Below are positions 1 to 64,000 of a stretch of 64,000 bases of DNA, in pieces. The notes under the pieces were generated by a model that saw nothing but the letters and a program-made list of their open reading frames with translations, did no database searches and had not been told where the DNA came from. Position 1 is the first letter of the stretch. The number at the start of each line of letters is the position of its first letter. The translations under genes were made by a program, and so were the position numbers. The DNA comes from Myxococcota bacterium. GTDB lineage: Bacteria; Myxococcota_A; Bradymonadia; UBA7976; UBA1532. The DNA lies in assembly GCA_963169045.1 (NCBI GenBank), contig CAUJDF010000028.1:1-64000 (forward strand), given 5' to 3'.

Positions 1-1
1 T

Positions 2-1051
2 CGGGGGGTGGCCGGCGGCGCGGGGGGCGGCGTCGCCGCCGGCGGACAGGGCGGCGCCGGCGGCCACGGCGGCGCCGGCGGTCACGGCGGCGCCGGCGGC
101 CACGGCGGCGCCGGCGGACAGGGCGGCGCGGGCGGCCACGGCGGTCAGGACTGCCCCGGCGAAGATCCGTCGATCGGCTGCCACGACACCGGCTGTCCCG
201 TCGGCCAGCGCTGCAGCGACGACCCGACGGACGGCTGCGTGCCGTCGGAGTGCGACTGCGACCGCTCGAACGGCACCTGGGTCTGCACGGCCGACTGCGG
301 CGGCGGCGTCTGCGTCCCCGAGGGTCCGGGCGAATGCCCCGGGCCCTCGCCGGAGGGGTGCCGCGACGCCGGCTGCCCCGCCGGCCAGCGCTGCAGCGTG
401 GATCCGAACGACGGCTGCGCCTCGTCCGAGTGTGTCTGCGACGCGGCCCACGGCACCTGGGCCTGCACGCCGGACTGCAGCGGCGGCGTGTGCGTCCCCG
501 ACGTGCCGCCGGCCTGCCCCGGTCCGGACCCCTCGATCAGCTGCGAGGTGACGGGCTGTCCCGACGGTCAGCGCTGCTCCCTGGTCGCCGGCGAAGGATG
601 CCGACCCTCGTCGTGCGCCTGCGACGAGGCGACCGGCCAGTGGCGCTGCACCGCGGACTGCGGCCCCGGCGCGTGTGTCCCCGCGGCCGGCGCCTGCGCG
701 GGGCCCAACCCGCAGGGATGCCGCGAAGCAGGCTGCCCCGCCGGACAGCGCTGCAGCGTCGACGACGGCGTGTGCATTCCGTCGTCGTGCGGCTGCGACG
801 CCGGCAGCGGTCAGTGGGTGTGTACCGACGACTGCGGCGGCGGCGTCTGTGTGCCGGACGGCGAGGCGGCGTGCGGGGGGCCGAGCCCCGCCGGCTGCCG
901 ACAGACCGGCTGCGCGGCGGGCGAGGTGTGCCACGCGGGTCCCGACGCGCCCTGCCGCTCCTCGAGCTGCGAGTGTGACGCCGCGTCCGGTCAGTGGCGC
1001 TGCACGCGAGACTGTGGCGGCGGCGTGTGTCGGCCTGCCGAAGGTCGGTAG
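2..1051 (+). CDS. Gly-rich / cysteine-repeat secreted protein (5' end outside window)
   Basis: The reading frame is open to the left edge, so the N-terminus, probably with a signal peptide or lipobox, is missing. What is visible starts with a Gly/Ala/His low-complexity stretch (GGAGGH-type hexapeptides), then five tandem cysteine-rich units of about 60 residues. Each unit has the pattern C-x-GPxPxxC, TGCPxGQRC, SSCxCD, GQWxCTxDCGGGVCVP, and the cysteine spacing is preserved in all five. No enzyme motif is present. Units like these are common in exported Myxococcota proteins, and disulfide-stabilised surface modules are a reasonable inference. The gene ends 13 bp before infA, which converges on it. 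That it is coding is clear from the repeat conservation; its role is unknown. Confidence 0.8.
   Translation, partial: RGVAGGAGGGVAAGGQGGAGGHGGAGGHGGAGGHGGAGGQGGAGGHGGQDCPGEDPSIGCHDTGCPVGQRCSDDPTDGCVPSECDCDRSNGTWVCTADCGGGVCVPEGPGECPGPSPEGCRDAGCPAGQRCSVDPNDGCASSECVCDAAHGTWACTPDCSGGVCVPDVPPACPGPDPSISCEVTGCPDGQRCSLVAGEGCRPSSCACDEATGQWRCTADCGPGACVPAAGACAGPNPQGCREAGCPAGQRCSVDDGVCIPSSCGCDAGSGQWVCTDDCGGGVCVPDGEAACGGPSPAGCRQTGCAAGEVCHAGPDAPCRSSSCECDAASGQWRCTRDCGGGVCRPAEGR
50..139 (+). repeat. five tandem 18-bp units encoding GGAGG(H/Q)
   Basis: Five consecutive 18-bp units (50-67, 68-85, 86-103, 104-121, 122-139) encode GGAGGH or GGAGGQ. They differ only at a few third positions and at the last codon. 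Such a GC-only tandem array is prone to slippage, so its length may vary between strains. Confidence 0.85.
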
Positions 1052-1064
1052 CGATGGCGCTCGA

Positions 1065-1283
1065 TCAGCGCGCGCGGTAGGTGATGCGGCCGCGGGTCAG
1101 GTCGTACGGCGACAGCTCGACCGTGACCCGGTCGCCGGGCAGGATGCGGATGAAATACTTGCGCATCTTGCCGGAGACGTGGGCCAGGATCTTGTGGCCG
1201 TTGTCGAGCTCGACCCGAAACATGGCGTTCGGGAGCGGCTCGACGACCGTCCCCTCGACCGAGATGCCTTCTTCCTTGGACAC
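1065..1283 (-). CDS. infA: translation initiation factor IF-1
   Basis: This 72-residue protein has the IF-1 length and S1/OB-fold signature: an N-terminal SKEEGI stretch, [37 protein letters not shown] and a C-terminal [15 protein letters not shown]-1 binds the A site of the 30S subunit and works with IF-2 and IF-3 during initiation. I chose the GTG at 1283 because a GGAGGT Shine-Dalgarno sequence sits just upstream and the product then matches the family length exactly. Longer in-frame starts would add unrelated low-complexity sequence. A near-consensus promoter lies about 60 bp upstream. The gene stands alone, facing the cysteine-repeat gene and divergent from the hypothetical gene at 1444. 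Confidence 0.97.
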
Positions 1284-1343
1284 GCAACCTCCAACACCGC
1301 GCCGGCGCGGGAAGCTCCGCCCCTGGGCCGCGGCCGGCGCCGA

Positions 1344-1371
1344 ATTGTAGCCACGACCCTTTGGATGACAA
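1344..1371 (-). promoter_or_regulatory. sigma-70-type promoter for infA
   Basis: On the minus strand, TTGTCA (1366-1371) and TACAAT (1344-1349) are separated by 16 bp. Each hexamer matches the vegetative consensus at five of six positions, unusual in this GC-rich DNA. Transcription would start near 1337 and leave a leader of about 50 nt before the infA GTG. Confidence 0.6.
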
Positions 1372-1443
1372 GCGTTTCCGCCCGGCGGTCGCTCTTTGTC
1401 GGCCGGTTCGAAACATCGAGGCCGCCGCGGTAGCATCGACGAC

Positions 1444-1797
1444 ATGAGCGAAAGGCCCCCGGAGGTGCACCCGACGACGTGGCGCGTGCTGCACGCGCTG
1501 CAGGCGGGTGCGCGACTCTCCCGCAACCGTCACTTCTGGCTCTATACCGATCCGCAGGTGCGCCGGGCCGAGAAGATCCACCGGTTCCTGCGCTCGATCA
1601 TCCGCGACGTGCGGGCGCACCCCGACCACGTCCGCGTCGAGGCGGTGCCCGGGGAGGACGACCAGGTGGCGCTGCGCATCGAGATCCCCCAGGTCGGCGG
1701 CCACCGCGTCGCCTACCTCCGCCCGTTCGAGCTCGAGCTCCTGGCGGCCGAGGCGCCCGAGGTGGCCCATGCGCTGCGCGGCGCCCTCGGTCACTGA
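1444..1797 (+). CDS. conserved hypothetical protein (117 aa)
   Basis: I do not recognise this soluble 117-residue protein. It has no signal peptide or membrane segment and is rich in Arg, His and Glu. A central stretch ([21 protein letters not shown]) looks helical, followed by an alternating hydrophobic segment ([19 protein letters not shown]) suggesting a short beta sheet. The ATG at 1444 is preferred over an in-frame ATG at 1396 because the extra 16 residues are basic low-complexity sequence lying in the infA promoter region. It is the first of three closely packed plus-strand genes, with only 7 bp before the lipoprotein gene, so co-transcription is likely. Confidence 0.7.
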
Positions 1798-1804
1798 ACC
1801 CGGG

Positions 1805-3103
1805 ATGCGCCGCCTCATCGTCGTCCTGACCCTCGCGTTCGCCGCTTGCGACGACGGCGCCGGCATCGGTGACCCGCCCGTCTTCGACGCCGCCCTGCCG
1901 GACGCGAGGCGCGGCGTCGCCGACGCGGCGACCGACGGCGCCGATGCCGCTGCCGAGGTCGACGGCGCCGTCCCCGACGCCGGCCTTCCCTGCCCGCCCG
2001 GCGGCTACGTGCCGCTCGAAGCGGCCCGGGTCGTCGACGCCGGCGACGCGCCGCGCCACGGTCCGCGCGCCGTCTTCACGGGCGACGCGTGGGGCGTCGC
2101 CTGGCTGGCCGAGGTGCCCGGCGGCCCCGGCGAGGTCCGCTTCCGGCGCTACGACGGCGAGGGCCGTCCCGCCGGCGAGGCCGTGGCGATCGGGCGCGCG
2201 CGCGGCCCGTTCTTCGAGGTGCTGGCCACGGGCGCCGGTTACGTCGTCGTCTGGAGCTCGGCGCAGGTGCCGGGCGCCGGCGGCGTGCAGGGCCTGCGGG
2301 TGCAGCGCCTGACGCCCGAGGGTGTCGCCTCGGGCGCGCCGGTCGATGTCCCGCAGACCTTCGACGTGGACCGTCTCGCCGCCGGCTGGGCGCCGCAGGC
2401 GGGCGGCATGGTCGTCTTCACCCGCGGCCAGGGCGGCGCAGGCGGTCTGTTCGCGGTCGCGCTCGAGCCGGACGGGCAGCCCGGCCGCATCGTGACGCTG
2501 TTCGAGGGCGCGGCGCGCAGCCCGGCGGTCGCGTACGGCGACGGCGCGTGGGGCGTCGCCTGGCTCGACCCCGCCTCGTCGCGACCGTCCGACATCTTGT
2601 TCCAGCGGATCAACGACTTCGGCGAGCCCGCCTTCGGCCCGCCCACCCGCGAGATCGAGGCCGGCGCCCAGATCGGCGTCGACCTCGCGTTCGGCGGCGA
2701 CCAGTTCGGCATCGCCTGGAGCGCGGGCGGCAGGCTGCGCCTCACGCTCGTCGACGCCGACGGCCGGTTCACGGCCACGCCCGACGTGCCGGGCCCCGCC
2801 GACGGCGCCCGCGTCACCGACGTCGCGTGGCTCACGGGCGGCGATCTCGACGCCGTCTTCGGTGTGGCGTGGCAGGACGACCTCCGCTCGATCGCCGGCC
2901 TCAGCGGCGTCAACCGGGTGGGCGAGGCGCGGCTCGGCCCGGTGGCGCTGGCGACGCCCGAAGGCGCGCGGCCCGACGCGTTGTCGATCGCCGGCAACGT
3001 GACACGCCTCGGCGCCTTCCGCACGCTCGATCCCATGCCGCGGGCGACCGGCTTCTCGCCGGCGGCCCACGTCGAATTCACGAGGCTCGGCCGATGTCGG
3101 TGA
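1805..3103 (+). CDS. predicted lipoprotein with propeller-like repeats
   Basis: The 432-residue product starts with a lipoprotein signal peptide ending in FAAC, so Cys15 would be lipidated. A linker rich in Asp-Ala follows (AADG, PDAG), typical of myxobacterial lipoproteins. The rest contains recurring strands of the type GDAWGVAWL, GDGAWGVAWL, GDQFGIAWS and VFGVAWQDD, spaced about 70-100 residues apart, as in the blades of a beta-propeller. No catalytic motif stands out. I infer a surface or periplasmic binding protein. The stop codon overlaps the start of the isoaspartyl peptidase gene by 10 bp, so the two are probably translated from one message. Confidence 0.75.
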   Translation: MRRLIVVLTLAFAACDDGAGIGDPPVFDAALPDARRGVADAATDGADAAAEVDGAVPDAGLPCPPGGYVPLEAARVVDAGDAPRHGPRAVFTGDAWGVAWLAEVPGGPGEVRFRRYDGEGRPAGEAVAIGRARGPFFEVLATGAGYVVVWSSAQVPGAGGVQGLRVQRLTPEGVASGAPVDVPQTFDVDRLAAGWAPQAGGMVVFTRGQGGAGGLFAVALEPDGQPGRIVTLFEGAARSPAVAYGDGAWGVAWLDPASSRPSDILFQRINDFGEPAFGPPTREIEAGAQIGVDLAFGGDQFGIAWSAGGRLRLTLVDADGRFTATPDVPGPADGARVTDVAWLTGGDLDAVFGVAWQDDLRSIAGLSGVNRVGEARLGPVALATPEGARPDALSIAGNVTRLGAFRTLDPMPRATGFSPAAHVEFTRLGRCR

Positions 3104-3957
3104 TCGTCGTTCACGGGGGGGCGGGTGACATCAAATCCCACAAGCGGGAGGCCGTCGCGCGGGCATGCGCCGAGGCCGCGGCGGTCGGCTGGCAGGTCCT
3201 CGCCGGCGGCGGGCGAGCGATCGACGCCGTCGTCGCTGCGGTGCGTTGGCTCGAGGACTGCCCCCTGCTGAATGCCGGCCGGGGCGCCTGCGCCGACGCG
3301 AACGGCGACATCACGCTCGACGCGGCGCTCATGGTGGGCCGCGATCTGAGCGCGGGCGCGGTGGGCAACGTGCCGCCGCTGCGACACCCGATCGACCTCG
3401 CGCGGGCCGTGCTCGAGCGATCGCCGCACGTCCTTCTCGTGGGCCCCGGCGCGCTCGAGTGGGGCCGGCAGTTCGGCATCGAGGGCTGCCCCGCCGACGA
3501 TCTGCGCGTGCCCGCCGACGAGCCGGCCGAGGAGAAGGCCCACGACACCGTCGGCGCCGTCGCGATCGACGACGAGGGCGTGGTCGTCGCCGGCACGAGC
3601 ACCGGTGGCGTGCGCGGCAAGCACCCCGCGCGCGTCGGCGACTCACCCCTGCTCGGCTGTGGCACCTACGCCGACGACGAGGCCGGCGGTGCCAGCGCCA
3701 CCGGCACCGGCGAGCTCATCATGCGCGTCACCCTCGCCCGCGCCTGCGTGGATGCGATGCGGGCCGGCGAGCATCCCATGGACGCCGCCCGTCGACTCAC
3801 CGACGACCTGCACCGCCGCGTCGGCGGCGGCGCCGGTGTCATCCTCGTCGACCGCCACGGCCGCGTCGGCGTCGGCCACTCCACGCTCGGCATGTCGTGG
3901 GCATGGCACCGCGCCGACGGCGCCGCCTGCGGATGGCAGGTGCCGGCCGGCGAATGA
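3094..3957 (+). CDS. iaaA: isoaspartyl peptidase / L-asparaginase (Ntn hydrolase)
   Basis: This 287-residue protein belongs to the type 2 asparaginase family, which removes isoaspartyl residues from dipeptides and hydrolyses L-asparagine. It opens with IVVHGGAGD and has the NAGRG turn near residue 62. The autocleavage site lies at HD-T152-VGAVAID: Thr152 would become the N-terminal nucleophile of the beta subunit. Downstream, TSTGG, RVGDSPLLGCGTYAD and ATGTGE match the substrate-binding segments. One departure is Asp instead of the usual Gly just before the nucleophile. The ATG at 3094 overlaps the end of the preceding lipoprotein gene, and no signal peptide is present, so the enzyme is probably cytoplasmic. 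Confidence 0.93.
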   Translation: MSVIVVHGGAGDIKSHKREAVARACAEAAAVGWQVLAGGGRAIDAVVAAVRWLEDCPLLNAGRGACADANGDITLDAALMVGRDLSAGAVGNVPPLRHPIDLARAVLERSPHVLLVGPGALEWGRQFGIEGCPADDLRVPADEPAEEKAHDTVGAVAIDDEGVVVAGTSTGGVRGKHPARVGDSPLLGCGTYADDEAGGASATGTGELIMRVTLARACVDAMRAGEHPMDAARRLTDDLHRRVGGGAGVILVDRHGRVGVGHSTLGMSWAWHRADGAACGWQVPAGE

Positions 3958-3970
3958 CCGCGCCGGTCAT
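3954..3970. terminator. small hairpin spanning two convergent stop codons
   Basis: A perfect 7-bp stem with a 3-nt loop (ATGACCG / CGGTCAT) contains the stop codon of the peptidase gene on the plus strand and of the membrane-protein gene on the minus strand. There is no T-tract. It may act as a weak bidirectional terminator, or be a coincidence of symmetrical stops. Confidence 0.35.
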
Positions 3971-6750
3971 CGGACGGGCGCCTTCACCGGCAGCCGCGGA
4001 TCGCCGCCGCTCAACACACGCGCGTCGAAACACAGGGACGTCGGGCGGCTGCCTTCGTTGTCGATCCGCAGGTCGAACTGCATGGGACGGGCGCCCGCCA
4101 GCAGCTTCACGTCGACCGCCTGGCCGTGCGCATCGCGGGCGGCGCGCCCCCGGAAGACCCGCTTGCCGTCGGCCTCGATGGTGAGCGTGACCGGCGTGTT
4201 CTTCGTGCCGAGGCCGCGCGGCACGCCGTAGTGGCCGACGAGGCGGTCGCCGCGCGGCACGCGGGTGTAGCGCAGGCGCACGCTGCCGCGGGGTGGCAGC
4301 GGGGTGATGACACACCGATAGGTGGAGAAGGGCTCGAGCTGCGCGGCGCCCGGTCCCAGGCGCGGCGCGTTCTCGACCCCACAGATGAAGCCGTCGGGCA
4401 GGGGCGTACAGCCGCGCTGCTTGCCGTCGGCCTTCTTCAGCACCACGTCGGCGTCGTTGAGCGACTCGAGGAAGTCGTAGCGCACCTCGCCGAGGTCGCC
4501 GCGCGGACGCCACGCGCCGAGCGCCAGCGTGGCCGCCGCGCCGGCGCCGAGCAGCGCGACCGAGGCCACCGCCGGCACGCGCGGCCAGCGCTCTCCCAGC
4601 CGGACGGCCGCCGCGTGGACGCGCGCCGAACGCGGGCGCAGGCGCGCCGTGTCCCCGAGCGCGAGCGCGAACGCCAGCAGCAAGCCGAACGCGCCGAGGG
4701 CCAGCGCGAGGCGATCCCCGGGCGAGCGCACGAACTCGAAGCGGTAGGTGCCCGGCTCGAGCGCCACGCTCATGAAGCCACTGTCGGCGACGCCGCGCAG
4801 GGGCTCGGTGCGGATCTCGATCGGCGCGCCGTCGCGCGTCGCGCGCCACCGCGGGAACGCCGACACGTTCAGGCGCAGCCGTCCCCGCGCCCCCGGTCCG
4901 GCCTTCAGCTCGACGCGCTCGTCCTCGAAGCGGACGAGCTGCACCTCGCCCGCCCCGTCGACCACGAAGGGCAATGGCCCCCACCCCTCGAAGCGATGAA
5001 CGCGCAAGGGCCCGAAACGCTTGAGTAATTTGAAGTGCGGTGCCGGCTGGTCCCCCGAAGAGATCACGTAGCGCACGTTCAGCGCCCGCAGCACGTCGGG
5101 GGTGCCGGCGGCGAGCTTGTACTTGTATGTCGCGGCGGGGACGTTGCCGGAGCGGTAGACGGGCGCGCCGAGGTCGACGGCCAGGTCCATCAGCGTGTTG
5201 CCGTGCTCCCGCCCGAGCAGCGCCCAGCGATGGAAGCCCTCGTCCGGCAGCGTCTTCGCCCAGGCGACGAGGTCGGCGCGCTCCTTCTGCAGCGGGCGGT
5301 CCGAGGCGTACTGGAGCGACCGGACGAAGTGCGCGCGCACGACCTCGGTGGCCAGTCCGAACAGCATCGGCGCCAGCAGGAACGTGACCGCGAACACACG
5401 CGCCGGGCCCGCCCACGACGGCGCCGCCTCCGCCGTCCGCAAGAGGCGGCCGGCGTTCACGAGCACCACGGCCGCCCCGGTGAACATGAAGGGCTTCAGC
5501 AGGATGACGTACCGCTCGTACTGGATGCGGCCGAACGACTCGCTGATGGCGCCGAGGTGCAACTCGTCCACCAGGCTGCTCGCCGACGCGCCGACGAGCG
5601 CCGCCACCATCAGGCCGCAGAACAGATGCGTCCAGCGGCGGGCGCGCAGCAGCGCGACCGCCCCCAGGAGCGCGGCCCCGAACACCAGCCAGTGCGTGTC
5701 GCGGAAGACGTTGCCCCGCCACGTGGCCACGCCGAGGTCGAAGCCCGAGTGCCACGGGGCGCCGAAGTCCCCGCTCGCCGACTGGGTGTCGAGGAACGGC
5801 AACAGCCACGTCGCGGCCAGCAGCGCGGCGACGAACGTCCCGGCGCCGAGCCGCAGGGCGCCCGCCACCCACGCGAAGCCGCCGCCCGTCCATGCCTTCG
5901 AGAGCGGCACCACCGCGATGGCGAACAGCAAGAGGTGCAGCTGCAGCGGGTGACAGAGCACCGCCAGCCCCATGAACACACCGAAGGCCGCCACGGGGCG
6001 CAGGCGGTCCCCCTCGACGATGGCCGGCAGGCGCGCCAGGCCCAGCAACGCGAAGGCCACCGACAGACTCTGCGGCCACACGCCCCAACTGAGCGCGAAG
6101 CTCCAGCCTCCCTGGCGGAAGTAGCCGGTGTCCGTCAGGAGGAGGAGCGCCGCCAGCACGCCGACCGGCCGGCTGACCATGCGCTTGCCGAAGTCATAGG
6201 CGGCGTAGCCGAGCAGCAGCGAGAAGAGCCAGATGGCCACCCCGTAGGCCTGGGAGAGCGACAGAAGGCCGAACGAGAGACCGTGGACCGCCACGACCCA
6301 CAGATCGCCGCCCATGGGATACAGATAGTTCGCCGGCTGGCCCGCGAACCACCATGGGCTCCATCCGAAGACACGGCCGTCCGGCAGGAGACGCGTCTCG
6401 AGCTCCCACGCCTTCAGGTAGTGAACGACGTGGTCGTGGCTGACGGGGCGATCGCCCAGCAGCGCCGGCCAGAGCAGCACCGACACGACCGCCGCCAGCA
6501 ACGCCAGCACGGCGGCCTCGGCGGCGAGCTCGCCCCGGCGTCCCGCGAGCCGGCGCGTGGCCCATGCGCGGGCCGGCGGCCAGAGCGCCGAGAGGCCCGA
6601 CGCCAGCGACGCGAGGCCCACCCACCAGCCCGGCGGCGGCAGCCAGACGAGCGCCAGGCCGGCGGCGCACAGCGCGGCGCCCGCGTACAGGACGCCGCGG
6701 GGTCGGGGGGCCGGCGCCGGCGGCGCATTTGGGGCGGCGGACGGGATCAT
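3967..6750 (-). CDS. large polytopic membrane protein, GT-C / PTPS-related-like
   Basis: The 927-residue protein has a Pro/Ala-rich cytoplasmic N-terminus, then about a dozen hydrophobic segments in the first 550 residues. A soluble, probably periplasmic stretch follows (about 550-700), then one further membrane helix pair and a C-terminal beta-rich domain. The first extracytoplasmic loop holds DHVVHYLKAWEL and WSPWWFAGQPANYLYP, an arrangement typical of the 6-pyruvoyl-tetrahydropterin-synthase-related and YfhO-like GT-C membrane proteins. These are thought to be lipid-linked sugar transferases, although substrates are mostly unknown. The family assignment is from pattern only. It is the last gene of a long minus-strand run, 42 bp after glgX. 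Confidence 0.7.
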   Translation of the reverse strand: MIPSAAPNAPPAPAPRPRGVLYAGAALCAAGLALVWLPPPGWWVGLASLASGLSALWPPARAWATRRLAGRRGELAAEAAVLALLAAVVSVLLWPALLGDRPVSHDHVVHYLKAWELETRLLPDGRVFGWSPWWFAGQPANYLYPMGGDLWVVAVHGLSFGLLSLSQAYGVAIWLFSLLLGYAAYDFGKRMVSRPVGVLAALLLLTDTGYFRQGGWSFALSWGVWPQSLSVAFALLGLARLPAIVEGDRLRPVAAFGVFMGLAVLCHPLQLHLLLFAIAVVPLSKAWTGGGFAWVAGALRLGAGTFVAALLAATWLLPFLDTQSASGDFGAPWHSGFDLGVATWRGNVFRDTHWLVFGAALLGAVALLRARRWTHLFCGLMVAALVGASASSLVDELHLGAISESFGRIQYERYVILLKPFMFTGAAVVLVNAGRLLRTAEAAPSWAGPARVFAVTFLLAPMLFGLATEVVRAHFVRSLQYASDRPLQKERADLVAWAKTLPDEGFHRWALLGREHGNTLMDLAVDLGAPVYRSGNVPAATYKYKLAAGTPDVLRALNVRYVISSGDQPAPHFKLLKRFGPLRVHRFEGWGPLPFVVDGAGEVQLVRFEDERVELKAGPGARGRLRLNVSAFPRWRATRDGAPIEIRTEPLRGVADSGFMSVALEPGTYRFEFVRSPGDRLALALGAFGLLLAFALALGDTARLRPRSARVHAAAVRLGERWPRVPAVASVALLGAGAAATLALGAWRPRGDLGEVRYDFLESLNDADVVLKKADGKQRGCTPLPDGFICGVENAPRLGPGAAQLEPFSTYRCVITPLPPRGSVRLRYTRVPRGDRLVGHYGVPRGLGTKNTPVTLTIEADGKRVFRGRAARDAHGQAVDVKLLAGARPMQFDLRIDNEGSRPTSLCFDARVLSGGDPRLPVKAPVR

Positions 6751-6792
6751 GAGGCGAAGGGCTATACCAGAGCCCTCCGGCCCGGCGCCACG

Positions 6793-9033
<2,241 letters not shown>

Positions 9034-9147
9034 GGATCCCCCTCCCGCGCCGGATCCGGCGGCGCAGCGAGGGCGCTTCAGCAACGAGCGTACCAGGGGA
9101 GCGCCGCGGCGCCGCGGGGGGCGGACTGTGGCGAAAAGGGTCGGCGG

Positions 9148-9834
9148 TCAGTCGCCGTCGGCCACGCGCAGGGCGCCGAGCAACGTCTGGATGTCGGCCT
9201 CGACCTTGTTGATGCGCGGCACGTTGTCGATGACGATCGCGCGGCTCTCGCCCTGCGGCACCAGCACGAGGCGCCCGGAGCGCGCGAGCGCGTACTCGAG
9301 GATGTCCTTGATCTCCTTGGAGATCCTCATGTTCGGCGCCGGCCACCGCTCCACGTCGCCGAGGAAGCCATGGTGGTGCAGCAGCTCGTTGTTCTTGACC
9401 TCCCAGTAGTCGAACCGGGTGCGGATCAGGGTCAGGAGGAAGATGACCGTGAGCCCGGCGCTCCAGACCCAATAGAACGTGGCGTTCATGAAGAGCGGCT
9501 GGTCGAGCGCGGTCTGGATCACATCGCCGACCTGCGGGAACAGCGCCGACAGCAGCCCCACGATGACCAGCGACAGCACGATCGTGATGCTGGCGAGGCG
9601 CGTGTAATCGAAGGCGACGATCGACAGGTTGAAGAAGAAGACCAGCATGAACAACAGACCGGTCACGCCGGGACTCGCCGCGGTGACATCGCCGGCGGTC
9701 ACCACCGTACCGCAGACGAGCGCCGCGATCAGCGACGGGTAGAGGTAGATGATGCCCGAGAGCGGCCGGATGATGACCCGCTCCGTCCGCTGTGTGGTGC
9801 GGGCCGGCGGGGCCTCTTTTGCGTTGGCCTGCAT
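9148..9834 (-). CDS. conserved four-helix membrane protein of unknown function
   Basis: The 228-residue protein begins at an ATG preceded by GGGAGGGAGG. Hydrophobic helices lie at about 25-50, 57-75, 80-100 and 120-140, in two pairs. They are followed by a soluble C-terminal domain (about 145-228) containing FDYWEVKNNELLHHHG, ISKEIKDILEYAL and ESRAIVIDNVPRINKVE. I cannot assign a named family. The C-terminal part resembles a small cytoplasmic regulatory or scaffolding domain. It lies between the ClC channel gene and glgX with gaps of 53 and 114 bp. Confidence 0.75.
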   Translation of the reverse strand: MQANAKEAPPARTTQRTERVIIRPLSGIIYLYPSLIAALVCGTVVTAGDVTAASPGVTGLLFMLVFFFNLSIVAFDYTRLASITIVLSLVIVGLLSALFPQVGDVIQTALDQPLFMNATFYWVWSAGLTVIFLLTLIRTRFDYWEVKNNELLHHHGFLGDVERWPAPNMRISKEIKDILEYALARSGRLVLVPQGESRAIVIDNVPRINKVEADIQTLLGALRVADGD

Positions 9835-9887
9835 CGGCGTCCTCCCTCCCTGGGTTCAGCCGGTTTTGGCAGAGCGCCGGCGGGCGG

Positions 9888-11153
9888 TCAAGATGCGCGC
9901 TCCTCGGCGAGCGGGAACGTCGCGACGCTGCGGCCGGCGATCCAGGCGATGGCGACGACCCACGCGCCCGGCGCGAGCAGCTCGACGGAGCGGCCGACCT
10001 CGGCGATGAAGAGGATGGCGGCCAGCGGGGCGTTCGAGACGGCGGCGGTGAAGCCGGCCATGCCCGCGAGGATGAAGGCGGCCGGCTCGGGCACGAGCGC
10101 CGGCCAGAGACCGCCGAGCAGCACGGCGAGCGCGGCGGCGACGGCGGCGCCGATCGAGACGGCGGGCGCGAAGAGCACGCCGGCCACCCCGCCCCACCCG
10201 GTCGTGGCCAGCGTGGCCAGGGCCTTGGCGAGCGCCAGGCCAACGAGGCTTGCCATGGCGATGTCGCCCATGAGCGCGATGCGCGCGACGCCGTAGCCGG
10301 GGCCGAGCACCACCGGCGCCCAGAGCCCGACCAGGCCGGCGGCGAAGCCCCCGATGGCGGCGCGCAGCCAGAGGGGCCGGGTCGACGCCCGCGCGCGCCG
10401 GAAGAGCCAGGCGAAGCCGCGGGCCGCCACGCCGACGACGACGCCGAGGACGGCCAGCCCGAACAGGCCGGTCCCGAAGGCGAAGTCGACGTCCTGTGGC
10501 GGGAACGGCAGCGCCGGCGGACGCAGGACGCCGAAGACCCCCTCGGCGACGACCGCGGCGAGGAGAGGCGGCGCGAAGGCCTCGGTACCCAACTGCGCGT
10601 CCTGCCTCGAGATCTCAAAGACGAAGACCGCGGCGGTGATCGGCGCGCCGAAGAGGGCGCCCATGGCGGCGGCGGCGCCGGCGAGTGGGGCGATGCGGGC
10701 GGCCCGAGTGTTCATGCCGGTCACCCGGGCGAAGCCGGCGCCGAGCGCCGCCCCCACGTGGCCCGAGGGGCTCTCGACGCCGCCGGAACCGCCGGTGCCG
10801 AGCGTCGCCGCCGCCGCCAGCAACTTCACCGGCGCCACACGGGCGCGCGGATCCTCCTCGCCGCGGGCGGCGCCGATCACGTGGTCGAGGCCGGGGCCGA
10901 GCGCCTCCGGGGCGAAGCGCGCGCAGACGAGCGCGGCGACGAGGCCGCCCGCCGCCGTCAGGAACGGGAGCCACCAGTGGCGCAGGCCGGGCCAGTCCCA
11001 GCGGGGCGGCTCGGCGCGGGCCCAGCCGAGGGGGGCGAGGCAGGCGTCGGCGAGGGCCGTGACGGCGGCGTCGAGCCCCGCGGCGGCGAGGCCGGCGGCG
11101 GCCCCGAGCAGGGCGAAGGCCGGGAGGAGCCGGCCGAGGCGGCGGAGCGTCAC
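9888..11153 (-). CDS. ClC-family chloride channel or antiporter
   Basis: The 421-residue protein is a polytopic ClC core without CBS domains. Two of the selectivity-filter segments are recognisable: GTGGSGGVESPSGHVGAALG (about 125-145), where the Glu of VESP corresponds to the gating Glu of GREGP, and GVLFAPAVSIGA (about 325-337), corresponding to GxFxP. The retained Glu suggests a proton-coupled or gated transporter rather than an open pore, but the filter differs enough from studied ClCs that ion specificity is open. Translation starts at a GTG at 11153, 15 bp after the stop of the MYXO-CTERM gene. Confidence 0.85.
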   Translation of the reverse strand: MTLRRLGRLLPAFALLGAAAGLAAAGLDAAVTALADACLAPLGWARAEPPRWDWPGLRHWWLPFLTAAGGLVAALVCARFAPEALGPGLDHVIGAARGEEDPRARVAPVKLLAAAATLGTGGSGGVESPSGHVGAALGAGFARVTGMNTRAARIAPLAGAAAAMGALFGAPITAAVFVFEISRQDAQLGTEAFAPPLLAAVVAEGVFGVLRPPALPFPPQDVDFAFGTGLFGLAVLGVVVGVAARGFAWLFRRARASTRPLWLRAAIGGFAAGLVGLWAPVVLGPGYGVARIALMGDIAMASLVGLALAKALATLATTGWGGVAGVLFAPAVSIGAAVAAALAVLLGGLWPALVPEPAAFILAGMAGFTAAVSNAPLAAILFIAEVGRSVELLAPGAWVVAIAWIAGRSVATFPLAEERAS

Positions 11154-11168
11154 CGCCGCCCCCGGCGG

Positions 11169-14100
11169 TCAGGCGCGGCGTCGGCGGCGGAGCAGGAAGA
11201 CGAGCGACAGGAGGAGCCAGGGCGCGGGGCCGGTGCCGCTCGTGGCACTGCAGCCGCAGCCGGCCGCATCGGGCGTCGAGGCGCCCGTCCCGGCGTCGCG
11301 GCGGCCGCCCGGAGGCGCTGCGTCCGGATCGACGGACGCGTCGCCGTCCGCCCCGGCGTCAGGGACGGCGCCGCCCGCGTCGGGGCCCACGCCACCGTCG
11401 CCGGGCTCGACGACGGGCTGCTCGTCGAGCGCGCACTGGGCGCGTCCGGCGGCGTCGAGCACGCAGATCTGCGCCGGCGGGCAACGCGTGGAGAGGCAGG
11501 GATCGTCGGCGCAGGCCCCGTCGATGCAGCGCATGCCCGCGTCGCACGGCACGCCCACGCAGGGATCGGGTACGCACGCGCCGTCGTCGCAACGCCGTCC
11601 ATCGCCGCATTCGACGCGCGCGCAGGGGTCGGGGACGCAGGAACCGTCCTCGCACGCGGCGTCCAGCGCGCAGCTCACGAGCGCGCAGCTCCCGACACAG
11701 GCGCCGGCTCGACAGAACTGGCCTTCGCCGCAGGCCACGCCCATGCAGGGATCGGCGACGCAGGCGCGGGCCTGGCAGATCTGACCGTCGGGGCAGCCGA
11801 GGGCGCGGCAGTCGTCGTCGACACAGGCCCCCCGATGGCAGACGCGACCCCCGTCGCACTGCACCTCGCGGCAGAGGTCCATGCAGGTGCCGTCGGTACA
11901 GACCTCGCCGGGGCCGCAGAGCGCGCACGGATCGACGCAGTAGCCGTCGCGACAGCGGCGCTCGCCGGGGCAGGCCCCGTCGTCGCAAGGCATCGCGCAG
12001 CCGCCGAGGCGGCACGCCTGCCCGTCGGGACAGACCGCGTCCTCGTCGGTCGTGCCATCGCAGTCCTCGTCGCGGCCGTCGCACGTCTCGGCGGGCAGCG
12101 GGCCGCAGCGCCCGCAGGCGTTGCGCTGGCCCTCGTCGATGCGCCCGTCGCAGTTGTCGTCCACCGCGTTGCAGCGCTCGTCCCCGGCGTCGGCCAGCGG
12201 GGCGCACATCGCCGACGGCGCGCACGCGCGGCGGCCCTCGGCGCACACGCCCGGCAGGCCGGTGGCGCACACCTCGCCGTCGCCCTCGTCGACCTCCCCA
12301 TCGCAGTCGTCGTCGGCCTGGTTGCAGCGCTCCTCCCCGTCGGGAGTGCAGCGCGGACAGGCGTCGCCCTCGTCGACGCGGCCGTCGCAGTCGTCGTCGG
12401 AGTCGTTGCAGCGCTCCGGCGCCGGCCGGTCGGGGCACGCCGCGCAGGCGAGGCCCTCGTCGGTGCGGCCGTCGCAGTCGTCGTCGTCGCCGTTGCAGCG
12501 CTCCGGCGCCTCGTCGGCGCAGGCCCCGCACACGCCCTCCTCGTCGACGCGGCCGTCGCAGTCGTCGTCGGCGGCGTTGCAGCGCTCCGGCGCGGCCTGG
12601 GCGGGGCACTGGGCGCAGGCGTCGCCCTCGTCGATCTGACCGTCGCAGTCGTTGTCGACGGCATCGCAGCGCTCGGGGAGCGGGCGCTCCGGGCAGCGGC
12701 CGCAGGCCTCGTCCTCGTCGATGGCGCCGTCGCAGTCGTCGTCGAGCCCGTTGCAGAGCTCGGGCGCCGGACGGTCCGGGCACGTCGTGCACGTCACGCC
12801 CTCGTCGGCCCGGCCGTCGCAGTCGTCGTCGCGGCCGTTGCAGCGCTCGGGCCGGCCGTCCGCGCACGCCCCGCACGCGTTGCCCTCGTCGGCGGCGCCG
12901 TCGCAGTCGTCGTCGACCGCGTTGCAGCGCTCGGGCACCGCGTTGCCGGGGCAGCCGGCGCAGGCGCCGTCGTCGTCCACCTGGCCGTCGCAGTCGTCGT
13001 CGTTGCCATTGCAGATCTCGGCCACCGGAGCGTCGGGGCAGCGGCCGCAGACGCCGTCCTCGTCGATCATGCCATCGCAGTCGTCGTCGACCGCGTTGCA
13101 CACCTCGGGGCGCGGGTTGCCCGGGCAGTTGCCGCCGCCGCACACGCCGCCCTCGTCGACCATGCCGTCGCAGTCGTCGTCGACCGCGTTGCAGATCTCG
13201 TCGCGCGGGTTGCCCGGGCAGTTGCCCCCGTTGCACGCGCCGCCCTCGTCGACCATGCCGTCGCAGTCGTCGTCGACCGCGTTGCAGATCTCGTCGCGCG
13301 GGTTGCCCGGGCAGTTGCCGCCGTTGCACGCGCCGCCCTCGTCGGCCATACCATCGCAGTCGTCGTCTGCGCCATTGCAGATCTCGTCGCGCGGATTGCC
13401 CGGGCAGTTGCCGCCGCCGCAGGCGCCGTCGTCGTCCACGCGGCCGTCACAGTCGTTGTCGAGGCCGTCGCAGATCTCGGCGGCGGCGTTCACCTCGGGC
13501 ACGCAGGCCATCATGCCGCGGGCGCACCGCTCGACGCCGCGGGCGCACACCCCCTCCTCGCCCGTCGCGCACTGGCCGCCGATGATGCCTTCGTCGACGC
13601 GGCCGTCGCAGTCGTCGTCGGCGCCGTTGCATGCCTCGTTGCGCGGCTCGCCCTCGCACACCTGGCACGCGTCGCCCACGCCGTTGCCGTCGGCGTCGGC
13701 CTGGTCCGCGTTCGACGCCTCGGGGCAGTTGTCGCAAGCGTCGCCCACGCCGTCGCCGTCGGCGTCGGCCTGCTCCGGATCGGCGCGGTCGCGGCACACG
13801 TCGCAGGCATCGCCGACGCCGTCGCCGTCGCGGTCGCGCTGCTCGGAGTCGCTGCGGGCGGGACAGACGTCGCACGGATCGCCGATGCCATCGGCGTCGC
13901 GGTCCGACTGGTCCGCGTTGGCGTCGATCGGACAGTTGTCACACGGATCGCCGGCGCCGTCGCCGTCGGCGTCGGGCAGATCGCGCTGCTGCCGGCAGGC
14001 GTCGCACGCCCCCGCCTCGTCGACGCGGCCGTCGCAGTCATCGTCGACCACGTTGCACAGTTCCTCGCGCGGGACGGCGTCCGGCTCGCACACGAAGCCG

Positions 14101-16583
14101 CCGCCCTCGCAGTGCGCCGTGCCCTGCGCGCACGCGCCCGGCAGGCCGGTGTCGCAGGCCTCGCCGTCGGGCGCGCCCTCGTCCGCCGTCCCATCGCAGT
14201 CGTCGTCGCTGCCGTTGCAGACCTCGGCGCCCATGTCGACACAGTCGCCGCAGGCGTCGCCGCGGCCGTCCCCGTCGGCGTCCTCCTGCTGCGGGTTGGC
14301 GGTGCCAGGGCAGTTGTCGCAGGCGTCGCCGACGCCGTCGCGGTCACCGTCCGCCTGGTCCGGGTTGATCCGCAGCTCGCAGTTGTCGCAGCCATCGCCG
14401 CGGCCGTCGCCGTCGCGGTCCGACTGGTCCGGATAGGGCGCGTCGGGGCAGCGGTCGCACACGTCGCCGAAGCGATCGCCGTCGCGGTCCGCCTGGTCCC
14501 CGTTGGGACGGTCCGGGCAGTTGTCGCACTCATCGCGGAAGCGATCGCCGTCGCTGTCGATCGCGTCCGGCGGATCGGGCTCGCTGCAGCTCGCGCACAC
14601 GTCGCCGGGCTGGCCGTCGCCGCGCTCGTCGGCGGTGCCGTCGCAGTCGTCGTCGATGCCATTGCAGCGCTCTTCCTTCGCCTGCTCGACCTGGACGCAC
14701 TCGTAACGTCCGTTGCGGCACTGCTCCTCGCCGCGGTTGCAGATGCCGGGCAGCCCGACCTGGCAGTCAAGCAACCCGCGAGGCACCTCCTCGTCCACGC
14801 GGCCGTCGCAGTCGTTGTCGAGGCCGTCGCAGCTCTCGCGGCGCGCGTTGCAGCGGTCGCACGCGTCGCCGATGCCATCGCCGTCGGCGTCGAACTGGTC
14901 CGGGTTGCGGTCGGCGGGGCAGTTGTCGCACGCGTCGCCGAGGCCATCGTTGTCGCGGTCGCCCTGCGCGGGATCGGGCACCTCCAGGCAGCGGTCGCAG
15001 GCGTCGCCGGCCCCGTCGCGGTCGCTGTCGGCCTGGTCGCGGTTCTGGACCGCCACGCAGTTGTCGCACGCGTCGCCGAGGCCGTCGCCGTCGCTATCGC
15101 CCTGACCGGGGTTCGGCGCGCCGACGCAGTTGTCACAGACGTCGCCCTTGCCGTCCTGGTCCTGGTCGGCCTGCGCCTGGTTCGGGATGTTCGGGCAGTT
15201 GTCGCACTGGTCGAAGGCGCCGTCCCGGTCGGGGTCGTTGCCCACCTCGCCGGGGGCCGGCTGGCAGCGCGCGCAGGCATCGCCGCGCCCGTCGCCGTCC
15301 GCGTCGGCCTGGTCCGGGTTGGGATGCCGCGGACAGTTGTCCTCGCCGTCGCACACCCCGTCGTCGTCGCCGTCGACGCAGCCGCCGCCCACCGAGCGCT
15401 CGAGGACGAGCAGCGCGTACGCCTGGGACGAGAAGTTGTTCCAGCGGGCCTGGCCAGCGAAGTAGCCATCCCCCTGCTGCAGGCCGATCAGGAAGTAGGC
15501 GTAGTCGAAGTACCAGCGGGCGGGCTCGTGGGGGCTCGCGTAGTAGCCGGCCCCCTCGGCGCCGTGGACCCGGATGCGCGCCGCCGCCGCCGGGTCGATG
15601 TGCACCTGGCGCGCGCCGAAGCCCGGCGCCTGGCCGGACGGAAGCGTGCCCAGCTCGGCCGTGGACAGGTTGCCCGCTGCCGGCGCGATCGCCGCGTCCT
15701 CGAGGTAGGTGTAGGCCTTCGCCGAGGACCACATGTAATAGAAGTAGGAGTGGGGCCAGCCATTGTTGGCGGCCGCGGTGCTGCCGTACGAGTAGCGGTT
15801 GCGCAGCCAACGCAGGTAGCCCTGCACCGAGGCGTCGTTGATGTTGCCGCCGCCGATGATCTGGGCCCAGAGGCCCGACGCGGTCTGCTGGTACGAGGGC
15901 TCGGAGCCGACGCGGTAGCCGTGGCCGCGCTCGCTCGCGTGCAGGCCACCCGCCCGGGCGTTGCGCGCGTAGCCGGCCCGGCAGGCCGCCGCCGCCGCGT
16001 CGAGGCGCTGGGCGCGCGCGTCGTCGCGGAAGTTCGGGTTCACGAAGACGCCGCGCGCCGCGGCGAGGCCGGCCATCACCAGCTGGGTCGTCGACGAGTC
16101 CGCGCAGCTGCCGTCGTGGTAGCACCAGTAGCCATGCCCGCCCTGGTTCGCGGCGGCGCGGTCGAAGGCCGCCCGGAGCGCGCGCAGGGCGCCCGCCTGG
16201 TCGGGACCGCCGGTGCGGAGGTACACGGCGAGCGCCATCATGTCGCCGCCGTCGCGGTAGGCGTAGAAGCCGGCGCCCGGCGCCCGGTTGATGATGTAAC
16301 CCATCACCCGGTCCAGGCGCGCCTTGTCGGCGGGCAGGGCGTTCCGGTAGCCGACGGGCTCGGCGCGCTGATCGGCGCTCTGGCGCTTCTCGAGCAGCGC
16401 CAGTGCGGTGAGGCCGGCGGCGTCACCGGCGGCGCTGGGGTTGTTGAACGCGCCCTGCCGGTCCAGCCAGCCGAGGCCGAGGTCGATCGACCTTGCCACG
16501 TCGCGGCTGAAGTTGGTCTCGACGGCGGCGGCCGGCAGCGCCAGCAGCAGGGCGAGCGCGCCGATCAGCGGGCGTAGCGACAT
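11169..16583 (-). CDS. giant secreted MopE / thrombospondin-3 repeat protein with MYXO-CTERM signal
   Basis: The 1,804-residue protein has a Sec signal peptide (LIGALALLLALPAAA). Residues about 25-395 form an alpha/alpha-toroid domain like terpene cyclase or prenyltransferase repeats (GLTALALLEKR, GGDMMALAVYL, SSTTQLVMAGLAAA, QQTASGLWAQ). From about 400, 18 calcium-binding thrombospondin type-3 units (DxDGDGxGDxCDNC) alternate with, and then give way to, 21 MopE-like metal-binding motifs (ERCNxxDDDCDGxxDEG). A cysteine-rich tail of CPDGQxC units spans about 1510-1715. After a Pro/Asp/Ala linker, the C-terminus GCGC plus a hydrophobic helix and six basic residues is a MYXO-CTERM signal, known to be a myxosortase substrate. 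The start is supported by GGAGGAG. I infer a cell-surface, calcium-rich protein; whether the toroid domain is enzymatic is unknown. Confidence 0.9.
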   Translation of the reverse strand: MSLRPLIGALALLLALPAAAVETNFSRDVARSIDLGLGWLDRQGAFNNPSAAGDAAGLTALALLEKRQSADQRAEPVGYRNALPADKARLDRVMGYIINRAPGAGFYAYRDGGDMMALAVYLRTGGPDQAGALRALRAAFDRAAANQGGHGYWCYHDGSCADSSTTQLVMAGLAAARGVFVNPNFRDDARAQRLDAAAAACRAGYARNARAGGLHASERGHGYRVGSEPSYQQTASGLWAQIIGGGNINDASVQGYLRWLRNRYSYGSTAAANNGWPHSYFYYMWSSAKAYTYLEDAAIAPAAGNLSTAELGTLPSGQAPGFGARQVHIDPAAAARIRVHGAEGAGYYASPHEPARWYFDYAYFLIGLQQGDGYFAGQARWNNFSSQAYALLVLERSVGGGCVDGDDDGVCDGEDNCPRHPNPDQADADGDGRGDACARCQPAPGEVGNDPDRDGAFDQCDNCPNIPNQAQADQDQDGKGDVCDNCVGAPNPGQGDSDGDGLGDACDNCVAVQNRDQADSDRDGAGDACDRCLEVPDPAQGDRDNDGLGDACDNCPADRNPDQFDADGDGIGDACDRCNARRESCDGLDNDCDGRVDEEVPRGLLDCQVGLPGICNRGEEQCRNGRYECVQVEQAKEERCNGIDDDCDGTADERGDGQPGDVCASCSEPDPPDAIDSDGDRFRDECDNCPDRPNGDQADRDGDRFGDVCDRCPDAPYPDQSDRDGDGRGDGCDNCELRINPDQADGDRDGVGDACDNCPGTANPQQEDADGDGRGDACGDCVDMGAEVCNGSDDDCDGTADEGAPDGEACDTGLPGACAQGTAHCEGGGFVCEPDAVPREELCNVVDDDCDGRVDEAGACDACRQQRDLPDADGDGAGDPCDNCPIDANADQSDRDADGIGDPCDVCPARSDSEQRDRDGDGVGDACDVCRDRADPEQADADGDGVGDACDNCPEASNADQADADGNGVGDACQVCEGEPRNEACNGADDDCDGRVDEGIIGGQCATGEEGVCARGVERCARGMMACVPEVNAAAEICDGLDNDCDGRVDDDGACGGGNCPGNPRDEICNGADDDCDGMADEGGACNGGNCPGNPRDEICNAVDDDCDGMVDEGGACNGGNCPGNPRDEICNAVDDDCDGMVDEGGVCGGGNCPGNPRPEVCNAVDDDCDGMIDEDGVCGRCPDAPVAEICNGNDDDCDGQVDDDGACAGCPGNAVPERCNAVDDDCDGAADEGNACGACADGRPERCNGRDDDCDGRADEGVTCTTCPDRPAPELCNGLDDDCDGAIDEDEACGRCPERPLPERCDAVDNDCDGQIDEGDACAQCPAQAAPERCNAADDDCDGRVDEEGVCGACADEAPERCNGDDDDCDGRTDEGLACAACPDRPAPERCNDSDDDCDGRVDEGDACPRCTPDGEERCNQADDDCDGEVDEGDGEVCATGLPGVCAEGRRACAPSAMCAPLADAGDERCNAVDDNCDGRIDEGQRNACGRCGPLPAETCDGRDEDCDGTTDEDAVCPDGQACRLGGCAMPCDDGACPGERRCRDGYCVDPCALCGPGEVCTDGTCMDLCREVQCDGGRVCHRGACVDDDCRALGCPDGQICQARACVADPCMGVACGEGQFCRAGACVGSCALVSCALDAACEDGSCVPDPCARVECGDGRRCDDGACVPDPCVGVPCDAGMRCIDGACADDPCLSTRCPPAQICVLDAAGRAQCALDEQPVVEPGDGGVGPDAGGAVPDAGADGDASVDPDAAPPGGRRDAGTGASTPDAAGCGCSATSGTGPAPWLLLSLVFLLRRRRRA
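13111..13389 (-). repeat. three near-identical 93-bp tandem repeats in the MopE region
   Basis: Units 13111-13203, 13204-13296 and 13297-13389 each encode 31 residues with the core GNCPGNPRDEICN, DDDCDGM and DEGG. They are far more alike at the DNA level than the surrounding MopE units, which indicates recent tandem duplication or gene conversion. A fourth, more diverged unit follows. Confidence 0.85.
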
Positions 16584-16609
16584 GGGACTCCTCCGGGGTG
16601 GACCGCCCC

Positions 16610-17851
16610 TCACCACCAGCCCCCGACGGGCGGGGCGGGCGTGGGCGCGGGCGGGGCGGCCAGGGCGTCGGGCAGGTGCTCCACGTAGCCGGAAAGGGGC
16701 ACCGTGCCCGCCTCGCCCGCGTGGGGACCGACGATGTACGTGCGTTCCTTCGGGATGCCGGCGGCGGCGTAGGCCTCGATGTCGGTCGTCGCGTTGCCGT
16801 ACGCGGCGAAGAACTCGAGGCCGGCTTCGTCCTGCAGACGGCGCAGGAACTCGGCCTTGTAGCGCGCCACGCCGTCGCTCGTCGGCAGCGTCTGGCCGAG
16901 CGTGTCGGTCAGGTGCACGACCCCCGGCGGGAAGCCGTGGTCGACGAGCCACTGCTCGGACATGCGTCGCAGGAGGTCGGGCCGCCCGGTCAGGTAGACG
17001 ACGAGGTAGCCGCGGTCGGCCCAGGCCTGCGCCACGGCGGGCGCCCCGGCATACATCTCCGGCACGTGCTCGCCGCGGAAGACCTCGGCCAGCAGCTCGA
17101 GGACCAGCTGCAGGTCGCCCGTCGTCAACGTGCCGTCGATGTCGAAGACCACCGCCCGCGTCTCCGGGCGCACCACCGCGAGGCGGAAGGCGGCGAGCGA
17201 GTGGTCGCCGCGCACCAGCATCCGGACGGGGTGCCAACCGAACGGCAGCGCCTCGGGCACCGCGAAGAATACGCGGCCGCCGTCGTCGGCGACGCCGAAG
17301 CGATCGCCGAACTCGCCGTCCTCGCTCGTCGTGTCCAAGCCGAGCGATTGCCAGGCGCCGCACGGGGCGTCGGTCTGGGTGAAGACCTCGACGTCCTCGT
17401 CCTTGAGGTCCTTGTCGGCGAGGCCATAAGCGAACTTGCCGATCAGCAGCTGGGGATCGCCCTCGAGGGCGACGACGTCCTGGCCGCGGTGGTTGGCCGC
17501 CCCCTGCGCGGTGGCCAGCACAGCGGCCAGGTCGTGCCGCCAGGCGAGGCGAGGGCCGGGCGGGACGAAGGCGTTCGGCTCGTCGCAGCCCGCGTCGGCG
17601 GGGACGGCGGCGTCGGCGGGGACGGCGGCGTCGACGGCGAGCGCGGCGTCGGCGAGCGCGGCGTCGGCATGGCCCATGTCGAACGGCGCGCCGACATCGA
17701 CCTCGTCGGCAGGGTCGTCGCCCTTGCCGGTGTGCCCGGCGTCCGGCCCGGCGTCCGGCCCGGCGTCCGCGAAGGCGCCGGCCTCCGCGGCGACCCCTTC
17801 GCAGGCGGCGAGCGCGCCGGCCATCAGCAGCAGCAAGAAGCTCCGGATCAA
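16610..17851 (-). CDS. lipoprotein with lipin-like (LNS2) HAD phosphatase domain
   Basis: Translation starts at a TTG at 17851 behind GGGGGAGG. The signal peptide ends in LAAC with Cys17 as lipid site, followed by a long PDAG/ADAA linker to about residue 90. Residues about 95-230 look like an Ig-like beta domain (VEVFTQTDAPCGAWQSLG). Residues 232-390 form a HAD domain resembling the LNS2 region of lipins: VVFDIDGT (Asp237 and Asp239 catalytic), YLTGRPD (Thr288), Lys332 and GNATTDIEAY (Asp357). Lipins dephosphorylate phosphatidic acid; a surface-attached lipid or phosphoester phosphatase is the inference. It lies 26 bp upstream of the MYXO-CTERM gene. Confidence 0.85.
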   Translation of the reverse strand: MIRSFLLLLMAGALAACEGVAAEAGAFADAGPDAGPDAGHTGKGDDPADEVDVGAPFDMGHADAALADAALAVDAAVPADAAVPADAGCDEPNAFVPPGPRLAWRHDLAAVLATAQGAANHRGQDVVALEGDPQLLIGKFAYGLADKDLKDEDVEVFTQTDAPCGAWQSLGLDTTSEDGEFGDRFGVADDGGRVFFAVPEALPFGWHPVRMLVRGDHSLAAFRLAVVRPETRAVVFDIDGTLTTGDLQLVLELLAEVFRGEHVPEMYAGAPAVAQAWADRGYLVVYLTGRPDLLRRMSEQWLVDHGFPPGVVHLTDTLGQTLPTSDGVARYKAEFLRRLQDEAGLEFFAAYGNATTDIEAYAAAGIPKERTYIVGPHAGEAGTVPLSGYVEHLPDALAAPPAPTPAPPVGGWW

Positions 17852-17910
17852 GGAGGACCTCCCCCGCAGCGAGGGTATGAGACAGCCTTGCCCGGGAGCA
17901 ACCGGCGCGT

Positions 17911-19239
17911 TCAGGTCATCGCGCGTCGCCCGCCGAGCGCGCGCAGGCCCCAGGCGACGAGCAGCACGCCCATGCCCAGGAGCGGGTACCAGGCGCCCTC
18001 CTCGCCGAGCAGCGCGCTGCGCACCATCACCGCCGCCGCCAGCGCGCCGGAGAGCGGGAAGAGCGCCGGCAGCCACGGGTAGCCGGTCGCGCGATAGGGC
18101 CGCGGCGCGTCGGGCTCCCGCCACCGCAGGACGTACAGCGCGCCCACCGTGAGCGCGCCGGTGAGGATCATGGCCAGGCTCGACAACGACACGAGCTGGT
18201 CGAAGGAGCCGGTGGAGACGAGCGCGATGCTCCAGGCGGCCTGCAGCCACAGGGCCCGCACCGGCGCCCCGCTTCGGCCGAGCCGGGCCGCGCCGCCCCA
18301 GAAGGCGCCGTCCCGGGCCATCGCCCACACGATGCGCGCCCCCGCGCAGATGGACGCGTTGATGGCCGCGACGATCGCCGCCAGCGTCAGCCGTGCCGCC
18401 GGTCCGCCGAGCCGCTCGGCGGTGGCCGTGCCCGCGTCGCCCGTGGCGGCCACGCCGTCCAGCCCGAGCACGCCGACGAAGCCGAGCAGCATGAGCACGT
18501 ACAGCGCCGTGATCACGGCGACGCCGCCGAGGAGCGCGCGCGGCAGAATCCGAGCCGGATCGCGCACTTCTCCCGCGACGTAGGTCACGTTGTTCCAGCC
18601 GGCGTAGGCGAAGTACACGCCCATATAGGCGACGGCCACGCCGCCCGCGGTGGGCGCCGCCGCCGCCGCCGGCGCCCCCGACGCGCCGCCGCGTGCCAGC
18701 GCGTATACCGCCAGCGCCATGACGATCGCCACCGACGCGCACGTGAGCAGCGACTGCAGGCGGCCGGACACCCGCGCGCCGGCGGCGTTCACCGCGGTCA
18801 GCGCGAGGATCAGCGCGACGGCGCCCACTTGCGCCGCCGTGACGCTGCCGAAGAGCACCGTGCCGCCGAGGTCGATCCCGGTGAGCGTCGAGAGCTGGAA
18901 GCTCCAGAGGCCCGCGGCCATCGCGGCGATCGAGCCGCAGAAGATGGCCGCGAAGAGGACCCAGCCGCCCGCGAACGACAGCGCGGGACCGAAGGCGCGC
19001 CGCAGGTAGGCGTAGTCGCCGCCGGCCTGCGGCATCATGCCGCCGAGCTCGGCATAGGCCACGGCGCCGGCCAGCGCGAACACGCCGCCCGCGACCCAGA
19101 GGCCGAGGAAGCCGGCGAGCCCGCCCGCGGCGCGGGCGACGCCCGGCGGCGAGAGGTAGATGCCCACGCCGAGCATCGACCCGGCGACGAGCGCCCACGC
19201 GGGCACCAGCCCGAGGACGCGCCGCGCCTCGCCGCTCAA
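17911..19239 (-). CDS. APC-superfamily amino acid permease
   Basis: The 442-residue protein has about twelve membrane helices and the APC helix-1 motif GSMLGVGIYLSPPGVA, with the broken helix needed for substrate binding. YAELGGMMPQAGGDYAYLRRAFGP and YFAYAGWNNVTYVAGEVRDP also match amino acid/polyamine exchangers of the LAT or basic amino acid type. It probably imports or exchanges an amino acid at the inner membrane. Translation begins at a TTG that overlaps the stop codon of the upstream lipoprotein gene (ATTGA), with GAGGAG ahead of it, so translation is likely coupled. Confidence 0.88.
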   Translation of the reverse strand: MSGEARRVLGLVPAWALVAGSMLGVGIYLSPPGVARAAGGLAGFLGLWVAGGVFALAGAVAYAELGGMMPQAGGDYAYLRRAFGPALSFAGGWVLFAAIFCGSIAAMAAGLWSFQLSTLTGIDLGGTVLFGSVTAAQVGAVALILALTAVNAAGARVSGRLQSLLTCASVAIVMALAVYALARGGASGAPAAAAAPTAGGVAVAYMGVYFAYAGWNNVTYVAGEVRDPARILPRALLGGVAVITALYVLMLLGFVGVLGLDGVAATGDAGTATAERLGGPAARLTLAAIVAAINASICAGARIVWAMARDGAFWGGAARLGRSGAPVRALWLQAAWSIALVSTGSFDQLVSLSSLAMILTGALTVGALYVLRWREPDAPRPYRATGYPWLPALFPLSGALAAAVMVRSALLGEEGAWYPLLGMGVLLVAWGLRALGGRRAMT

Positions 19240-19574
19240 TCGATCGGCTCCTCGGGCAGGAGCTCGCCCGAGCGCTCCTGGTAGCGCGTGAACGCCGGCG
19301 CCGCCATCGCCGCCATCAAGCCAAAGACGAAGGCCATCGTCAGCGCGTCGCCGCCGCTCAGCTCGAGGCGCGCCCGGCGTCCGTGGCGCGTCGCCGGATG
19401 CTCGGCGGCGAGCGTCAGCATCTTGTCGCGCCAGGCGAGCTCGTCGCCGTCGAACCGCGCCGCGAGCGCCTCGTCGAAGAGCTGCCGCGCCTCCGTCTCG
19501 TCGTTGCGCACGCCGCCCGCGGACCCGCCGCAGCCGGCCACCGACAGCGCGCACATCAGCACCACGCGACGCAT
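19236..19574 (-). CDS. small lipoprotein with pilin-like C-terminal helix
   Basis: The 112-residue product begins with a lipoprotein signal (VVLMCALSVAGC, Cys15). It has a helical middle part rich in Ala, Asp and Arg (about 25-70). Near the C-terminus is a hydrophobic stretch, MAFVFGLMAAMAAPAFTRYQ, that resembles the alpha-1 helix of type IV pilins (AAIAIPAFxxYQ), but placed at the wrong end. The ATG at 19574 shares one base with the upstream stop (TGATG) and its own stop overlaps the permease start, so it sits in the middle of a coupled three-gene operon. Function unknown. Confidence 0.75.
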   Translation of the reverse strand: MRRVVLMCALSVAGCGGSAGGVRNDETEARQLFDEALAARFDGDELAWRDKMLTLAAEHPATRHGRRARLELSGGDALTMAFVFGLMAAMAAPAFTRYQERSGELLPEEPID

Positions 19575-20977
19575 CACAACGACCTCCACCACACTCGCGC
19601 GCGCAGCCCGTCCCCGCGCGGACGCACCCAGAACCCCGTTTCGTCCAGCAGCTCGGCGGCCACCGCGAGCACCACCTGCAGGTCCAGCAGGCCGGCCCCC
19701 TGCCCCTTCAACTGCAGAATCTCGCCGTACCAGGGCTGCCAGAAGCCCGGCGGCAGCCCCCGGAAACGGAAGCCATGCACCCCGCGCTCGGCGAACGTCG
19801 CGTCGACGTCGGTGAGCGCATCGACGCGCCCCTCGACGCGACGCGTCGCGTCCGCCGGCGACGCAGAGATCACCAGCGCGTCGCCGACGACCGCATAAGG
19901 GAGCTGGAGCTGGACCTCCTGACCGGCGCGGATGGTCAACGCCCGCAGCCCCTTGCGCGTCGGGTGCGGCTCGGTGGCCACCGCCACTTCGGCTTTCGAT
20001 GCTGCGGCGGCCATCGCGCCCATGAGCGCCTCGCCGCCGCCCGGAGACGTCAGCCCCAGGATCATGACCGGGTGCGTCAGCCCGCCGTCGAAGCTGAGCA
20101 GCAGGTCGCCGTTCCAGTGATTGCGCAGGGCGTCCCACACGCCGCGCATCTCGGGCGGAGGACCGCCGGACATCGCCTCGAGGCGCCCGAACAACGCGTG
20201 CGGATCGAGGCTGAGCTTCATCACCGCCCGCGACGACTCGTCCACTTGCGACAGGGCCTTCACCGGGCCGCCTTCGGCCGCGAGAATGGCCGGGAACTGC
20301 GCCGCCAGGGGCGACACGCCCAGGTCCGCGACGATCTCGAACACGTCCTTGTCGCCGCGCCCGCCGAGCCACATCTCCTGCGCCATCGGGCCGCCGGTGA
20401 GCTCCTGCAGCGGCTCGCCCCGCACGAAGAGGGAGAAGACGCCGTCCAGGGGGACGCGCGGCTCGCGGGCCCACGTCGGCACGCCGGGCGCCTTCTCGGC
20501 GGGCGCCCCCACCTCGCACACGAGAAACCCCTCGCGTCCCGCGCACTTGAGCGTCGAGCCCTCGATGGCGAGGCCGTCGCCCGTCGCCTCGGCGGGGATC
20601 TCCAGCGCCCGCAGGTGCGCGGCGATGGTCTGCATCGCCGCCGCCGGGTCGTCCGCCCCGACGACGAGGCGCCCCTCGTCCTTCGCGGTCAGGTAGACCG
20701 CCACGCCGCGCTGCGGGACCAGGCCGGGCCCCCACTCGCGGGCCGCGGGCCGCGCCTCGCCCAGCGTCATGGCGCGCAGCGACTTCACCGCGCGGCCGAC
20801 GGCGCCGACCTTGCCGAACCGACCGTCGACGCGGTCGACCAGGTCCGCGAGCGCGTCGGCGCCGCGGAAGACGAAGGCGAGTTGCGCCTGCTCCGGCGCC
20901 CAGTCGAGCACGTCCGCCGCCTGTGCCGCCGCCGTGAGGCAGGTCAGCAACCACGCTCCGAGGATTCTCATTCTCAT
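19574..20977 (-). CDS. secreted/periplasmic protein of unknown function
   Basis: The 467-residue protein has a Sec signal peptide (ILGAWLLTCLTAAAQAA). The mature part has several hydrophobic patches of the kind QLAFVFRGADALADLVDRV and GVAVYLTAKDEGRLVVGAD. These are reminiscent of the DUF3352-like periplasmic proteins common in Myxococcota, which I propose with low certainty. A second half (about 250-440) again contains strand-helix units (NGDLLLSFDGGLTHPVMILGL, DALVISASPAD). No catalytic motif is seen. It is the first gene of the coupled operon with the small lipoprotein and the permease, and is divergent from the DUF362 gene across 87 bp. Confidence 0.75.
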   Translation of the reverse strand: MRMRILGAWLLTCLTAAAQAADVLDWAPEQAQLAFVFRGADALADLVDRVDGRFGKVGAVGRAVKSLRAMTLGEARPAAREWGPGLVPQRGVAVYLTAKDEGRLVVGADDPAAAMQTIAAHLRALEIPAEATGDGLAIEGSTLKCAGREGFLVCEVGAPAEKAPGVPTWAREPRVPLDGVFSLFVRGEPLQELTGGPMAQEMWLGGRGDKDVFEIVADLGVSPLAAQFPAILAAEGGPVKALSQVDESSRAVMKLSLDPHALFGRLEAMSGGPPPEMRGVWDALRNHWNGDLLLSFDGGLTHPVMILGLTSPGGGEALMGAMAAAASKAEVAVATEPHPTRKGLRALTIRAGQEVQLQLPYAVVGDALVISASPADATRRVEGRVDALTDVDATFAERGVHGFRFRGLPPGFWQPWYGEILQLKGQGAGLLDLQVVLAVAAELLDETGFWVRPRGDGLRARVWWRSL

Positions 20978-21064
20978 TCGCTGCTCCGCGCACCGGACAT
21001 GCTCACGTAACACGTCGCGCGGACGCCGGTCACGCGGCCCGTGACGAGTGCTATGCTGGGCGAC

Positions 21065-22600
<1,536 letters not shown>

Positions 22601-22637
22601 AGCCGGGTCTTTTTCGTCCCGTCGGAATTCGCGCGCT

Positions 22638-22654
22638 CGGGTCCCCCCGACCCG
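22638..22654 (+). terminator. hairpin downstream of the DUF362 gene
   Basis: CGGGTC and GACCCG form a 6-bp stem with a loop of five C. It lies 38 bp after the DUF362 stop, between two EcoRI-type GAATTC sites that flank it at 22625 and 22664. It lacks a downstream T-run, although TTTTT occurs upstream at 22611, so its activity as a terminator is uncertain. Confidence 0.3.
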
Positions 22655-22751
22655 GCATCCGAGAATTCGTGAGTCGGCCGGATCGCGGGGCGTCGCCGCG
22701 CCGCGGCCCGCCATGGAATTGGCGTCCACACGGAAGGCGTTGTTGGCCCAC

Positions 22752-24728
22752 ATGAATCTCTCCTTCTTCAAGCGCTCCGGCACCGTCACGGTGTTCCTGC
22801 TCTCGGGCCTGCAGGGCACGCCCGCCCTCTCCGCCGCGCCCGCGGCGGTGAGCTGCGAGGCCATCCCCGGGCTGATGAGCCGATTTCACGAGATGCACGT
22901 CGCCTGGCGGGAGCCGAGCCCCGAGCTCGACAAGCGCTTTGCCGACCTGCTGCTGCGCCGCATGGATCCCGGCAAGGTCCTGCTGACCCAGCCCGAAGCG
23001 GAGGCCTTCCGCGCCAAGGCGCTGAAGCTGCTGGCCGACGTGCGGTCGGGCAAGTGCGGCACGATGGGCGATCTCAAGTCCGACCAGATCCGCTGGCACA
23101 AGGACATGGAGACCTACGTCCGCGGCCTCGCCTCGAAGCCGGACCTGCAGATCGACAAGTCGATCGCCGTCCAGGTCGACCCTGACGAGAAGGACCGCCC
23201 CAAGACGCCCGCCGAGCGCGACGAGCTGCGGCGCAGGCTGGTGCACTTCCAGCTCGCGAACTACGTCAGCGCCGGCGACGCGCTCGACGAGGCCAAGAAG
23301 AAGCTCGTGCACCGCTACGAGCTGAACGTGAAGCGCATCGGCGAGCTCGACGAGAGCGACCTGAAGACGTCCCTCCTCGACGCCTACGCGGCGGCGATGG
23401 ACCCGCACTCGAGCTACCTCTCGGGCGAAGAGCTCGAGAACTTCCGCATCTCGATGGACCTCTCGCTCGAGGGCATCGGCGCCGTCCTGCGCTCCGACGC
23501 CGGCTACACCATCGTCGAGAAGGTCGTGCCCGGCGGCCCCGCCGACCGGCAGGGCGAGCTGATGGCCGAGGACCGCATCATCGCGGTCTCCCAGGAGAGC
23601 GGCGAGTCGATCAACGTCATCGACATGGCGCTCAACGACGTCGTCCAGCTCATCCGCGGCAAGAAGGGCACGAAGGTGCACCTGACGGTGCTGCGCCAGG
23701 GCACCGAGTCGCGCAACTTCAAGATCGTGCTGACCCGCGACGCCATCGACCTCAAGGAGCAGGCGGCCAAGCTGCGGTGGGAGAAGGTGGAGCGCAACGG
23801 ACGCGTCTTGAACCTGGCGTACCTCGAGCTGCCATCCTTCTACGGCGGTCGCGACCGCAACTCGCGTCAAGCGACCGACGACGTGGCCAGCCTCCTGAAG
23901 GAGGTGGTGGCGAAGAAGGCCGACGGTCTGGTGCTCGACATGGCCGAGAACAGCGGCGGCCTCCTCTCGGCGGCGGTCGAGATCTCCGGCTACTTCCTGC
24001 GCTCGGGCGCGGTCGTCGGCGTCGATGGCCCTCCCGGCCCGATGAAGGTCCTCGCCGACACGGACGACCGCGTCCAGTACAACGGCCCGCTGGTGGTCCT
24101 CACGTCGCGGGCGAGCGCCTCGGCGGCGGAGATCGTCGCCGGCGCCATGAAGGACTACAAGCGTGCCATCGTGGTGGGCGACGACCACACCTTCGGCAAG
24201 GGCACCGTGCAGAACATGGTGGACCTGCCCGACGGCTGGGGCGCGCTCAAGGTGACGATGGCGGTGTTCTTCCGCCCTGGCGGCCAGTCCACGCAGGCCA
24301 AGGGTGTGGAATCCGACATCGTGGTGCCGTCGGTCTTCAACCGGGACGACATCGGCGAGAAGGAGCAGCCCTACGCGCTCGAGCCGCGCCAGGTGAACGC
24401 CTTCCTCAGCCCGACGGCCAACGTCAACGAGCCGACGAAGCACTGGGCGCCGATCGCGCCCGACCGCGTCAAGGCGCTCGCGGCCATCTCCGCGGCGCGC
24501 GTGGCGAAGAACAAGGCGTTCGACGAGATCCGCGCCGACCTCGAGAAGGCCCGGCGCAACGCCGGGACCGTCCGCATCGCCGAGCTGTTGAGCGACAAGG
24601 CCGACGCCGACAAGGACAAGGACAAGAAGAAGAAGGACGACGACAAGATCACCGAGCGCGGTCAGGAGGCGCTCGAGATCCTCGCCGACCTCGTGGCCGG
24701 CGTTGGCGCCACCACCGCCGCTCGCTGA
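22752..24728 (+). CDS. prc: carboxy-terminal processing protease, Prc/Tsp type (S41)
   Basis: Prc cleaves proteins from the C-terminus in the periplasm and regulates murein hydrolases and envelope proteins. The 658-residue product has a signal peptide (RSGTVTVFLLSGLQGTPALSA). An N-terminal helical domain runs to about 210, with MDPHSSYLSGEELENFRISM typical of Tsp. A PDZ domain follows (GIGAVLRSDAGYTIVEKVVP, about 240-330), then the S41 domain. The catalytic Ser lies in SRASASAAE and the Lys in DHTFGKGTVQ, about 30 residues later as in Tsp. The C-terminal region is a Lys/Asp-rich helix (DKDKDKKKKDDDK). An in-frame ATG at 22713 is an alternative start; 22752 gives the more typical signal peptide. 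Confidence 0.92.
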   Translation: MNLSFFKRSGTVTVFLLSGLQGTPALSAAPAAVSCEAIPGLMSRFHEMHVAWREPSPELDKRFADLLLRRMDPGKVLLTQPEAEAFRAKALKLLADVRSGKCGTMGDLKSDQIRWHKDMETYVRGLASKPDLQIDKSIAVQVDPDEKDRPKTPAERDELRRRLVHFQLANYVSAGDALDEAKKKLVHRYELNVKRIGELDESDLKTSLLDAYAAAMDPHSSYLSGEELENFRISMDLSLEGIGAVLRSDAGYTIVEKVVPGGPADRQGELMAEDRIIAVSQESGESINVIDMALNDVVQLIRGKKGTKVHLTVLRQGTESRNFKIVLTRDAIDLKEQAAKLRWEKVERNGRVLNLAYLELPSFYGGRDRNSRQATDDVASLLKEVVAKKADGLVLDMAENSGGLLSAAVEISGYFLRSGAVVGVDGPPGPMKVLADTDDRVQYNGPLVVLTSRASASAAEIVAGAMKDYKRAIVVGDDHTFGKGTVQNMVDLPDGWGALKVTMAVFFRPGGQSTQAKGVESDIVVPSVFNRDDIGEKEQPYALEPRQVNAFLSPTANVNEPTKHWAPIAPDRVKALAAISAARVAKNKAFDEIRADLEKARRNAGTVRIAELLSDKADADKDKDKKKKDDDKITERGQEALEILADLVAGVGATTAAR

Positions 24729-24765
24729 CGGCCCCCCTTCGCCGCCACCGCCGGTGGAGCCCCAG

Positions 24766-24780
24766 GCCCGACGGTCGGGC
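24766..24780. promoter_or_regulatory. 15-bp palindrome upstream of a sigma-54 promoter
   Basis: GCCCGACGGTCGGGC is a perfect palindrome (7-1-7) 37 bp after the prc stop. A related sequence, CCGACGGTTGGG, occurs in reverse orientation at 24905-24916; the two share 11 of 12 core bases. Two such sites at roughly -205 and -67 relative to the predicted start could be enhancer-binding sites. The palindrome alone could instead help terminate prc transcription. Confidence 0.4.
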
Positions 24781-24904
24781 ACCACCCGAGGCCGTCCGGC
24801 TGGCCACCGATCGCCCCAATTCGCCCCGCCTCCCTCCCTCGCTTCCGGCGATCGCTCGCGCCGTCACCGACGATTTGCCACGACGACACCCCTCGGCCGG
24901 ACGT

Positions 24905-24916
24905 CCCAACCGTCGG
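24905..24916. promoter_or_regulatory. second copy of the CCGACGGT(C/T)GGG element
   Basis: Read on the minus strand this is CCGACGGTTGGG, one base different from the core of the palindrome at 24766-24780. It lies 35 bp upstream of the -24 element of the sigma-54 promoter. Its role as an activator site is an inference from repetition and position. Confidence 0.35.
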
Positions 24917-24951
24917 AGCCCTCGCGGCCTCCCGGCGCGGAGCGGCGCATC

Positions 24952-24967
24952 TGGCACGCTGCTTGCT
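24952..24967 (+). promoter_or_regulatory. sigma-54 (RpoN) promoter, full consensus match
   Basis: TGGCACG-CTGC-TTGCT matches the -24/-12 consensus TGGCAC(G)-N4-TTGC(A/T) at every position, with GG and GC ten bases apart. Transcription would start near 24978, about 43 bp before the mini-gene GTG. Transcription from such promoters requires an NtrC-type activator; one is encoded at 41414-42787, but no link is shown. Confidence 0.75.
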
Positions 24968-25020
24968 GAACGCCTCCCGCCGGCTTCGAGCCGTCGTGAA
25001 CCGCAACAGGAGGTGAAAAC

Positions 25021-25194
25021 GTGCGCACCCATATGGACTTCGTCGGCAGCCTGAACGCGGCGAGCAGCTTCGCCGGACCGGGCGCTGGCTATTCCATCGG
25101 CCAGACGGTCGGGGCGCCCGTGTGCGCCCGCCGCGTGCGCGTCAGTCGAGACGCGCGCGCGGGTGTGGCGGCCCGGGGGGGCCGCAAACCGTGA
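25021..25194 (+). CDS. 57-residue mini-protein translated ahead of the SleB-like gene
   Basis: A GTG at 25021 is preceded by AGGAGGTGA, one of the strongest ribosome binding sites in the window. The frame runs 57 codons and its TGA overlaps the GTG of the next gene (GTGA), so the two should be translationally coupled. The peptide has a Gly/Ser/Ala-rich middle (GSLNAASSFAGPGAGYSIG) and one Cys, then a strongly basic tail with about ten Arg/Lys in the last 22 residues. No signal peptide or known family is visible. It could be a leader needed for translating the hydrolase gene, a small regulatory partner, or a secreted peptide. Confidence 0.55.
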   Translation: MRTHMDFVGSLNAASSFAGPGAGYSIGQTVGAPVCARRVRVSRDARAGVAARGGRKP

Positions 25195-25589
25195 CGTTCC
25201 TGGCCTACGTCGCGGCGACGGTCCTCACCGCCGCCGACGTGGCCTGCGTCGAGAGCGGGCGGGATTGGCGCGAGGTCGACGCCGTCCTTCAGGTCGTCCG
25301 CAACCGCGCCGACAGCTCCCAGACGACCTTCCTCGAAGTCCTGGGCATGCCCCGCCAGTTCGCCCACGGATGTCCCACCAAGCGCCGCCACTGGCGCCAC
25401 GTCTGGGCCGCGATGCGCATGATGGCTGACCGCCTCGACGTACCCGACTGGCTGCGGGACGGACGCGTGCGTTGGTTCTGCGCCCGCGACGCCGCCTGGA
25501 AGTGGTACGAGCGCGACCGCGCCGAGTGGTCCCATCGGCTCGAGGTGGTCGGCGCGCTGCGTCACCTGTTCTGGAGGACCCGCGGCTGA
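25191..25589 (+). CDS. SleB-like cell wall hydrolase domain protein
   Basis: The 132-residue product resembles the Hydrolase_2 (SleB/CwlJ) domain, enzymes that cleave peptidoglycan in spore germination and related processes. Shared features are an early Glu (ESGRDW), VLQVVRNRA, a block FLEVLGMPRQFAHGC corresponding to the FP-x-vvxqxxQF stretch, and a C-terminal WYERD region. The N-terminus (FLAYVAATVLTAADVAC) is hydrophobic and could be a weak export signal. The GTG start overlaps the mini-gene stop; an upstream in-frame ATG at 25122 lies inside the mini-gene. It is the last gene before a large hairpin. Family call is by eye. Confidence 0.65.
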   Translation: MTFLAYVAATVLTAADVACVESGRDWREVDAVLQVVRNRADSSQTTFLEVLGMPRQFAHGCPTKRRHWRHVWAAMRMMADRLDVPDWLRDGRVRWFCARDAAWKWYERDRAEWSHRLEVVGALRHLFWRTRG

Positions 25590-25591
25590 CC

Positions 25592-25642
25592 CGCGCGCGG
25601 CGGGCCGGCCCCCGCCGCGCGAGGGCCGGCCCGCCGCGCGCG
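25592..25642. terminator. 20-bp perfect GC hairpin between convergent genes
   Basis: The arms 25592-25611 and 25623-25642 are perfectly complementary over 20 bp, all G and C, with an 11-nt loop. The stem starts two bases after the stop of the SleB-like gene and lies 65 bp beyond the stop of the oxidase subunit IV gene. There is no T-tract. It most likely stops or protects transcripts from both directions. Confidence 0.7.
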
Positions 25643-25706
25643 TTCGCACAACTGAATTCTCTGGAGAGCGGAGACGGACGGGGGCGGCCGGCGGGCTGCC
25701 GCCGCG

Positions 25707-26312
25707 TCAGGGCTGGGCGGGGGCGGCGCCGTCAGCGGGCGCGGCACCTTCGGGGGCGGGCGCGGCGCCGTCAGCGGGCGCGGCACCTTCGGGGGCGGGC
25801 GCGGCGCCTTCGGAGCCCGGCGCGGCGCCTTCCGTCGCCGGTGCGGGCGGCGGCGCCGGCGGAGCGACCTCGTTCGGGGGGAGCTCGTCGCTGGGGCGGC
25901 CCACCTCGTACTTCACGCCGCCGCGCGCCTTCTCCACGTCCTTCTCGAGCGCACGCACCTGGTCCCGCGCGAGGTAGTGGTTGTCGGTGACCGGGTCGAC
26001 GTATCCGCGCGAGAAGATGTCGGCCAACGTGAAGATGAAGAACAGCGCCACGAAGATCAGGCCGAAGCCGAACACCGTGCCGTTGAGCTTCTCGTCCCAC
26101 CGGAGCTGCATGAAGATCAGCCCGACGAGGAGCGCCTTGACCGTGGCCACGCCCATGGCCACCAGCATGTTGAACGGGCCCAGGTCCACCCGCGACACGG
26201 CGACCGTGACCACGGTCAGGAAGAGCAGGCCACCGAAGACGCCCCAATAGGCCTTCGCCGGCGGCACGAAGTGCGAGTGCGCGTGCGATCCGTCGTGATC
26301 GTGCTGACTCAT
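25707..26312 (-). CDS. ctaF: cytochrome c oxidase subunit IV (caa3 type)
   Basis: The 201-residue protein opens with a His-rich N-terminus (HDHDGSHAHSHF), then has three membrane helices: YWGVFGGLLFLTVVTVAV, FNMLVAMGVATVKALLVGLIFM and FGFGLIFVALFFIFTLADIF. This matches the prokaryotic subunit IV family, an accessory subunit of heme-copper oxidases. The C-terminal 60 residues are a repetitive Glu-Gly-Ala-Pro tail (EGAAPADGAAPAP) not found in ordinary subunits. The ATG at 26312 lies two bases after the subunit III stop. It is the last gene of the respiratory operon. Confidence 0.88.
   Translation of the reverse strand: MSQHDHDGSHAHSHFVPPAKAYWGVFGGLLFLTVVTVAVSRVDLGPFNMLVAMGVATVKALLVGLIFMQLRWDEKLNGTVFGFGLIFVALFFIFTLADIFSRGYVDPVTDNHYLARDQVRALEKDVEKARGGVKYEVGRPSDELPPNEVAPPAPPPAPATEGAAPGSEGAAPAPEGAAPADGAAPAPEGAAPADGAAPAQP
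25723..25800 (-). repeat. two perfect 39-bp tandem repeats in the subunit IV tail
   Basis: 25723-25761 and 25762-25800 are identical 39-bp units, encoding 13 residues of the Ala/Pro/Gly tail (PAPEGAAPADGAA). A shorter partial copy follows. The exact identity suggests recent duplication by slippage. Confidence 0.9.
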
Positions 26313-26314
26313 GG

Positions 26315-26961
26315 TCACACCAGATAGAGGAGCGGGAACAGGTAGATCCAGATGAGGTCCACCAGGTGCCAGTACAGGCCGCCGAGCTCCACCGGCGTGT
26401 AGTACTGGTTGTAGAAGTGGCCCTTGCGCGCCCGCAGCAGCACCCAGAACAGGATCGACATGCCGATCACCACGTGGATGCCGTGGAGACCCGTCGCCAG
26501 GAAGTAGATCCCGAAGAAGATGTGCGCGTTCGCCGCCTGGATGCCGGGGAAGAAGTAGTGCTCGCCCGGCAGCGTGCCCACATGCAGCTTGTGGCTGTAC
26601 TCAAAGTACTTGACCACGAGGAAGGCGCCAGCGAGCAGGATGGTCGCGGCGAGCAGCCCGACGATCTTCCCCTTGTTCTCACCCCGCTCGTTCGTCTGAG
26701 CGGCACGGACGGCCATCGCCATCGTGAACGAGCTGGTGATGAGCACCACCGTGTTCACGGCGCCGAGCTTCCAGTCGAGCTGCTTCGACGCCTCGCTCCA
26801 CATCTCCGGGTAGAGGTTCTTGAAGACCGTGTAGGCGACGAAGATGCCGCTGAACAGCAGGATCTCGGTCACCAGGAACAGCCACATGCCCATCTTCGCG
26901 GCGGAGAACTCCTGCTCCGCCGACTCGAAGTGATGAGCGTGCTCGTGTCGGACCACAGTGC

Positions 26962-26965
<4 letters not shown>
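26315..26965 (-). CDS. ctaE: cytochrome c oxidase subunit III
   Basis: This 216-residue integral membrane protein has five predicted helices and the subunit III signatures: [59 protein letters not shown] and [18 protein letters not shown]. Subunit III stabilises the catalytic core and its oxygen access. The ATG at 26965 overlaps the stop of the subunit I gene (ATGA), so translation is coupled. Confidence 0.96.
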
Positions 26966-28611
<1,646 letters not shown>

Positions 28612-28624
28612 GTCGATCTCCGGC

Positions 28625-29578
28625 CTACTTCAGCGACTTGATGAACGCGATGAGGTCGTTCACCTGCTGGTCGTCGAGCTGGCCCTTGAAGCTGGGCATC
28701 ACCGGACCGAACCCAGCGACGAGCTTCGCGTTCGGATCCATCAAGCTCTCGCGGATGTAGTTGTCGTCGACCTTGACCGAGGAGCCGTCGGCCATCTTCT
28801 CTTCGGCGTCCCAGATCCCCTTGAGGGTGGGACCGACGCCCTTGGTGCCGTCCACGCTGTGGCAAGCCATGCAGCCGCGCTGCGTGAAGAGCTGCTGGCC
28901 GGCGGCCACCGGATCCTTCGGCGCGTTCGGATCCTCGAAGCCACTGTCGTACCGCTTCTTGAACTCGTCCGGCGGCAGGACCGTGACCGTTGCGAGCATG
29001 CCCGAGTGCTTCGTGCCGCAATACTCCGTGCAGAACACCTGGTGCGTGCCGGGCGCGAGCGCCTCGAACCACAGGGTGGTGTAGCGGCCGGGCACGACGT
29101 CCTGCTTCACGCGGAAGTCGGGAACGAAGAAGCTGTGCAGCACGTCCTCCGACGCCATGACGAGCTTGACCGCCTGCTTCTCGGGGACGATCAGCTCACC
29201 ATAGGTCTTCGCGCCGTTCGCGTACTCGAAGCGCCAGTCCCACTTCTTCGCGATGACCCGCACTTCCAAGGCATCCGCGGGCGGCGTGCTCATGTCGAGG
29301 AACAGACGGAAGCCCCAGACGAACAGTACGAACAGGAAGAGCGACGGGATGACGGTCCACGTCCACTCGAGCTTCATGCTGTGATCGAGCTGGCCCGCGG
29401 CCTCCTGATCGGCGCGCCGCCGCCGGTACTTCATGGCGAAGTAGATCGCCAGCACCGTGATCAGCGCGAAGAAGAAGTAGTTCAGATACAGGATGAAATC
29501 GAACAGGCTGTCGACCTCGGCCGCGACGGTCGACGCCTGCGGCGGCATCCAGAAGCCGCCCCCGTTCGGACTGCTCAT
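28625..29578 (-). CDS. ctaC: cytochrome c oxidase subunit II fused to cytochrome c (caa3)
   Basis: The 317-residue protein has two membrane helices (about 28-50 and 74-95), then a cupredoxin domain with the CuA ligands His148, Cys183, Cys187, His191 and Met194 ([12 protein letters not shown]). A C-terminal cytochrome c domain carries the heme site CMACH at 236-240 and an axial Met in GPVMPSF. This is the caa3 arrangement, where the fused cytochrome receives electrons directly from complex III or a soluble carrier. No lipobox or classical signal peptide precedes the first helix. Its ATG overlaps the SCO stop codon. Confidence 0.97.
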
Positions 29579-30369
29579 GCTCTCCGCTCCCGGCGCCAGA
29601 AGTACAGCAACAGACCGCCCAGCAGGAGCACCGTGAGGACTCCGCCGGTACGCATCACACCCCAGACGTAGACGCCGTACTTGCGCGAGTCGGGGTCATA
29701 GTGGAAGCAACGCAGGAGGAAACGGTCGATCGCCGTGCCGACCTTGCCCTCGCCCGCCTCGGTCAGACCGAGACGAAGCTGCTTCGGCTCGAACTCGATG
29801 CCGTAGAGGTAGCGAGTGATCTTCCCCTGCGGCGACAACAGGAACACGACCGCCCCGTGCGCGTACTGCATCTGACGCGGATCGTACCGGTAGCCGAAGC
29901 CCACGGCTTCGGCCAGCCTCTTGATGCTCGCATGCTCGCCGGTGAGGAAGTGCCAGCCGTCGCCCGCGTTCGGCTTGCCGAGCGCCTCGAGGTAGTTGGC
30001 CTTCTTCGCCCGCGCGAGCTCCGGCTTCTCGGTGGGATCGATCGAGACGGTGACCATCTCGAAGTCGACCCCGGGCTGCCAGTCGAGCGGCTTCAGTCCC
30101 TCGACGACCGCGTTGAGCACGAGGCTGCAGAGCATGGGACAGTTGTAGTAGCCGAGCATCAGCAGCACCGGGCGCTCACCGGTCGCGTAGTCGCCCAGCC
30201 GCACCGCGCGACCCAGCTCGTCGGTGAACTGGAGGTCCAGCGGCACGGTCTCGCCCAGGTGCTCGACGACCTCGACGCCCTCGAGCTGATAGGGCGTGTC
30301 CTCCGCGCGCGCGTCGCGGGCCAGCAGCGGCGCCGCGACGGCGAGGAGGATGGGCAACAGACGGTGCAT
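29575..30369 (-). CDS. SCO1/SenC copper chaperone for CuA assembly
   Basis: SCO proteins deliver copper to, or reduce the cysteines of, the CuA site of subunit II. The 264-residue protein has a signal peptide (LLPILLAVAAPLLA), a thioredoxin-like fold with the copper-binding Cys77 and Cys81 (YNCPMLC), and the third ligand His171 in YAHGAVVF. Unusually for the family it has a C-terminal membrane helix (GGVLTVLLLGGLLLYFW) followed by a basic end, so it is probably anchored at both ends or held by the C-terminus after signal cleavage. The gene overlaps both neighbours by one and four bases, inside the oxidase operon. Confidence 0.94.
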   Translation of the reverse strand: MHRLLPILLAVAAPLLARDARAEDTPYQLEGVEVVEHLGETVPLDLQFTDELGRAVRLGDYATGERPVLLMLGYYNCPMLCSLVLNAVVEGLKPLDWQPGVDFEMVTVSIDPTEKPELARAKKANYLEALGKPNAGDGWHFLTGEHASIKRLAEAVGFGYRYDPRQMQYAHGAVVFLLSPQGKITRYLYGIEFEPKQLRLGLTEAGEGKVGTAIDRFLLRCFHYDPDSRKYGVYVWGVMRTGGVLTVLLLGGLLLYFWRRERRA

Positions 30370-30698
30370 CAGAGCCCGTCCCTCACCACCAGGTCCATGG
30401 CCCGCTGGATCGGGATGCGGAAGCGGCCACCCTCGACCGGCTCCGTCTTGTTGAGGAGGCCCTCCTCGCGGGCATGCATCTCGCGCACCTGATCGGCGAA
30501 CCGGGCCGACTCGAAGACCTTGGCCTGCTCCTCGCGTTGGACCTCCCACCAGAAGTAGCCGGTGAGGAGGCCAATCACGACGATCACGCCGACGAACATC
30601 GCGATGCCCCAGCCGACGACGACGCCGACCCGGCGGACGTCGGGCTCGACGCCGGCGGAGCCGTGGTGGCCGCCGTGGGCATTGGCTTCGTCACGCAT
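30369..30698 (-). CDS. 109-residue single-helix membrane protein of unknown function
   Basis: The product starts with a His/Gly-rich stretch (ANAHGGHHGSAG), has one membrane helix (VGWGIAMFVGVIVVIGLLTGYFWW, about 26-50), and ends in a charged periplasmic or cytoplasmic part (EEQAKVFESARFADQVREMH; RFRIPIQRAMDLVVRDG). The last stretch recalls short heme-less segments that dock on cytochrome subunits. It overlaps actF by eight bases and the SCO gene by one, so it is firmly part of the operon and is a candidate small subunit or assembly factor linking alternative complex III and the oxidase. I do not recognise a named family. Confidence 0.85.
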   Translation of the reverse strand: MRDEANAHGGHHGSAGVEPDVRRVGVVVGWGIAMFVGVIVVIGLLTGYFWWEVQREEQAKVFESARFADQVREMHAREEGLLNKTEPVEGGRFRIPIQRAMDLVVRDGL

Positions 30699-31902
30699 TG
30701 TCGTACTCCAGCGCCGCGGCGAGCTGCGGATCGCGGGCCGGCAGCGCCGCCGCCTTCGTGAAACGCCGCGCGTAGAACGCGACGAACAGACCACCGATGC
30801 CGAGCATCGCCGCCGCGTCCATCCACAGCGTCGCCGGATGAGGGCCGTGGTCGTGCAGCGTCGGGCTCACGAGCAGGTAGTGGTCGAGGAAGTGCATCAC
30901 CAGCAGCCACACGGCGGTGATCCCGAGTACCAGGCGGTTGCGCTTGGCATGCCGGCTCATCAGGACCCAGAAGGGCAGCGCGAAGTGTCCCACTGCGAGC
31001 AGGCGGCTGTACCACTGCCACCCGTTCTCGAGGCGAACCTTGTACCAGACCGTCTCTTCGGGGATGTTGCCGTACCAGATCAGGTAGTACTGACTGAACG
31101 CGATGTAGGTCCAGAAGACGATGAACCCGAACATCAGCTTGCCGACGTCGTGCACGTTGTCGATCGTCAGCGAGTTGCCCAGGCCCCCTCGGTTGGTCAA
31201 CCAGAGCGCCGTCAGCGCCAGCACGGCGAACATCGACATCGTCGCGCCGGCGAAGACGTAGACGCCGAAGATCGTGCTGAACCAGTGCGGGTTCAGGCTC
31301 ATCAACCAGTCGAAGCCGGCGAACGAGATCGTGAGGGCAAACGCGAGCACGCCCGCCGGCGCCATCTTGCGCATCTTGAACGTCAGGCCGACGTCGCCGG
31401 TCTCGTCCTGGCGCAGGCTCGTCCGGCGGAAGAACCAGGCGAGCACGTTCCACACCGCCAGATAGATGACGGCGCGAACGATCCAGAAGGTCGGCGAGAG
31501 ATAGCCGGCCTTGCCCTTGAGGATGGGATCACCCTCGACGGCCTCCGCGTGCGACCAGTGATAGAGGTCATGCATGCCGATGACGATCGGGATGAACAGC
31601 ACCGCCATCAGCGGCAAGTTGGCCGCCAGGTTCTCGGCCGCGCGGCGCAACGGCGTGCTCCACGTTGCCCGCACCAGGTGATGCAGCATCGTGAAGAACA
31701 GACCGCCGAGCGCGATCGTCGTGTAGAACGCGAACGCCGTCAGCCAGGAGAAGTAGGCCTGCTTGTGATCGACGGCGAAGGCGCCGCCGACGCCGGCGAG
31801 GCCGACGACGCCGAGGCCGAGGCCGATCTTGAACACACCGTTCGCGGCGCCGGCGTCCGCCTGCGCGGGGATGGTGGCTCGGTTGTGCGCGGTGGCAGCC
31901 AT
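30691..31902 (-). CDS. actF: alternative complex III membrane subunit ActF
   Basis: ActF is a polytopic subunit of the quinol:electron acceptor oxidoreductase, related in part to the NrfD-like ActC and thought to contribute to quinone chemistry or proton translocation. The 403-residue protein has about ten hydrophobic helices. Conserved-looking segments include FTMLHHLVRATWSTPLRRAAE, HDLYHWSHAEAV, SFAGFDWLMSLNPHWFST, FSQYYLIWYGNIPEE and MHFLDHYLL, with several His and acidic residues inside helices. Start and stop codons overlap those of actE and the small membrane protein gene. Confidence 0.93.
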   Translation of the reverse strand: MAATAHNRATIPAQADAGAANGVFKIGLGLGVVGLAGVGGAFAVDHKQAYFSWLTAFAFYTTIALGGLFFTMLHHLVRATWSTPLRRAAENLAANLPLMAVLFIPIVIGMHDLYHWSHAEAVEGDPILKGKAGYLSPTFWIVRAVIYLAVWNVLAWFFRRTSLRQDETGDVGLTFKMRKMAPAGVLAFALTISFAGFDWLMSLNPHWFSTIFGVYVFAGATMSMFAVLALTALWLTNRGGLGNSLTIDNVHDVGKLMFGFIVFWTYIAFSQYYLIWYGNIPEETVWYKVRLENGWQWYSRLLAVGHFALPFWVLMSRHAKRNRLVLGITAVWLLVMHFLDHYLLVSPTLHDHGPHPATLWMDAAAMLGIGGLFVAFYARRFTKAAALPARDPQLAAALEYDNA

Positions 31903-32510
31903 CAGGGGTTCTCCCGCTTCGCCGTGTCGGCGTCCTGCGCGCTCGCATACTGGCTGCGCTGCAGCGCCCGGACGTACGCCACGATGGCCCAGCGATCTTC
32001 CACCGGGATCTGATGGCGGTAGGCGGGCATCGTGCGCACGCCGTTGCGGATCACTTCATAGATCTGCCCGATGGGCAGCTCGCGAATACGCTGCTCGTGA
32101 TAGGACGGGATGGGAACGAGCCCGCGCTGCTGGACGATGCCCTTCCCCTCACCGGCGGCGTCGTGACACGGCGCGCAGAAGATGTTGTACCGCTGCTGGC
32201 CGCGCTTCATCAGCTCGGCGGTGAGCGGCAGCGCCTCCGGCCACTTCGTGATGAACTCCCCGTCGGGGGAGCGGCCGCGCCAGAGCGCGTCGTCGGCCCG
32301 CTCCTGGCCGCGGGCGACCGTACCCTGGGGCGGCTCCTGCATCACGCGGCCGTCGGCGAAGATGCCGCTCGGTTCGTACGCGTTGTAGCGGTCCTGCGTG
32401 TCCATGTTGGGGACGACGTGGATCGGCGGCTGCCGGCTCGGATCGCCGCGGCAGCCGGCCAGCAGCGCCAGCAGCGCCAGCCCACTCGACCAGCGGAGAG
32501 CGGTCTTCAC
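31902..32510 (-). CDS. actE: alternative complex III monoheme cytochrome c ActE
   Basis: The 202-residue lipoprotein has a signal peptide ending in LLAGC (Cys20 lipid site), a linker containing MDTQDRYNAYEPSGIFADG that is characteristic of ActE, and one heme-binding site CAPCH at 112-116. An axial Met is likely in TMPAYRHQ. ActE carries electrons between the pentaheme subunit and the outgoing carrier. The GTG start at 32510 overlaps the actD stop (GTGA). Confidence 0.93.
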   Translation of the reverse strand: MKTALRWSSGLALLALLAGCRGDPSRQPPIHVVPNMDTQDRYNAYEPSGIFADGRVMQEPPQGTVARGQERADDALWRGRSPDGEFITKWPEALPLTAELMKRGQQRYNIFCAPCHDAAGEGKGIVQQRGLVPIPSYHEQRIRELPIGQIYEVIRNGVRTMPAYRHQIPVEDRWAIVAYVRALQRSQYASAQDADTAKRENP

Positions 32511-33037
32511 GCCGGCACCTCGGTGATGTTGCGGCCACCCGCCTGCTCGAGGAACTCGCGAGCCTGGGCGAACTTGGGATCGGTGGCCTCGATGGTCAGG
32601 AAGAACGCATCGTCGGTCACCTTGCGGAACCGCGGGATGCGATCGAGCGGGTGATACGGCCTCGGCAACCGGTTGAGCGCGAACATGCCGAACACGGCGC
32701 CGAACGCGCTGAGCAGGATGGACAGCTCGAAGGTGACCGGCGTGGCCCACTCCCAGGCGAAGTAGGGCTTTCCGCCGATGACCATCGGGTAGGCGACGGC
32801 GGACGTCCACCACTGCAGAAGCAGCGCGCCGGCCAGCCCGGTGAGGCCACCGCCGAGGACGATCCAGCCGACCTTGGAGCCCTTGAGCCCCATGGCCCTG
32901 TCCATGCCGTGGATGGGGAAGGGCGTCCAGGTCTCGAAGTTCTTGTAGCCGGCGTCGCGCGCCCGCTCGGCGGCGTGCAGCAGAGTCGCCGGGTTCTCGA
33001 ACTCCGCCAGGAGCCCCCAGGTGCGTCGGTCAGCCAT
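32507..33037 (-). CDS. actD: alternative complex III subunit ActD (DUF3341)
   Basis: ActD is a small membrane subunit of unknown mechanistic role. The 176-residue protein begins with a soluble DUF3341 domain ([39 protein letters not shown]). Two helices follow ([22 protein letters not shown] and [20 protein letters not shown]), then a soluble tail with [16 protein letters not shown]. All three segments match the family. Its ATG overlaps the actC stop by eight bases. Confidence 0.94.
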
Positions 33038-34463
33038 GGACCTTGTCTCCGTGGCCGGCGGTCGTGCCATGCGCCGCATCGCTGTGCTGGTGGTAGCCCT
33101 CCCAGTGCGGGTTCGCCTGCGGCATCACGCCCTTGACCTCGGCGATGGCCACGGCCGGGAGGAAGCGCAGGAACAGCAGGAAGAGCGTGAAGAACAGACC
33201 GAACGTACCGACGAACGTGGTGATGTCCCAAATCGTCGGGCTGTAGTAATCCCAGGCGGACGGCAGGAAGTCGCGGTGGAGCGACATCGTGATGACGAAG
33301 CGCTCGAACCACATGCCGATGTTCACGAAGATCGACAGGATGAACGACAGGCCGACGTTCGTCCGGATCTTCTTGAACCAGAAGAGCTGCGGCGTGATCA
33401 CGTTGCAGCTCACCATGATCCAGTAGGCCCAGGCGTAGGGACCGAACGCGCGGTTCACGAACGCGAACGACTCGTAGGCGCTCTGGGAGTACCACGCGAT
33501 GAAGAACTCCATCGCGTACGCGTACCCGACCATCATGCCGGTCACGAGGATGATCTTGTTCATGTTCTCGATGTGCCGGACCGTGATGAAGTCCTGCAGA
33601 CCGAAGACCTTGCGCGCGGGGATGGCGAGCGTGAGCACCATCGCGAAGCCGGAGAAGATGGCGCCGGCGACGAAGTACGGCGGGAAGATCGTCGTGTGCC
33701 AGCCGGGCACCACCGACACGGCGAAGTCGAACGACACGATGGTGTGCACCGAGAGCACCAGCGGCGTCGACAGACCGGCGAGGATGAGATACGCGCGCTC
33801 GTAGTTCTGCCAGTGGCGGTTCGCGCCGCGCCAGCCGAGCGAGGCCATGCCGTAGAGCGTGTGCGCGATCTTCGTCTTGGCGCGGTCGCGCAGCGTGGCC
33901 AGGTCGGGCACGAGGCCGACGAACCAGAAGAGCAGCGACACCGTGAAGTACGTCGAGACGGCGAAGACGTCCCACAGCAGCGGGCTGCGGAAGTTCGGCC
34001 ACAGGCCCATCTGGTTCGGGATCGGCATCGCCCAGTAGAGCAGCCACACGCGACCGACGTGGATGGTCGGGAACGTGAGCGCGCAGATGACCGCGAAAAT
34101 GGTCATCGCCTCGGCGAAACGATTGATCGACGTGCGCCACTTCTGCCGGAAGAGGAAGAGGATGGCGCTGATCAGCGTGCCTGCGTGGCCGATGCCGACC
34201 CAGAACACGAAGTTGACGATGGCCCAGCCCCAGGCGACGGGGTTGTTCAGACCCCAGATGCCGGTGCCTTCCCAGATGAGGTAGCCGACGCTGACGCCGA
34301 ACAGCGCCAGGCCGGCCAGCGCGGCGGTGAACGCAGCCTTCCAGCCATTGCTCGTGGGCTTCTCGACCACGCCGCAGATGGCATCGGTGACTGACCCGAA
34401 GGTGTGTCCACCTTCGACCAGCGGCGGCGGAAACACCGTCTCCTGCGAGGTTGGCGTCGCCAT
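33030..34463 (-). CDS. actC: alternative complex III NrfD/PsrC-like subunit ActC
   Basis: ActC is a ten-helix NrfD/PsrC-type subunit that holds a quinol site near the periplasmic face and passes electrons to the iron-sulfur clusters of ActB. The 477-residue protein shows [68 protein letters not shown] and the extended [23 protein letters not shown] region, as in characterised ActC. A His-rich C-terminus ends the protein. It starts four bases after the actB stop. Confidence 0.96.
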
Positions 34464-34467
34464 CGGC

Positions 34468-37400
34468 CTAGCCCCTGATCTCCGGATTGGGGTTGCGGAT
34501 CTTCGCCAGGTACGACGTCCGTGGCTTGATGTTCAGCTCGGTGAGCAGACCGTAGTCGCGATCGGTCTTCTTGAGCTGCGCCACCTTGCTCGTCGGGTCG
34601 TTGATGTCGCCGAAGACGATGGCACCCGAGGGGCACGTCTGCGCGCACGCCGTGGTGATCTCGGTGATCGCCTGCTTCGCGCTCGCCTCGTCGGGGGCCA
34701 TCTTCGCCCGGCGCTTGCCGGTGTTGATGCGCTGCACGCAGTACGTGCACTTCTCCATCACGCCGCGGAAGCGAACCGAAACGTTCGGGTTCCGGACCAT
34801 GTGGACCGTCTCCGGCCACTTCTCGGCGTAATTGTAGAAGTTGAAGCGCCGCACCTTGAACGGGCAGTTGTTCGCGCAGTAGCGCGTCCCGATGCACCGG
34901 TTGTAGGCCATGTCGTTGAGGCCTTCCGGCGAGTGGACCGTCGCGGCGACCGGACACACGTTCTCGCAGGGCGCGTTCTCGCACTGCTGGCACGTCATCG
35001 GCTGGTGCACGACCTGCGGATCGTTGGCGTCGCCGGTGAAGTACCGATCCATGCGGATCCAGTGGAGCTCACGCCCGCGGCGCACCTGGTCCTTGCCGAC
35101 GGGCGAGATGTTGTTCTCCGCCACGCAGGCCATGAGACAGGCGTTGCAGCCGGTGCACGTGTTCAGATCGATGGCCATCCCCCACTGGTGGCCCTTGCTG
35201 TAGTCGTGCTCGGGGTGGAGCGCCTCGGCGGGCGGGTGCGCCACCAGCTTGCCCTGCGGGAAGGGCTTGCCGTGCTCGATGAGGCCGGGCTTGGCGAACT
35301 GCGGGTTCTTCTCGAACGTCGCGAGGTCCGCCTCGCGCACCATCGGTCGCGCCTCGTAGCCCCGGCCGGGATCCTGGCGGCCGTAGCGCTGGACGCAGGC
35401 GAGCTTCTCGCCGGCGCCGGCGAGCGCGAGCTTGCCCCCGCCGCGCAGGTCGGGGCTCTCCGACGAGCGGATCGGCGAGACGTCGAAGCCGACGGCGCCC
35501 GTCTCGTGGAACGGCAGGTAGCTGTCGAACGCGCGGCCCCAGCCGAGCTGGACGACGGCGGTGTCGTCGGCCGTGCCCGGCAGGATCCAGGCGTAGCCTT
35601 CGACCGTCTTGTCGCCGACGGTGAGCCGCACCTTGGTGGACTGCTCGCCGACCATCTCGCCTTCGGTGACCCCGAGCTTCGCCGCGGTCGCCGGCGAGAG
35701 CGCGACGACGTTGTCCCAGGTGAGCTTGGTCATGGGATCGGGCGCTTCGAGCAGCCACGAGTTCGTGGCGAAGCGGCCGTCATAGACCGTGTAGCTGGGG
35801 ACGAACACCACCTCGAGGCCGTCGCCGGCGGCGGCCTGGCGGCTCTCGGCGAGGCCGCCGATGCCGGTCGCGCGGCGGAACGAGGCGAGGCCCTCCTTCA
35901 TGTTCGGGCGGAAGCCGTCGTTCAGCCACTTGCGCCACTTGCGCGTGAAGGCGAGCGGGCCCTCGACGCGCTGCCAGGTGTCGCGCACGAGGCCGTAGCC
36001 GTCGGCCGGCTCAGCGCCCATCGCGGTCGCCAGGATCTCGATCTCGCTCTTCGCCCCGAAGAGCGGCGCGACGAGCGGTTGCTGGATGCTGACCGTGCCG
36101 TCGGTGGCGACCAGGTCGCCCCACGCCTCGAGGAAGTGCGTCTTCGGCAGGACCTTCTTCGAGGCCTTCGCCGTCTCGTCGAAGGTCTCGGCCAGGTAGA
36201 TGCTCGTCTTCGCGTTCTTGTAGGCCTCGGCGAAGCCGAGGTCGCCCGGCGCGGTGTAGACCGGGTTGCCGCCGAGCACCAGAAGCGTGTCGACGCGGTT
36301 GGCCTTCAGGGCCTCGGTCAGCTCGCGCAGGTTGTCGAAGTCGCCCTTGTCGCCCGAGGCGCGGGTGCGGTCGGGGAAGTAGGTGATCAGGTTCGGGAAG
36401 GCCTCGAGCGCGTCGTTGAGCACCGCCGCGAGGGCGTGGACGACGGGCGGCTGCCGGCGGCCGGCGACGATGAGCGCCGCGCCCCGGCTGCGCATCACGT
36501 CCTTCGCGAGCGCCTGGATGAACTCGGGCTTCACGTCCTTCGCGGCGAGCTTCTCGGCGGCGGCCTTCACGTCGGGCAGCAGCGTGAGACCCTGCTGCTC
36601 GAGCGCCAGGGCCAGCGCGAACGCGACCCCCTCGACCTGCGACGTCTTCACGCGCAGACGGTGGTCGGCGTTGCTGCCGGTGATCGTGTGCACGCCTTCG
36701 ATGGCGTACATGCGGCTCATGCCGCCCTGGGCGTCGGGCAGGCGGCGCTGCGCCCAGCGGTGCATGTTCGCGGGGACGTCGCCCTCAGTGCCGAGGAAGT
36801 CGCTGTCGAGCGAGACGATGACCTTCGCCTTCTCGAACGCGTAATCGGGTACGAGCGCCTCGCCGCCGTAAGCCGCCTTGAGGCCGGCGCGCCGATTGTC
36901 GTCGCTGACCCCCTCGAAGACGAGCCAGCGGGCCCGCGGCAGCTGGCTCGACAGGCGCGTGCGCAGGTCCGCCAGGGTCGGCGACGGGATCGCCGGCGAC
37001 AGGATGAAGAGGCCCTCGCCGTTCGTCGCCCGCAGCGCCGCGAACTGCTTGCGCAGGAACTCGTTCTCGACCGCCCAGTCGACCTTGTAGCCGCTGTCCG
37101 GCGCGCCGAGGCGCCGCGGGTCATACAGGTCGAGCACCATGGCCTGGTGGAGCATGGTGAGGCCGCCGAAGCTGGCCGGATGGTCGGGGTTGCCCTCGAG
37201 CTTCGTCGGCCGGCCCTCGTGGCTCTCGGCGATGAGGCCAATCGCCCGCCCGCCGAGGCTCGTGGCTGTCGCGTAGTAGTTGGCGACCCCGGGGAGGACG
37301 TCCTCGGGGGCCCTCGTGTAGGGGAGGATGGGCCGCTCGGGACGGCGCACGCAGCCGGCGAGGCCGCTCATCGCCATCGAAGCGCCCATGATGCCGAGGA

Positions 37401-37551
37401 AGTGCCGGCGCGTCGTGCCGTCGATCTGCGCGTCGACGCGATCGGCCTTCGGCTCCTCGAGGAACTCGCGCGCGAGCGCGTCTTGGAACTCGGGCGTCTC
37501 GCCGAGCTCCTGCAGGCTGCGCCAGTACCGGCGTCCGTCGTTGCCGCTCAT
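34468..37551 (-). CDS. actB: alternative complex III molybdopterin-like/iron-sulfur subunit ActB
   Basis: ActB fuses a molybdopterin-oxidoreductase-like part (which in this family lacks the cofactor) to a four-cluster ferredoxin domain. The 1,027-residue protein has a Tat-type twin Arg (Arg48-Arg49, RRHFLGIMG) and a Cys67 in LAGC that could be lipidated. The large N-terminal part runs to about 770. The C-terminal ferredoxin domain carries [35 protein letters not shown] and CTYC with CAQTC. These 15 cysteines fit three [4Fe-4S] and one [3Fe-4S] cluster. The ATG overlaps the actA stop (ATGA). Confidence 0.96.
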
Positions 37552-38231
37552 TGGTGACACCCGGAGCAGTGCGTGGGCGGCGAGATGCCCTTCTTGGCCA
37601 TCATTTCCTTGCCCGCGGCGACCGCGTCGCCGGCAGGCGCGTAGCCCATCTTCGTGACCAACTCCGCGGGCCGGAGGCGGGCCGCCGGGTCGCGGTGGCA
37701 GTCGACGCACCAGCCCATGCTGAGCGGTTGCTGCTGCCTCACCTCGATCATCTGATCGACGCGACCGTGACACTCCTCGCAGCCGACGCCGGCGCCCACG
37801 TGGGCGCTGTGGTCGAAGCGGGCGTAGTCGGGGACTTTGTGGACGCGGACCCAGGGCACCGGTTCGCCCGTCGCCCAGCTCTCCCGGACGGGGACGAGCA
37901 GGGGGCTCTCCGGCTTGATCTGCGCGTGGCAGTTCATGCAGGTCTGCGTGGGCGGAACTCCGGCCACCGGACCTCGCTCGACTCCGACGTGGCAATAGCG
38001 GCAGTCGATGCCGAGGTCGCCGGCGTGCAGCTTGTGGCTGTACGGCACCGGCTGCTCCGGCATGTAGCCCACGTCGGTAAATGAGGGCGAGAACCAGTAC
38101 CAGACGGCGGCCATCGCCGCGATCGCCGCCAGCCCACCGCAGGCGAGCACGACGCCGGGCACCTTGTTCTGCCACTCGGGGAAGACGAACAGGGGTGTCC
38201 CGCCGTCGTCTCGCCGGTCGTCACCGCTCAT
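37548..38231 (-). CDS. actA: alternative complex III pentaheme cytochrome c ActA
   Basis: ActA is the multiheme cytochrome that takes electrons from ActB. The 227-residue protein has one N-terminal membrane helix (VPGVVLACGGLAAIAAMAAVWYWF, about 24-48) and five CxxCH heme sites at 77-81, 98-102, 151-155, 175-179 and 222-226. VPYSHKLHAGDLGIDCRYCH and FDHSAHVGAGVGCEECH are typical of the family, with extra His ligands. It is the first gene of the operon. Confidence 0.97.
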   Translation of the reverse strand: MSGDDRRDDGGTPLFVFPEWQNKVPGVVLACGGLAAIAAMAAVWYWFSPSFTDVGYMPEQPVPYSHKLHAGDLGIDCRYCHVGVERGPVAGVPPTQTCMNCHAQIKPESPLLVPVRESWATGEPVPWVRVHKVPDYARFDHSAHVGAGVGCEECHGRVDQMIEVRQQQPLSMGWCVDCHRDPAARLRPAELVTKMGYAPAGDAVAAGKEMMAKKGISPPTHCSGCHQ

Positions 38232-38298
38232 CGTCGCGCACCCTCGCGTGCTGATCGCGTTGGCCGGCCTCAGCAAAACCTGGACCGGCGGCCGGGGC

Positions 38299-38328
38299 TT
38301 TATATGAGTGAGGTGGGCGGAAGTCCAA
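38299..38328 (-). promoter_or_regulatory. possible promoter of the act-cta operon
   Basis: On the minus strand, TTGGAC (38323-38328) and TATAAA (38299-38304) are separated by 18 bp in the only AT-rich patch between the two divergent genes. Transcription would start about 60 bp before the actA ATG. The -35 element matches the consensus poorly. Confidence 0.4.
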
Positions 38329-38449
38329 TGATTTCTAGTGCGTAAAAAGATCGCGGAGGGGCGCGGCAAATCGCCGCGCCGGGCTCGGGCGCGACCCTGC
38401 CGGCGGCGGGCCAATCACACGGTCGTATCGGTTCGCGGAGGGCTGCGCC

Positions 38450-41407
38450 GTGTGGAAACTTCGTCACTTCGCGATGATCGGCCTCTCGTGCGGTCTCTGG
38501 GCATGTGACGACGACTTCGCCGTGCGTCCGCAGGAGACGGATCCGGGCGGCGATCCGGCCTGTTCCGGCGCGGATGGCGTCTGTCCGGACGAGGCCGGCG
38601 CCCTCCCCTCGTTCGAGCCCGAGTTGCCACCCCGCGACTTTCGGCCGCATCCCAGACCCGATCTCCCAGACCCGGTGATGGTCGTGCTGCGCAATCGCGA
38701 GGGGGCGTACCTCGGCGTCGACGACACATACGTCAGCAGCGTCGACCACACACCGGTGCCCGAAGCCGTGGGCAACTTCGGCGGCAGCGAGGAGCTGGTC
38801 GTCTTCGACGCGAGCGTGCGCCAGGCGCTGCTGCGCTTCGACCTGGCGGGCATCCCCGCGGACGCCCGGATCGAGTCGGCCACGCTCGAGGTGTTCGTCG
38901 AGCGGCTCGAATACGCGAGCTCGCCGGAGCTGGTCATGCACCGCATGACGGCCGACTGGGACGAGGGGACGTGCCGGTCCCAGTACGAATGCACGCCGGA
39001 CGGCGCGACGTGGGCGCGGCGCGGGCCGCGGCTGGGCGAGTGGAGCTCGCCGGGCGGCGATTACGACGATCTGCTCGCCGCCGTGCCGATCCCCGAGGCG
39101 GGCGGCCAGGTGCGGCTGGACCTGACGAAGCAGGTGCGGCGCTGGGTGCGCGGCGACCAGCCGAACCACGGCGTGCTCCTTCGCGGACGCCGCTCGTGGT
39201 CCAACAGCATCACGCTCGCTTCCTCCGAGTCGCCGCGAGCCGAGCGGCGCCCCGCCCTGGCCATCCGGTACCGGCCCGCGCTGGCCCCCGATGCCATGTC
39301 GGGGCCGCTCTCGCCGCGCGTTGAAAACCGGACGTGCCGCCTGCCGCGGCTGCCGGGCGGCGACATCGCGCTCGAGCGCGCGTGGCCGGGCCTGGGCTTC
39401 GACCGCCCCGTCTGGTTCGGCGCGCCGCCCGACGGCTCGGGCCTGAACTTCGTCGCCGAGATCGGCGGCACGCTCCGCGTGTTCAGCGCCGACCGCCGCA
39501 CGCGCAGCGCCGACGTCTTCCTGCAGATCGAGACGGTGAGCGCCGCGACGCCGGAGCAGGGGCTCCTCGGCGTCGCCTTCCATCCCGACTATGCGCGCAA
39601 CGGCCGGCTCTTCGTCGCCTACTCGGCCGAGGGGCCGCGCCGGACCGTGCTCAGCGAGTGGCGCCGCGACGCGGTCAATCCGCGGATGGCCGACCCCGTC
39701 TCCGAGCGCGTGCTGCTCGAGATTCCGAAGACGGAGGAGATGCACAACGGCGGCGACCTGCACTTCGGTCCCGACGGCTACCTCTACTTCGCCACGGGGG
39801 ACGGCGGCGGGAACGCCGATCCCGAGGACAACGCCCGGCGGCCGTCGCGCCTGCTGGGGAAGATCCTGCGCATCGACGTCGACGCGCCCGTCGGACCCTA
39901 CGGCATCCCGGCGGACAACCCGTTCGCGCGCCGCCCGCGGGTGCGCGGCGACGACGCGCCCGCCCGACCCGAGGTGTTCGCCTACGGCTTCCGCAATCCG
40001 TGGCGCTTCGGCGTCGACCGCGAGACGGGCGAGGTCTGGGTCGGCGACGTCGGCGAGGAGAGCTGGGAGGAGGTGAACCTCGTCCGCAGCGGCGGCTTCT
40101 ACGGCTGGGACCTCCGCGAGGGCGACGAGTGCCACGAGCAGCAGCCGGCGGACTGCGCGTCGGAGGGCGTCGAGGAGGCGGTGCACGCGTACCGGCACGA
40201 CCAGGGGCGCTGCGTCATCGGCGGCCGGGTGTACCGCGGCCGCGCGCTCCCGGAGCTGCAGGGCAGCTACGTCTTCGGCGACTGCGACTCGGGGCAGGTG
40301 TGGGCGATGGCGGTCGACCGCAGCGGCCCGCGGCCGACCGTGCGCGAGATCAAGAAGATCGGCGAGAGCGACTTCGGCATCACGAGCTTCGGCGAGGACG
40401 CCGACGGCGAGCTCTACGTCGTCACCTACTCCTACGGCAACAGCCTGCTGCGCATCGCGCCGCGCCCGCCCGAAGAGAACGCGCGCCCTCCGGCGCCGTT
40501 CCCGCAGTTGCTGAGCGAGACCGGCTGCTTCCTGAGCACCGCCGGCCATGTGCCGGCGCCGGGCGTCATTCCCTACGACGTCAACGTCGAGCTGTGGAGC
40601 GACGGCGCCGCGAAGAGCCGCTTCCTGGCCCTGCCGCCGGGCGGCTACGTCGAGTACGACGCCGATGGCGCCTTCGACGTCCCCGAGGACACCGTGCTCG
40701 TCAAGTCGTTCTTCACGCCCGACGGCGCGAGGCGCCTCGAGACGCGGTTGATGGTGCGCCGCGCGTCGAGCTGGGAGGGCTTCACTTATAAGTGGAACGA
40801 CGCCGGCACCGACGCCGAGCTCCTCGATGAGGCGCTCGAAGAGGCCGTGGCGACGCCGGAGGGGCCGCTGACGTGGCACTACCCGTCGCGCGCCCAGTGC
40901 GACGCGTGCCACACCCAGGCCTCCGGCGGTGCGCTCGGCTTGCGGGCGCGTCAGCTCAACCGCCGCTTCGACTACGGACGCGAGACGTGGAACCAGCTCG
41001 AGGCGTTCGAGGCCGCAGGGCTCATCGTGCTGCCCGACGCCGCGCACCGGCTGCCGGCCTGGCCGCGGATCGACGACGAAGGCCGACCGGTCGAGGCGCG
41101 CGCTCGGGCCTGGATCGACGCCAACTGCAGCCACTGCCACCAGCCCGGCACGTCCAACCCGATGGACCTGCGCGGCACGACGCCGCTCGCCGCCACCGAC
41201 ACCTGCGAGGTGCCGCCGCGGTTCGGCGACCTCGGCGTGGACGGCGCGCAAGTGCTCGTGCCCGGCGACCCCGACCACAGCGTGCTCTACCTGCGCGCGA
41301 GCCGGCGCGGCGCGGGCCAGATGCCGCCGCTGGCGACGGAGCGGCCCGACGCACCCGCGATCGACGTCCTCCGCCGCTGGATCGAGGGGCTCGACAGGTG
41401 CCGCTGA
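38450..41407 (+). CDS. lipoprotein fusing DNRLRE, sugar-dehydrogenase propeller and cytochrome c-like domains
   Basis: A GTG start behind GGAGG gives a 985-residue lipoprotein (IGLSCGLWAC). Residues about 75-285 match DNRLRE-type beta sandwich domains (ALLRFDLAGIPADARIESAT, VRRWVRGDQPNHGVLLRG). Residues about 300-680 form a glucose/sorbosone dehydrogenase-like propeller (EQGLLGVAFHPDYARNGRLF, MHNGGDLHFGPDGYLYFATG, AYGFRNPWRFGVD, WVGDVGEESWEEVN). The C-terminal part (about 690-985) carries two heme-type sites, CDACH and CSHCH, in a DUF-like cytochrome segment. PQQ could be the cofactor of the propeller. I infer a surface sugar or polyol oxidase passing electrons to its own heme. It is divergent from the act-cta operon. 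Confidence 0.85.
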   Translation: MWKLRHFAMIGLSCGLWACDDDFAVRPQETDPGGDPACSGADGVCPDEAGALPSFEPELPPRDFRPHPRPDLPDPVMVVLRNREGAYLGVDDTYVSSVDHTPVPEAVGNFGGSEELVVFDASVRQALLRFDLAGIPADARIESATLEVFVERLEYASSPELVMHRMTADWDEGTCRSQYECTPDGATWARRGPRLGEWSSPGGDYDDLLAAVPIPEAGGQVRLDLTKQVRRWVRGDQPNHGVLLRGRRSWSNSITLASSESPRAERRPALAIRYRPALAPDAMSGPLSPRVENRTCRLPRLPGGDIALERAWPGLGFDRPVWFGAPPDGSGLNFVAEIGGTLRVFSADRRTRSADVFLQIETVSAATPEQGLLGVAFHPDYARNGRLFVAYSAEGPRRTVLSEWRRDAVNPRMADPVSERVLLEIPKTEEMHNGGDLHFGPDGYLYFATGDGGGNADPEDNARRPSRLLGKILRIDVDAPVGPYGIPADNPFARRPRVRGDDAPARPEVFAYGFRNPWRFGVDRETGEVWVGDVGEESWEEVNLVRSGGFYGWDLREGDECHEQQPADCASEGVEEAVHAYRHDQGRCVIGGRVYRGRALPELQGSYVFGDCDSGQVWAMAVDRSGPRPTVREIKKIGESDFGITSFGEDADGELYVVTYSYGNSLLRIAPRPPEENARPPAPFPQLLSETGCFLSTAGHVPAPGVIPYDVNVELWSDGAAKSRFLALPPGGYVEYDADGAFDVPEDTVLVKSFFTPDGARRLETRLMVRRASSWEGFTYKWNDAGTDAELLDEALEEAVATPEGPLTWHYPSRAQCDACHTQASGGALGLRARQLNRRFDYGRETWNQLEAFEAAGLIVLPDAAHRLPAWPRIDDEGRPVEARARAWIDANCSHCHQPGTSNPMDLRGTTPLAATDTCEVPPRFGDLGVDGAQVLVPGDPDHSVLYLRASRRGAGQMPPLATERPDAPAIDVLRRWIEGLDRCR

Positions 41408-41413
41408 CGGGCG

Positions 41414-42787
41414 CTACGCGAGGCCGCCGAAGTCCTCGTGGTCGATGCCCCAGCCCTTGAGCTTCCGCTGCAGCGTGCGGCGATTGATGCCGAGGATCTG
41501 CGCCACGCGGGTGATGTTGCGGTGGCGCGCGAGCAGGCGCTCGATGTGGCGGCGCTCGACCTCCTCGAGGCTGAGCTCCTCGTCGGTGGCGCCGGCGGCG
41601 GCGGGCGCCGCGGGGGGGGACGCCGGGACCGCGGTCGAGAACGGGTTCGCGGCGAGCATGCGCCGCACGAGCCCGGCCTCGACGCGGCCCGCCTCGGCGA
41701 ACAGGGCGAGCCGCCGCGCGAGGTTGACCAGCTCGCGCACGTTGCCCGGCCAGTCGTGGGCCACGAGCACCTGGTGCGCCTCGTCGGTCAGCGAGAGCTC
41801 GGGCCGCCCCACCACCGACAGCCAGTGCCCCAGGATCGGCAGGATGTCTTCCTTGCGGACGCGGAGCGGCGGCAGCTCGAGGGGCAGCACCTGGAGGCGG
41901 TAGTAGAGGTCCTCGCGGAAGCGCGCCGCGCGCACCTCGGACGGCAGATGCCGGTGCGTGGCGGCCACCAGTCGCGCCATGAACGGCCGCTCGGCCGTCT
42001 CGCCCACGGGCCGGAAGGAGCGCGTCTCGATCACCCGCAGCAGCCGCGCCTGATGCTCCGGCGCGAGCTCGGCGATCTCGTCGAGGAAGAGCGTCCCCTC
42101 GCCCGCCTCGTCGAACAGACCGGGCTTCCGGCGGTCGGCGCCGGTGAACGCGCCGCGCGCGTGGCCGAAGAGCTCGCTCTCGACGAGCTCCCGCGGCAGG
42201 GAGGCCATGTTGACGGCCACGAACGGGAACGGCGCGCGCCGCGAGCGGGCGTGCAGGTAACGCGCGGCGACCTCCTTGCCCGTCCCCGTCTCGCCCGTGA
42301 GCAGCACCGGCTCGTCGGCGTCGGCGATGCGGTCGAGGAGGGCGCGCGTGCGCGCGGTGGCGGTGCTGGTGCCGGCGAGGCGCTGCTCGTCGCGCGTCGG
42401 CGCCACCGCCTGCCGCAACACCGGCGCGAGGTCTTCGGCGTCGACCGGCTTCATCAGGAAGCTGTACGCGCCGAGCCGCATGGCCTCGACCGCATCGGGG
42501 ACGGTGCCGTGCCCGGTGAGCACGACCACCGGCACCCGCCGCCCGGCGGAGCGCCGCAGCACGTCGAGCCCGTCGAGGTCCGGCAGGCGGAGATCGAGCA
42601 GCGCGACGTCGGCGCCCGGCTCGGCCCCCGGCTGCAGGGCGGCGAGCGCATCGTGCCCGCTGGCGAGCGCGGTCACCGCGAAGCCACGGCGGCGGAGCGC
42701 CTTGCCCATCGCGGTGCGGAAGCCGGCGTCGTCGTCGACGAGGAGGACGCGCAGCGCTTCGGGCTCGATGCGGGTGCCGGAGTCCAT
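41414..42787 (-). CDS. NtrC-family sigma-54 response regulator
   Basis: The 457-residue protein has a receiver domain (DDD at 18-20, phosphorylatable Asp65 in VALLDLRLPD, Thr91, Lys113). An AAA+ domain follows with Walker A GETGTGK 165-171, the sigma-54 contact loop GAFTGA 212-217 and Walker B FLDE 234-237. A Fis-type helix-turn-helix occupies about 424-445 (NITRVAQILGINRRTLQRKL). It should activate RpoN-dependent promoters once phosphorylated. No histidine kinase is encoded in the window, so it is an orphan here. It is divergent from the DksA-like gene across 167 bp that contain palindromes and a sigma-54-like promoter. Confidence 0.95.
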   Translation of the reverse strand: MDSGTRIEPEALRVLLVDDDAGFRTAMGKALRRRGFAVTALASGHDALAALQPGAEPGADVALLDLRLPDLDGLDVLRRSAGRRVPVVVLTGHGTVPDAVEAMRLGAYSFLMKPVDAEDLAPVLRQAVAPTRDEQRLAGTSTATARTRALLDRIADADEPVLLTGETGTGKEVAARYLHARSRRAPFPFVAVNMASLPRELVESELFGHARGAFTGADRRKPGLFDEAGEGTLFLDEIAELAPEHQARLLRVIETRSFRPVGETAERPFMARLVAATHRHLPSEVRAARFREDLYYRLQVLPLELPPLRVRKEDILPILGHWLSVVGRPELSLTDEAHQVLVAHDWPGNVRELVNLARRLALFAEAGRVEAGLVRRMLAANPFSTAVPASPPAAPAAAGATDEELSLEEVERRHIERLLARHRNITRVAQILGINRRTLQRKLKGWGIDHEDFGGLA

Positions 42788-42851
42788 CGGGTCGGCAGGA
42801 TATCACGCCCGGGGCGATCCGCCCTCCCCGGTATCCCCGTCGTTCCCCGCT

Positions 42852-42880
42852 GTCACGGAGGGGTGACGGCCGGGGCCGTC
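42852..42880. promoter_or_regulatory. overlapping inverted repeats in a divergent regulatory region
   Basis: GTCAC-n6-GTGAC (42852-42867) overlaps a 16-bp perfect palindrome with arms GACGGCC/GGCCGTC (42865-42880). They lie 19 bp upstream of a sigma-54-like -24 element and 65-93 bp from the start of the response regulator gene. They are candidate binding sites for that regulator; this is inferred from position only. Confidence 0.4.
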
Positions 42881-42898
42881 CCCTCGGCGTCGGCGCCG

Positions 42899-42914
42899 TG
42901 GCGCGCACCATGCA
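42899..42914 (+). promoter_or_regulatory. sigma-54-like promoter for the DksA-like gene
   Basis: TGGCGCG-CACC-ATGCA keeps the essential GG and GC with ten bases between them and differs from the consensus mainly by A for T at the first base of TTGC. The start would be near 42926, about 30 bp ahead of the ATG. It is weaker than the match at 24952. Confidence 0.45.
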
Positions 42915-42954
42915 TCGACCCTGGAGGAGGCTGGCGACGGCCAGGAGGTTCTTC

Positions 42955-43290
42955 ATGAACGCCAACGAGTTCCGACGCATCCTTGAGGAGCGGCGCGACC
43001 GCCTCGTCCACCGGTACCGGCGCATCGGGGACGACCGCCAGAACGTCCCCGAGACGCAGCCGGGCGAGCTCAACGAGCAGGCCCAGCTGCTCGAGAACGA
43101 GGACGTGCTGAACAAGCTCGATGAGGCCACCCGCGCCGAGCTCTCGGCCGTCCGCGGCGCGCTGGAGCGCGTCGACAAGGGCGTCTGGGAGACCTGCGAG
43201 CGTTGCGGCGAGCCCATCGAGGAGCCGCGCCTCCGCGCGCTGCTGACGACCCGCCACTGCGCGACCTGCGCCCGGGAAATGCTGTCGTGA
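42955..43290 (+). CDS. DksA/TraR-type C4 zinc finger protein
   Basis: The 111-residue protein has an acidic coiled-coil N-terminal part (about 1-75, ending GALERVDKGVWETC) and a C4 zinc finger with Cys81, Cys84, Cys102 and Cys105 (CERCGEPIEE ... HCATC). This is the DksA/TraR layout: such proteins enter the RNA polymerase secondary channel and change promoter choice, often with ppGpp. The coiled-coil tip lacks an obvious DxxDxA motif of classical DksA, so it is more like the TraR/YteA relatives. The ATG is preceded by GGAGG. The next gene starts ten bases after its stop, with its own GGAGG, so the two form an operon. Confidence 0.9.
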   Translation: MNANEFRRILEERRDRLVHRYRRIGDDRQNVPETQPGELNEQAQLLENEDVLNKLDEATRAELSAVRGALERVDKGVWETCERCGEPIEEPRLRALLTTRHCATCAREMLS

Positions 43291-43300
43291 GGAGGTCGCC

Positions 43301-44404
43301 ATGCAGATCGAGGTCGCTTTCGGCGACATCCCCTGGGAACCGTGGGACCAGCGCGCGCTCGAGCGTCGCCTGCGGTGGCTCGACGCGGCGCTCGGCCGCT
43401 ACGGCCTGAGCGCGACCGCCCGCCTCGACGTGGAGGTCCGTCCCTTCGGCGACGGCGACGTGCGCGCCGAGGCCTGGCTGACGCTCGACGGCACAACGCT
43501 GCGCGCGGCCCACGTCGACTCGACGCTGCCCGGGCTCGAACGCGGCCTCGTCGACGCGCTGCGGGCCGAGTTCGACCGATATCGCCTGCGGGTGAATCCG
43601 CGCCTCCGCGCCCGCGCCGACGAGCGCCGACGGCGTCTGCAGGCGCCCTCGGCGACGCTCGGCCATGCCTTCCGGCGTCTGCCCGAGCGGACGCAGGTGC
43701 AGGTCATCGAGCGTCTGATGCCGCGCCTGCGCCGCGTGGCCAGCCACGAGATCGCGCTGCACCAGGCGCAGGGCGACCTCGAGCCGGGCTTCGTCGATCC
43801 CATCGACGTCGTCGACGAGGTGCTCGGCGACGAGCTGGCGGCGCAGGCGCTGACGCACTCGCTGCCCCAGCTGGCGCACCGGCTCGAGAACCGCATCGTC
43901 GAGCGCGTCCACGTGCTCGTCCGCGAGATCGAGGCCGCGCGCGCCAACGTGCCGCTCGAGACCGAGGTGCGCGAGCTCTCGGAGCCCTCGACGTCCGACG
44001 ACCTGTACGTCTCGGACCTCGCGCGCAACCTGCAGCAGTTCTGGGTGCTCGACGAGGCCCTGCGCCTCGAGGACACGTTCACGGATCCCAGCTCGGTGGA
44101 CCCGGAGACGGTGGTCGCCGAGCGCGAGGGTCAGGAGATCCTCGTGCAGGGCCTCTTCCGGCTGCCGGAGGAGATGCGCCGTGTGTTCTCGGCGGTGCTC
44201 GTCGACGGATGGAGCCGGGAGGAGGTGGCCGGCGCGCGTGGCATCCCGGTGTCCCAGATCGACGGGCTGATCGACGAGGCCACGCACCGGCTCGCGCGCA
44301 CGCTCACCGGCGCGCCGGCCTACTCTTCGGAGCGTGTCGTCGAGCTGTACACGGCGCTGGGGGAGCAGCTGCACCGCAACCCGGTGCGCCTGCAGAGCTC
44401 GTGA
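43301..44404 (+). CDS. HPF/RaiA-like domain fused to sigma-factor-like helix-turn-helix
   Basis: The N-terminal 110 residues have the beta-alpha-beta-beta-beta-alpha pattern of ribosome hibernation factors (MQIEVAFGDIPW, LRWLDAALGRYG, LDVEVRPFGDGDVRAEAWL, LRAAHVDSTLPGLERGLVDA). Residues about 138-180 (LRRVASHEIALHQAQGD, PIDVVDEVLGDEL) recall sigma region 2 of ECF-like factors. Residues 279-335 (LFRLPEEMRRVFSAVLVDG, WSREEVAGARGIPVSQIDGL, DEATHRLARTL) match sigma region 4.2, the -35-binding helix-turn-helix. The combination would join ribosome binding to promoter recognition. It follows the DksA-like gene. The HPF part is the least certain, since sequence similarity to HPF is low. Confidence 0.75.
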   Translation: MQIEVAFGDIPWEPWDQRALERRLRWLDAALGRYGLSATARLDVEVRPFGDGDVRAEAWLTLDGTTLRAAHVDSTLPGLERGLVDALRAEFDRYRLRVNPRLRARADERRRRLQAPSATLGHAFRRLPERTQVQVIERLMPRLRRVASHEIALHQAQGDLEPGFVDPIDVVDEVLGDELAAQALTHSLPQLAHRLENRIVERVHVLVREIEAARANVPLETEVRELSEPSTSDDLYVSDLARNLQQFWVLDEALRLEDTFTDPSSVDPETVVAEREGQEILVQGLFRLPEEMRRVFSAVLVDGWSREEVAGARGIPVSQIDGLIDEATHRLARTLTGAPAYSSERVVELYTALGEQLHRNPVRLQSS

Positions 44405-44474
44405 TTTCGGGAAACCACGCCGTCGCCCGCCGACTCGTCTTCGTCGCGACCTGCGCGCTCCCTGCGCCCGGCGG

Positions 44475-44502
44475 TTGCATTTCGCGCGCTGCCGGGTAGT
44501 TT
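44475..44502 (+). promoter_or_regulatory. possible promoter of the DUF2934 gene
   Basis: TTGCAT (44475-44480) and TAGTTT (44497-44502) are 16 bp apart, 36 bp before the start codon. Both elements match the vegetative consensus only in part. The 133-bp gap after the previous gene makes an independent promoter plausible. Confidence 0.3.
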
Positions 44503-44537
44503 GCTGCCGGGCTCGACCGGATGACCGGAGGACGATG

Positions 44538-44834
44538 ATGAGCGAGACCACCCGACGCACGACGAAGCGCACGCCAGGCGGCGCCGACGAGACGCCCGCG
44601 ACGAACCGCCGGCGCAGCATGCCGACCGCGGAGCCGGGCAACGGCAGCCGCGCGAAGAGCGCTCCCCGCGCGATCGCCGTCGACGTGACCACCGGCGGCC
44701 AACCGGTCCTCGACCGCGAGGAGCGGATCCGCATGACCGCCTACTTCCTCGCCGAGCAGGATGGCTTCCGCGGCGAGCCGGAGAGCTACTGGCTCGCCGC
44801 CGAGCGCGCCGTCGCAGACTCGACGACGCGCTGA
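44538..44834 (+). CDS. DUF2934 domain protein
   Basis: The 98-residue protein has a basic, Thr/Arg-rich disordered N-terminal half and a C-terminal DUF2934 motif (DREERIRMTAYFLAEQ, GEPESYWLAAERAV). DUF2934 proteins are small, widespread in soil proteobacteria and of unknown function. GGAGG lies six bases before the ATG at 44538; the adjacent ATG at 44535 is too close to it. The last 49 bases overlap the end of the LysR gene on the opposite strand. Confidence 0.8.
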   Translation: MSETTRRTTKRTPGGADETPATNRRRSMPTAEPGNGSRAKSAPRAIAVDVTTGGQPVLDREERIRMTAYFLAEQDGFRGEPESYWLAAERAVADSTTR

Positions 44835-45751
44835 GCGGGCTCGAGGCAATCGGCCCACGGCGGCCTGGGACCCAATCGCTCCGCGAGCAGGTCCACGAAC
44901 AGGCGCACCTTCGCCGAGAGGTGACGGTGATGGGGGTACAGCGCCCAGATGCCGCGCTCGCCGCTGTCCGTCGCGCCGGTGAGGAACGCCGCGAGCCGCC
45001 CGGAACGCAGGTCTTCGGCCACGTAGAAGTCCGGGAGCAGGGCGACGCCCAGCCCCAGGCGCACCGCATCGAGGATGGCTTCGCCGTAATTCGTCAGCAG
45101 CGGCCCCGACAGGCGCACCGCCTCTTCGCCGTCGGCGCCCTGTAGCCGCCACACCCCCACTTCGCTCTCGAACACATACAGCAGGCAGGGATGGGATCGC
45201 AGGTCCGCCAGCGTCCGGGGCGTGCCGTGCGCGTCGAGATAGGCCGGAGTGGCGCACAGGAAGTTGCGCGTCGGCGCGATCCGCCGCCGCACGACGTCCG
45301 CGTCGCCCAGCGTGCCCACGCGCACGGCCAGGTCGTAGCCCTCCTCGACCAGGTTCACGCGCCGGTCGCTGAAGCTGATCTCGACGGCGAGCTCCGGGTG
45401 CCGCCGCATGAACTCGAGGGCGAGCGGCAGGACGTAGCGCTGCCCGAACGACATGGGGACGCTCATCCGCAACAGACCGCGCGGCGCCGACTGGAGCGAC
45501 ACCACGGCGCGCTCCGCCTCCTCGAGGTCGCGCAGGATGGTGCCCGCCCGGTCGTAGAACGAGCGGCCGGCGTCGGTGAGCGACACCTTGCGCGTGGTGC
45601 GCTGGAGCAGTCGCGCGCCGAGCCGGTCCTCGAGGGCCGCCAGCCGCTTGCTGACGTGCGCCTTCGAGACGCCCAGGGCGCGGGCGGCGCCCGACAGGCT
45701 GCCCGTGTCGACGATGCGCACGAAGACCTCGAGCTCGTCCAGCCGCGACAT
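44786..45751 (-). CDS. LysR-family transcriptional regulator
   Basis: The 321-residue protein has a winged helix-turn-helix at residues 1-60 (LDELEVFVRIVDTGSLSGAA, GVSKAHVSKRLAALEDRLG, LLQRTTRKVSLTDAG). The inducer-binding domain (about 90-295) starts with LLRMSVPMSFGQRYVLP and includes YDLAVRVGTLGDADVV and LLYVF. This is the CrgA/DsdC-like subgroup with a short linker. A strong AGGAGG lies before the ATG. It lies 56 bp downstream of the alpha/beta hydrolase gene on the same strand, which it may regulate. Its target and inducer are unknown. Confidence 0.92.
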   Translation of the reverse strand: MSRLDELEVFVRIVDTGSLSGAARALGVSKAHVSKRLAALEDRLGARLLQRTTRKVSLTDAGRSFYDRAGTILRDLEEAERAVVSLQSAPRGLLRMSVPMSFGQRYVLPLALEFMRRHPELAVEISFSDRRVNLVEEGYDLAVRVGTLGDADVVRRRIAPTRNFLCATPAYLDAHGTPRTLADLRSHPCLLYVFESEVGVWRLQGADGEEAVRLSGPLLTNYGEAILDAVRLGLGVALLPDFYVAEDLRSGRLAAFLTGATDSGERGIWALYPHHRHLSAKVRLFVDLLAERLGPRPPWADCLEPAQRVVESATARSAASQ

Positions 45752-45807
45752 CGTTTCCTCCTGGAAACGGTCAGATACCACCGCCGTCGGCGGCGAACAA
45801 CGGCGCC

Positions 45808-46494
45808 CTACGCGATCTCCCGTGACAGCGCGCGCAGCAGCGCCGCGACCTCGTCGGCGCGCTCGAGCGGGAAGAGGTGGCCGGCGCCGCGCAAGGTGGC
45901 CCGTCGCGCGGCCGGGATGTCGCGGGCCAGGCGCTCGGCGTAGGCGGGCGGCGTGAGGCTGTCGGCGTCGCCGTCGATGACGAGGGTGGGGACGCGCAGC
46001 GCCGCGAGGTGCTCCCGACGGTCGAAGGCGTCGCAGGCGCGCCAGTCGGCGCGGGCGGTGGCCACCGGCGTGCGGCGGATCGCGTCCGTGAGCGCCGCGG
46101 CGACCGCCGGATCGGGATCGGGCCCGAGCATGCCGCGCACGAAGTCGAACGGCTCGTCGCGCGCCACGCAGGCGTCGAGCGTCTGCAGGATGAACGGGTG
46201 CACGCGCAGGCGCGCGCCGGTGGCCATGAGGACGAGGCCGGACACCAGATCGGGCCGGCCGAGGGCGAGCTCCAGGGCGACGGCGCCCCCGTAGGAGTGC
46301 CCCGCGACAATGGCCGGCCCCGTCAGCGTCGAGGCGACGAAGGCGGCGGCCTCCTCGACGGTCGCCGGCGGCGGCCCCGGCACGCCGTCGCGCCCCGGCA
46401 GCGAGGGGGCCGACGCCTCGAGGCGCGCGCGCAGCGGCGCCCACACCGCCCCGCAGAGGCCGGATCCGTGCAGCAGGACGATGCCTTCGCGCAT
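45808..46494 (-). CDS. alpha/beta hydrolase
   Basis: The 228-residue protein has the core alpha/beta-hydrolase features: GIVLLHGSG with the oxyanion hole, the nucleophile Ser67 in AGHSYGG, Asp176 in IDGDADS and His206 in GAGHLFP. The short cap region (about 95-155) fits esterases or carboxylesterase-like enzymes of the MhpC type. No signal peptide is visible. The substrate is unknown. It is divergent from icmF across 130 bp and upstream of the LysR gene. Confidence 0.88.
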   Translation of the reverse strand: MREGIVLLHGSGLCGAVWAPLRARLEASAPSLPGRDGVPGPPPATVEEAAAFVASTLTGPAIVAGHSYGGAVALELALGRPDLVSGLVLMATGARLRVHPFILQTLDACVARDEPFDFVRGMLGPDPDPAVAAALTDAIRRTPVATARADWRACDAFDRREHLAALRVPTLVIDGDADSLTPPAYAERLARDIPAARRATLRGAGHLFPLERADEVAALLRALSREIA

Positions 46495-46624
46495 GGCCGC
46501 GGAAGCTAACACGCGCGACCCGGCGGGCGCGCCCCCCATCGAAGGGGCTCCGGAGCGCGGTTGCACGCGGGACGGGCCGCGCACGATACTTCGCGTCCAC
46601 CGCACCGCGGAGGCGAGAGGCCGA

Positions 46625-49600
46625 ATGAGCACGCGAGAGTCGACGGCGATCCGGGCGCAGACGACGGGAGACGCGGAGCCGGCGCCGTCCGGCGGGCCGG
46701 TGCGCTTCGTGACCGCGGCGAGCCTCTTCGACGGCCACGACGCGGCGATCAACATCATGCGTCGCGTGCTGCAGGCCGAGGGGGCCGAGGTCGTCCACCT
46801 CGGCCACGACCGCGCCGTGCAGGACATCGTCGAGGCCGCCGTCGAGGAGGACGCGCACGCCGTCGCCGTGTCGTCGTACCAGGGCGGTCACATGGAGTTC
46901 TTCACCTACATGGTCGAAGAGCTCCGGGCGCGCGGCCGGCCCGACATCCTCGTGTTCGGCGGGGGCGGCGGCACCATCACCGACCGCGAGATCGCCGAGC
47001 TGCACCGGCGGGGCGTGGCGCAGATCTTCAGCGTCGAGGACGGGCGGCGCATGGGCCTCGTCGGCATGATCCGTTCGATGATCGAGCGGGCGCGCGGCGA
47101 CCTCGCCGACCGCATCACGACGCCGCCAGAGGGCCTGTGGGGCGGCGATCCGGCCGCCGTCGCGCGCACGCTGACATGGATCGAGGCGCTCCACGAGCGG
47201 CACGACGAGCACACGCTCGCGCGCTTCCGCCACGACGTCGACCACCACCGCAAGCGCCCGTCGCCGCCCGTCCTCGGCATCACCGGCGTCGGCGGCGCCG
47301 GCAAGTCGTCGCTCACCGACGAGCTCGTGCGGCGCATGCTCAACCACTGGCACGACCGCAAGGTGGCCGTGCTCTCCGTCGATCCCACGCGGCGCCGCAC
47401 CGGCGGGGCGCTGCTCGGCGATCGCATCCGCATGAACAGTGTCACCGGGCCGCGGGCGTTCATGCGCTCGATGGCGACGCGCGCCGCGCACGCCGCGGTG
47501 CCGCCGGCCATCCGCGACGCGCTGCTCGCGCTCGGAGCCGCCGGCTTCGACCTGGTGGTGCTCGAGACCGCAGGCATCGGCCAGAGCGGCAGCGAGGTCG
47601 TCGACCTCTGCGATCTGTCGCTCTACGTGATGACACCGGAGTTCGGCGCGCCGTCCCAGCTCGAGAAGATCGACATGCTCGACTTCGCCGACGTCGTCGC
47701 CGTCAACAAGGCCGACAAGCGGGGCGCCGACGACGCCGTGCGCTACGTGGCGAAGCAGGTGCAGCGCAACAAGGGTCTGTTCGGGACGCCCGTCGAACAG
47801 ATGCCGGTGTTTCCATGCGTCGCGAGCCGGTTCGGCGACGGCGGCGTCGACCGTCTGTTCCAGCACGTGATGCAGGCGCTCGACGGTCGGGTGGACCGCG
47901 ACTGGGATCCGGGGCGGCTCGACCCGCGCTCGCCGAAGATGCAGGTGGTCGTGCCGGCGGCCCGGGTGCGCTACCTGTCGGAGATCGCCGACGGCGTGCG
48001 CGGCTACGAGGCGCGCGGCGTGAAGCAGGAGGGTATCGTCCGCCGCCTCGACGGGTTGCGCCGGACGCTCGTCGAGCTCGGCGACGCGGAGCCGGGCTTC
48101 GCGCCGCTCGAGGACGAGGGCGACGACCTGCGCCGGGCGCTGCGCCGGCGCTACAACGAGCTGCTGGCCGAGCTCGATCCCGAAGCGCGGCGCCTGTTGG
48201 CCGAGGTGCCGGCGCTGCGCGCCGCGTACACCGCCGACGAGAACGTCTACCAGGTGCGCGGCAAGGAGATCCGCGTCGCCAACTACCTCGAGACGCTCTC
48301 GGGCACCAGGGTGCCGAAGGTGTCATTGCCCGAGACCGTCGAGTGGGGCGAGCTCCTGCGCTGGCGCTGGCGCGAGAACGTGCCGGGGCAATTCCCTTAC
48401 ACGGCGGGGGTGTTCCCATACAAGCGCACCGAAGAGGATCCGACCCGCATGTTCGCGGGCGAAGGCATGCCGGAGCGCACGAACCGCCGCTTCCACTATC
48501 TGTCGAAGGGCCAGCCGGCGGCGCGCCTGTCGACGGCGTTCGACTCGGTCACGCTCTACGGGCGGGACCCAGCGCGGCGCCCCGACGTCTACGGCAAGGT
48601 CGGCAACTCCGGCGTGAGCGTGGCCACGCTCGACGACGCCAAGCGTCTGTACTCGGGCTTCGATCTCAAGGCGCCGAACACCAGCGTCTCGATGACGATC
48701 AACGGCCCGGCGCCGATCATCCTGGCGATGTTCTTCAACACCGCCGTGGACCAGGCCGTCGAGCGCCATCTCAAGGCGACCGGACTGTGGGATGCGGAGC
48801 GCGTGCGCGCGCTCGCGCCGGACGGCCCGGCCTACCGCGGGGCGCTGCCCGAAGGCCACGACGGCAACGGTCTCGCGATGCTCGGCGTGACCGGCGACCA
48901 GCTGCTCGACGCCGAGGAGTACGCGCGGATCCGTGCCGATGTGTTGTCGAGCGTGCGCGGCACCGTCCAGGCGGACATTCTGAAAGAGGACCAGGCGCAG
49001 AACACCTGCATCTTCTCGACGGAGTTCGCGCTGAAGATGATGGGCGACGTCCAGCAGTGGTTCATCGACCACGACGTCCGCAACTTCTACTCGGTGTCGA
49101 TCAGCGGCTATCACATCGCCGAGGCCGGCGCGAACCCCATCACCCAGCTCGCCTTCACGCTCGCCAACGGCTTCACGTTCGTCGAGTACTACCGCGCGCG
49201 CGGCATGGACGTGGACGCCTTCGCCCGCAACCTGTCGTTCTTCTTCAGCAACGGCATCGACGCGGAGTACGCCGTGATCGGGCGGGTGGCGCGCCGCATC
49301 TGGGCGGTGGCGATGCGCGATCTGTTCGGCGCCTCGCCGCGCAGCCAGCAGCTGAAGTATCACATCCAGACGTCGGGGCGGTCGCTGCACGCGCAGGAGA
49401 TCGACTTCAACGACATCCGCACGACGCTGCAGGCGCTGTATGCCATCGCCGACAACTGCAACAGCCTGCACACGAACGCCTACGACGAGGCGATCACGAC
49501 GCCCACCGAGGAGTCCGTGCGGCGCGCGCTCGCCATCCAGCTGATCATCAACCGGGAGCTGGGCCTCGCGAAGAACGAGAACCCGTGGCAGGGCTCGTAC

Positions 49601-50056
49601 TTCCTCGAGCGGCTGACGGACCTCGTCGAGGCGGCGGTGCTCGCCGAGTTCGACCGTCTCACCGCCCGCGGCGGCGTGCTCGGGGCGATGGAGGTCATGT
49701 ACCAGCGCGGCCGGATCCAGGAGGAGTCGCTGCTGTACGAGAGCCTCAAGCACAGCGGCGAGCTGCCGATCGTCGGCGTGAACACCTTCCTCAACCCGCA
49801 CCCGCCCGAGGGCGTGATCGAGGTGGCGCTGACGCGCGCCGACGAGCAGGAGAAAGAGGCGCAGATCGCCGGCGTGGAGGCGTTCCAGCGCCGCAACGCC
49901 GATCGCGCGCCTCTCGCGCTGGCACGGCTGAAGAAGGTCGCCTGGGAGGGCGGCAATCTGTTCGCCGAGCTGATGGAGACCGTCAAGTGCTGCACCCTGG
50001 GACAGATCACGCAGGCGCTGTTCGAGGTGGGCGGCCAATACCGCCGGAACATGTGA
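46625..50056 (+). CDS. icmF: fused isobutyryl-CoA mutase IcmF
   Basis: IcmF interconverts isobutyryl-CoA and n-butyryl-CoA using adenosylcobalamin and carries its own G-protein chaperone. The 1,143-residue protein follows the family order. First comes a B12-binding domain (SLFDGHDAAINIMRR, near 36-50, and VFGGGGGTITDREI). Next is a MeaI-like GTPase (GVGGAGKSSLTDE near 223, LSVDPTRRRTGGALLGDRIR, NKADKRG). The mutase barrel runs from about 560 with GQFPYTAGVFPYKRTEEDPT, GEGMPERTNRRFHYLS, RLSTAFDSVTLYG and GNSGVSVATLDDAK. GVFPYKRTEED is the IcmF version of the substrate-binding segment and differs from that of methylmalonyl-CoA mutase. Amidase and reductase genes follow closely. Confidence 0.96.
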   Translation: MSTRESTAIRAQTTGDAEPAPSGGPVRFVTAASLFDGHDAAINIMRRVLQAEGAEVVHLGHDRAVQDIVEAAVEEDAHAVAVSSYQGGHMEFFTYMVEELRARGRPDILVFGGGGGTITDREIAELHRRGVAQIFSVEDGRRMGLVGMIRSMIERARGDLADRITTPPEGLWGGDPAAVARTLTWIEALHERHDEHTLARFRHDVDHHRKRPSPPVLGITGVGGAGKSSLTDELVRRMLNHWHDRKVAVLSVDPTRRRTGGALLGDRIRMNSVTGPRAFMRSMATRAAHAAVPPAIRDALLALGAAGFDLVVLETAGIGQSGSEVVDLCDLSLYVMTPEFGAPSQLEKIDMLDFADVVAVNKADKRGADDAVRYVAKQVQRNKGLFGTPVEQMPVFPCVASRFGDGGVDRLFQHVMQALDGRVDRDWDPGRLDPRSPKMQVVVPAARVRYLSEIADGVRGYEARGVKQEGIVRRLDGLRRTLVELGDAEPGFAPLEDEGDDLRRALRRRYNELLAELDPEARRLLAEVPALRAAYTADENVYQVRGKEIRVANYLETLSGTRVPKVSLPETVEWGELLRWRWRENVPGQFPYTAGVFPYKRTEEDPTRMFAGEGMPERTNRRFHYLSKGQPAARLSTAFDSVTLYGRDPARRPDVYGKVGNSGVSVATLDDAKRLYSGFDLKAPNTSVSMTINGPAPIILAMFFNTAVDQAVERHLKATGLWDAERVRALAPDGPAYRGALPEGHDGNGLAMLGVTGDQLLDAEEYARIRADVLSSVRGTVQADILKEDQAQNTCIFSTEFALKMMGDVQQWFIDHDVRNFYSVSISGYHIAEAGANPITQLAFTLANGFTFVEYYRARGMDVDAFARNLSFFFSNGIDAEYAVIGRVARRIWAVAMRDLFGASPRSQQLKYHIQTSGRSLHAQEIDFNDIRTTLQALYAIADNCNSLHTNAYDEAITTPTEESVRRALAIQLIINRELGLAKNENPWQGSYFLERLTDLVEAAVLAEFDRLTARGGVLGAMEVMYQRGRIQEESLLYESLKHSGELPIVGVNTFLNPHPPEGVIEVALTRADEQEKEAQIAGVEAFQRRNADRAPLALARLKKVAWEGGNLFAELMETVKCCTLGQITQALFEVGGQYRRNM

Positions 50057-50060
50057 CGTG

Positions 50061-51758
50061 ATGAAGAACCCGAGCGGGGGCGCACGCTACGACCTCGCGC
50101 CGCTGAAGCTCCCGAAGGCGACCGGCGGGCAGCTGAAGTTCCTGACCTTCCTGGCCGAGTCGCGGCTGCTCGGCGGTGCCGTCGCGGCGAAGTTCTTCCG
50201 CGACATCGGCATCACCGCGCTGCGCGCCGTCGCCGCCGACGACGCGCCGGCCCACGCGCCGCCGGTGTTCGACGGCGTGGAGACGGCGCCGGTCGGCGCG
50301 CGGGCGTCGCTGCCCGACGGTGGCGCGGCCAAGGGCCTGCCGTTCGAGACCGCCGCCGACTTCGTCGCCGCCTACCGCGCCCGCACGTGCACGCCGCTCG
50401 ACGTGGCCGAGCGCGTGCTCGCCTGGTCCAAGGAGAGCGACGCCCTCTCGCCGGCCATGCGCGTCTTCATCGCGCAGCGCGCCGACGACGTGCGCAGCCA
50501 GGCGCAGGCGTCCACCGAGCGCTACGCCCGCGGCGCGACCATCGGGCCGCTCGACGGCGTGCCGGTCGGCGTGAAGGACGAGATCGACCAGTCCCCCTAC
50601 CCCACCACCGTGGGGACGAGCTTCCTCGGCGCGGCGCCCGTCGGGGCCGATGCGACCGTCGTCGCCCGGCTGCGCGCCGCCGGCGCCCTGCTCGTCGGCA
50701 AGCTCAACATGCACGAGATCGGCGTCGGCGTGACGGGCATCAACCCGCACCACGGCACGCCGCGGAACCCTTACGATCCGGCACGTTGCACCGGCGGCTC
50801 GTCGAGCGGCTCCGGTGCGGCGGTCGCCGCGGGCTTCTGCCCGATCGCGGTGGGCGCGGACGGCGGCGGCTCGGTGCGCATCCCCGCCGCGTTCTGCGGC
50901 GTGGTCGGCCTGAAGGCGACGTTCGGCCGGATCAGCGAGCAGGGCGCGGCGCCGCTGTGTTGGAGCGTGGGCCACATCGGCCCGCTGACGGCCTCGGTCC
51001 GCGATGCGGCGCTCGCCTACGCGCTGATGGCCGGGCCCGACCCGCACGACCCGAATTCGCTGCGCCAGCCGGCCCCGACGCTCGAAGGCTGGGATCGCGC
51101 CGACCTGAAGGGCGTGCGCATCGGCGTGTTCACGCCGTGGTTCGAGGACGCCGAGGCGCCCATCGTGGCGGCGTGCCGGCACGTGCTCGAGGGCCTGCGC
51201 GACGCCGGCGCCGAGGTCCGCGAGATCGCCATCCCCGAGCTCGGTGCGCTGCGCACCGCGCACCTGATCACCATCGTCGGCGAGATGACGGGCGCGCACG
51301 CCGGCGTCTACGACCGCTACCGCACCGCCTACGGCCACGAGACGCGCGTCAACCTCGCGCTGGCGCGGCGCATCCCGACGCTGGACTACGTCCACGCCCA
51401 GCGCCTGCGCGCGCGCCTCGCCCGGCACTTCGCCGACGCCCTGCGCGACGTCGACCTCATCGCGACGCCGTCGACGGGCCGCCTGCCGCCGGTCATCCCC
51501 GAGGGCGCGCTCGGGACGGGCATCTCCGACGTGGAGATGACCACCGCCGTCATGCGCTACGCCCCCGCGGCCAACCTGCTGGGCCTGCCCGCGATCAGCT
51601 TCCCCGCCGGCCACGACGCCGCCACCGGCCTGCCGGTCGGCTTCCAGGCGATGGGCCGCCCCTGGTCCGAGGCGCTGCTGCTGCGCGTCGCCGCCGTGGC
51701 CGAACGCTTCGTCGAGCGCCGCCCGCCGCGCGTGCACCGGCGCCTGCTCACCGCCTGA
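50061..51758 (+). CDS. amidase signature family enzyme
   Basis: The 565-residue protein has the amidase catalytic triad: Lys172 in GVPVGVKDEID, the cis-Ser in CTGGSSSGSG (247-249) and the nucleophile Ser271 in DGGGSVRIPA. The length and N-terminal extension of about 90 residues resemble fatty-acid amide hydrolase-like enzymes rather than the GatA transamidase, but the substrate is not apparent. The start is the ATG at 50061, four bases after the icmF stop; a GTG directly before it is an alternative. Co-transcription with icmF is likely. Confidence 0.9.
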   Translation: MKNPSGGARYDLAPLKLPKATGGQLKFLTFLAESRLLGGAVAAKFFRDIGITALRAVAADDAPAHAPPVFDGVETAPVGARASLPDGGAAKGLPFETAADFVAAYRARTCTPLDVAERVLAWSKESDALSPAMRVFIAQRADDVRSQAQASTERYARGATIGPLDGVPVGVKDEIDQSPYPTTVGTSFLGAAPVGADATVVARLRAAGALLVGKLNMHEIGVGVTGINPHHGTPRNPYDPARCTGGSSSGSGAAVAAGFCPIAVGADGGGSVRIPAAFCGVVGLKATFGRISEQGAAPLCWSVGHIGPLTASVRDAALAYALMAGPDPHDPNSLRQPAPTLEGWDRADLKGVRIGVFTPWFEDAEAPIVAACRHVLEGLRDAGAEVREIAIPELGALRTAHLITIVGEMTGAHAGVYDRYRTAYGHETRVNLALARRIPTLDYVHAQRLRARLARHFADALRDVDLIATPSTGRLPPVIPEGALGTGISDVEMTTAVMRYAPAANLLGLPAISFPAGHDAATGLPVGFQAMGRPWSEALLLRVAAVAERFVERRPPRVHRRLLTA

Positions 51759-51769
51759 AAGGGACGTCC

Positions 51770-52339
51770 ATGGTCACGATCGTCGGGATCGCGGGCTCGC
51801 TGCGCCGCGGGTCCTTCAACCGCATGCTGCTGCGGGCCGCGCAGGCGCGCGCGCCCGAGGGCTGCGCCGTCGAGATCGGCGAGATCCGCGGCATCCCGCT
51901 CTACGACGGCGACGAGGAGGCCGAGCACGGGCTGCCGGAGGCGGTGCGGGTGTTGCGCGACCGGATCGTCGCGGCCGACGGTCTGTTGCTGGTCACGCCC
52001 GAATACAACGCGGGCGTGCCCGGTGTGTTCAAGAACGCGCTCGACTGGCTCTCGCGGCCCGTGGCCGACGGGGAGCGTGTGTTCCGCGACCGGCCGGTGG
52101 CGCTCATGGGCGCCACGCCCGGCATGGGCGGCACGCGGGCCTCGCAGTCGGCGTGGCTGCCGACGCTGCGCAACGTCGGCACCCGGCCCTGGTTCGGGGC
52201 GCAGCTCTACGTGGCCAGCGCCGGCAAGGTCTTCGACGCCGAAGGCGCCCTGGTCGACGCGACGGTCGACCGCCTCCTCACCAACTTCATCAAGGGTTTC
52301 GCGGAGTTCGTCGCCGAACAGCGGCGCGGCCGCGCCTGA
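51770..52339 (+). CDS. NAD(P)H-dependent FMN reductase
   Basis: The 189-residue flavodoxin-like protein has the FMN phosphate loop GSLRRGSFNRML near residues 9-20, the PEYNAGVPGVFKNALDWLSR stretch around the isoalloxazine ring (about 78-97) and MGATPGMGGTRAS. This is the ChrR/SsuE-type family that reduces flavin, quinones or chromate with NAD(P)H. It starts 11 bases after the amidase stop and ends the icmF-amidase-reductase operon, before a hairpin. Confidence 0.92.
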   Translation: MVTIVGIAGSLRRGSFNRMLLRAAQARAPEGCAVEIGEIRGIPLYDGDEEAEHGLPEAVRVLRDRIVAADGLLLVTPEYNAGVPGVFKNALDWLSRPVADGERVFRDRPVALMGATPGMGGTRASQSAWLPTLRNVGTRPWFGAQLYVASAGKVFDAEGALVDATVDRLLTNFIKGFAEFVAEQRRGRA

Positions 52340-52355
52340 CCGCGGGGCGGATGGG

Positions 52356-52398
52356 CACGGCCGCCGGCGGCCGTGGGGCATCGAGCCCCGTGGCCGCC
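52356..52398. terminator. two overlapping hairpins between convergent genes
   Basis: A 20-bp perfect palindrome (52356-52375) overlaps a larger hairpin with arms GGCGGCC-GT-GGGGC (52366-52379) and GCCCC-GT-GGCCGCC (52385-52398), which pairs at 12 of 14 positions around a loop ATCGA. The two structures share the arm 52366-52375 and exclude each other. They lie between the FMN reductase and the 86-residue gene on the other strand, which suggests bidirectional termination. Confidence 0.5.
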
Positions 52399-52410
52399 GC
52401 CCTGCGGGGC

Positions 52411-52671
52411 TCAGTCGCTGCCGAGCACCTTCACGATCTTGTTGTACAGACCGATCATCAGGAACGTCGGCGCCCACTGACCCACGAAGTTCGCGTCGTT
52501 GCCGCGGCCGCTGGCGCGCAGCGCCGCCGACGCGAGGATCGAGCCGCCGGCCGCGAACAGCCAGAAGCTCGAGGGGATGCGGGCCGTCTGGTACTCCATC
52601 GTCTTCGTGAGCCGGCCCTCGTCCACCGCGTACTTCGGGCTCAGCCGATTCTTGAGGAGCGTGGCAGCCAT
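52411..52671 (-). CDS. small membrane protein of unknown function (86 aa)
   Basis: The 86-residue protein starts at an ATG behind AGGAGG. It has a polar N-terminus (KNRLSPKYAVDEGRLTKTM), a hydrophobic stretch FWLFAAGGSILASAAL (about 36-52) and a second one in WAPTFLMIGLYNKIVK (about 66-80). Two short helices would form a hairpin in the membrane. No known family. It is divergent from the DUF378 gene across 159 bp. Confidence 0.7.
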   Translation of the reverse strand: MAATLLKNRLSPKYAVDEGRLTKTMEYQTARIPSSFWLFAAGGSILASAALRASGRGNDANFVGQWAPTFLMIGLYNKIVKVLGSD

Positions 52672-52830
52672 CGAGACCTCCTGTCGCGCGGGGGCGGCGG
52701 GCCACGGCCCATCCGCGTGCCCTCGCCCCCGGGTACGCCCACCAGCATTTCAAGGCGCGTGCCGCCAGCCCCCGAGGGGGCATCGTGGAATGCCCGTTGC
52801 ACAGGGAGGGGGTGAATCAGGAGGAGTGTC

Positions 52831-53094
52831 ATGAAAGGCTTCGTTCGATTCCTGCTCGCCCTCGCGCTGCTCGGCGCCATCAACTGGGGCCTGATCGGCT
52901 TCTTCAACTACAACCTCGTCGATGCCCTCTTCGGCGGCGGCGCCAACGAAGAGCCGGGCTCGGCGATCAGCCGCATCGTCTACATGGTCGTGGGCCTGGC
53001 GGGTCTCATCGGCCTCTTCATGCTGCCGCGCGTCGCCCCGGTCACACACCGCGAGGTGACCCACACCGGCCACGGGCACCGCGTCGGCGTCTGA
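52831..53094 (+). CDS. DUF378 membrane protein
   Basis: The 87-residue protein has the DUF378 signature: FLLALALLGAINWGLIGFF and NLVDALFG, then SRIVYMVVGLAGLIGLFML. Two membrane helices with an INWGL motif and a His-rich C-terminus (THTGHGHR) are visible. Function of the family is unknown. AGGAGG precedes the ATG. It lies 45 bp upstream of the MATE gene. Confidence 0.85.
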   Translation: MKGFVRFLLALALLGAINWGLIGFFNYNLVDALFGGGANEEPGSAISRIVYMVVGLAGLIGLFMLPRVAPVTHREVTHTGHGHRVGV

Positions 53095-53139
53095 CGCGCC
53101 GCTTGCCGCGGACGGGGCAGGTGCGGCACAAGGCCCGCC

Positions 53140-54510
53140 ATGCTCCGCCACCTCCGCCCCCTCGGCGCCGACCTCGGCGCCACCCTCCGCCTCGCCGCGC
53201 CGCTGGTGCTCGCCACCGCGGGCAACCAGCTGCTCGGCGTCGCCGACACGGTCATCGTCGGCCACCTCGGCGCCGTGCCTCTCGCGGGCACCGGCCTCGC
53301 CAACGCCCTGTACTTCCTCGCCACGTTCCTGCCGCTCGGCCTGATGATGGGGCTCGACCCGCTCGCCGCCCAGGCGGTGGGCGCCGGCCGACGCGCCCAG
53401 GCGCGGCGGCACTTGCGCGAGGCGGAGCTCGTCGCGCTCGCCATCTCGCTCCCCGTCGTCGGGCTCTGCTTCGGGGCGTCGGCGCTGGCACTGCCGGCGC
53501 TCGGCATCGACCCGGCCACCTCGGACGCGGTCCACCAGTACCTGCTCGGCCGGTCGCCGGCGGTGCTGCCGATGCTCGTCTACATGGCGCAGCGCGGGTA
53601 CATGCAGGCCGAGGGGCTGACGCACCCGGTGTGGATCTCGGCGCTCGCCGCCAACGTGGTGAACGTGCCGCTGAGCTGCGTGCTCACGTTCGGCGACGAT
53701 GCGCTGACGTGGGCCGGCCTGCCGGCGATGGGGCTGCCCGCGCTGGGCGTGTTCGGCGCCGGGCTCGGCACGACGATCGTGACCGCGATGCAGGTGGCCG
53801 TGATGGCGGCGGCCATCAAGGGGGCGCCGCCGCCCGGCGACCGAGAGCGGCCGACGTGGCGCGGCGTGCGCCAACTCCTGCGGGTCGGCGGCCCGCTCGG
53901 GGTGCTCTTCCTCGCCGAGGGCGGCCTGTTCGGGACGGTGAGTCTGCTCATGGGGCGCTTCGGGCCGGTCCACGTGGCGGCGCACCAGGTGGCGGTGCAG
54001 CTCGCCTCGGTCACGTTCACTGTGTGCCTGGGGCTCGGCGGCGCCACGGCCGCGCGCGTCGGCCTGGCGGTCGGGCGCGGTGACGCCGCGGGGACGCGCC
54101 GCGCCGGCTTCGCGGGCATCGGCTCGGCGGTCTGCTTCATGGGGGTGACGGCGCTCGGCTTCGCGCTGTTCGCCCGCCCGCTGGCGACGCTCGTCGCCAA
54201 GCCGCCGGAGGTGGTCGAGGCGGCGATCCCGCTGCTGCACATGGCCGCGGTCTTCCAGGTGTTCGACGGCACGCAGGCGGTCTCCGCGGCGGCGCTGCGC
54301 GGCGCGGCCGACACGCGCGCGGCGATGATCGCGGGCATCGTCGGTCACTGGGCGCTGGGCTTCGTGCTCTCCGTCGGCCTGGCGTTCGGCCTGGGGATGG
54401 GCCCGATCGGGCTGTGGTGGGGGCTCGTGCTCGGGCTCGGCGCGACGGCGACGTTCCTGAGCGTGCGCTTCGAGCGCATCTCGCGCCGGCGCATCGCGGC
54501 GGTGGCCTGA
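53140..54510 (+). CDS. MATE-family multidrug or metabolite exporter
   Basis: The 456-residue protein has twelve predicted helices in two similar halves. The first half has PLVLATAGNQLLGVADTVIV, GHLGAVPLAGTGLANALYF and MMGLDPLAAQAVGAGRR; the second has AEGGLFGTVSLLMGRFG, VAAHQVAVQLASVTFTVCLG and FQVFDGTQAVSAAALRGAADT. These match the MATE antiporters that use Na+ or H+ gradients to expel compounds. Substrate unknown. A GTG or ATG upstream is not favoured because the conserved helix 1 begins soon after this ATG. Confidence 0.92.
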   Translation: MLRHLRPLGADLGATLRLAAPLVLATAGNQLLGVADTVIVGHLGAVPLAGTGLANALYFLATFLPLGLMMGLDPLAAQAVGAGRRAQARRHLREAELVALAISLPVVGLCFGASALALPALGIDPATSDAVHQYLLGRSPAVLPMLVYMAQRGYMQAEGLTHPVWISALAANVVNVPLSCVLTFGDDALTWAGLPAMGLPALGVFGAGLGTTIVTAMQVAVMAAAIKGAPPPGDRERPTWRGVRQLLRVGGPLGVLFLAEGGLFGTVSLLMGRFGPVHVAAHQVAVQLASVTFTVCLGLGGATAARVGLAVGRGDAAGTRRAGFAGIGSAVCFMGVTALGFALFARPLATLVAKPPEVVEAAIPLLHMAAVFQVFDGTQAVSAAALRGAADTRAAMIAGIVGHWALGFVLSVGLAFGLGMGPIGLWWGLVLGLGATATFLSVRFERISRRRIAAVA

Positions 54511-54537
54511 CCGGCCGGCCGTCGCTCCGGTGAGGGC

Positions 54538-54840
54538 ATGAGCGTCGTCCAGATCGACCCGCACATCCTCGGCGGCGCGCCCGTCTTTCGCGGAAAGCGC
54601 GTGTCCGTCCGTGCCCTCATCGACGACCTCGAGGGCGGCGTCTCCATCGACACGTTCCTCGACGACTTCCCGAGCGTGCGGCGCGAGGACGTCATCGCGC
54701 TGCTCGACGCGATGGTCGAGCGCGTCGTGGCGGCCGCCGCTCGAAGCGGCTCCTCGACGAGTGCCGGTCGCGCCGCCTGGGCGCGCTCTTCGCCGGGCAC
54801 GAGGTCCGCGCCGAGCCGCAGGCGGGCTGGGCCGGCGTGA
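54538..54840 (+). CDS. DUF433 antitoxin-like protein with out-of-frame tail
   Basis: Residues 1-65 match the DUF433 domain (IDPHILGGAPVFRGKRVSVR, DLEGGVSIDTFLDDFPSVRRED), a winged helix that is the antitoxin partner of DUF5615 (PIN-like) toxins in many genomes. DUF433 proteins usually end near residue 75. Here the frame continues about 30 residues into sequence that encodes part of the toxin in another frame, giving a low-complexity tail (SGSSTSAGRAAWARSSPG). I infer that a small deletion or frameshift at the junction removed both the antitoxin stop and the toxin start. Confidence 0.8.
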   Translation: MSVVQIDPHILGGAPVFRGKRVSVRALIDDLEGGVSIDTFLDDFPSVRREDVIALLDAMVERVVAAAARSGSSTSAGRAAWARSSPGTRSAPSRRRAGPA

Positions 54841-54923
54841 AGAACGGACGCCGGCTCGGCGCGCCGGCAGTCGCCCCCCGCATCGCCCGGCCCCCCGCGT
54901 CCGTGCTATCGATCGGGGCGTGA
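54741..54923 (+). pseudogene. remnant of a DUF5615 toxin gene
   Basis: In the frame beginning at 54741, overlapping the antitoxin gene, the sequence encodes KRLLDECRSRRLGALF, AGHEVRAEP and GWAGVKNGRRLG. This is the recognisable N-terminal third of a DUF5615 toxin (usual pattern LLDExLPRRLxxLFxGHEVRTVxxxGWAGLKNGxLL). There is no ATG, GTG or TTG in the right place, and after about 40 residues homology stops and the frame ends at 54923. The rest of the toxin is gone, so the gene is inactive. Confidence 0.65.
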
Positions 54924-55675
54924 CGCTCCGCCTCCTCCTCCTCCTCTTCGCGACGCTCGTGACGGCGACGGCCGCGCCCGCCGCGGCGAAGGACAAGGCC
55001 GAGACGGTCGAGGGCGGCAAGCACTGGCGGCTCGACACGCGCCGCGGCCCGCTCCACGTCTGGGTCCCGCCGGGCTACGACCGCGCCACGGCCGGCATCG
55101 TGGTGCACGTCCACGGCTACAACACCGACGTGGACGACGCGTGGACGCGGCAGCGCCTCGCGCGGCAGTTCCGGCAGTCGGGCCAGAACGCGATGTTCCT
55201 CGTGCCGCAGAGCCCGAAGGGCAACGACGACCCGGTGCGCTGGCCGTCGGTCGAGGCCCTCGTCAGCACCGTGCGCGGCGCCGGCCTCCGTGTGCCGCGC
55301 GGCGCCGAGGTGCTCGTCGGACACAGCGGCGCCTTCCGCTCGCTCGCGGCGTGGCTCGGCGACCGCCGCGTCCGCCAGGTCATCCTGCTCGACGCGCTCT
55401 ACGGCCTCGACGACGTCTTCCGCGACTACGTGGAGCGCGGCGGCCGGCTCGTGCTCGTGAGCCAGGGCACGCTGGCCCGGGCAGAGAAGTTCCTGCACGG
55501 CGTCCGCGGCGTGGTGATGCGGCACCGCGTGCCGCTGCGCTTCGCCGAGCTGACGAAGAAGGAGCGCCGCGCCCGCGTGCTGCACCTCGTCAGCCAGTAC
55601 GGCCACGCCGCCATCATGGACGAGGGCAAGGTGCTGCCCGTCGTGCTCCGCCTCGCGCCGCTCCGCCCCCTGTAG
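54920..55675 (+). CDS. secreted alpha/beta hydrolase-like protein
   Basis: The 251-residue protein starts at a GTG that overlaps the stop of the broken toxin frame. It has a signal peptide (LRLLLLLFATLVTATAAPAAA). The mature part opens with a beta-sheet core (LHVWVPPGYD, GIVVHVHGYNTD) and has a nucleophile elbow VGHSGAFRS with Ser136, as in esterases. A likely catalytic His lies in SQYGHAAIM near the C-terminus, and an acid residue is possible in LLDALYG. It is probably a periplasmic esterase or amidase of unknown substrate. Confidence 0.8.
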   Translation: MTLRLLLLLFATLVTATAAPAAAKDKAETVEGGKHWRLDTRRGPLHVWVPPGYDRATAGIVVHVHGYNTDVDDAWTRQRLARQFRQSGQNAMFLVPQSPKGNDDPVRWPSVEALVSTVRGAGLRVPRGAEVLVGHSGAFRSLAAWLGDRRVRQVILLDALYGLDDVFRDYVERGGRLVLVSQGTLARAEKFLHGVRGVVMRHRVPLRFAELTKKERRARVLHLVSQYGHAAIMDEGKVLPVVLRLAPLRPL

Positions 55676-55702
55676 ACCAGCCGTCGAATCCGTGGCGCGG
55701 CG

Positions 55703-56302
55703 ATGCGGTCGACGCCTCGCCACCGGTCCGACTCGTGCGCGCCCGTCGCCGCCGCCGGACGACACGAGCAGCTCGGGCGCCGGCTCCACCGCAACCTCGC
55801 CGACGTCGCCGACGAGCCGGACCTGCCCGAGGACGCCCGCGCGCTGGCCCGGCGGCTGCGCGGGTCGCTGTTCCCCGTCCGCCCCGGCGCGCGCCAGCGC
55901 CTCGCGCACCGCGCCGCGGAGCGCATCCGCCTCCGGCGGCGGCTCGTCGAGGTCGGCGCCGCGCTCGACCGCCTCGCGCCGTTCACCCCCGCGCCGCTCC
56001 GCCCCCGCTTCGAGGCGTGGAACACCGAGAGCTGCGAGCTCGACCGCCTGCTGGGCGAGCGCACGAACCTGCGCCTCGACCGCCGCGCCCGCGGCGAGGC
56101 GTTCGCCCTGCGCGCGTCGACCCCGGGGCTCATCGGCCGCGCCCGCGTCGCCCTGGCGGACGAGCAGGCGCTCGACCCGGACGTGCCCGCCGACCTCGAC
56201 GTCCGTGTGTCCGGGCACGTCGACGCGCTCGGCGGCCTCCCGCCGTCGAAGCGCGCCCGGCGCGCTCAGCGCGTCAGCACGAGCCGGCGCAGGTCCTGGT
56301 AG
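55703..56302 (+). CDS. hypothetical Arg/Leu-rich helical protein
   Basis: The 199-residue frame has GC-rich third positions like its neighbours and occupies space no other gene fills, so it is probably real. The product is very Arg- and Leu-rich with helices such as LPEDARALARRLRGSLFPV and RLAHRAAERIRLRRRLVEVG. No motif is recognisable. Its last 37 bases overlap the end of the SGNH lipoprotein gene on the other strand. An antisense frame over the same DNA is less favoured because its codon positions are not biased in the same way. Confidence 0.5.
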   Translation: MRSTPRHRSDSCAPVAAAGRHEQLGRRLHRNLADVADEPDLPEDARALARRLRGSLFPVRPGARQRLAHRAAERIRLRRRLVEVGAALDRLAPFTPAPLRPRFEAWNTESCELDRLLGERTNLRLDRRARGEAFALRASTPGLIGRARVALADEQALDPDVPADLDVRVSGHVDALGGLPPSKRARRAQRVSTSRRRSW

Positions 56303-57753
56303 GCGCCGTGGAAGGCGGGGTTGATGACCTCGTCGTAGGCGCGTCGGTCGGGGTGCACGCCGTCGGGCAGCAGGCCGTGCCAGTCGCCGTGGTCGAGGAA
56401 GGCGCGGTTGATGTCGAGCACGGGCACGCGCTGCTCGCGGCCGAGGTCGCGCACCGCCTGGGCCCACACCTCGCCGAGCGGGCGGCCGGCGCGGTCGCCC
56501 CACGCCTCGCCCTCGGGCCGGAAGGTGTAGGCGTCGTAGGTGCCCGGCGGGAACGTCATCAGCACCGGGACGACGCCGCGCGCGAGGAACCACTCGGCGA
56601 TGGCGCGCAGCTGGGCGGTGTAGTGCTCGCGCGCCTGCAGCTCGTGGCGGGGGGAGCGGTCCCAGGGGTAGACGTCGCGCAGGTACACGCGCAGGTCGTT
56701 GGTCCCGTACATGATGGTGGCGATCTCGGGGTATGCCTCGGCGTTGCCGATGGGCTGTCGGCCCGGGTCGCGGTCGACGTAGGGCATCGGGTAACGCAGG
56801 CGTCGCACACCGCCCCAGCCGCCCATGCCCTCGAGGCCCCAGCCGGCGGTCATGCCGGAGGCCGCGGTCTGCGGGACGTCGAAGAAGATCGAGGGCTGGC
56901 CGAAGATGCGGCAGTGGGTCGGCGCGGCGTAGGCCATGTCGGGGTAGGCCGGGTCGGTGGTCAGCGGGTTCAGATAGTTGAACGCCTCGGAGATGCTGTC
57001 GCCGACCACCTGGATCTCGCACGGGTGCGTGGCCCGGGCGTCGAAGGCCTCGCGGAGGCGGGCGACCGCGGCGGCGTCGAGCAGCAGATGCCGTGAGCGC
57101 ACCTCGGGCGCCGGGCCCGGCGGGTCGCCGCCGCCCGGACCCGCGCCCGGACCCGCGCCGGGCTCCTCGCCCGGACCTGCGCCCGGTCCGCCGCCCGGCT
57201 CCTCGCCCGGACCTGCGCCCGGACCCGCGCCGGGTCCCTCGCCCGGACCGGCGCCCGGTCCGCCGCCCGGCTCCTCGCCCGGTCCGGCACCTGGTCCGGC
57301 GCCCGGACCTGCACCCGGGCCCGCGCCCGGCCCGGCGCCCGGCCCGCCGCCCGGCTCCTCGCCCGGACCTGCACCCGGACCTGCACCCGCGTCGGGCGGC
57401 GCGCCGCCGCCCGCGTCGCCATCGCCGCCGGGTCCCGCGTCGGGCGCGCCCGGCCCTCCCCGGTCGTCGACCCAGGGGCCGGCCACGCCGGCGTCCGGCT
57501 CGATGGCCGGCCCGCGCGCGCCGAGGTCGACGCGCACCCGCGGGTCGTCGGGCGAGCCCGGCGCCGCCGACGGCGCCGCGCCGGGCAGGTCGACGATCGA
57601 CGGCCCGCGGCCGCCGTCTCCACCGGCGCCGCCGCCCGCGTCGGGCCCGCAGGCGGCGCCCACGCAGGTCTCCTGGACATCGTCGTCGTCGTCGTCGCAC
57701 GCCGTTGCGAACAGCAGGCACACCGCCGCCGTCCACCAGATGTCGCGTCGCAT
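56266..57753 (-). CDS. SGNH/GDSL-type hydrolase lipoprotein with Gly-Pro linker
   Basis: The 495-residue lipoprotein (LLFATAC, Cys19, followed by six Asp) has a linker of about 200 residues that is mostly repeats of GPGAGPGEEPGG. The C-terminal domain (about 235-495) carries SGNH block I VVGDSISEA with the catalytic Ser, block III MYGTNDLR and block V DGVHPDR with the Asp-His pair. Such enzymes hydrolyse esters of carbohydrates or lipids at the cell surface. GGAGAGGGAGG precedes the ATG. No related genes lie nearby. Confidence 0.9.
   Translation of the reverse strand: MRRDIWWTAAVCLLFATACDDDDDDVQETCVGAACGPDAGGGAGGDGGRGPSIVDLPGAAPSAAPGSPDDPRVRVDLGARGPAIEPDAGVAGPWVDDRGGPGAPDAGPGGDGDAGGGAPPDAGAGPGAGPGEEPGGGPGAGPGAGPGAGPGAGPGAGPGEEPGGGPGAGPGEGPGAGPGAGPGEEPGGGPGAGPGEEPGAGPGAGPGGGDPPGPAPEVRSRHLLLDAAAVARLREAFDARATHPCEIQVVGDSISEAFNYLNPLTTDPAYPDMAYAAPTHCRIFGQPSIFFDVPQTAASGMTAGWGLEGMGGWGGVRRLRYPMPYVDRDPGRQPIGNAEAYPEIATIMYGTNDLRVYLRDVYPWDRSPRHELQAREHYTAQLRAIAEWFLARGVVPVLMTFPPGTYDAYTFRPEGEAWGDRAGRPLGEVWAQAVRDLGREQRVPVLDINRAFLDHGDWHGLLPDGVHPDRRAYDEVINPAFHGAYQDLRRLVLTR
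57113..57393 (-). repeat. Gly/Pro-rich low-complexity repeat array in the SGNH lipoprotein
   Basis: Short GC-rich units encoding GAGPG and GEEPGGGPG are repeated many times over about 280 bp. They give an extended, flexible linker between the lipid anchor and the hydrolase domain. Copy number probably varies. Confidence 0.85.
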
Positions 57754-58064
57754 GCCTCCCTCTCCTGAGGCGCAAGGGCGCCTCTCGAGGACCTCGCGTG
57801 CGGCCGGCGGCCCGAAACCCGGGCGGCCTCGGGCCGGCCCCACGGTCCCCACCGAGGGGCGGCCCGCCGGCGGACGTCGAACGCTGGGCGGACGTCCGCG
57901 CCGGCCTTCCGTCCGCCTCGGCTCCCCGGTCACCGAGGCATGCACCCGTTGGAAGTCCGAGCTTCCCCGACGGATTCCCCGGGCTGCCCCTTCCAAATTC
58001 CGGGACGACGCTCTAAAAACCCCGCGCATCCAAACACGTTCCCGCGAGGACGACGGAGGCGGCC
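57754..58064. other. intergenic region between divergent SGNH and pdxS genes
   Basis: This stretch of 311 bp contains the divergent control region of the SGNH lipoprotein gene and pdxS. I see no convincing promoter, RNA gene, open frame with biased codons, or repeat. AT-rich patches near 57990 and 58013 (CCAAATTCC, CTCTAAAAACC) might include a promoter for pdxS, but no pair of elements fits well. Confidence 0.5.
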
Positions 58065-58946
58065 GTGGAGAAGTCCACTTTCCAGGCGAAGATCGGCCTG
58101 GCCGAGATGCTCAAGGGTGGCGTCATCATGGACGTCGTCGACGCGACCCAGGCGAAGATCGCCGAGGACGCGGGCGCGGCCGCGGTGATGGCCCTCGAGC
58201 GCGTCCCCGCCCAGATCCGCAAGGACGGCGGCGTGGCGCGCGCCAGCGATCCGGCGATGATCCGCTCGATTCAGGAGGCGGTCAGCATCCCGGTGATGGC
58301 CAAGGTGCGCATCGGCCACTTCATGGAGGCCCGCATCCTCGAGGCGCTCGAGGTGGACTTCATCGACGAGAGCGAGGTCCTGACGCCCGCCGACGACCAG
58401 TTCCACATCGACAAGCACGCCTTCAGGGTGCCCTTCGTCTGCGGCTGCAAGGACCTCGGCGAGGCCCTGCGCCGCATCGGCGAGGGCGCGGCGATGATGC
58501 GCACCAAGGGCGAGGCCGGCACCGGCGACATCAGCGAGGGAGTGCGCCACCTGCGCACGCTGCGCGCCCAGATCCGCAAGCTGACGACGCTCTCCGACGA
58601 GGAGATGATGACCGAGGCCAAGAACCTCGGCGCGCCCTACGACCTCGTGAAGCAGGTGGCCCGCGACGGCAAGCTGCCGGTCCCGAACTTCGCCGCCGGC
58701 GGCATCGCCACCCCCGCCGACGCCGCGCTGTGCATGGCGCTCGGCGCCGAGTCGGTGTTCGTCGGCAGCGGCATCTTCCTGAGCGAGGACCCCGCCCGCC
58801 GCGCGAAGGCGATCGTCGACGCGACCACCTACTGGCAGGACGCGAAGAAGCTCGCCGAGATCAGCACCGGCCTCGGCAACGCCATGCGCGGCACCGAGCG
58901 CACGAAGCTCCCCGAAGAGCAGCGCCTGGCCGTCCGGGGCTGGTGA
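58065..58946 (+). CDS. pdxS: pyridoxal 5'-phosphate synthase subunit PdxS
   Basis: PdxS makes PLP from ribose 5-phosphate, glyceraldehyde 3-phosphate and ammonia supplied by PdxT. The 293-residue protein matches the family along its length: [48 protein letters not shown] with Lys80 for substrate binding, [10 protein letters not shown], and the phosphate site [14 protein letters not shown] with VFVGSGIF. The start is a GTG behind GGAGG. pdxT follows after about 110 bp. Confidence 0.98.
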
Positions 58947-59080
58947 TGTCCGCGCGTCGCAGTCGCGCCGAGGAGCGAGCGCGCCCACAGCGAGCGACGC
59001 AGGCGTACATCGGGTCCGTCAAGGAGCGAGCGAGGACGAAAGCCGCTCCTCGGTGCGAATGGGGCGCGCGGTGCGGATAG
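58946..59080 (+). CDS. possible 44-residue basic peptide between pdxS and pdxT
   Basis: An ATG overlaps the pdxS stop (TGATG) and opens a 44-codon frame ending inside the start of pdxT. The peptide is highly basic (RRSRAEERARPQRATQ, KERARTKAAP) and the DNA has repeated GAGCGAGCG elements. It could be a translated coupling leader or simply the result of a repetitive insertion between the two genes. Coding status is doubtful. Confidence 0.3.
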   Translation: MSARRSRAEERARPQRATQAYIGSVKERARTKAAPRCEWGARCG

Positions 59081-59637
59081 GTGTGCTCGCCCTGCAGGGC
59101 GCGTACGCCGCCCACGCCCGCACCCTCGCGCGCCTCGGTCACGACGTGGTCGAGGTGCGCGAGGCGGCGCAGCTCGACCCCGCCGCGCTCGAGGGCCTCG
59201 CCCTGCCCGGCGGCGAGAGCACCACCCACCTGAAGATCATCGACCGGCAGGGGCTGCGCGCGGCGCTCGAGACCTACGTGCGCTCCGGGCGCCCGGTGCT
59301 GGCGACGTGCGCGGGGCTCATCCTCGCCGCCCGCCGCGTCACCGGCCCCGCGCAGGAGAGCTTCGGCTGGCTCGACGTCGAGGTGGCCCGCAACGCCTGG
59401 GGCCGGCAGGTGCACAGCTTCGAGGCCGCGACCGACGCGCCCTTCGACGCGCAGGGCCCGCTGCCGCTGATCTTCATCCGCGCCCCGCGCATCCGCGCCG
59501 TCGGCCCCGCCGCCGAGGTGGTCGCCACGTTCGACGGCGAGCCCATCCTCGTGCGCCAGGGTCGCGTCTTCGGCGCGACCTTCCACCCCGAGCTCACCGA
59601 CGACGCGCGGCTGCACGCGCGGGTGTTCAGCGCCTGA
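59059..59637 (+). CDS. pdxT: pyridoxal 5'-phosphate synthase glutaminase PdxT
   Basis: PdxT hydrolyses glutamine and passes ammonia to PdxS. The protein has RIGVLALQGAYAAH at the start, the oxyanion-forming LPGGESTTHLK, the nucleophile Cys84 in ATCAGLIL, and His176 with Glu178 in FHPEL. With the ATG at 59059 it is 192 residues; a GTG at 59071 would give 188, closer to the family norm. Its last 11 bases overlap the crotonase gene on the opposite strand. Confidence 0.95.
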   Translation: MGRAVRIGVLALQGAYAAHARTLARLGHDVVEVREAAQLDPAALEGLALPGGESTTHLKIIDRQGLRAALETYVRSGRPVLATCAGLILAARRVTGPAQESFGWLDVEVARNAWGRQVHSFEAATDAPFDAQGPLPLIFIRAPRIRAVGPAAEVVATFDGEPILVRQGRVFGATFHPELTDDARLHARVFSA

Positions 59638-60376
59638 GCGCGTTTGCGAGGGCCTGCTGCGCCTGCGGCGAGGTGATCGCGTCGACGAAGTCGCCGTACT
59701 CCGCCTCGGCGAGGCGGTCGATGCGCGCCCAGGACTCGGCGCGCAGGCTCGTCTTCGCCAGCGCGAAGGTGCGCAGGGGCCGCGACACGACCGTCTGCAG
59801 CCACTGACGCGCGTCGCCGAGCGGGTCGGCGGAGAGGACGTCGCCGACGCCCATGTCGTAGGCGACGCGCGGGTTGACGGTGCCGGCGCCGTAGACGAGC
59901 GCGCGGAAGGCCCGCGGCGACAGGGCGTGGTGCACGATCTCGAACGCCACCCGCGGGAACGGCACGCCGACGGCGAGCTCCGTCAGGCCGAGCCGCACGT
60001 CGGGGCTCGTCGGCAGGGCCAGGAAGTCGGCGGTGAGCGCCAGCACGAGCCCGCCGGCGATGGCGTGCGCGGAGACGGCGACCGCCACCGGCTTCGTCAG
60101 GCGGTAGAGCGTGCCGTAGACCTCGTCGAAGCGGCTCAGGAACGGGACCGCGGCGCGCTCGTCGAGCGTGAGCACCTCGCGCAGGTCGAGCCCGGCCGAG
60201 AAGCAGCGGCCCTCGCCGCGGACGAGCACGCCGCGCACGTCGGGGTGGCCCTCGATCTCGCGCAGCGTCGCGGAGAGGTCGGAGAGCAGCGACAGGCTCA
60301 GCGCGTTCACGGGCGGGCGGTCGAGCACGAGCTCGGCGATGCCGTCGCGGTCGATGTCGTAGCGGACGTCTCCCAT
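59627..60376 (-). CDS. crotonase-family enoyl-CoA hydratase/isomerase
   Basis: The 249-residue protein has crotonase features: LVLDRPPVNALS, the oxyanion-hole segment GRCFSAGLDL near residue 57, AHAIAGGLVLALTADF near 103-118, and LGLTELAVGVPFP near 128-140. The second segment lacks the Glu of true enoyl-CoA hydratases, where GGGCELA is usual. It may therefore be an isomerase, hydrolase or a member with another acyl-CoA reaction. It is divergent from the Cys-repeat peptide gene. Confidence 0.88.
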   Translation of the reverse strand: MGDVRYDIDRDGIAELVLDRPPVNALSLSLLSDLSATLREIEGHPDVRGVLVRGEGRCFSAGLDLREVLTLDERAAVPFLSRFDEVYGTLYRLTKPVAVAVSAHAIAGGLVLALTADFLALPTSPDVRLGLTELAVGVPFPRVAFEIVHHALSPRAFRALVYGAGTVNPRVAYDMGVGDVLSADPLGDARQWLQTVVSRPLRTFALAKTSLRAESWARIDRLAEAEYGDFVDAITSPQAQQALANALRR

Positions 60377-60437
60377 CAGGTGCCTCCGGAGCGGGTCGCG
60401 GCAGCATCGCCCGCGCCCCGCAGCGCCCGCAAGGCCG

Positions 60438-60467
60438 TTGACAGCGCCCTCGCGGTGCGCCAGTGAT
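60438..60467 (+). promoter_or_regulatory. possible promoter of the Cys-repeat peptide gene
   Basis: TTGACA (60438-60443) is a perfect -35 element in a GC-rich setting. The best -10 with suitable spacing is AGTGAT (60462-60467), which matches only three of six positions. It lies 28 bp before the ATG. Confidence 0.35.
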
Positions 60468-60495
60468 CCGCCCGCGTTACAGGGAGACATCGAAG

Positions 60496-60783
60496 ATGCG
60501 TAAGACGACGATCGGCGCCCTCGTGGGCGCGGTGACCCTTGGCAGCCTGTCCCTCGCCACCGCCGCGGAGCCCGCCAAGGCGCCCGCGCCCGGCTCGGCG
60601 GCCGCGCCCGCCAGCACGCCCGCCCCGGGCTCGGCGGCGGCCCCCGCCAGCACCCCCGCGGCCCCTGCCAGCGGGGAGGCGCGCAAGGCCGGCGGCGTGC
60701 CCGGCCCCGACGCCGCCGAGAAGAAGTGCGGCGGCGAGAAGGCCTGCGGCGGCGAGAAGGCCTGCGGCGGCGACCACAAGTAG
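60496..60783 (+). CDS. small secreted protein with CGG repeats, bufferin/HvfA-like
   Basis: The 95-residue protein has a Sec signal peptide (TIGALVGAVTLGSLSLATAA). An Ala/Pro/Ser linker with two repeats of APGSAAAPASTP follows, then a C-terminus with three Cys (78, 84, 90) in KKCGGEKACGGEKACGGDHK. The architecture and the EKxCGG motifs recall the HvfA/bufferin peptides, copper-binding RiPPs whose Cys residues are modified by a DUF692 (MNIO) enzyme. No DUF692 or DUF2063-type partner gene is in the window. Without it, the peptide may act as a plain metal-binding protein. The ATG is preceded by GGGAG. Confidence 0.75.
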   Translation: MRKTTIGALVGAVTLGSLSLATAAEPAKAPAPGSAAAPASTPAPGSAAAPASTPAAPASGEARKAGGVPGPDAAEKKCGGEKACGGEKACGGDHK

Positions 60784-60789
60784 CCGTCG

Positions 60790-62130
60790 CTACCCTCGCG
60801 CGCCCTCCCGCGGGAAGAGCGGCACGAGGTCGGCGGGGCGCAGCCGGTCCACGGCGGCGACCACGTCGGCCTCGAGCGCGGCGCGCTCCGCCCGCAACCC
60901 CTCGACCTCCCGGCGGAAACGCAGCAGCCGCGACGTCGCGGCCAGCGTGCGCTTCAGGTGGCCCCAGCGGTCGAGCACGCGCAGCGTCGCGTACAGCGAG
61001 AGCGGCAGCGTCACCGCGGCCAGCAACGCCCACGGCCAGCCCCACAGCCAGCCGGCCAGCGCCGACAGCGTCGCGTGCGCCCCGAGGATGCTCAGGAAGC
61101 CGGCGAGGAACTTCGTCGTCCCGACCACGTCCTTGCGCGGGGCGAGGCGCGGCCCCGCGAGTCGGATGAGGAAGATCAGCGGGAAGTGTACGAGCCCGCC
61201 GATCGCCGCCAGCGGCAGCCACACGAGCGCCAACAGCACGTGCCGCAACACGCGCCCCGCGACCTCGCCGGGACGCTGGTCCCGCTGCACGTCGCGGTCG
61301 GCGAGGCCGAGGTCGTCGAGGCGGTCCTGGTACCGGCGCGCCCGCGCGTACAGCGCCCGGACGTCGGGCCGCTCCCGCACCTGCGGGTACACGTCGTTGA
61401 AGCGGCGCGCCAGCTCGACGCGGTCCTCGAGGCGGATGTCGGGCGGCTGGTAGAGGCGGCGCACCGTGTCGAGCACGCGCACCGTCTCCCAGTCGTCGGC
61501 GTTCACCGTCAGGCCGCGCAGGCGCCGCTCGAGCTCGTCGGTGAGCGACTGGACGGCGGCGCGGTCGTCGGCGGCGTACGCCGCGAGCCACGCCGCGTCG
61601 ATGGCGATCGGGTCGCCGTACTGCACGAGCGCGCTGCTGCGGAAGCGCTTGCGGTGGGCATAGTGCAGGCCGCACGGCACGACCCGCACCGCGGCGCCGC
61701 GCCGGGCGGCGCCGAGCGCGATGCGCGCCGCCCCGGTCTTGAGGCGCGCCAGGTGCGCGTCGTCGTGGCTCAGCCCTTCGGGGAAGATGCCCATGGCGCC
61801 GCCGCGCCCGAGCACGTCGAACAGCGCCTCGAACGTCGCCTCGTTGTCGACGTTGCCGCCGTGGTCCTGCTTCCGCCGGATGGGCACGGCGTGCATGTTC
61901 ACGAGGAAGAAGCGCAGGAGGCGGCTGCGGAAGAGCACGTCCTTCGCGGCGAAGCTGACGACGCGGCCGCACGTGCCGATGACGACGACCGGATCCAGTA
62001 GTGAATTCGGGTGGTTGCCGCAGAAGACGACCGGCCCGTCCGCCGGGACGCGCTCGCGTCCGACGACCTCGACGCGGCGGAAGAACACGCCGAGGGCCGC
62101 GCGCAGCAGCATCCGCAGCAGGCGGTACAT
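60790..62130 (-). CDS. PlsC-like acyltransferase with extra membrane domain
   Basis: The first 210 residues form a glycerol-3-phosphate/1-acyl-glycerol-3-phosphate acyltransferase domain: block I GNHPNSLLDP with His40 and Asp46, block III IFPEGLSHD at about 115-123, and block IV-like VVPCGLHYAH. These enzymes add a fatty acid during phospholipid synthesis. Residues about 280-390 contain two to four membrane helices (HVLLALVWLPLAAIGGLVHF, WALLAAVTLPLSLYATL) and the C-terminus is a charged helix. The long C-terminal half (446 residues in total) is typical of the bacterial GPAT/DHAPAT-like group. Converges with the Cys-repeat gene. Confidence 0.88.
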   Translation of the reverse strand: MYRLLRMLLRAALGVFFRRVEVVGRERVPADGPVVFCGNHPNSLLDPVVVIGTCGRVVSFAAKDVLFRSRLLRFFLVNMHAVPIRRKQDHGGNVDNEATFEALFDVLGRGGAMGIFPEGLSHDDAHLARLKTGAARIALGAARRGAAVRVVPCGLHYAHRKRFRSSALVQYGDPIAIDAAWLAAYAADDRAAVQSLTDELERRLRGLTVNADDWETVRVLDTVRRLYQPPDIRLEDRVELARRFNDVYPQVRERPDVRALYARARRYQDRLDDLGLADRDVQRDQRPGEVAGRVLRHVLLALVWLPLAAIGGLVHFPLIFLIRLAGPRLAPRKDVVGTTKFLAGFLSILGAHATLSALAGWLWGWPWALLAAVTLPLSLYATLRVLDRWGHLKRTLAATSRLLRFRREVEGLRAERAALEADVVAAVDRLRPADLVPLFPREGARG

Positions 62131-62148
62131 GCGGCGATTGTGTTCCGT

Positions 62149-63900
62149 TCAGGGCTGGACGGGAAGGCCGCCGATGTTCGACTGGTAGAGGGCGTCCTCG
62201 TAGCGGGTCGTCGGCACGGCCTGGCCGCTGCCGGCGCTGATCAGCACCTGGAAGCCGCCGGCGTCGAGCGGGAAGCCGACGTCGACGCGGTAGCTGACGC
62301 GGTTGAACTGCGGGACGAGCGCGCGCAGGCCGAGGCCGGCGCTGTGGTGCCAGGCGACGTCCTCGAGGCGCTCGAAGACGCTGCCGCCGTCGTAGAAGAG
62401 CACGCCGCCGACGTGCACGAAGGACCAGACCCACGGCGCGGTGCGGTACTCGAGGCCGGCGCGCAGCAGATCGACGCCGAAGCCGAAGAACGCCTGGCTC
62501 TCGTAGCCGCGCAGGCCGTTGTCGCCGCCGAGGCTCACGAGGGTGCTCGCCGAGTCGTCGCGGCGCCCCGTGTAGTCGCCGCGCAGGACGAGGCGGCCGA
62601 GACCCAGCGTGGGCGTGGCGCCGCGGGCGCGCAGGTAGAGCACCTCGTCGAGGCGGTCGCGCCCCTCGAGGCGAGTCTCGCCCGCCGCCGCCACCTCGGC
62701 GAGGCCGTCGCCCGCGAAGGCGCCGACGTAGCCGAGCCGCGCGCCGACGACGACCGCGTCCTCCGTCGAGCCGAGCGCCTCGAGCGGCACCGACACCGAG
62801 GTGCCCCAGAAGGCGCCGAGCCGCACGTCCTCGCTCTGCCCGAAGGTGGCGAGGTCGCGATACGTCTTCCAGCGGGGCTCGAAGCCCGACACGCCGGCGA
62901 ACGGGTACACGGACGTGCGCTCGCGCGGCAGCACGTCGCGCCGGAACGCCGCGGCGCTCTCGGGGGGCAGCCCGGTCTCGTCGTTCGCCTCGACCTCGAG
63001 GCGCCCGAAGCCGCCGCCGAGCTGGAACTGGTGCTTGAAGTCGTCGCCGACCTGGTAGGTGCCCGAGGCGCTGGCGGTCACGAAGCGCTGGTCCCAGACG
63101 CGCCGGATCGCCTCGACCTCGGCCGTGCCGGGGTCGTCGTAGCGCAGCACCTCGCCGTCCTGGATCTGGCGCGCGACGCGGAAGTCGAACTCGCCGCCGA
63201 CGCCCCAGCCCCAGCGCTGCGCGAGGTTGCGCAGCGGGCGCTCGAGGCGCAGCGAGCCGCGCGCCCCCTCGCCGTCGCCCGTCTCGCGCGAGAAGATCAC
63301 GTCGAACGACTGCGTGAGCGCCAGGTCCGAGGCCATGAGGCGCGGATCGAGGTACACCTCGCCGACCGAGTAGCTCAGCGGCGCGATCGACACGCGGACC
63401 GTCGCCCGGTTCGCCCGCCCGAACAGGTTGCGCTCGGTGAGCTGCACCGTGGCCTCGTCGAGCGTCCCGCCCGTGAGCTGGAAGGACTGCTCGAGCCGCA
63501 GCGTCCACAGGTCGCGGGTGTAGACGACCACGCCGACCTCGTCGGGGGCGGCCACCCGGACGGGCACCACCCGCACGAGCGAGAAGATGTCCATCTCGCG
63601 CAGGATGCGGGACGTCTCCTCGGCGCGCTCGGGCGTGTACGGCTCGCCGGGCGCCAGCAGCACCTCGCGCGCGATCACGTCCTCGTCGGTGAGCCAGTGG
63701 AAGAGGTTGAAGAAGGTCGGGATCCACTCGTCCTCGACGAACACGTCCTCCTGGACGACGCGCACCCAGGCGATGCGCTTGCCCTCCGGCGCGGGTTCGG
63801 GGGTGAGCCGCTCGACGCCGAGCACGCGCGCGACGCGGGCGTCTTCGTAGGTGAGATCAGGGGACGCGAGCAGCGCCGCGGCCAGCAGCAGCGGCCCCAT
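62149..63900 (-). CDS. Omp85/BamA-like outer membrane protein
   Basis: The 583-residue protein has a short signal peptide (GPLLLAAALLAS). A POTRA-like region (about 60-120) includes APGEPYTPERAEETSRILREM and FSLVRVVPVRV. A C-terminal beta-barrel follows with alternating strands (GSLRLERPLRNLAQRW, GARLGYVGAFAGDGLAEVAA) and the barrel motif LVSLGGDNGLRGYESQAFFG near 470, the conserved RGY of the Omp85 superfamily. With only one POTRA-like domain it is a smaller surface-antigen member rather than BamA itself. The ATG at 63900 shares a base with the upstream stop; a GTG at 63909 is an alternative. Confidence 0.85.
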   Translation of the reverse strand: MGPLLLAAALLASPDLTYEDARVARVLGVERLTPEPAPEGKRIAWVRVVQEDVFVEDEWIPTFFNLFHWLTDEDVIAREVLLAPGEPYTPERAEETSRILREMDIFSLVRVVPVRVAAPDEVGVVVYTRDLWTLRLEQSFQLTGGTLDEATVQLTERNLFGRANRATVRVSIAPLSYSVGEVYLDPRLMASDLALTQSFDVIFSRETGDGEGARGSLRLERPLRNLAQRWGWGVGGEFDFRVARQIQDGEVLRYDDPGTAEVEAIRRVWDQRFVTASASGTYQVGDDFKHQFQLGGGFGRLEVEANDETGLPPESAAAFRRDVLPRERTSVYPFAGVSGFEPRWKTYRDLATFGQSEDVRLGAFWGTSVSVPLEALGSTEDAVVVGARLGYVGAFAGDGLAEVAAAGETRLEGRDRLDEVLYLRARGATPTLGLGRLVLRGDYTGRRDDSASTLVSLGGDNGLRGYESQAFFGFGVDLLRAGLEYRTAPWVWSFVHVGGVLFYDGGSVFERLEDVAWHHSAGLGLRALVPQFNRVSYRVDVGFPLDAGGFQVLISAGSGQAVPTTRYEDALYQSNIGGLPVQP

Positions 63901-64000
63901 CAGCGCCACACGCGCGGGCAGGCGACGCCGAGCGTCTCGAGGAACGCGAGGTGCGCGGCGGGGAGCGGCGCCCGGGCCTCGACCCGCGCGCCGGTGACGG
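63900..64000 (-). CDS. C-terminal end of an unidentified protein (partial)
   Basis: On the minus strand, a frame enters from the right edge and runs 32 codons (VTGARVEARAPLPAAH, LAFLETLGVACPRVWR) to a TGA that overlaps the ATG of the Omp85-like gene (TGATG). The bias for G or C at third positions and the coupled overlap suggest a real gene in the same operon. Too little is visible to name it. Confidence 0.5.
   Translation of the reverse strand, partial: VTGARVEARAPLPAAHLAFLETLGVACPRVWR

Follow-up and report, generated by a model that had tools for sequence, protein, structure and literature searches.

A protein family that joins HPF/RaiA-type and sigma-type domains on one chain, a possible sigma mimic

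Can a single polypeptide unite a domain of ribosome hibernation factors with the fold of a sigma factor, and if so, what would such a protein do? The question is raised by a gene in a 64,000-nucleotide stretch of myxococcotal DNA (contig CAUJDF010000028.1, positions 1 to 64,000, hereafter the window). Here, we report that HPF-type and sigma-type domains are joined in one protein and that this joining is conserved across a diverse family. The balance of the evidence leaves an even chance that the protein is an HPF/RaiA-type domain followed by an ECF-type sigma fold turned sigma mimic, acting as a stress adaptor or decoy. The gene and its DksA-like neighbour are surrounded by ordinary metabolic genes on a long contig, and the features of the operon and its upstream region are these:

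41414–42787, minus strand: divergently oriented sigma-54 response regulator of the NtrC family, which may activate the operon
42855–42890, strand-less: imperfect inverted repeat of 2 x 17 nt upstream of the sigma-54-like site, a candidate activator site
42899–42914, plus strand: sigma-54-type promoter-like site TGGCGCGCACCATGCA, an exact match to the relaxed consensus that may be due to chance
42955–43290, plus strand: DksA/TraR-like C4 zinc-finger protein of 111 aa (PF01258 40.2 bits, PF21173 30.8 bits, both above cut-off)
43301–44404, plus strand: fusion gene of 367 aa encoding an HPF-like domain, basic connector, sigma2-like domain, linker motif and sigma4-like domain (full-length homologue, AlphaFold model)

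The reading frame at 43301–44404 is, on three sequence criteria, a genuine gene: its ATG start is preceded by the ribosome-binding sequence GAGGAGGT, it begins 10 nt past the stop codon of the DksA-like gene, and a full-length homologue from another genome of the same phylum has an open frame with 37% identity across residues 1–359 (E 5e-50). Because of the short gap and the ribosome-binding sequence, the DksA-like gene is probably the first gene of one operon with the fusion gene. The sigma-54-type site is found 40 bp ahead of the DksA-like start and, together with the divergent sigma-54 activator, it agrees with the original prediction of a sigma-54-type promoter at this locus. Since the consensus at one mismatch or less had four matches in the window against 3.2 expected, the putative site is to be judged by its position and exactness and not by rarity. 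Elsewhere in the window the relaxed consensus is matched exactly once more, by TGGCACGCTGCTTGCT at 24952–24967 on the plus strand. The scan around the operon gave no sigma-70-type promoter and no terminator. Downstream of the fusion gene the window harbours a small DUF2934 protein (44535–44834, plus strand; PF11154, 49.5 bits), which is absent beside other members of the fusion family.

The DksA-like neighbour had been taken to suggest a starvation or growth-arrest module. What stands of this is the stress tie, which the family displays through neighbouring chaperones and proteases (see below), while the DksA-like neighbour proved local and not conserved: tblastn and phmmer over all loci examined found no DksA-like ORF near the other family members. 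A conserved module of DksA and fusion gene was consequently ruled out, co-occurrence being confined to the window itself. The C4 zinc finger of the DksA-like protein is complete and its coiled-coil tip reads, by eye, ELNEQA; the tip of E. coli DksA is DPVDRA.

How widespread is the fusion? A contig scan of genomes with the window protein alone gave no relatives, a profile of plasmid members being needed. The distant relatives were first brought in by tblastn against plasmids; the contig scan that succeeded used a five-row alignment, and the linker pattern [FY]E[FY][YW]QPD[ED] yielded 149 relatives in genome contigs, with 80 loci kept. By record title the members belong to alpha-, beta- and gammaproteobacteria, Nitrospirae, Blastocatellia and Syntrophaceae/Geobacter, with Kocuria in one record; the family is found in records of Pseudomonadota, Nitrospirota and Acidobacteriota and in the window's own phylum. 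When 379 genomes of that phylum were queried with the protein, a single full-length relative came up, and a profile search added three further, more diverged ones. A class-wide protein search returned a full-length match in the window's own genome only, and the family therefore appears to be sporadic and not a lineage marker.

The N-terminal half of the window protein consists of two parts:

43301–43594, plus strand: HPF/RaiA-like domain, residues 1–98 (4hei_A Z 13.7, 1.9 A, 92 residues; S30AE matches in the family)
43595–43678, plus strand: basic arginine-rich connector, residues 99–126, with R105–R112 (family alignment, HPF-surface comparison)

Taken alone, the window protein has no S30AE (PF02482) match in Pfam, and in the PDB it finds the HPF 6qbz at a non-significant E of 0.87. 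This lack of a significant match is the one point in favour of regarding the protein as an ordinary ECF-like sigma relative whose HPF likeness is a chance alternation of strands and helices. The family speaks against it: S30AE is matched by 25 of 34 members at E≤0.01 (best E 2.3e-10), and L037, L043 and L045, though not the window protein, pass the curated cut-off, one of them with sigma region 4 on the same chain. Profiles of the family find HPFs in the PDB at E 9e-9 (34 members) and, with nine members, HPFs at E 9e-7 and sigma factors at E 4e-9 at different ends. The N half aligned with HPFs at 98.2% probability in hhalign, and the cross-controls gave 0.2% and 0.3%. In the AlphaFold model all HPF elements are present in HPF order within residues 1–98 (strands 2–7, 41–48, 54–62 and 65–73; helices 17–32 and 76–98), with V. 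cholerae HPF as the structural match listed above (4hei_A, VIA-align), and a separate model of a family member from the heat- and chlorine-resistance island tLST (L082, pLDDT 75.5) gave an HPF Z of 13.9. With two models at Z 13.7–13.9, a chance resemblance is extremely improbable, and the HPF/RaiA-like alternation originally noticed in the first 110 or so residues is borne out.

The surface of the domain has changed relative to 20 HPFs of the window's own phylum. Positions of alpha-1 are K/R in 85–90% of HPFs and in 15–29% of the fusion family, in a gappy alpha-1 alignment, and at one position of alpha-2 K/R has given way to E/D (K/R in 80% of HPFs versus 3%). Other positions in the alpha-2 region have kept or gained basic residues (79–91% R/K), and the arginine patch that follows alpha-2, with R109 and R110 at about 90%, is new relative to HPF. 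Ribosome binding by this half is plausible and not transferable from HPF by homology; given that most alpha-1 basics are missing, ribosome docking may have been lost or changed in the fusion family. A further HPF is encoded in the same genome (L033; G000:C79:81938–82243, minus strand), where the frame runs on into a cold-shock-like stretch, VVARLFKEEGYGFLRPLDGGPEIYFHRNAV; read by eye, this is a possible fusion of HPF and CSD.

The remainder of the protein comprises the following:

43679–43945, plus strand: sigma region-2-like helical domain, residues 127–215, with the motif D169-V-V-D172 (model versus 5uxx, hhalign)
44033–44074, plus strand: linker signature QQFWVLDEALRLED, residues 245–258, consensus [FY]E[FY][YW]QPD[DE]xLRLED (family alignment)
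44102–44308, plus strand: sigma region-4-like helix-turn-helix, residues 268–336 (Pfam, PDB profile match, model)
44249–44293, plus strand: recognition helix VSQIDGLIDEATHRL, residues 317–331, net charge -2, DNA-contact arginines missing

Against Sigma70_r4_2 the window protein scored 19.2 bits, below the cut-off of 25.7, and it matched TIGR02985 at E 1.5e-5. In the family, 24 of 34 members matched Sigma70_r4_2 at E≤0.01, and the claim of a sigma region 4 was upheld by the match of the 34-member profile to sigma-E in the PDB (E 5e-14) and by hhalign of the C half against ECF sigmas (99.0%). Residues 126–343 of the model align with Bartonella RpoE/EcfG bound to NepR (5uxx; Z 12.4, 4.3 A, 150 residues), followed by SigW-RsiW, CnrH-CnrY and PhyR-NepR as the next-best folds. 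As modelled, this stretch is a complete two-domain ECF-type sigma fold (sigma2 and sigma4), and the likeness to region 2 noted in the first reading thus extends to an alignment with whole sigma2-sigma4 proteins.

Both halves occur on one chain above curated thresholds in Cupriavidus L037 (S30AE 28.4 versus 23.7 bits, Sigma70_r4_2 35.9 versus 25.7 bits), and the fusion, for which PF02482 and Sigma70_r4_2 hits on one chain had been named as support, is hence documented in a relative, the window protein itself staying below the cut-offs. A member on plasmid pMTS3 of Cupriavidus sp. P-10 (L039, 4004–4717) is split into two ORFs annotated as hypothetical and sigma factor-like, and is probably a decayed copy. 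The AlphaFold model of the window protein, computed with 39 relatives as input (mean pLDDT 77), has long helices at 100–126 and 129–156, a sigma2-like bundle up to 215, a low-confidence linker at 220–254 and sigma4 helices at 268–335, and the L082 model aligns with 5uxx at Z 13.8 (3.1 A, 152 residues). The relative placement of the HPF and sigma halves is uncertain in these models (pTM 0.57, 0.61). No paper describing an HPF-sigma fusion was found among open-licence papers, which is weak evidence of absence.

Does the sigma-like half read promoters? Aligned regions of 34 family members, 15 ordinary sigmas and 3 PhyR proteins were compared for charge. The recognition helix of region 4.2 has a mean net charge of -1.9 in the family (range -5 to 0, n=34), +3.4 in ordinary sigmas (+1 to +5, n=15) and -2.3 in PhyR (n=3), with no overlap: all 34 members fall below all 15 ordinary sigmas. 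Region 2.3/2.4 likewise averages -1.5 (-4 to +3) in the family versus +3.9 (+2 to +7) in ordinary sigmas, and in most members E/D or hydrophobic residues occupy the usual N/R positions of region 2.4. These counts come from related proteins, so that the events are not independent, and most members are only about 20–25% identical to the window protein. In real sigmas it is region 2.2 that lies towards the beta-prime clamp of RNA polymerase; in the family this region keeps an acidic [DE]-x-V-D, with D at the Q position in 32 of 34 members, and in PhyR it is lost. Because regions 2.4 and 4.2 are de-charged and the acidic region 2.2 is kept, the promoter-reading side would be gone and the polymerase side may remain. 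Of the 34 members, 11 match PF22233 (PhyR_sigma-like), and the structures closest to the family models include the complexes of PhyR and of EcfG with NepR.

These observations bear on whether the protein is instead a true alternative sigma whose N-terminal HPF-type domain acts as a sensor, the protein staying on ribosomes or RNA during growth and being released to polymerase and promoters under stress. The sigma2-sigma4 fold is complete, some members pass the Sigma70_r4_2 cut-off, annotators label some members sigma-70 or sigma-28, and one locus has a weak zf-HC2 neighbour; yet regions 2.4 and 4.2 have systematically lost their basic DNA-contact residues, and region 2.4 its usual N/R, and the non-overlapping recognition-helix charges point the same way. 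A de-charged helix alone does not prove that DNA binding is lost, and we regard a true sigma as unlikely. The promoter binding originally envisaged for the protein finds no support, given this family-wide loss.

The scattered family is undescribed and, by sequence, includes orf11 of tLST. Withheld from the alignment, the pair of window protein and sister L004 still matched the other members in hhalign, at 97.3% in the N half and 99.5% in the C half; held out against the other members, the window protein scored 20.1 bits (E 5e-4) in the N half and 95.5 bits (E 2e-27) in the C half, where the best shuffled window-protein/L004 scores were 8.7 and 12.4 bits. In the tree the window protein and L004 form a fully supported pair at a large distance from other members; the join toward the tLST clade is weak (61/88) and deeper joins are unsettled. 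The held-out matches and the tree together document common descent of the window protein and the tLST Orf11 family over full length. A review of the island puts the identity of Orf11 to proteins of known function below 30% (PMC8290217). Its deletion left lipid oxidation unaltered (PMC8407380). Two observations count against the sigma-mimic reading: in E. coli MG1655 with the island orf11 is outside the seven genes required for heat or chlorine survival (PMC8407380), and it is disrupted in LHR2 (PMC5383660).

The 88 loci formed 35 clusters at 80% identity, and in 18 of these Hsp20, ClpK, FtsH, DnaK, GroEL, DegP/HtpX or ClpP genes lie within the fetched flank, a raw count taken without a random-locus background and a lower bound, several contigs being short. 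The family is often located in stress or proteostasis islands. The 64-kb window has no ClpK, sHsp20, YfdX or HdeD neighbours. In a Blastocatellia locus (Acidobacteriota, L086) the order is Hsp20, FtsH, fusion, a weak zf-HC2 and baeRF family 10, so that at 5440–7969 the fusion is linked to both anti-sigma-type and ribosome-rescue-type genes. The anti-sigma-type zinc finger zf-HC2 is below the Pfam cut-off and was found in this one locus, and there is no conserved anti-sigma neighbour. Genes for baeRF have been reported linked to HPF (PMC6514570). In gammaproteobacterial sulfur oxidisers the fusion gene is preceded by a DsrC-like gene, either immediately or at a distance of two genes, and in L075 a histone-like DUF1931 gene also lies next to it or just upstream (DsrC-like and DUF1931 coordinates: L075 4218–4664 and 3771–4121, L081 3101–3451, L116 4371–4901, L128 6324–6854). 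PF04358 confirmed DsrC in L075 and L116; L081 and L128 were read by eye. For the few neighbours of these branches that were run through Pfam, the matches were to DsrC and DUF1931 and not to anti-sigma factors.

Among known systems, tLST Orf11 shares family, architecture, the HPF and sigma folds and a stress-island setting, but is about 20% identical to the window protein and resides in a mobile island with ClpK, YfdX, HdeD, Trx and KefB neighbours. HPF/RaiA (YfiA, PF02482) resembles residues 1–98 in fold and, in part, in alpha-2 arginines and an overall basic surface; in contrast, the fusion family has lost most alpha-1 basics, carries a sigma fold and has no long-HPF C-terminal domain. The sigma-like domain of PhyR, the anti-anti-sigma factor of the alphaproteobacterial general stress response, has a sigma2-sigma4 fold and a de-charged recognition helix in common with the family, but PhyR has a receiver domain and no HPF, and its region 2.2 is lost where that of the fusion family is acidic. 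No C-terminal receiver domain was found in the window protein. ECF sigmas (EcfG/RpoE, SigW, CnrH) share the fold of residues 126–343 and differ in that their regions 2.4 and 4.2 retain the DNA-contact residues and that they have no N-terminal HPF domain. The archaeal HPF-CBS fusion HibA likewise joins an HPF domain to a second module, although this is a CBS module, HPF is C-terminal, the host is an archaeon and the ribosome-bound structure is known (PMC13324472).

HibA also illustrates how the protein could be a ribosome- or RNA-bound hibernation factor only, its sigma-like part having nothing to do with transcription and serving as an arm for dimerisation, docking or sensing, much as C-terminal or fused modules serve in long HPF and RafH. 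Such fused HPF modules are known, and the HPF fold with its new arginine-rich connector would suit this role; a mere arm would however have no need of the conserved [DE]-x-V-D of region 2.2 and the linker signature, and we consider this reading unlikely.

Under the preferred reading of a sigma mimic, the protein would be induced under stress, here probably from the sigma-54 promoter and along with the DksA-like RNA-polymerase-type factor. The HPF-like domain would dock on the small subunit of the ribosome or on some other structured RNA, and the sigma-like module could, without reading a promoter, engage core RNA polymerase via region 2.2 or, alternatively, an anti-sigma factor in the manner of PhyR. 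Transcription control would thereby be coupled to the state of translation, and the protein might either free a stress sigma, as a decoy, or park the polymerase alongside parked ribosomes. The fuller proposal, in which idle ribosomes are occupied by the HPF part and the sigma mimic at the same time occupies core RNA polymerase or strips away an anti-sigma factor, for joint shutdown or reprogramming of transcription and translation, with tLST Orf11 as a mobile form, is put forward tentatively and is doubtful as it stands.

If the sigma-mimic reading is true, the annotation of family members as sigma factors is functionally wrong. The HPF and sigma make-up would be the first structural identity for orf11 among searchable papers, and it gives a testable identity to this unexplained gene of a mobile heat- and chlorine-resistance island on hundreds of plasmids, where 303 plasmid records matched, 263 of them across most of the query. 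The same holds for proteins that currently carry a sigma-factor or hypothetical annotation. As a candidate, the family may also physically connect the hibernation of ribosomes with the control of RNA polymerase, which are usually studied apart.
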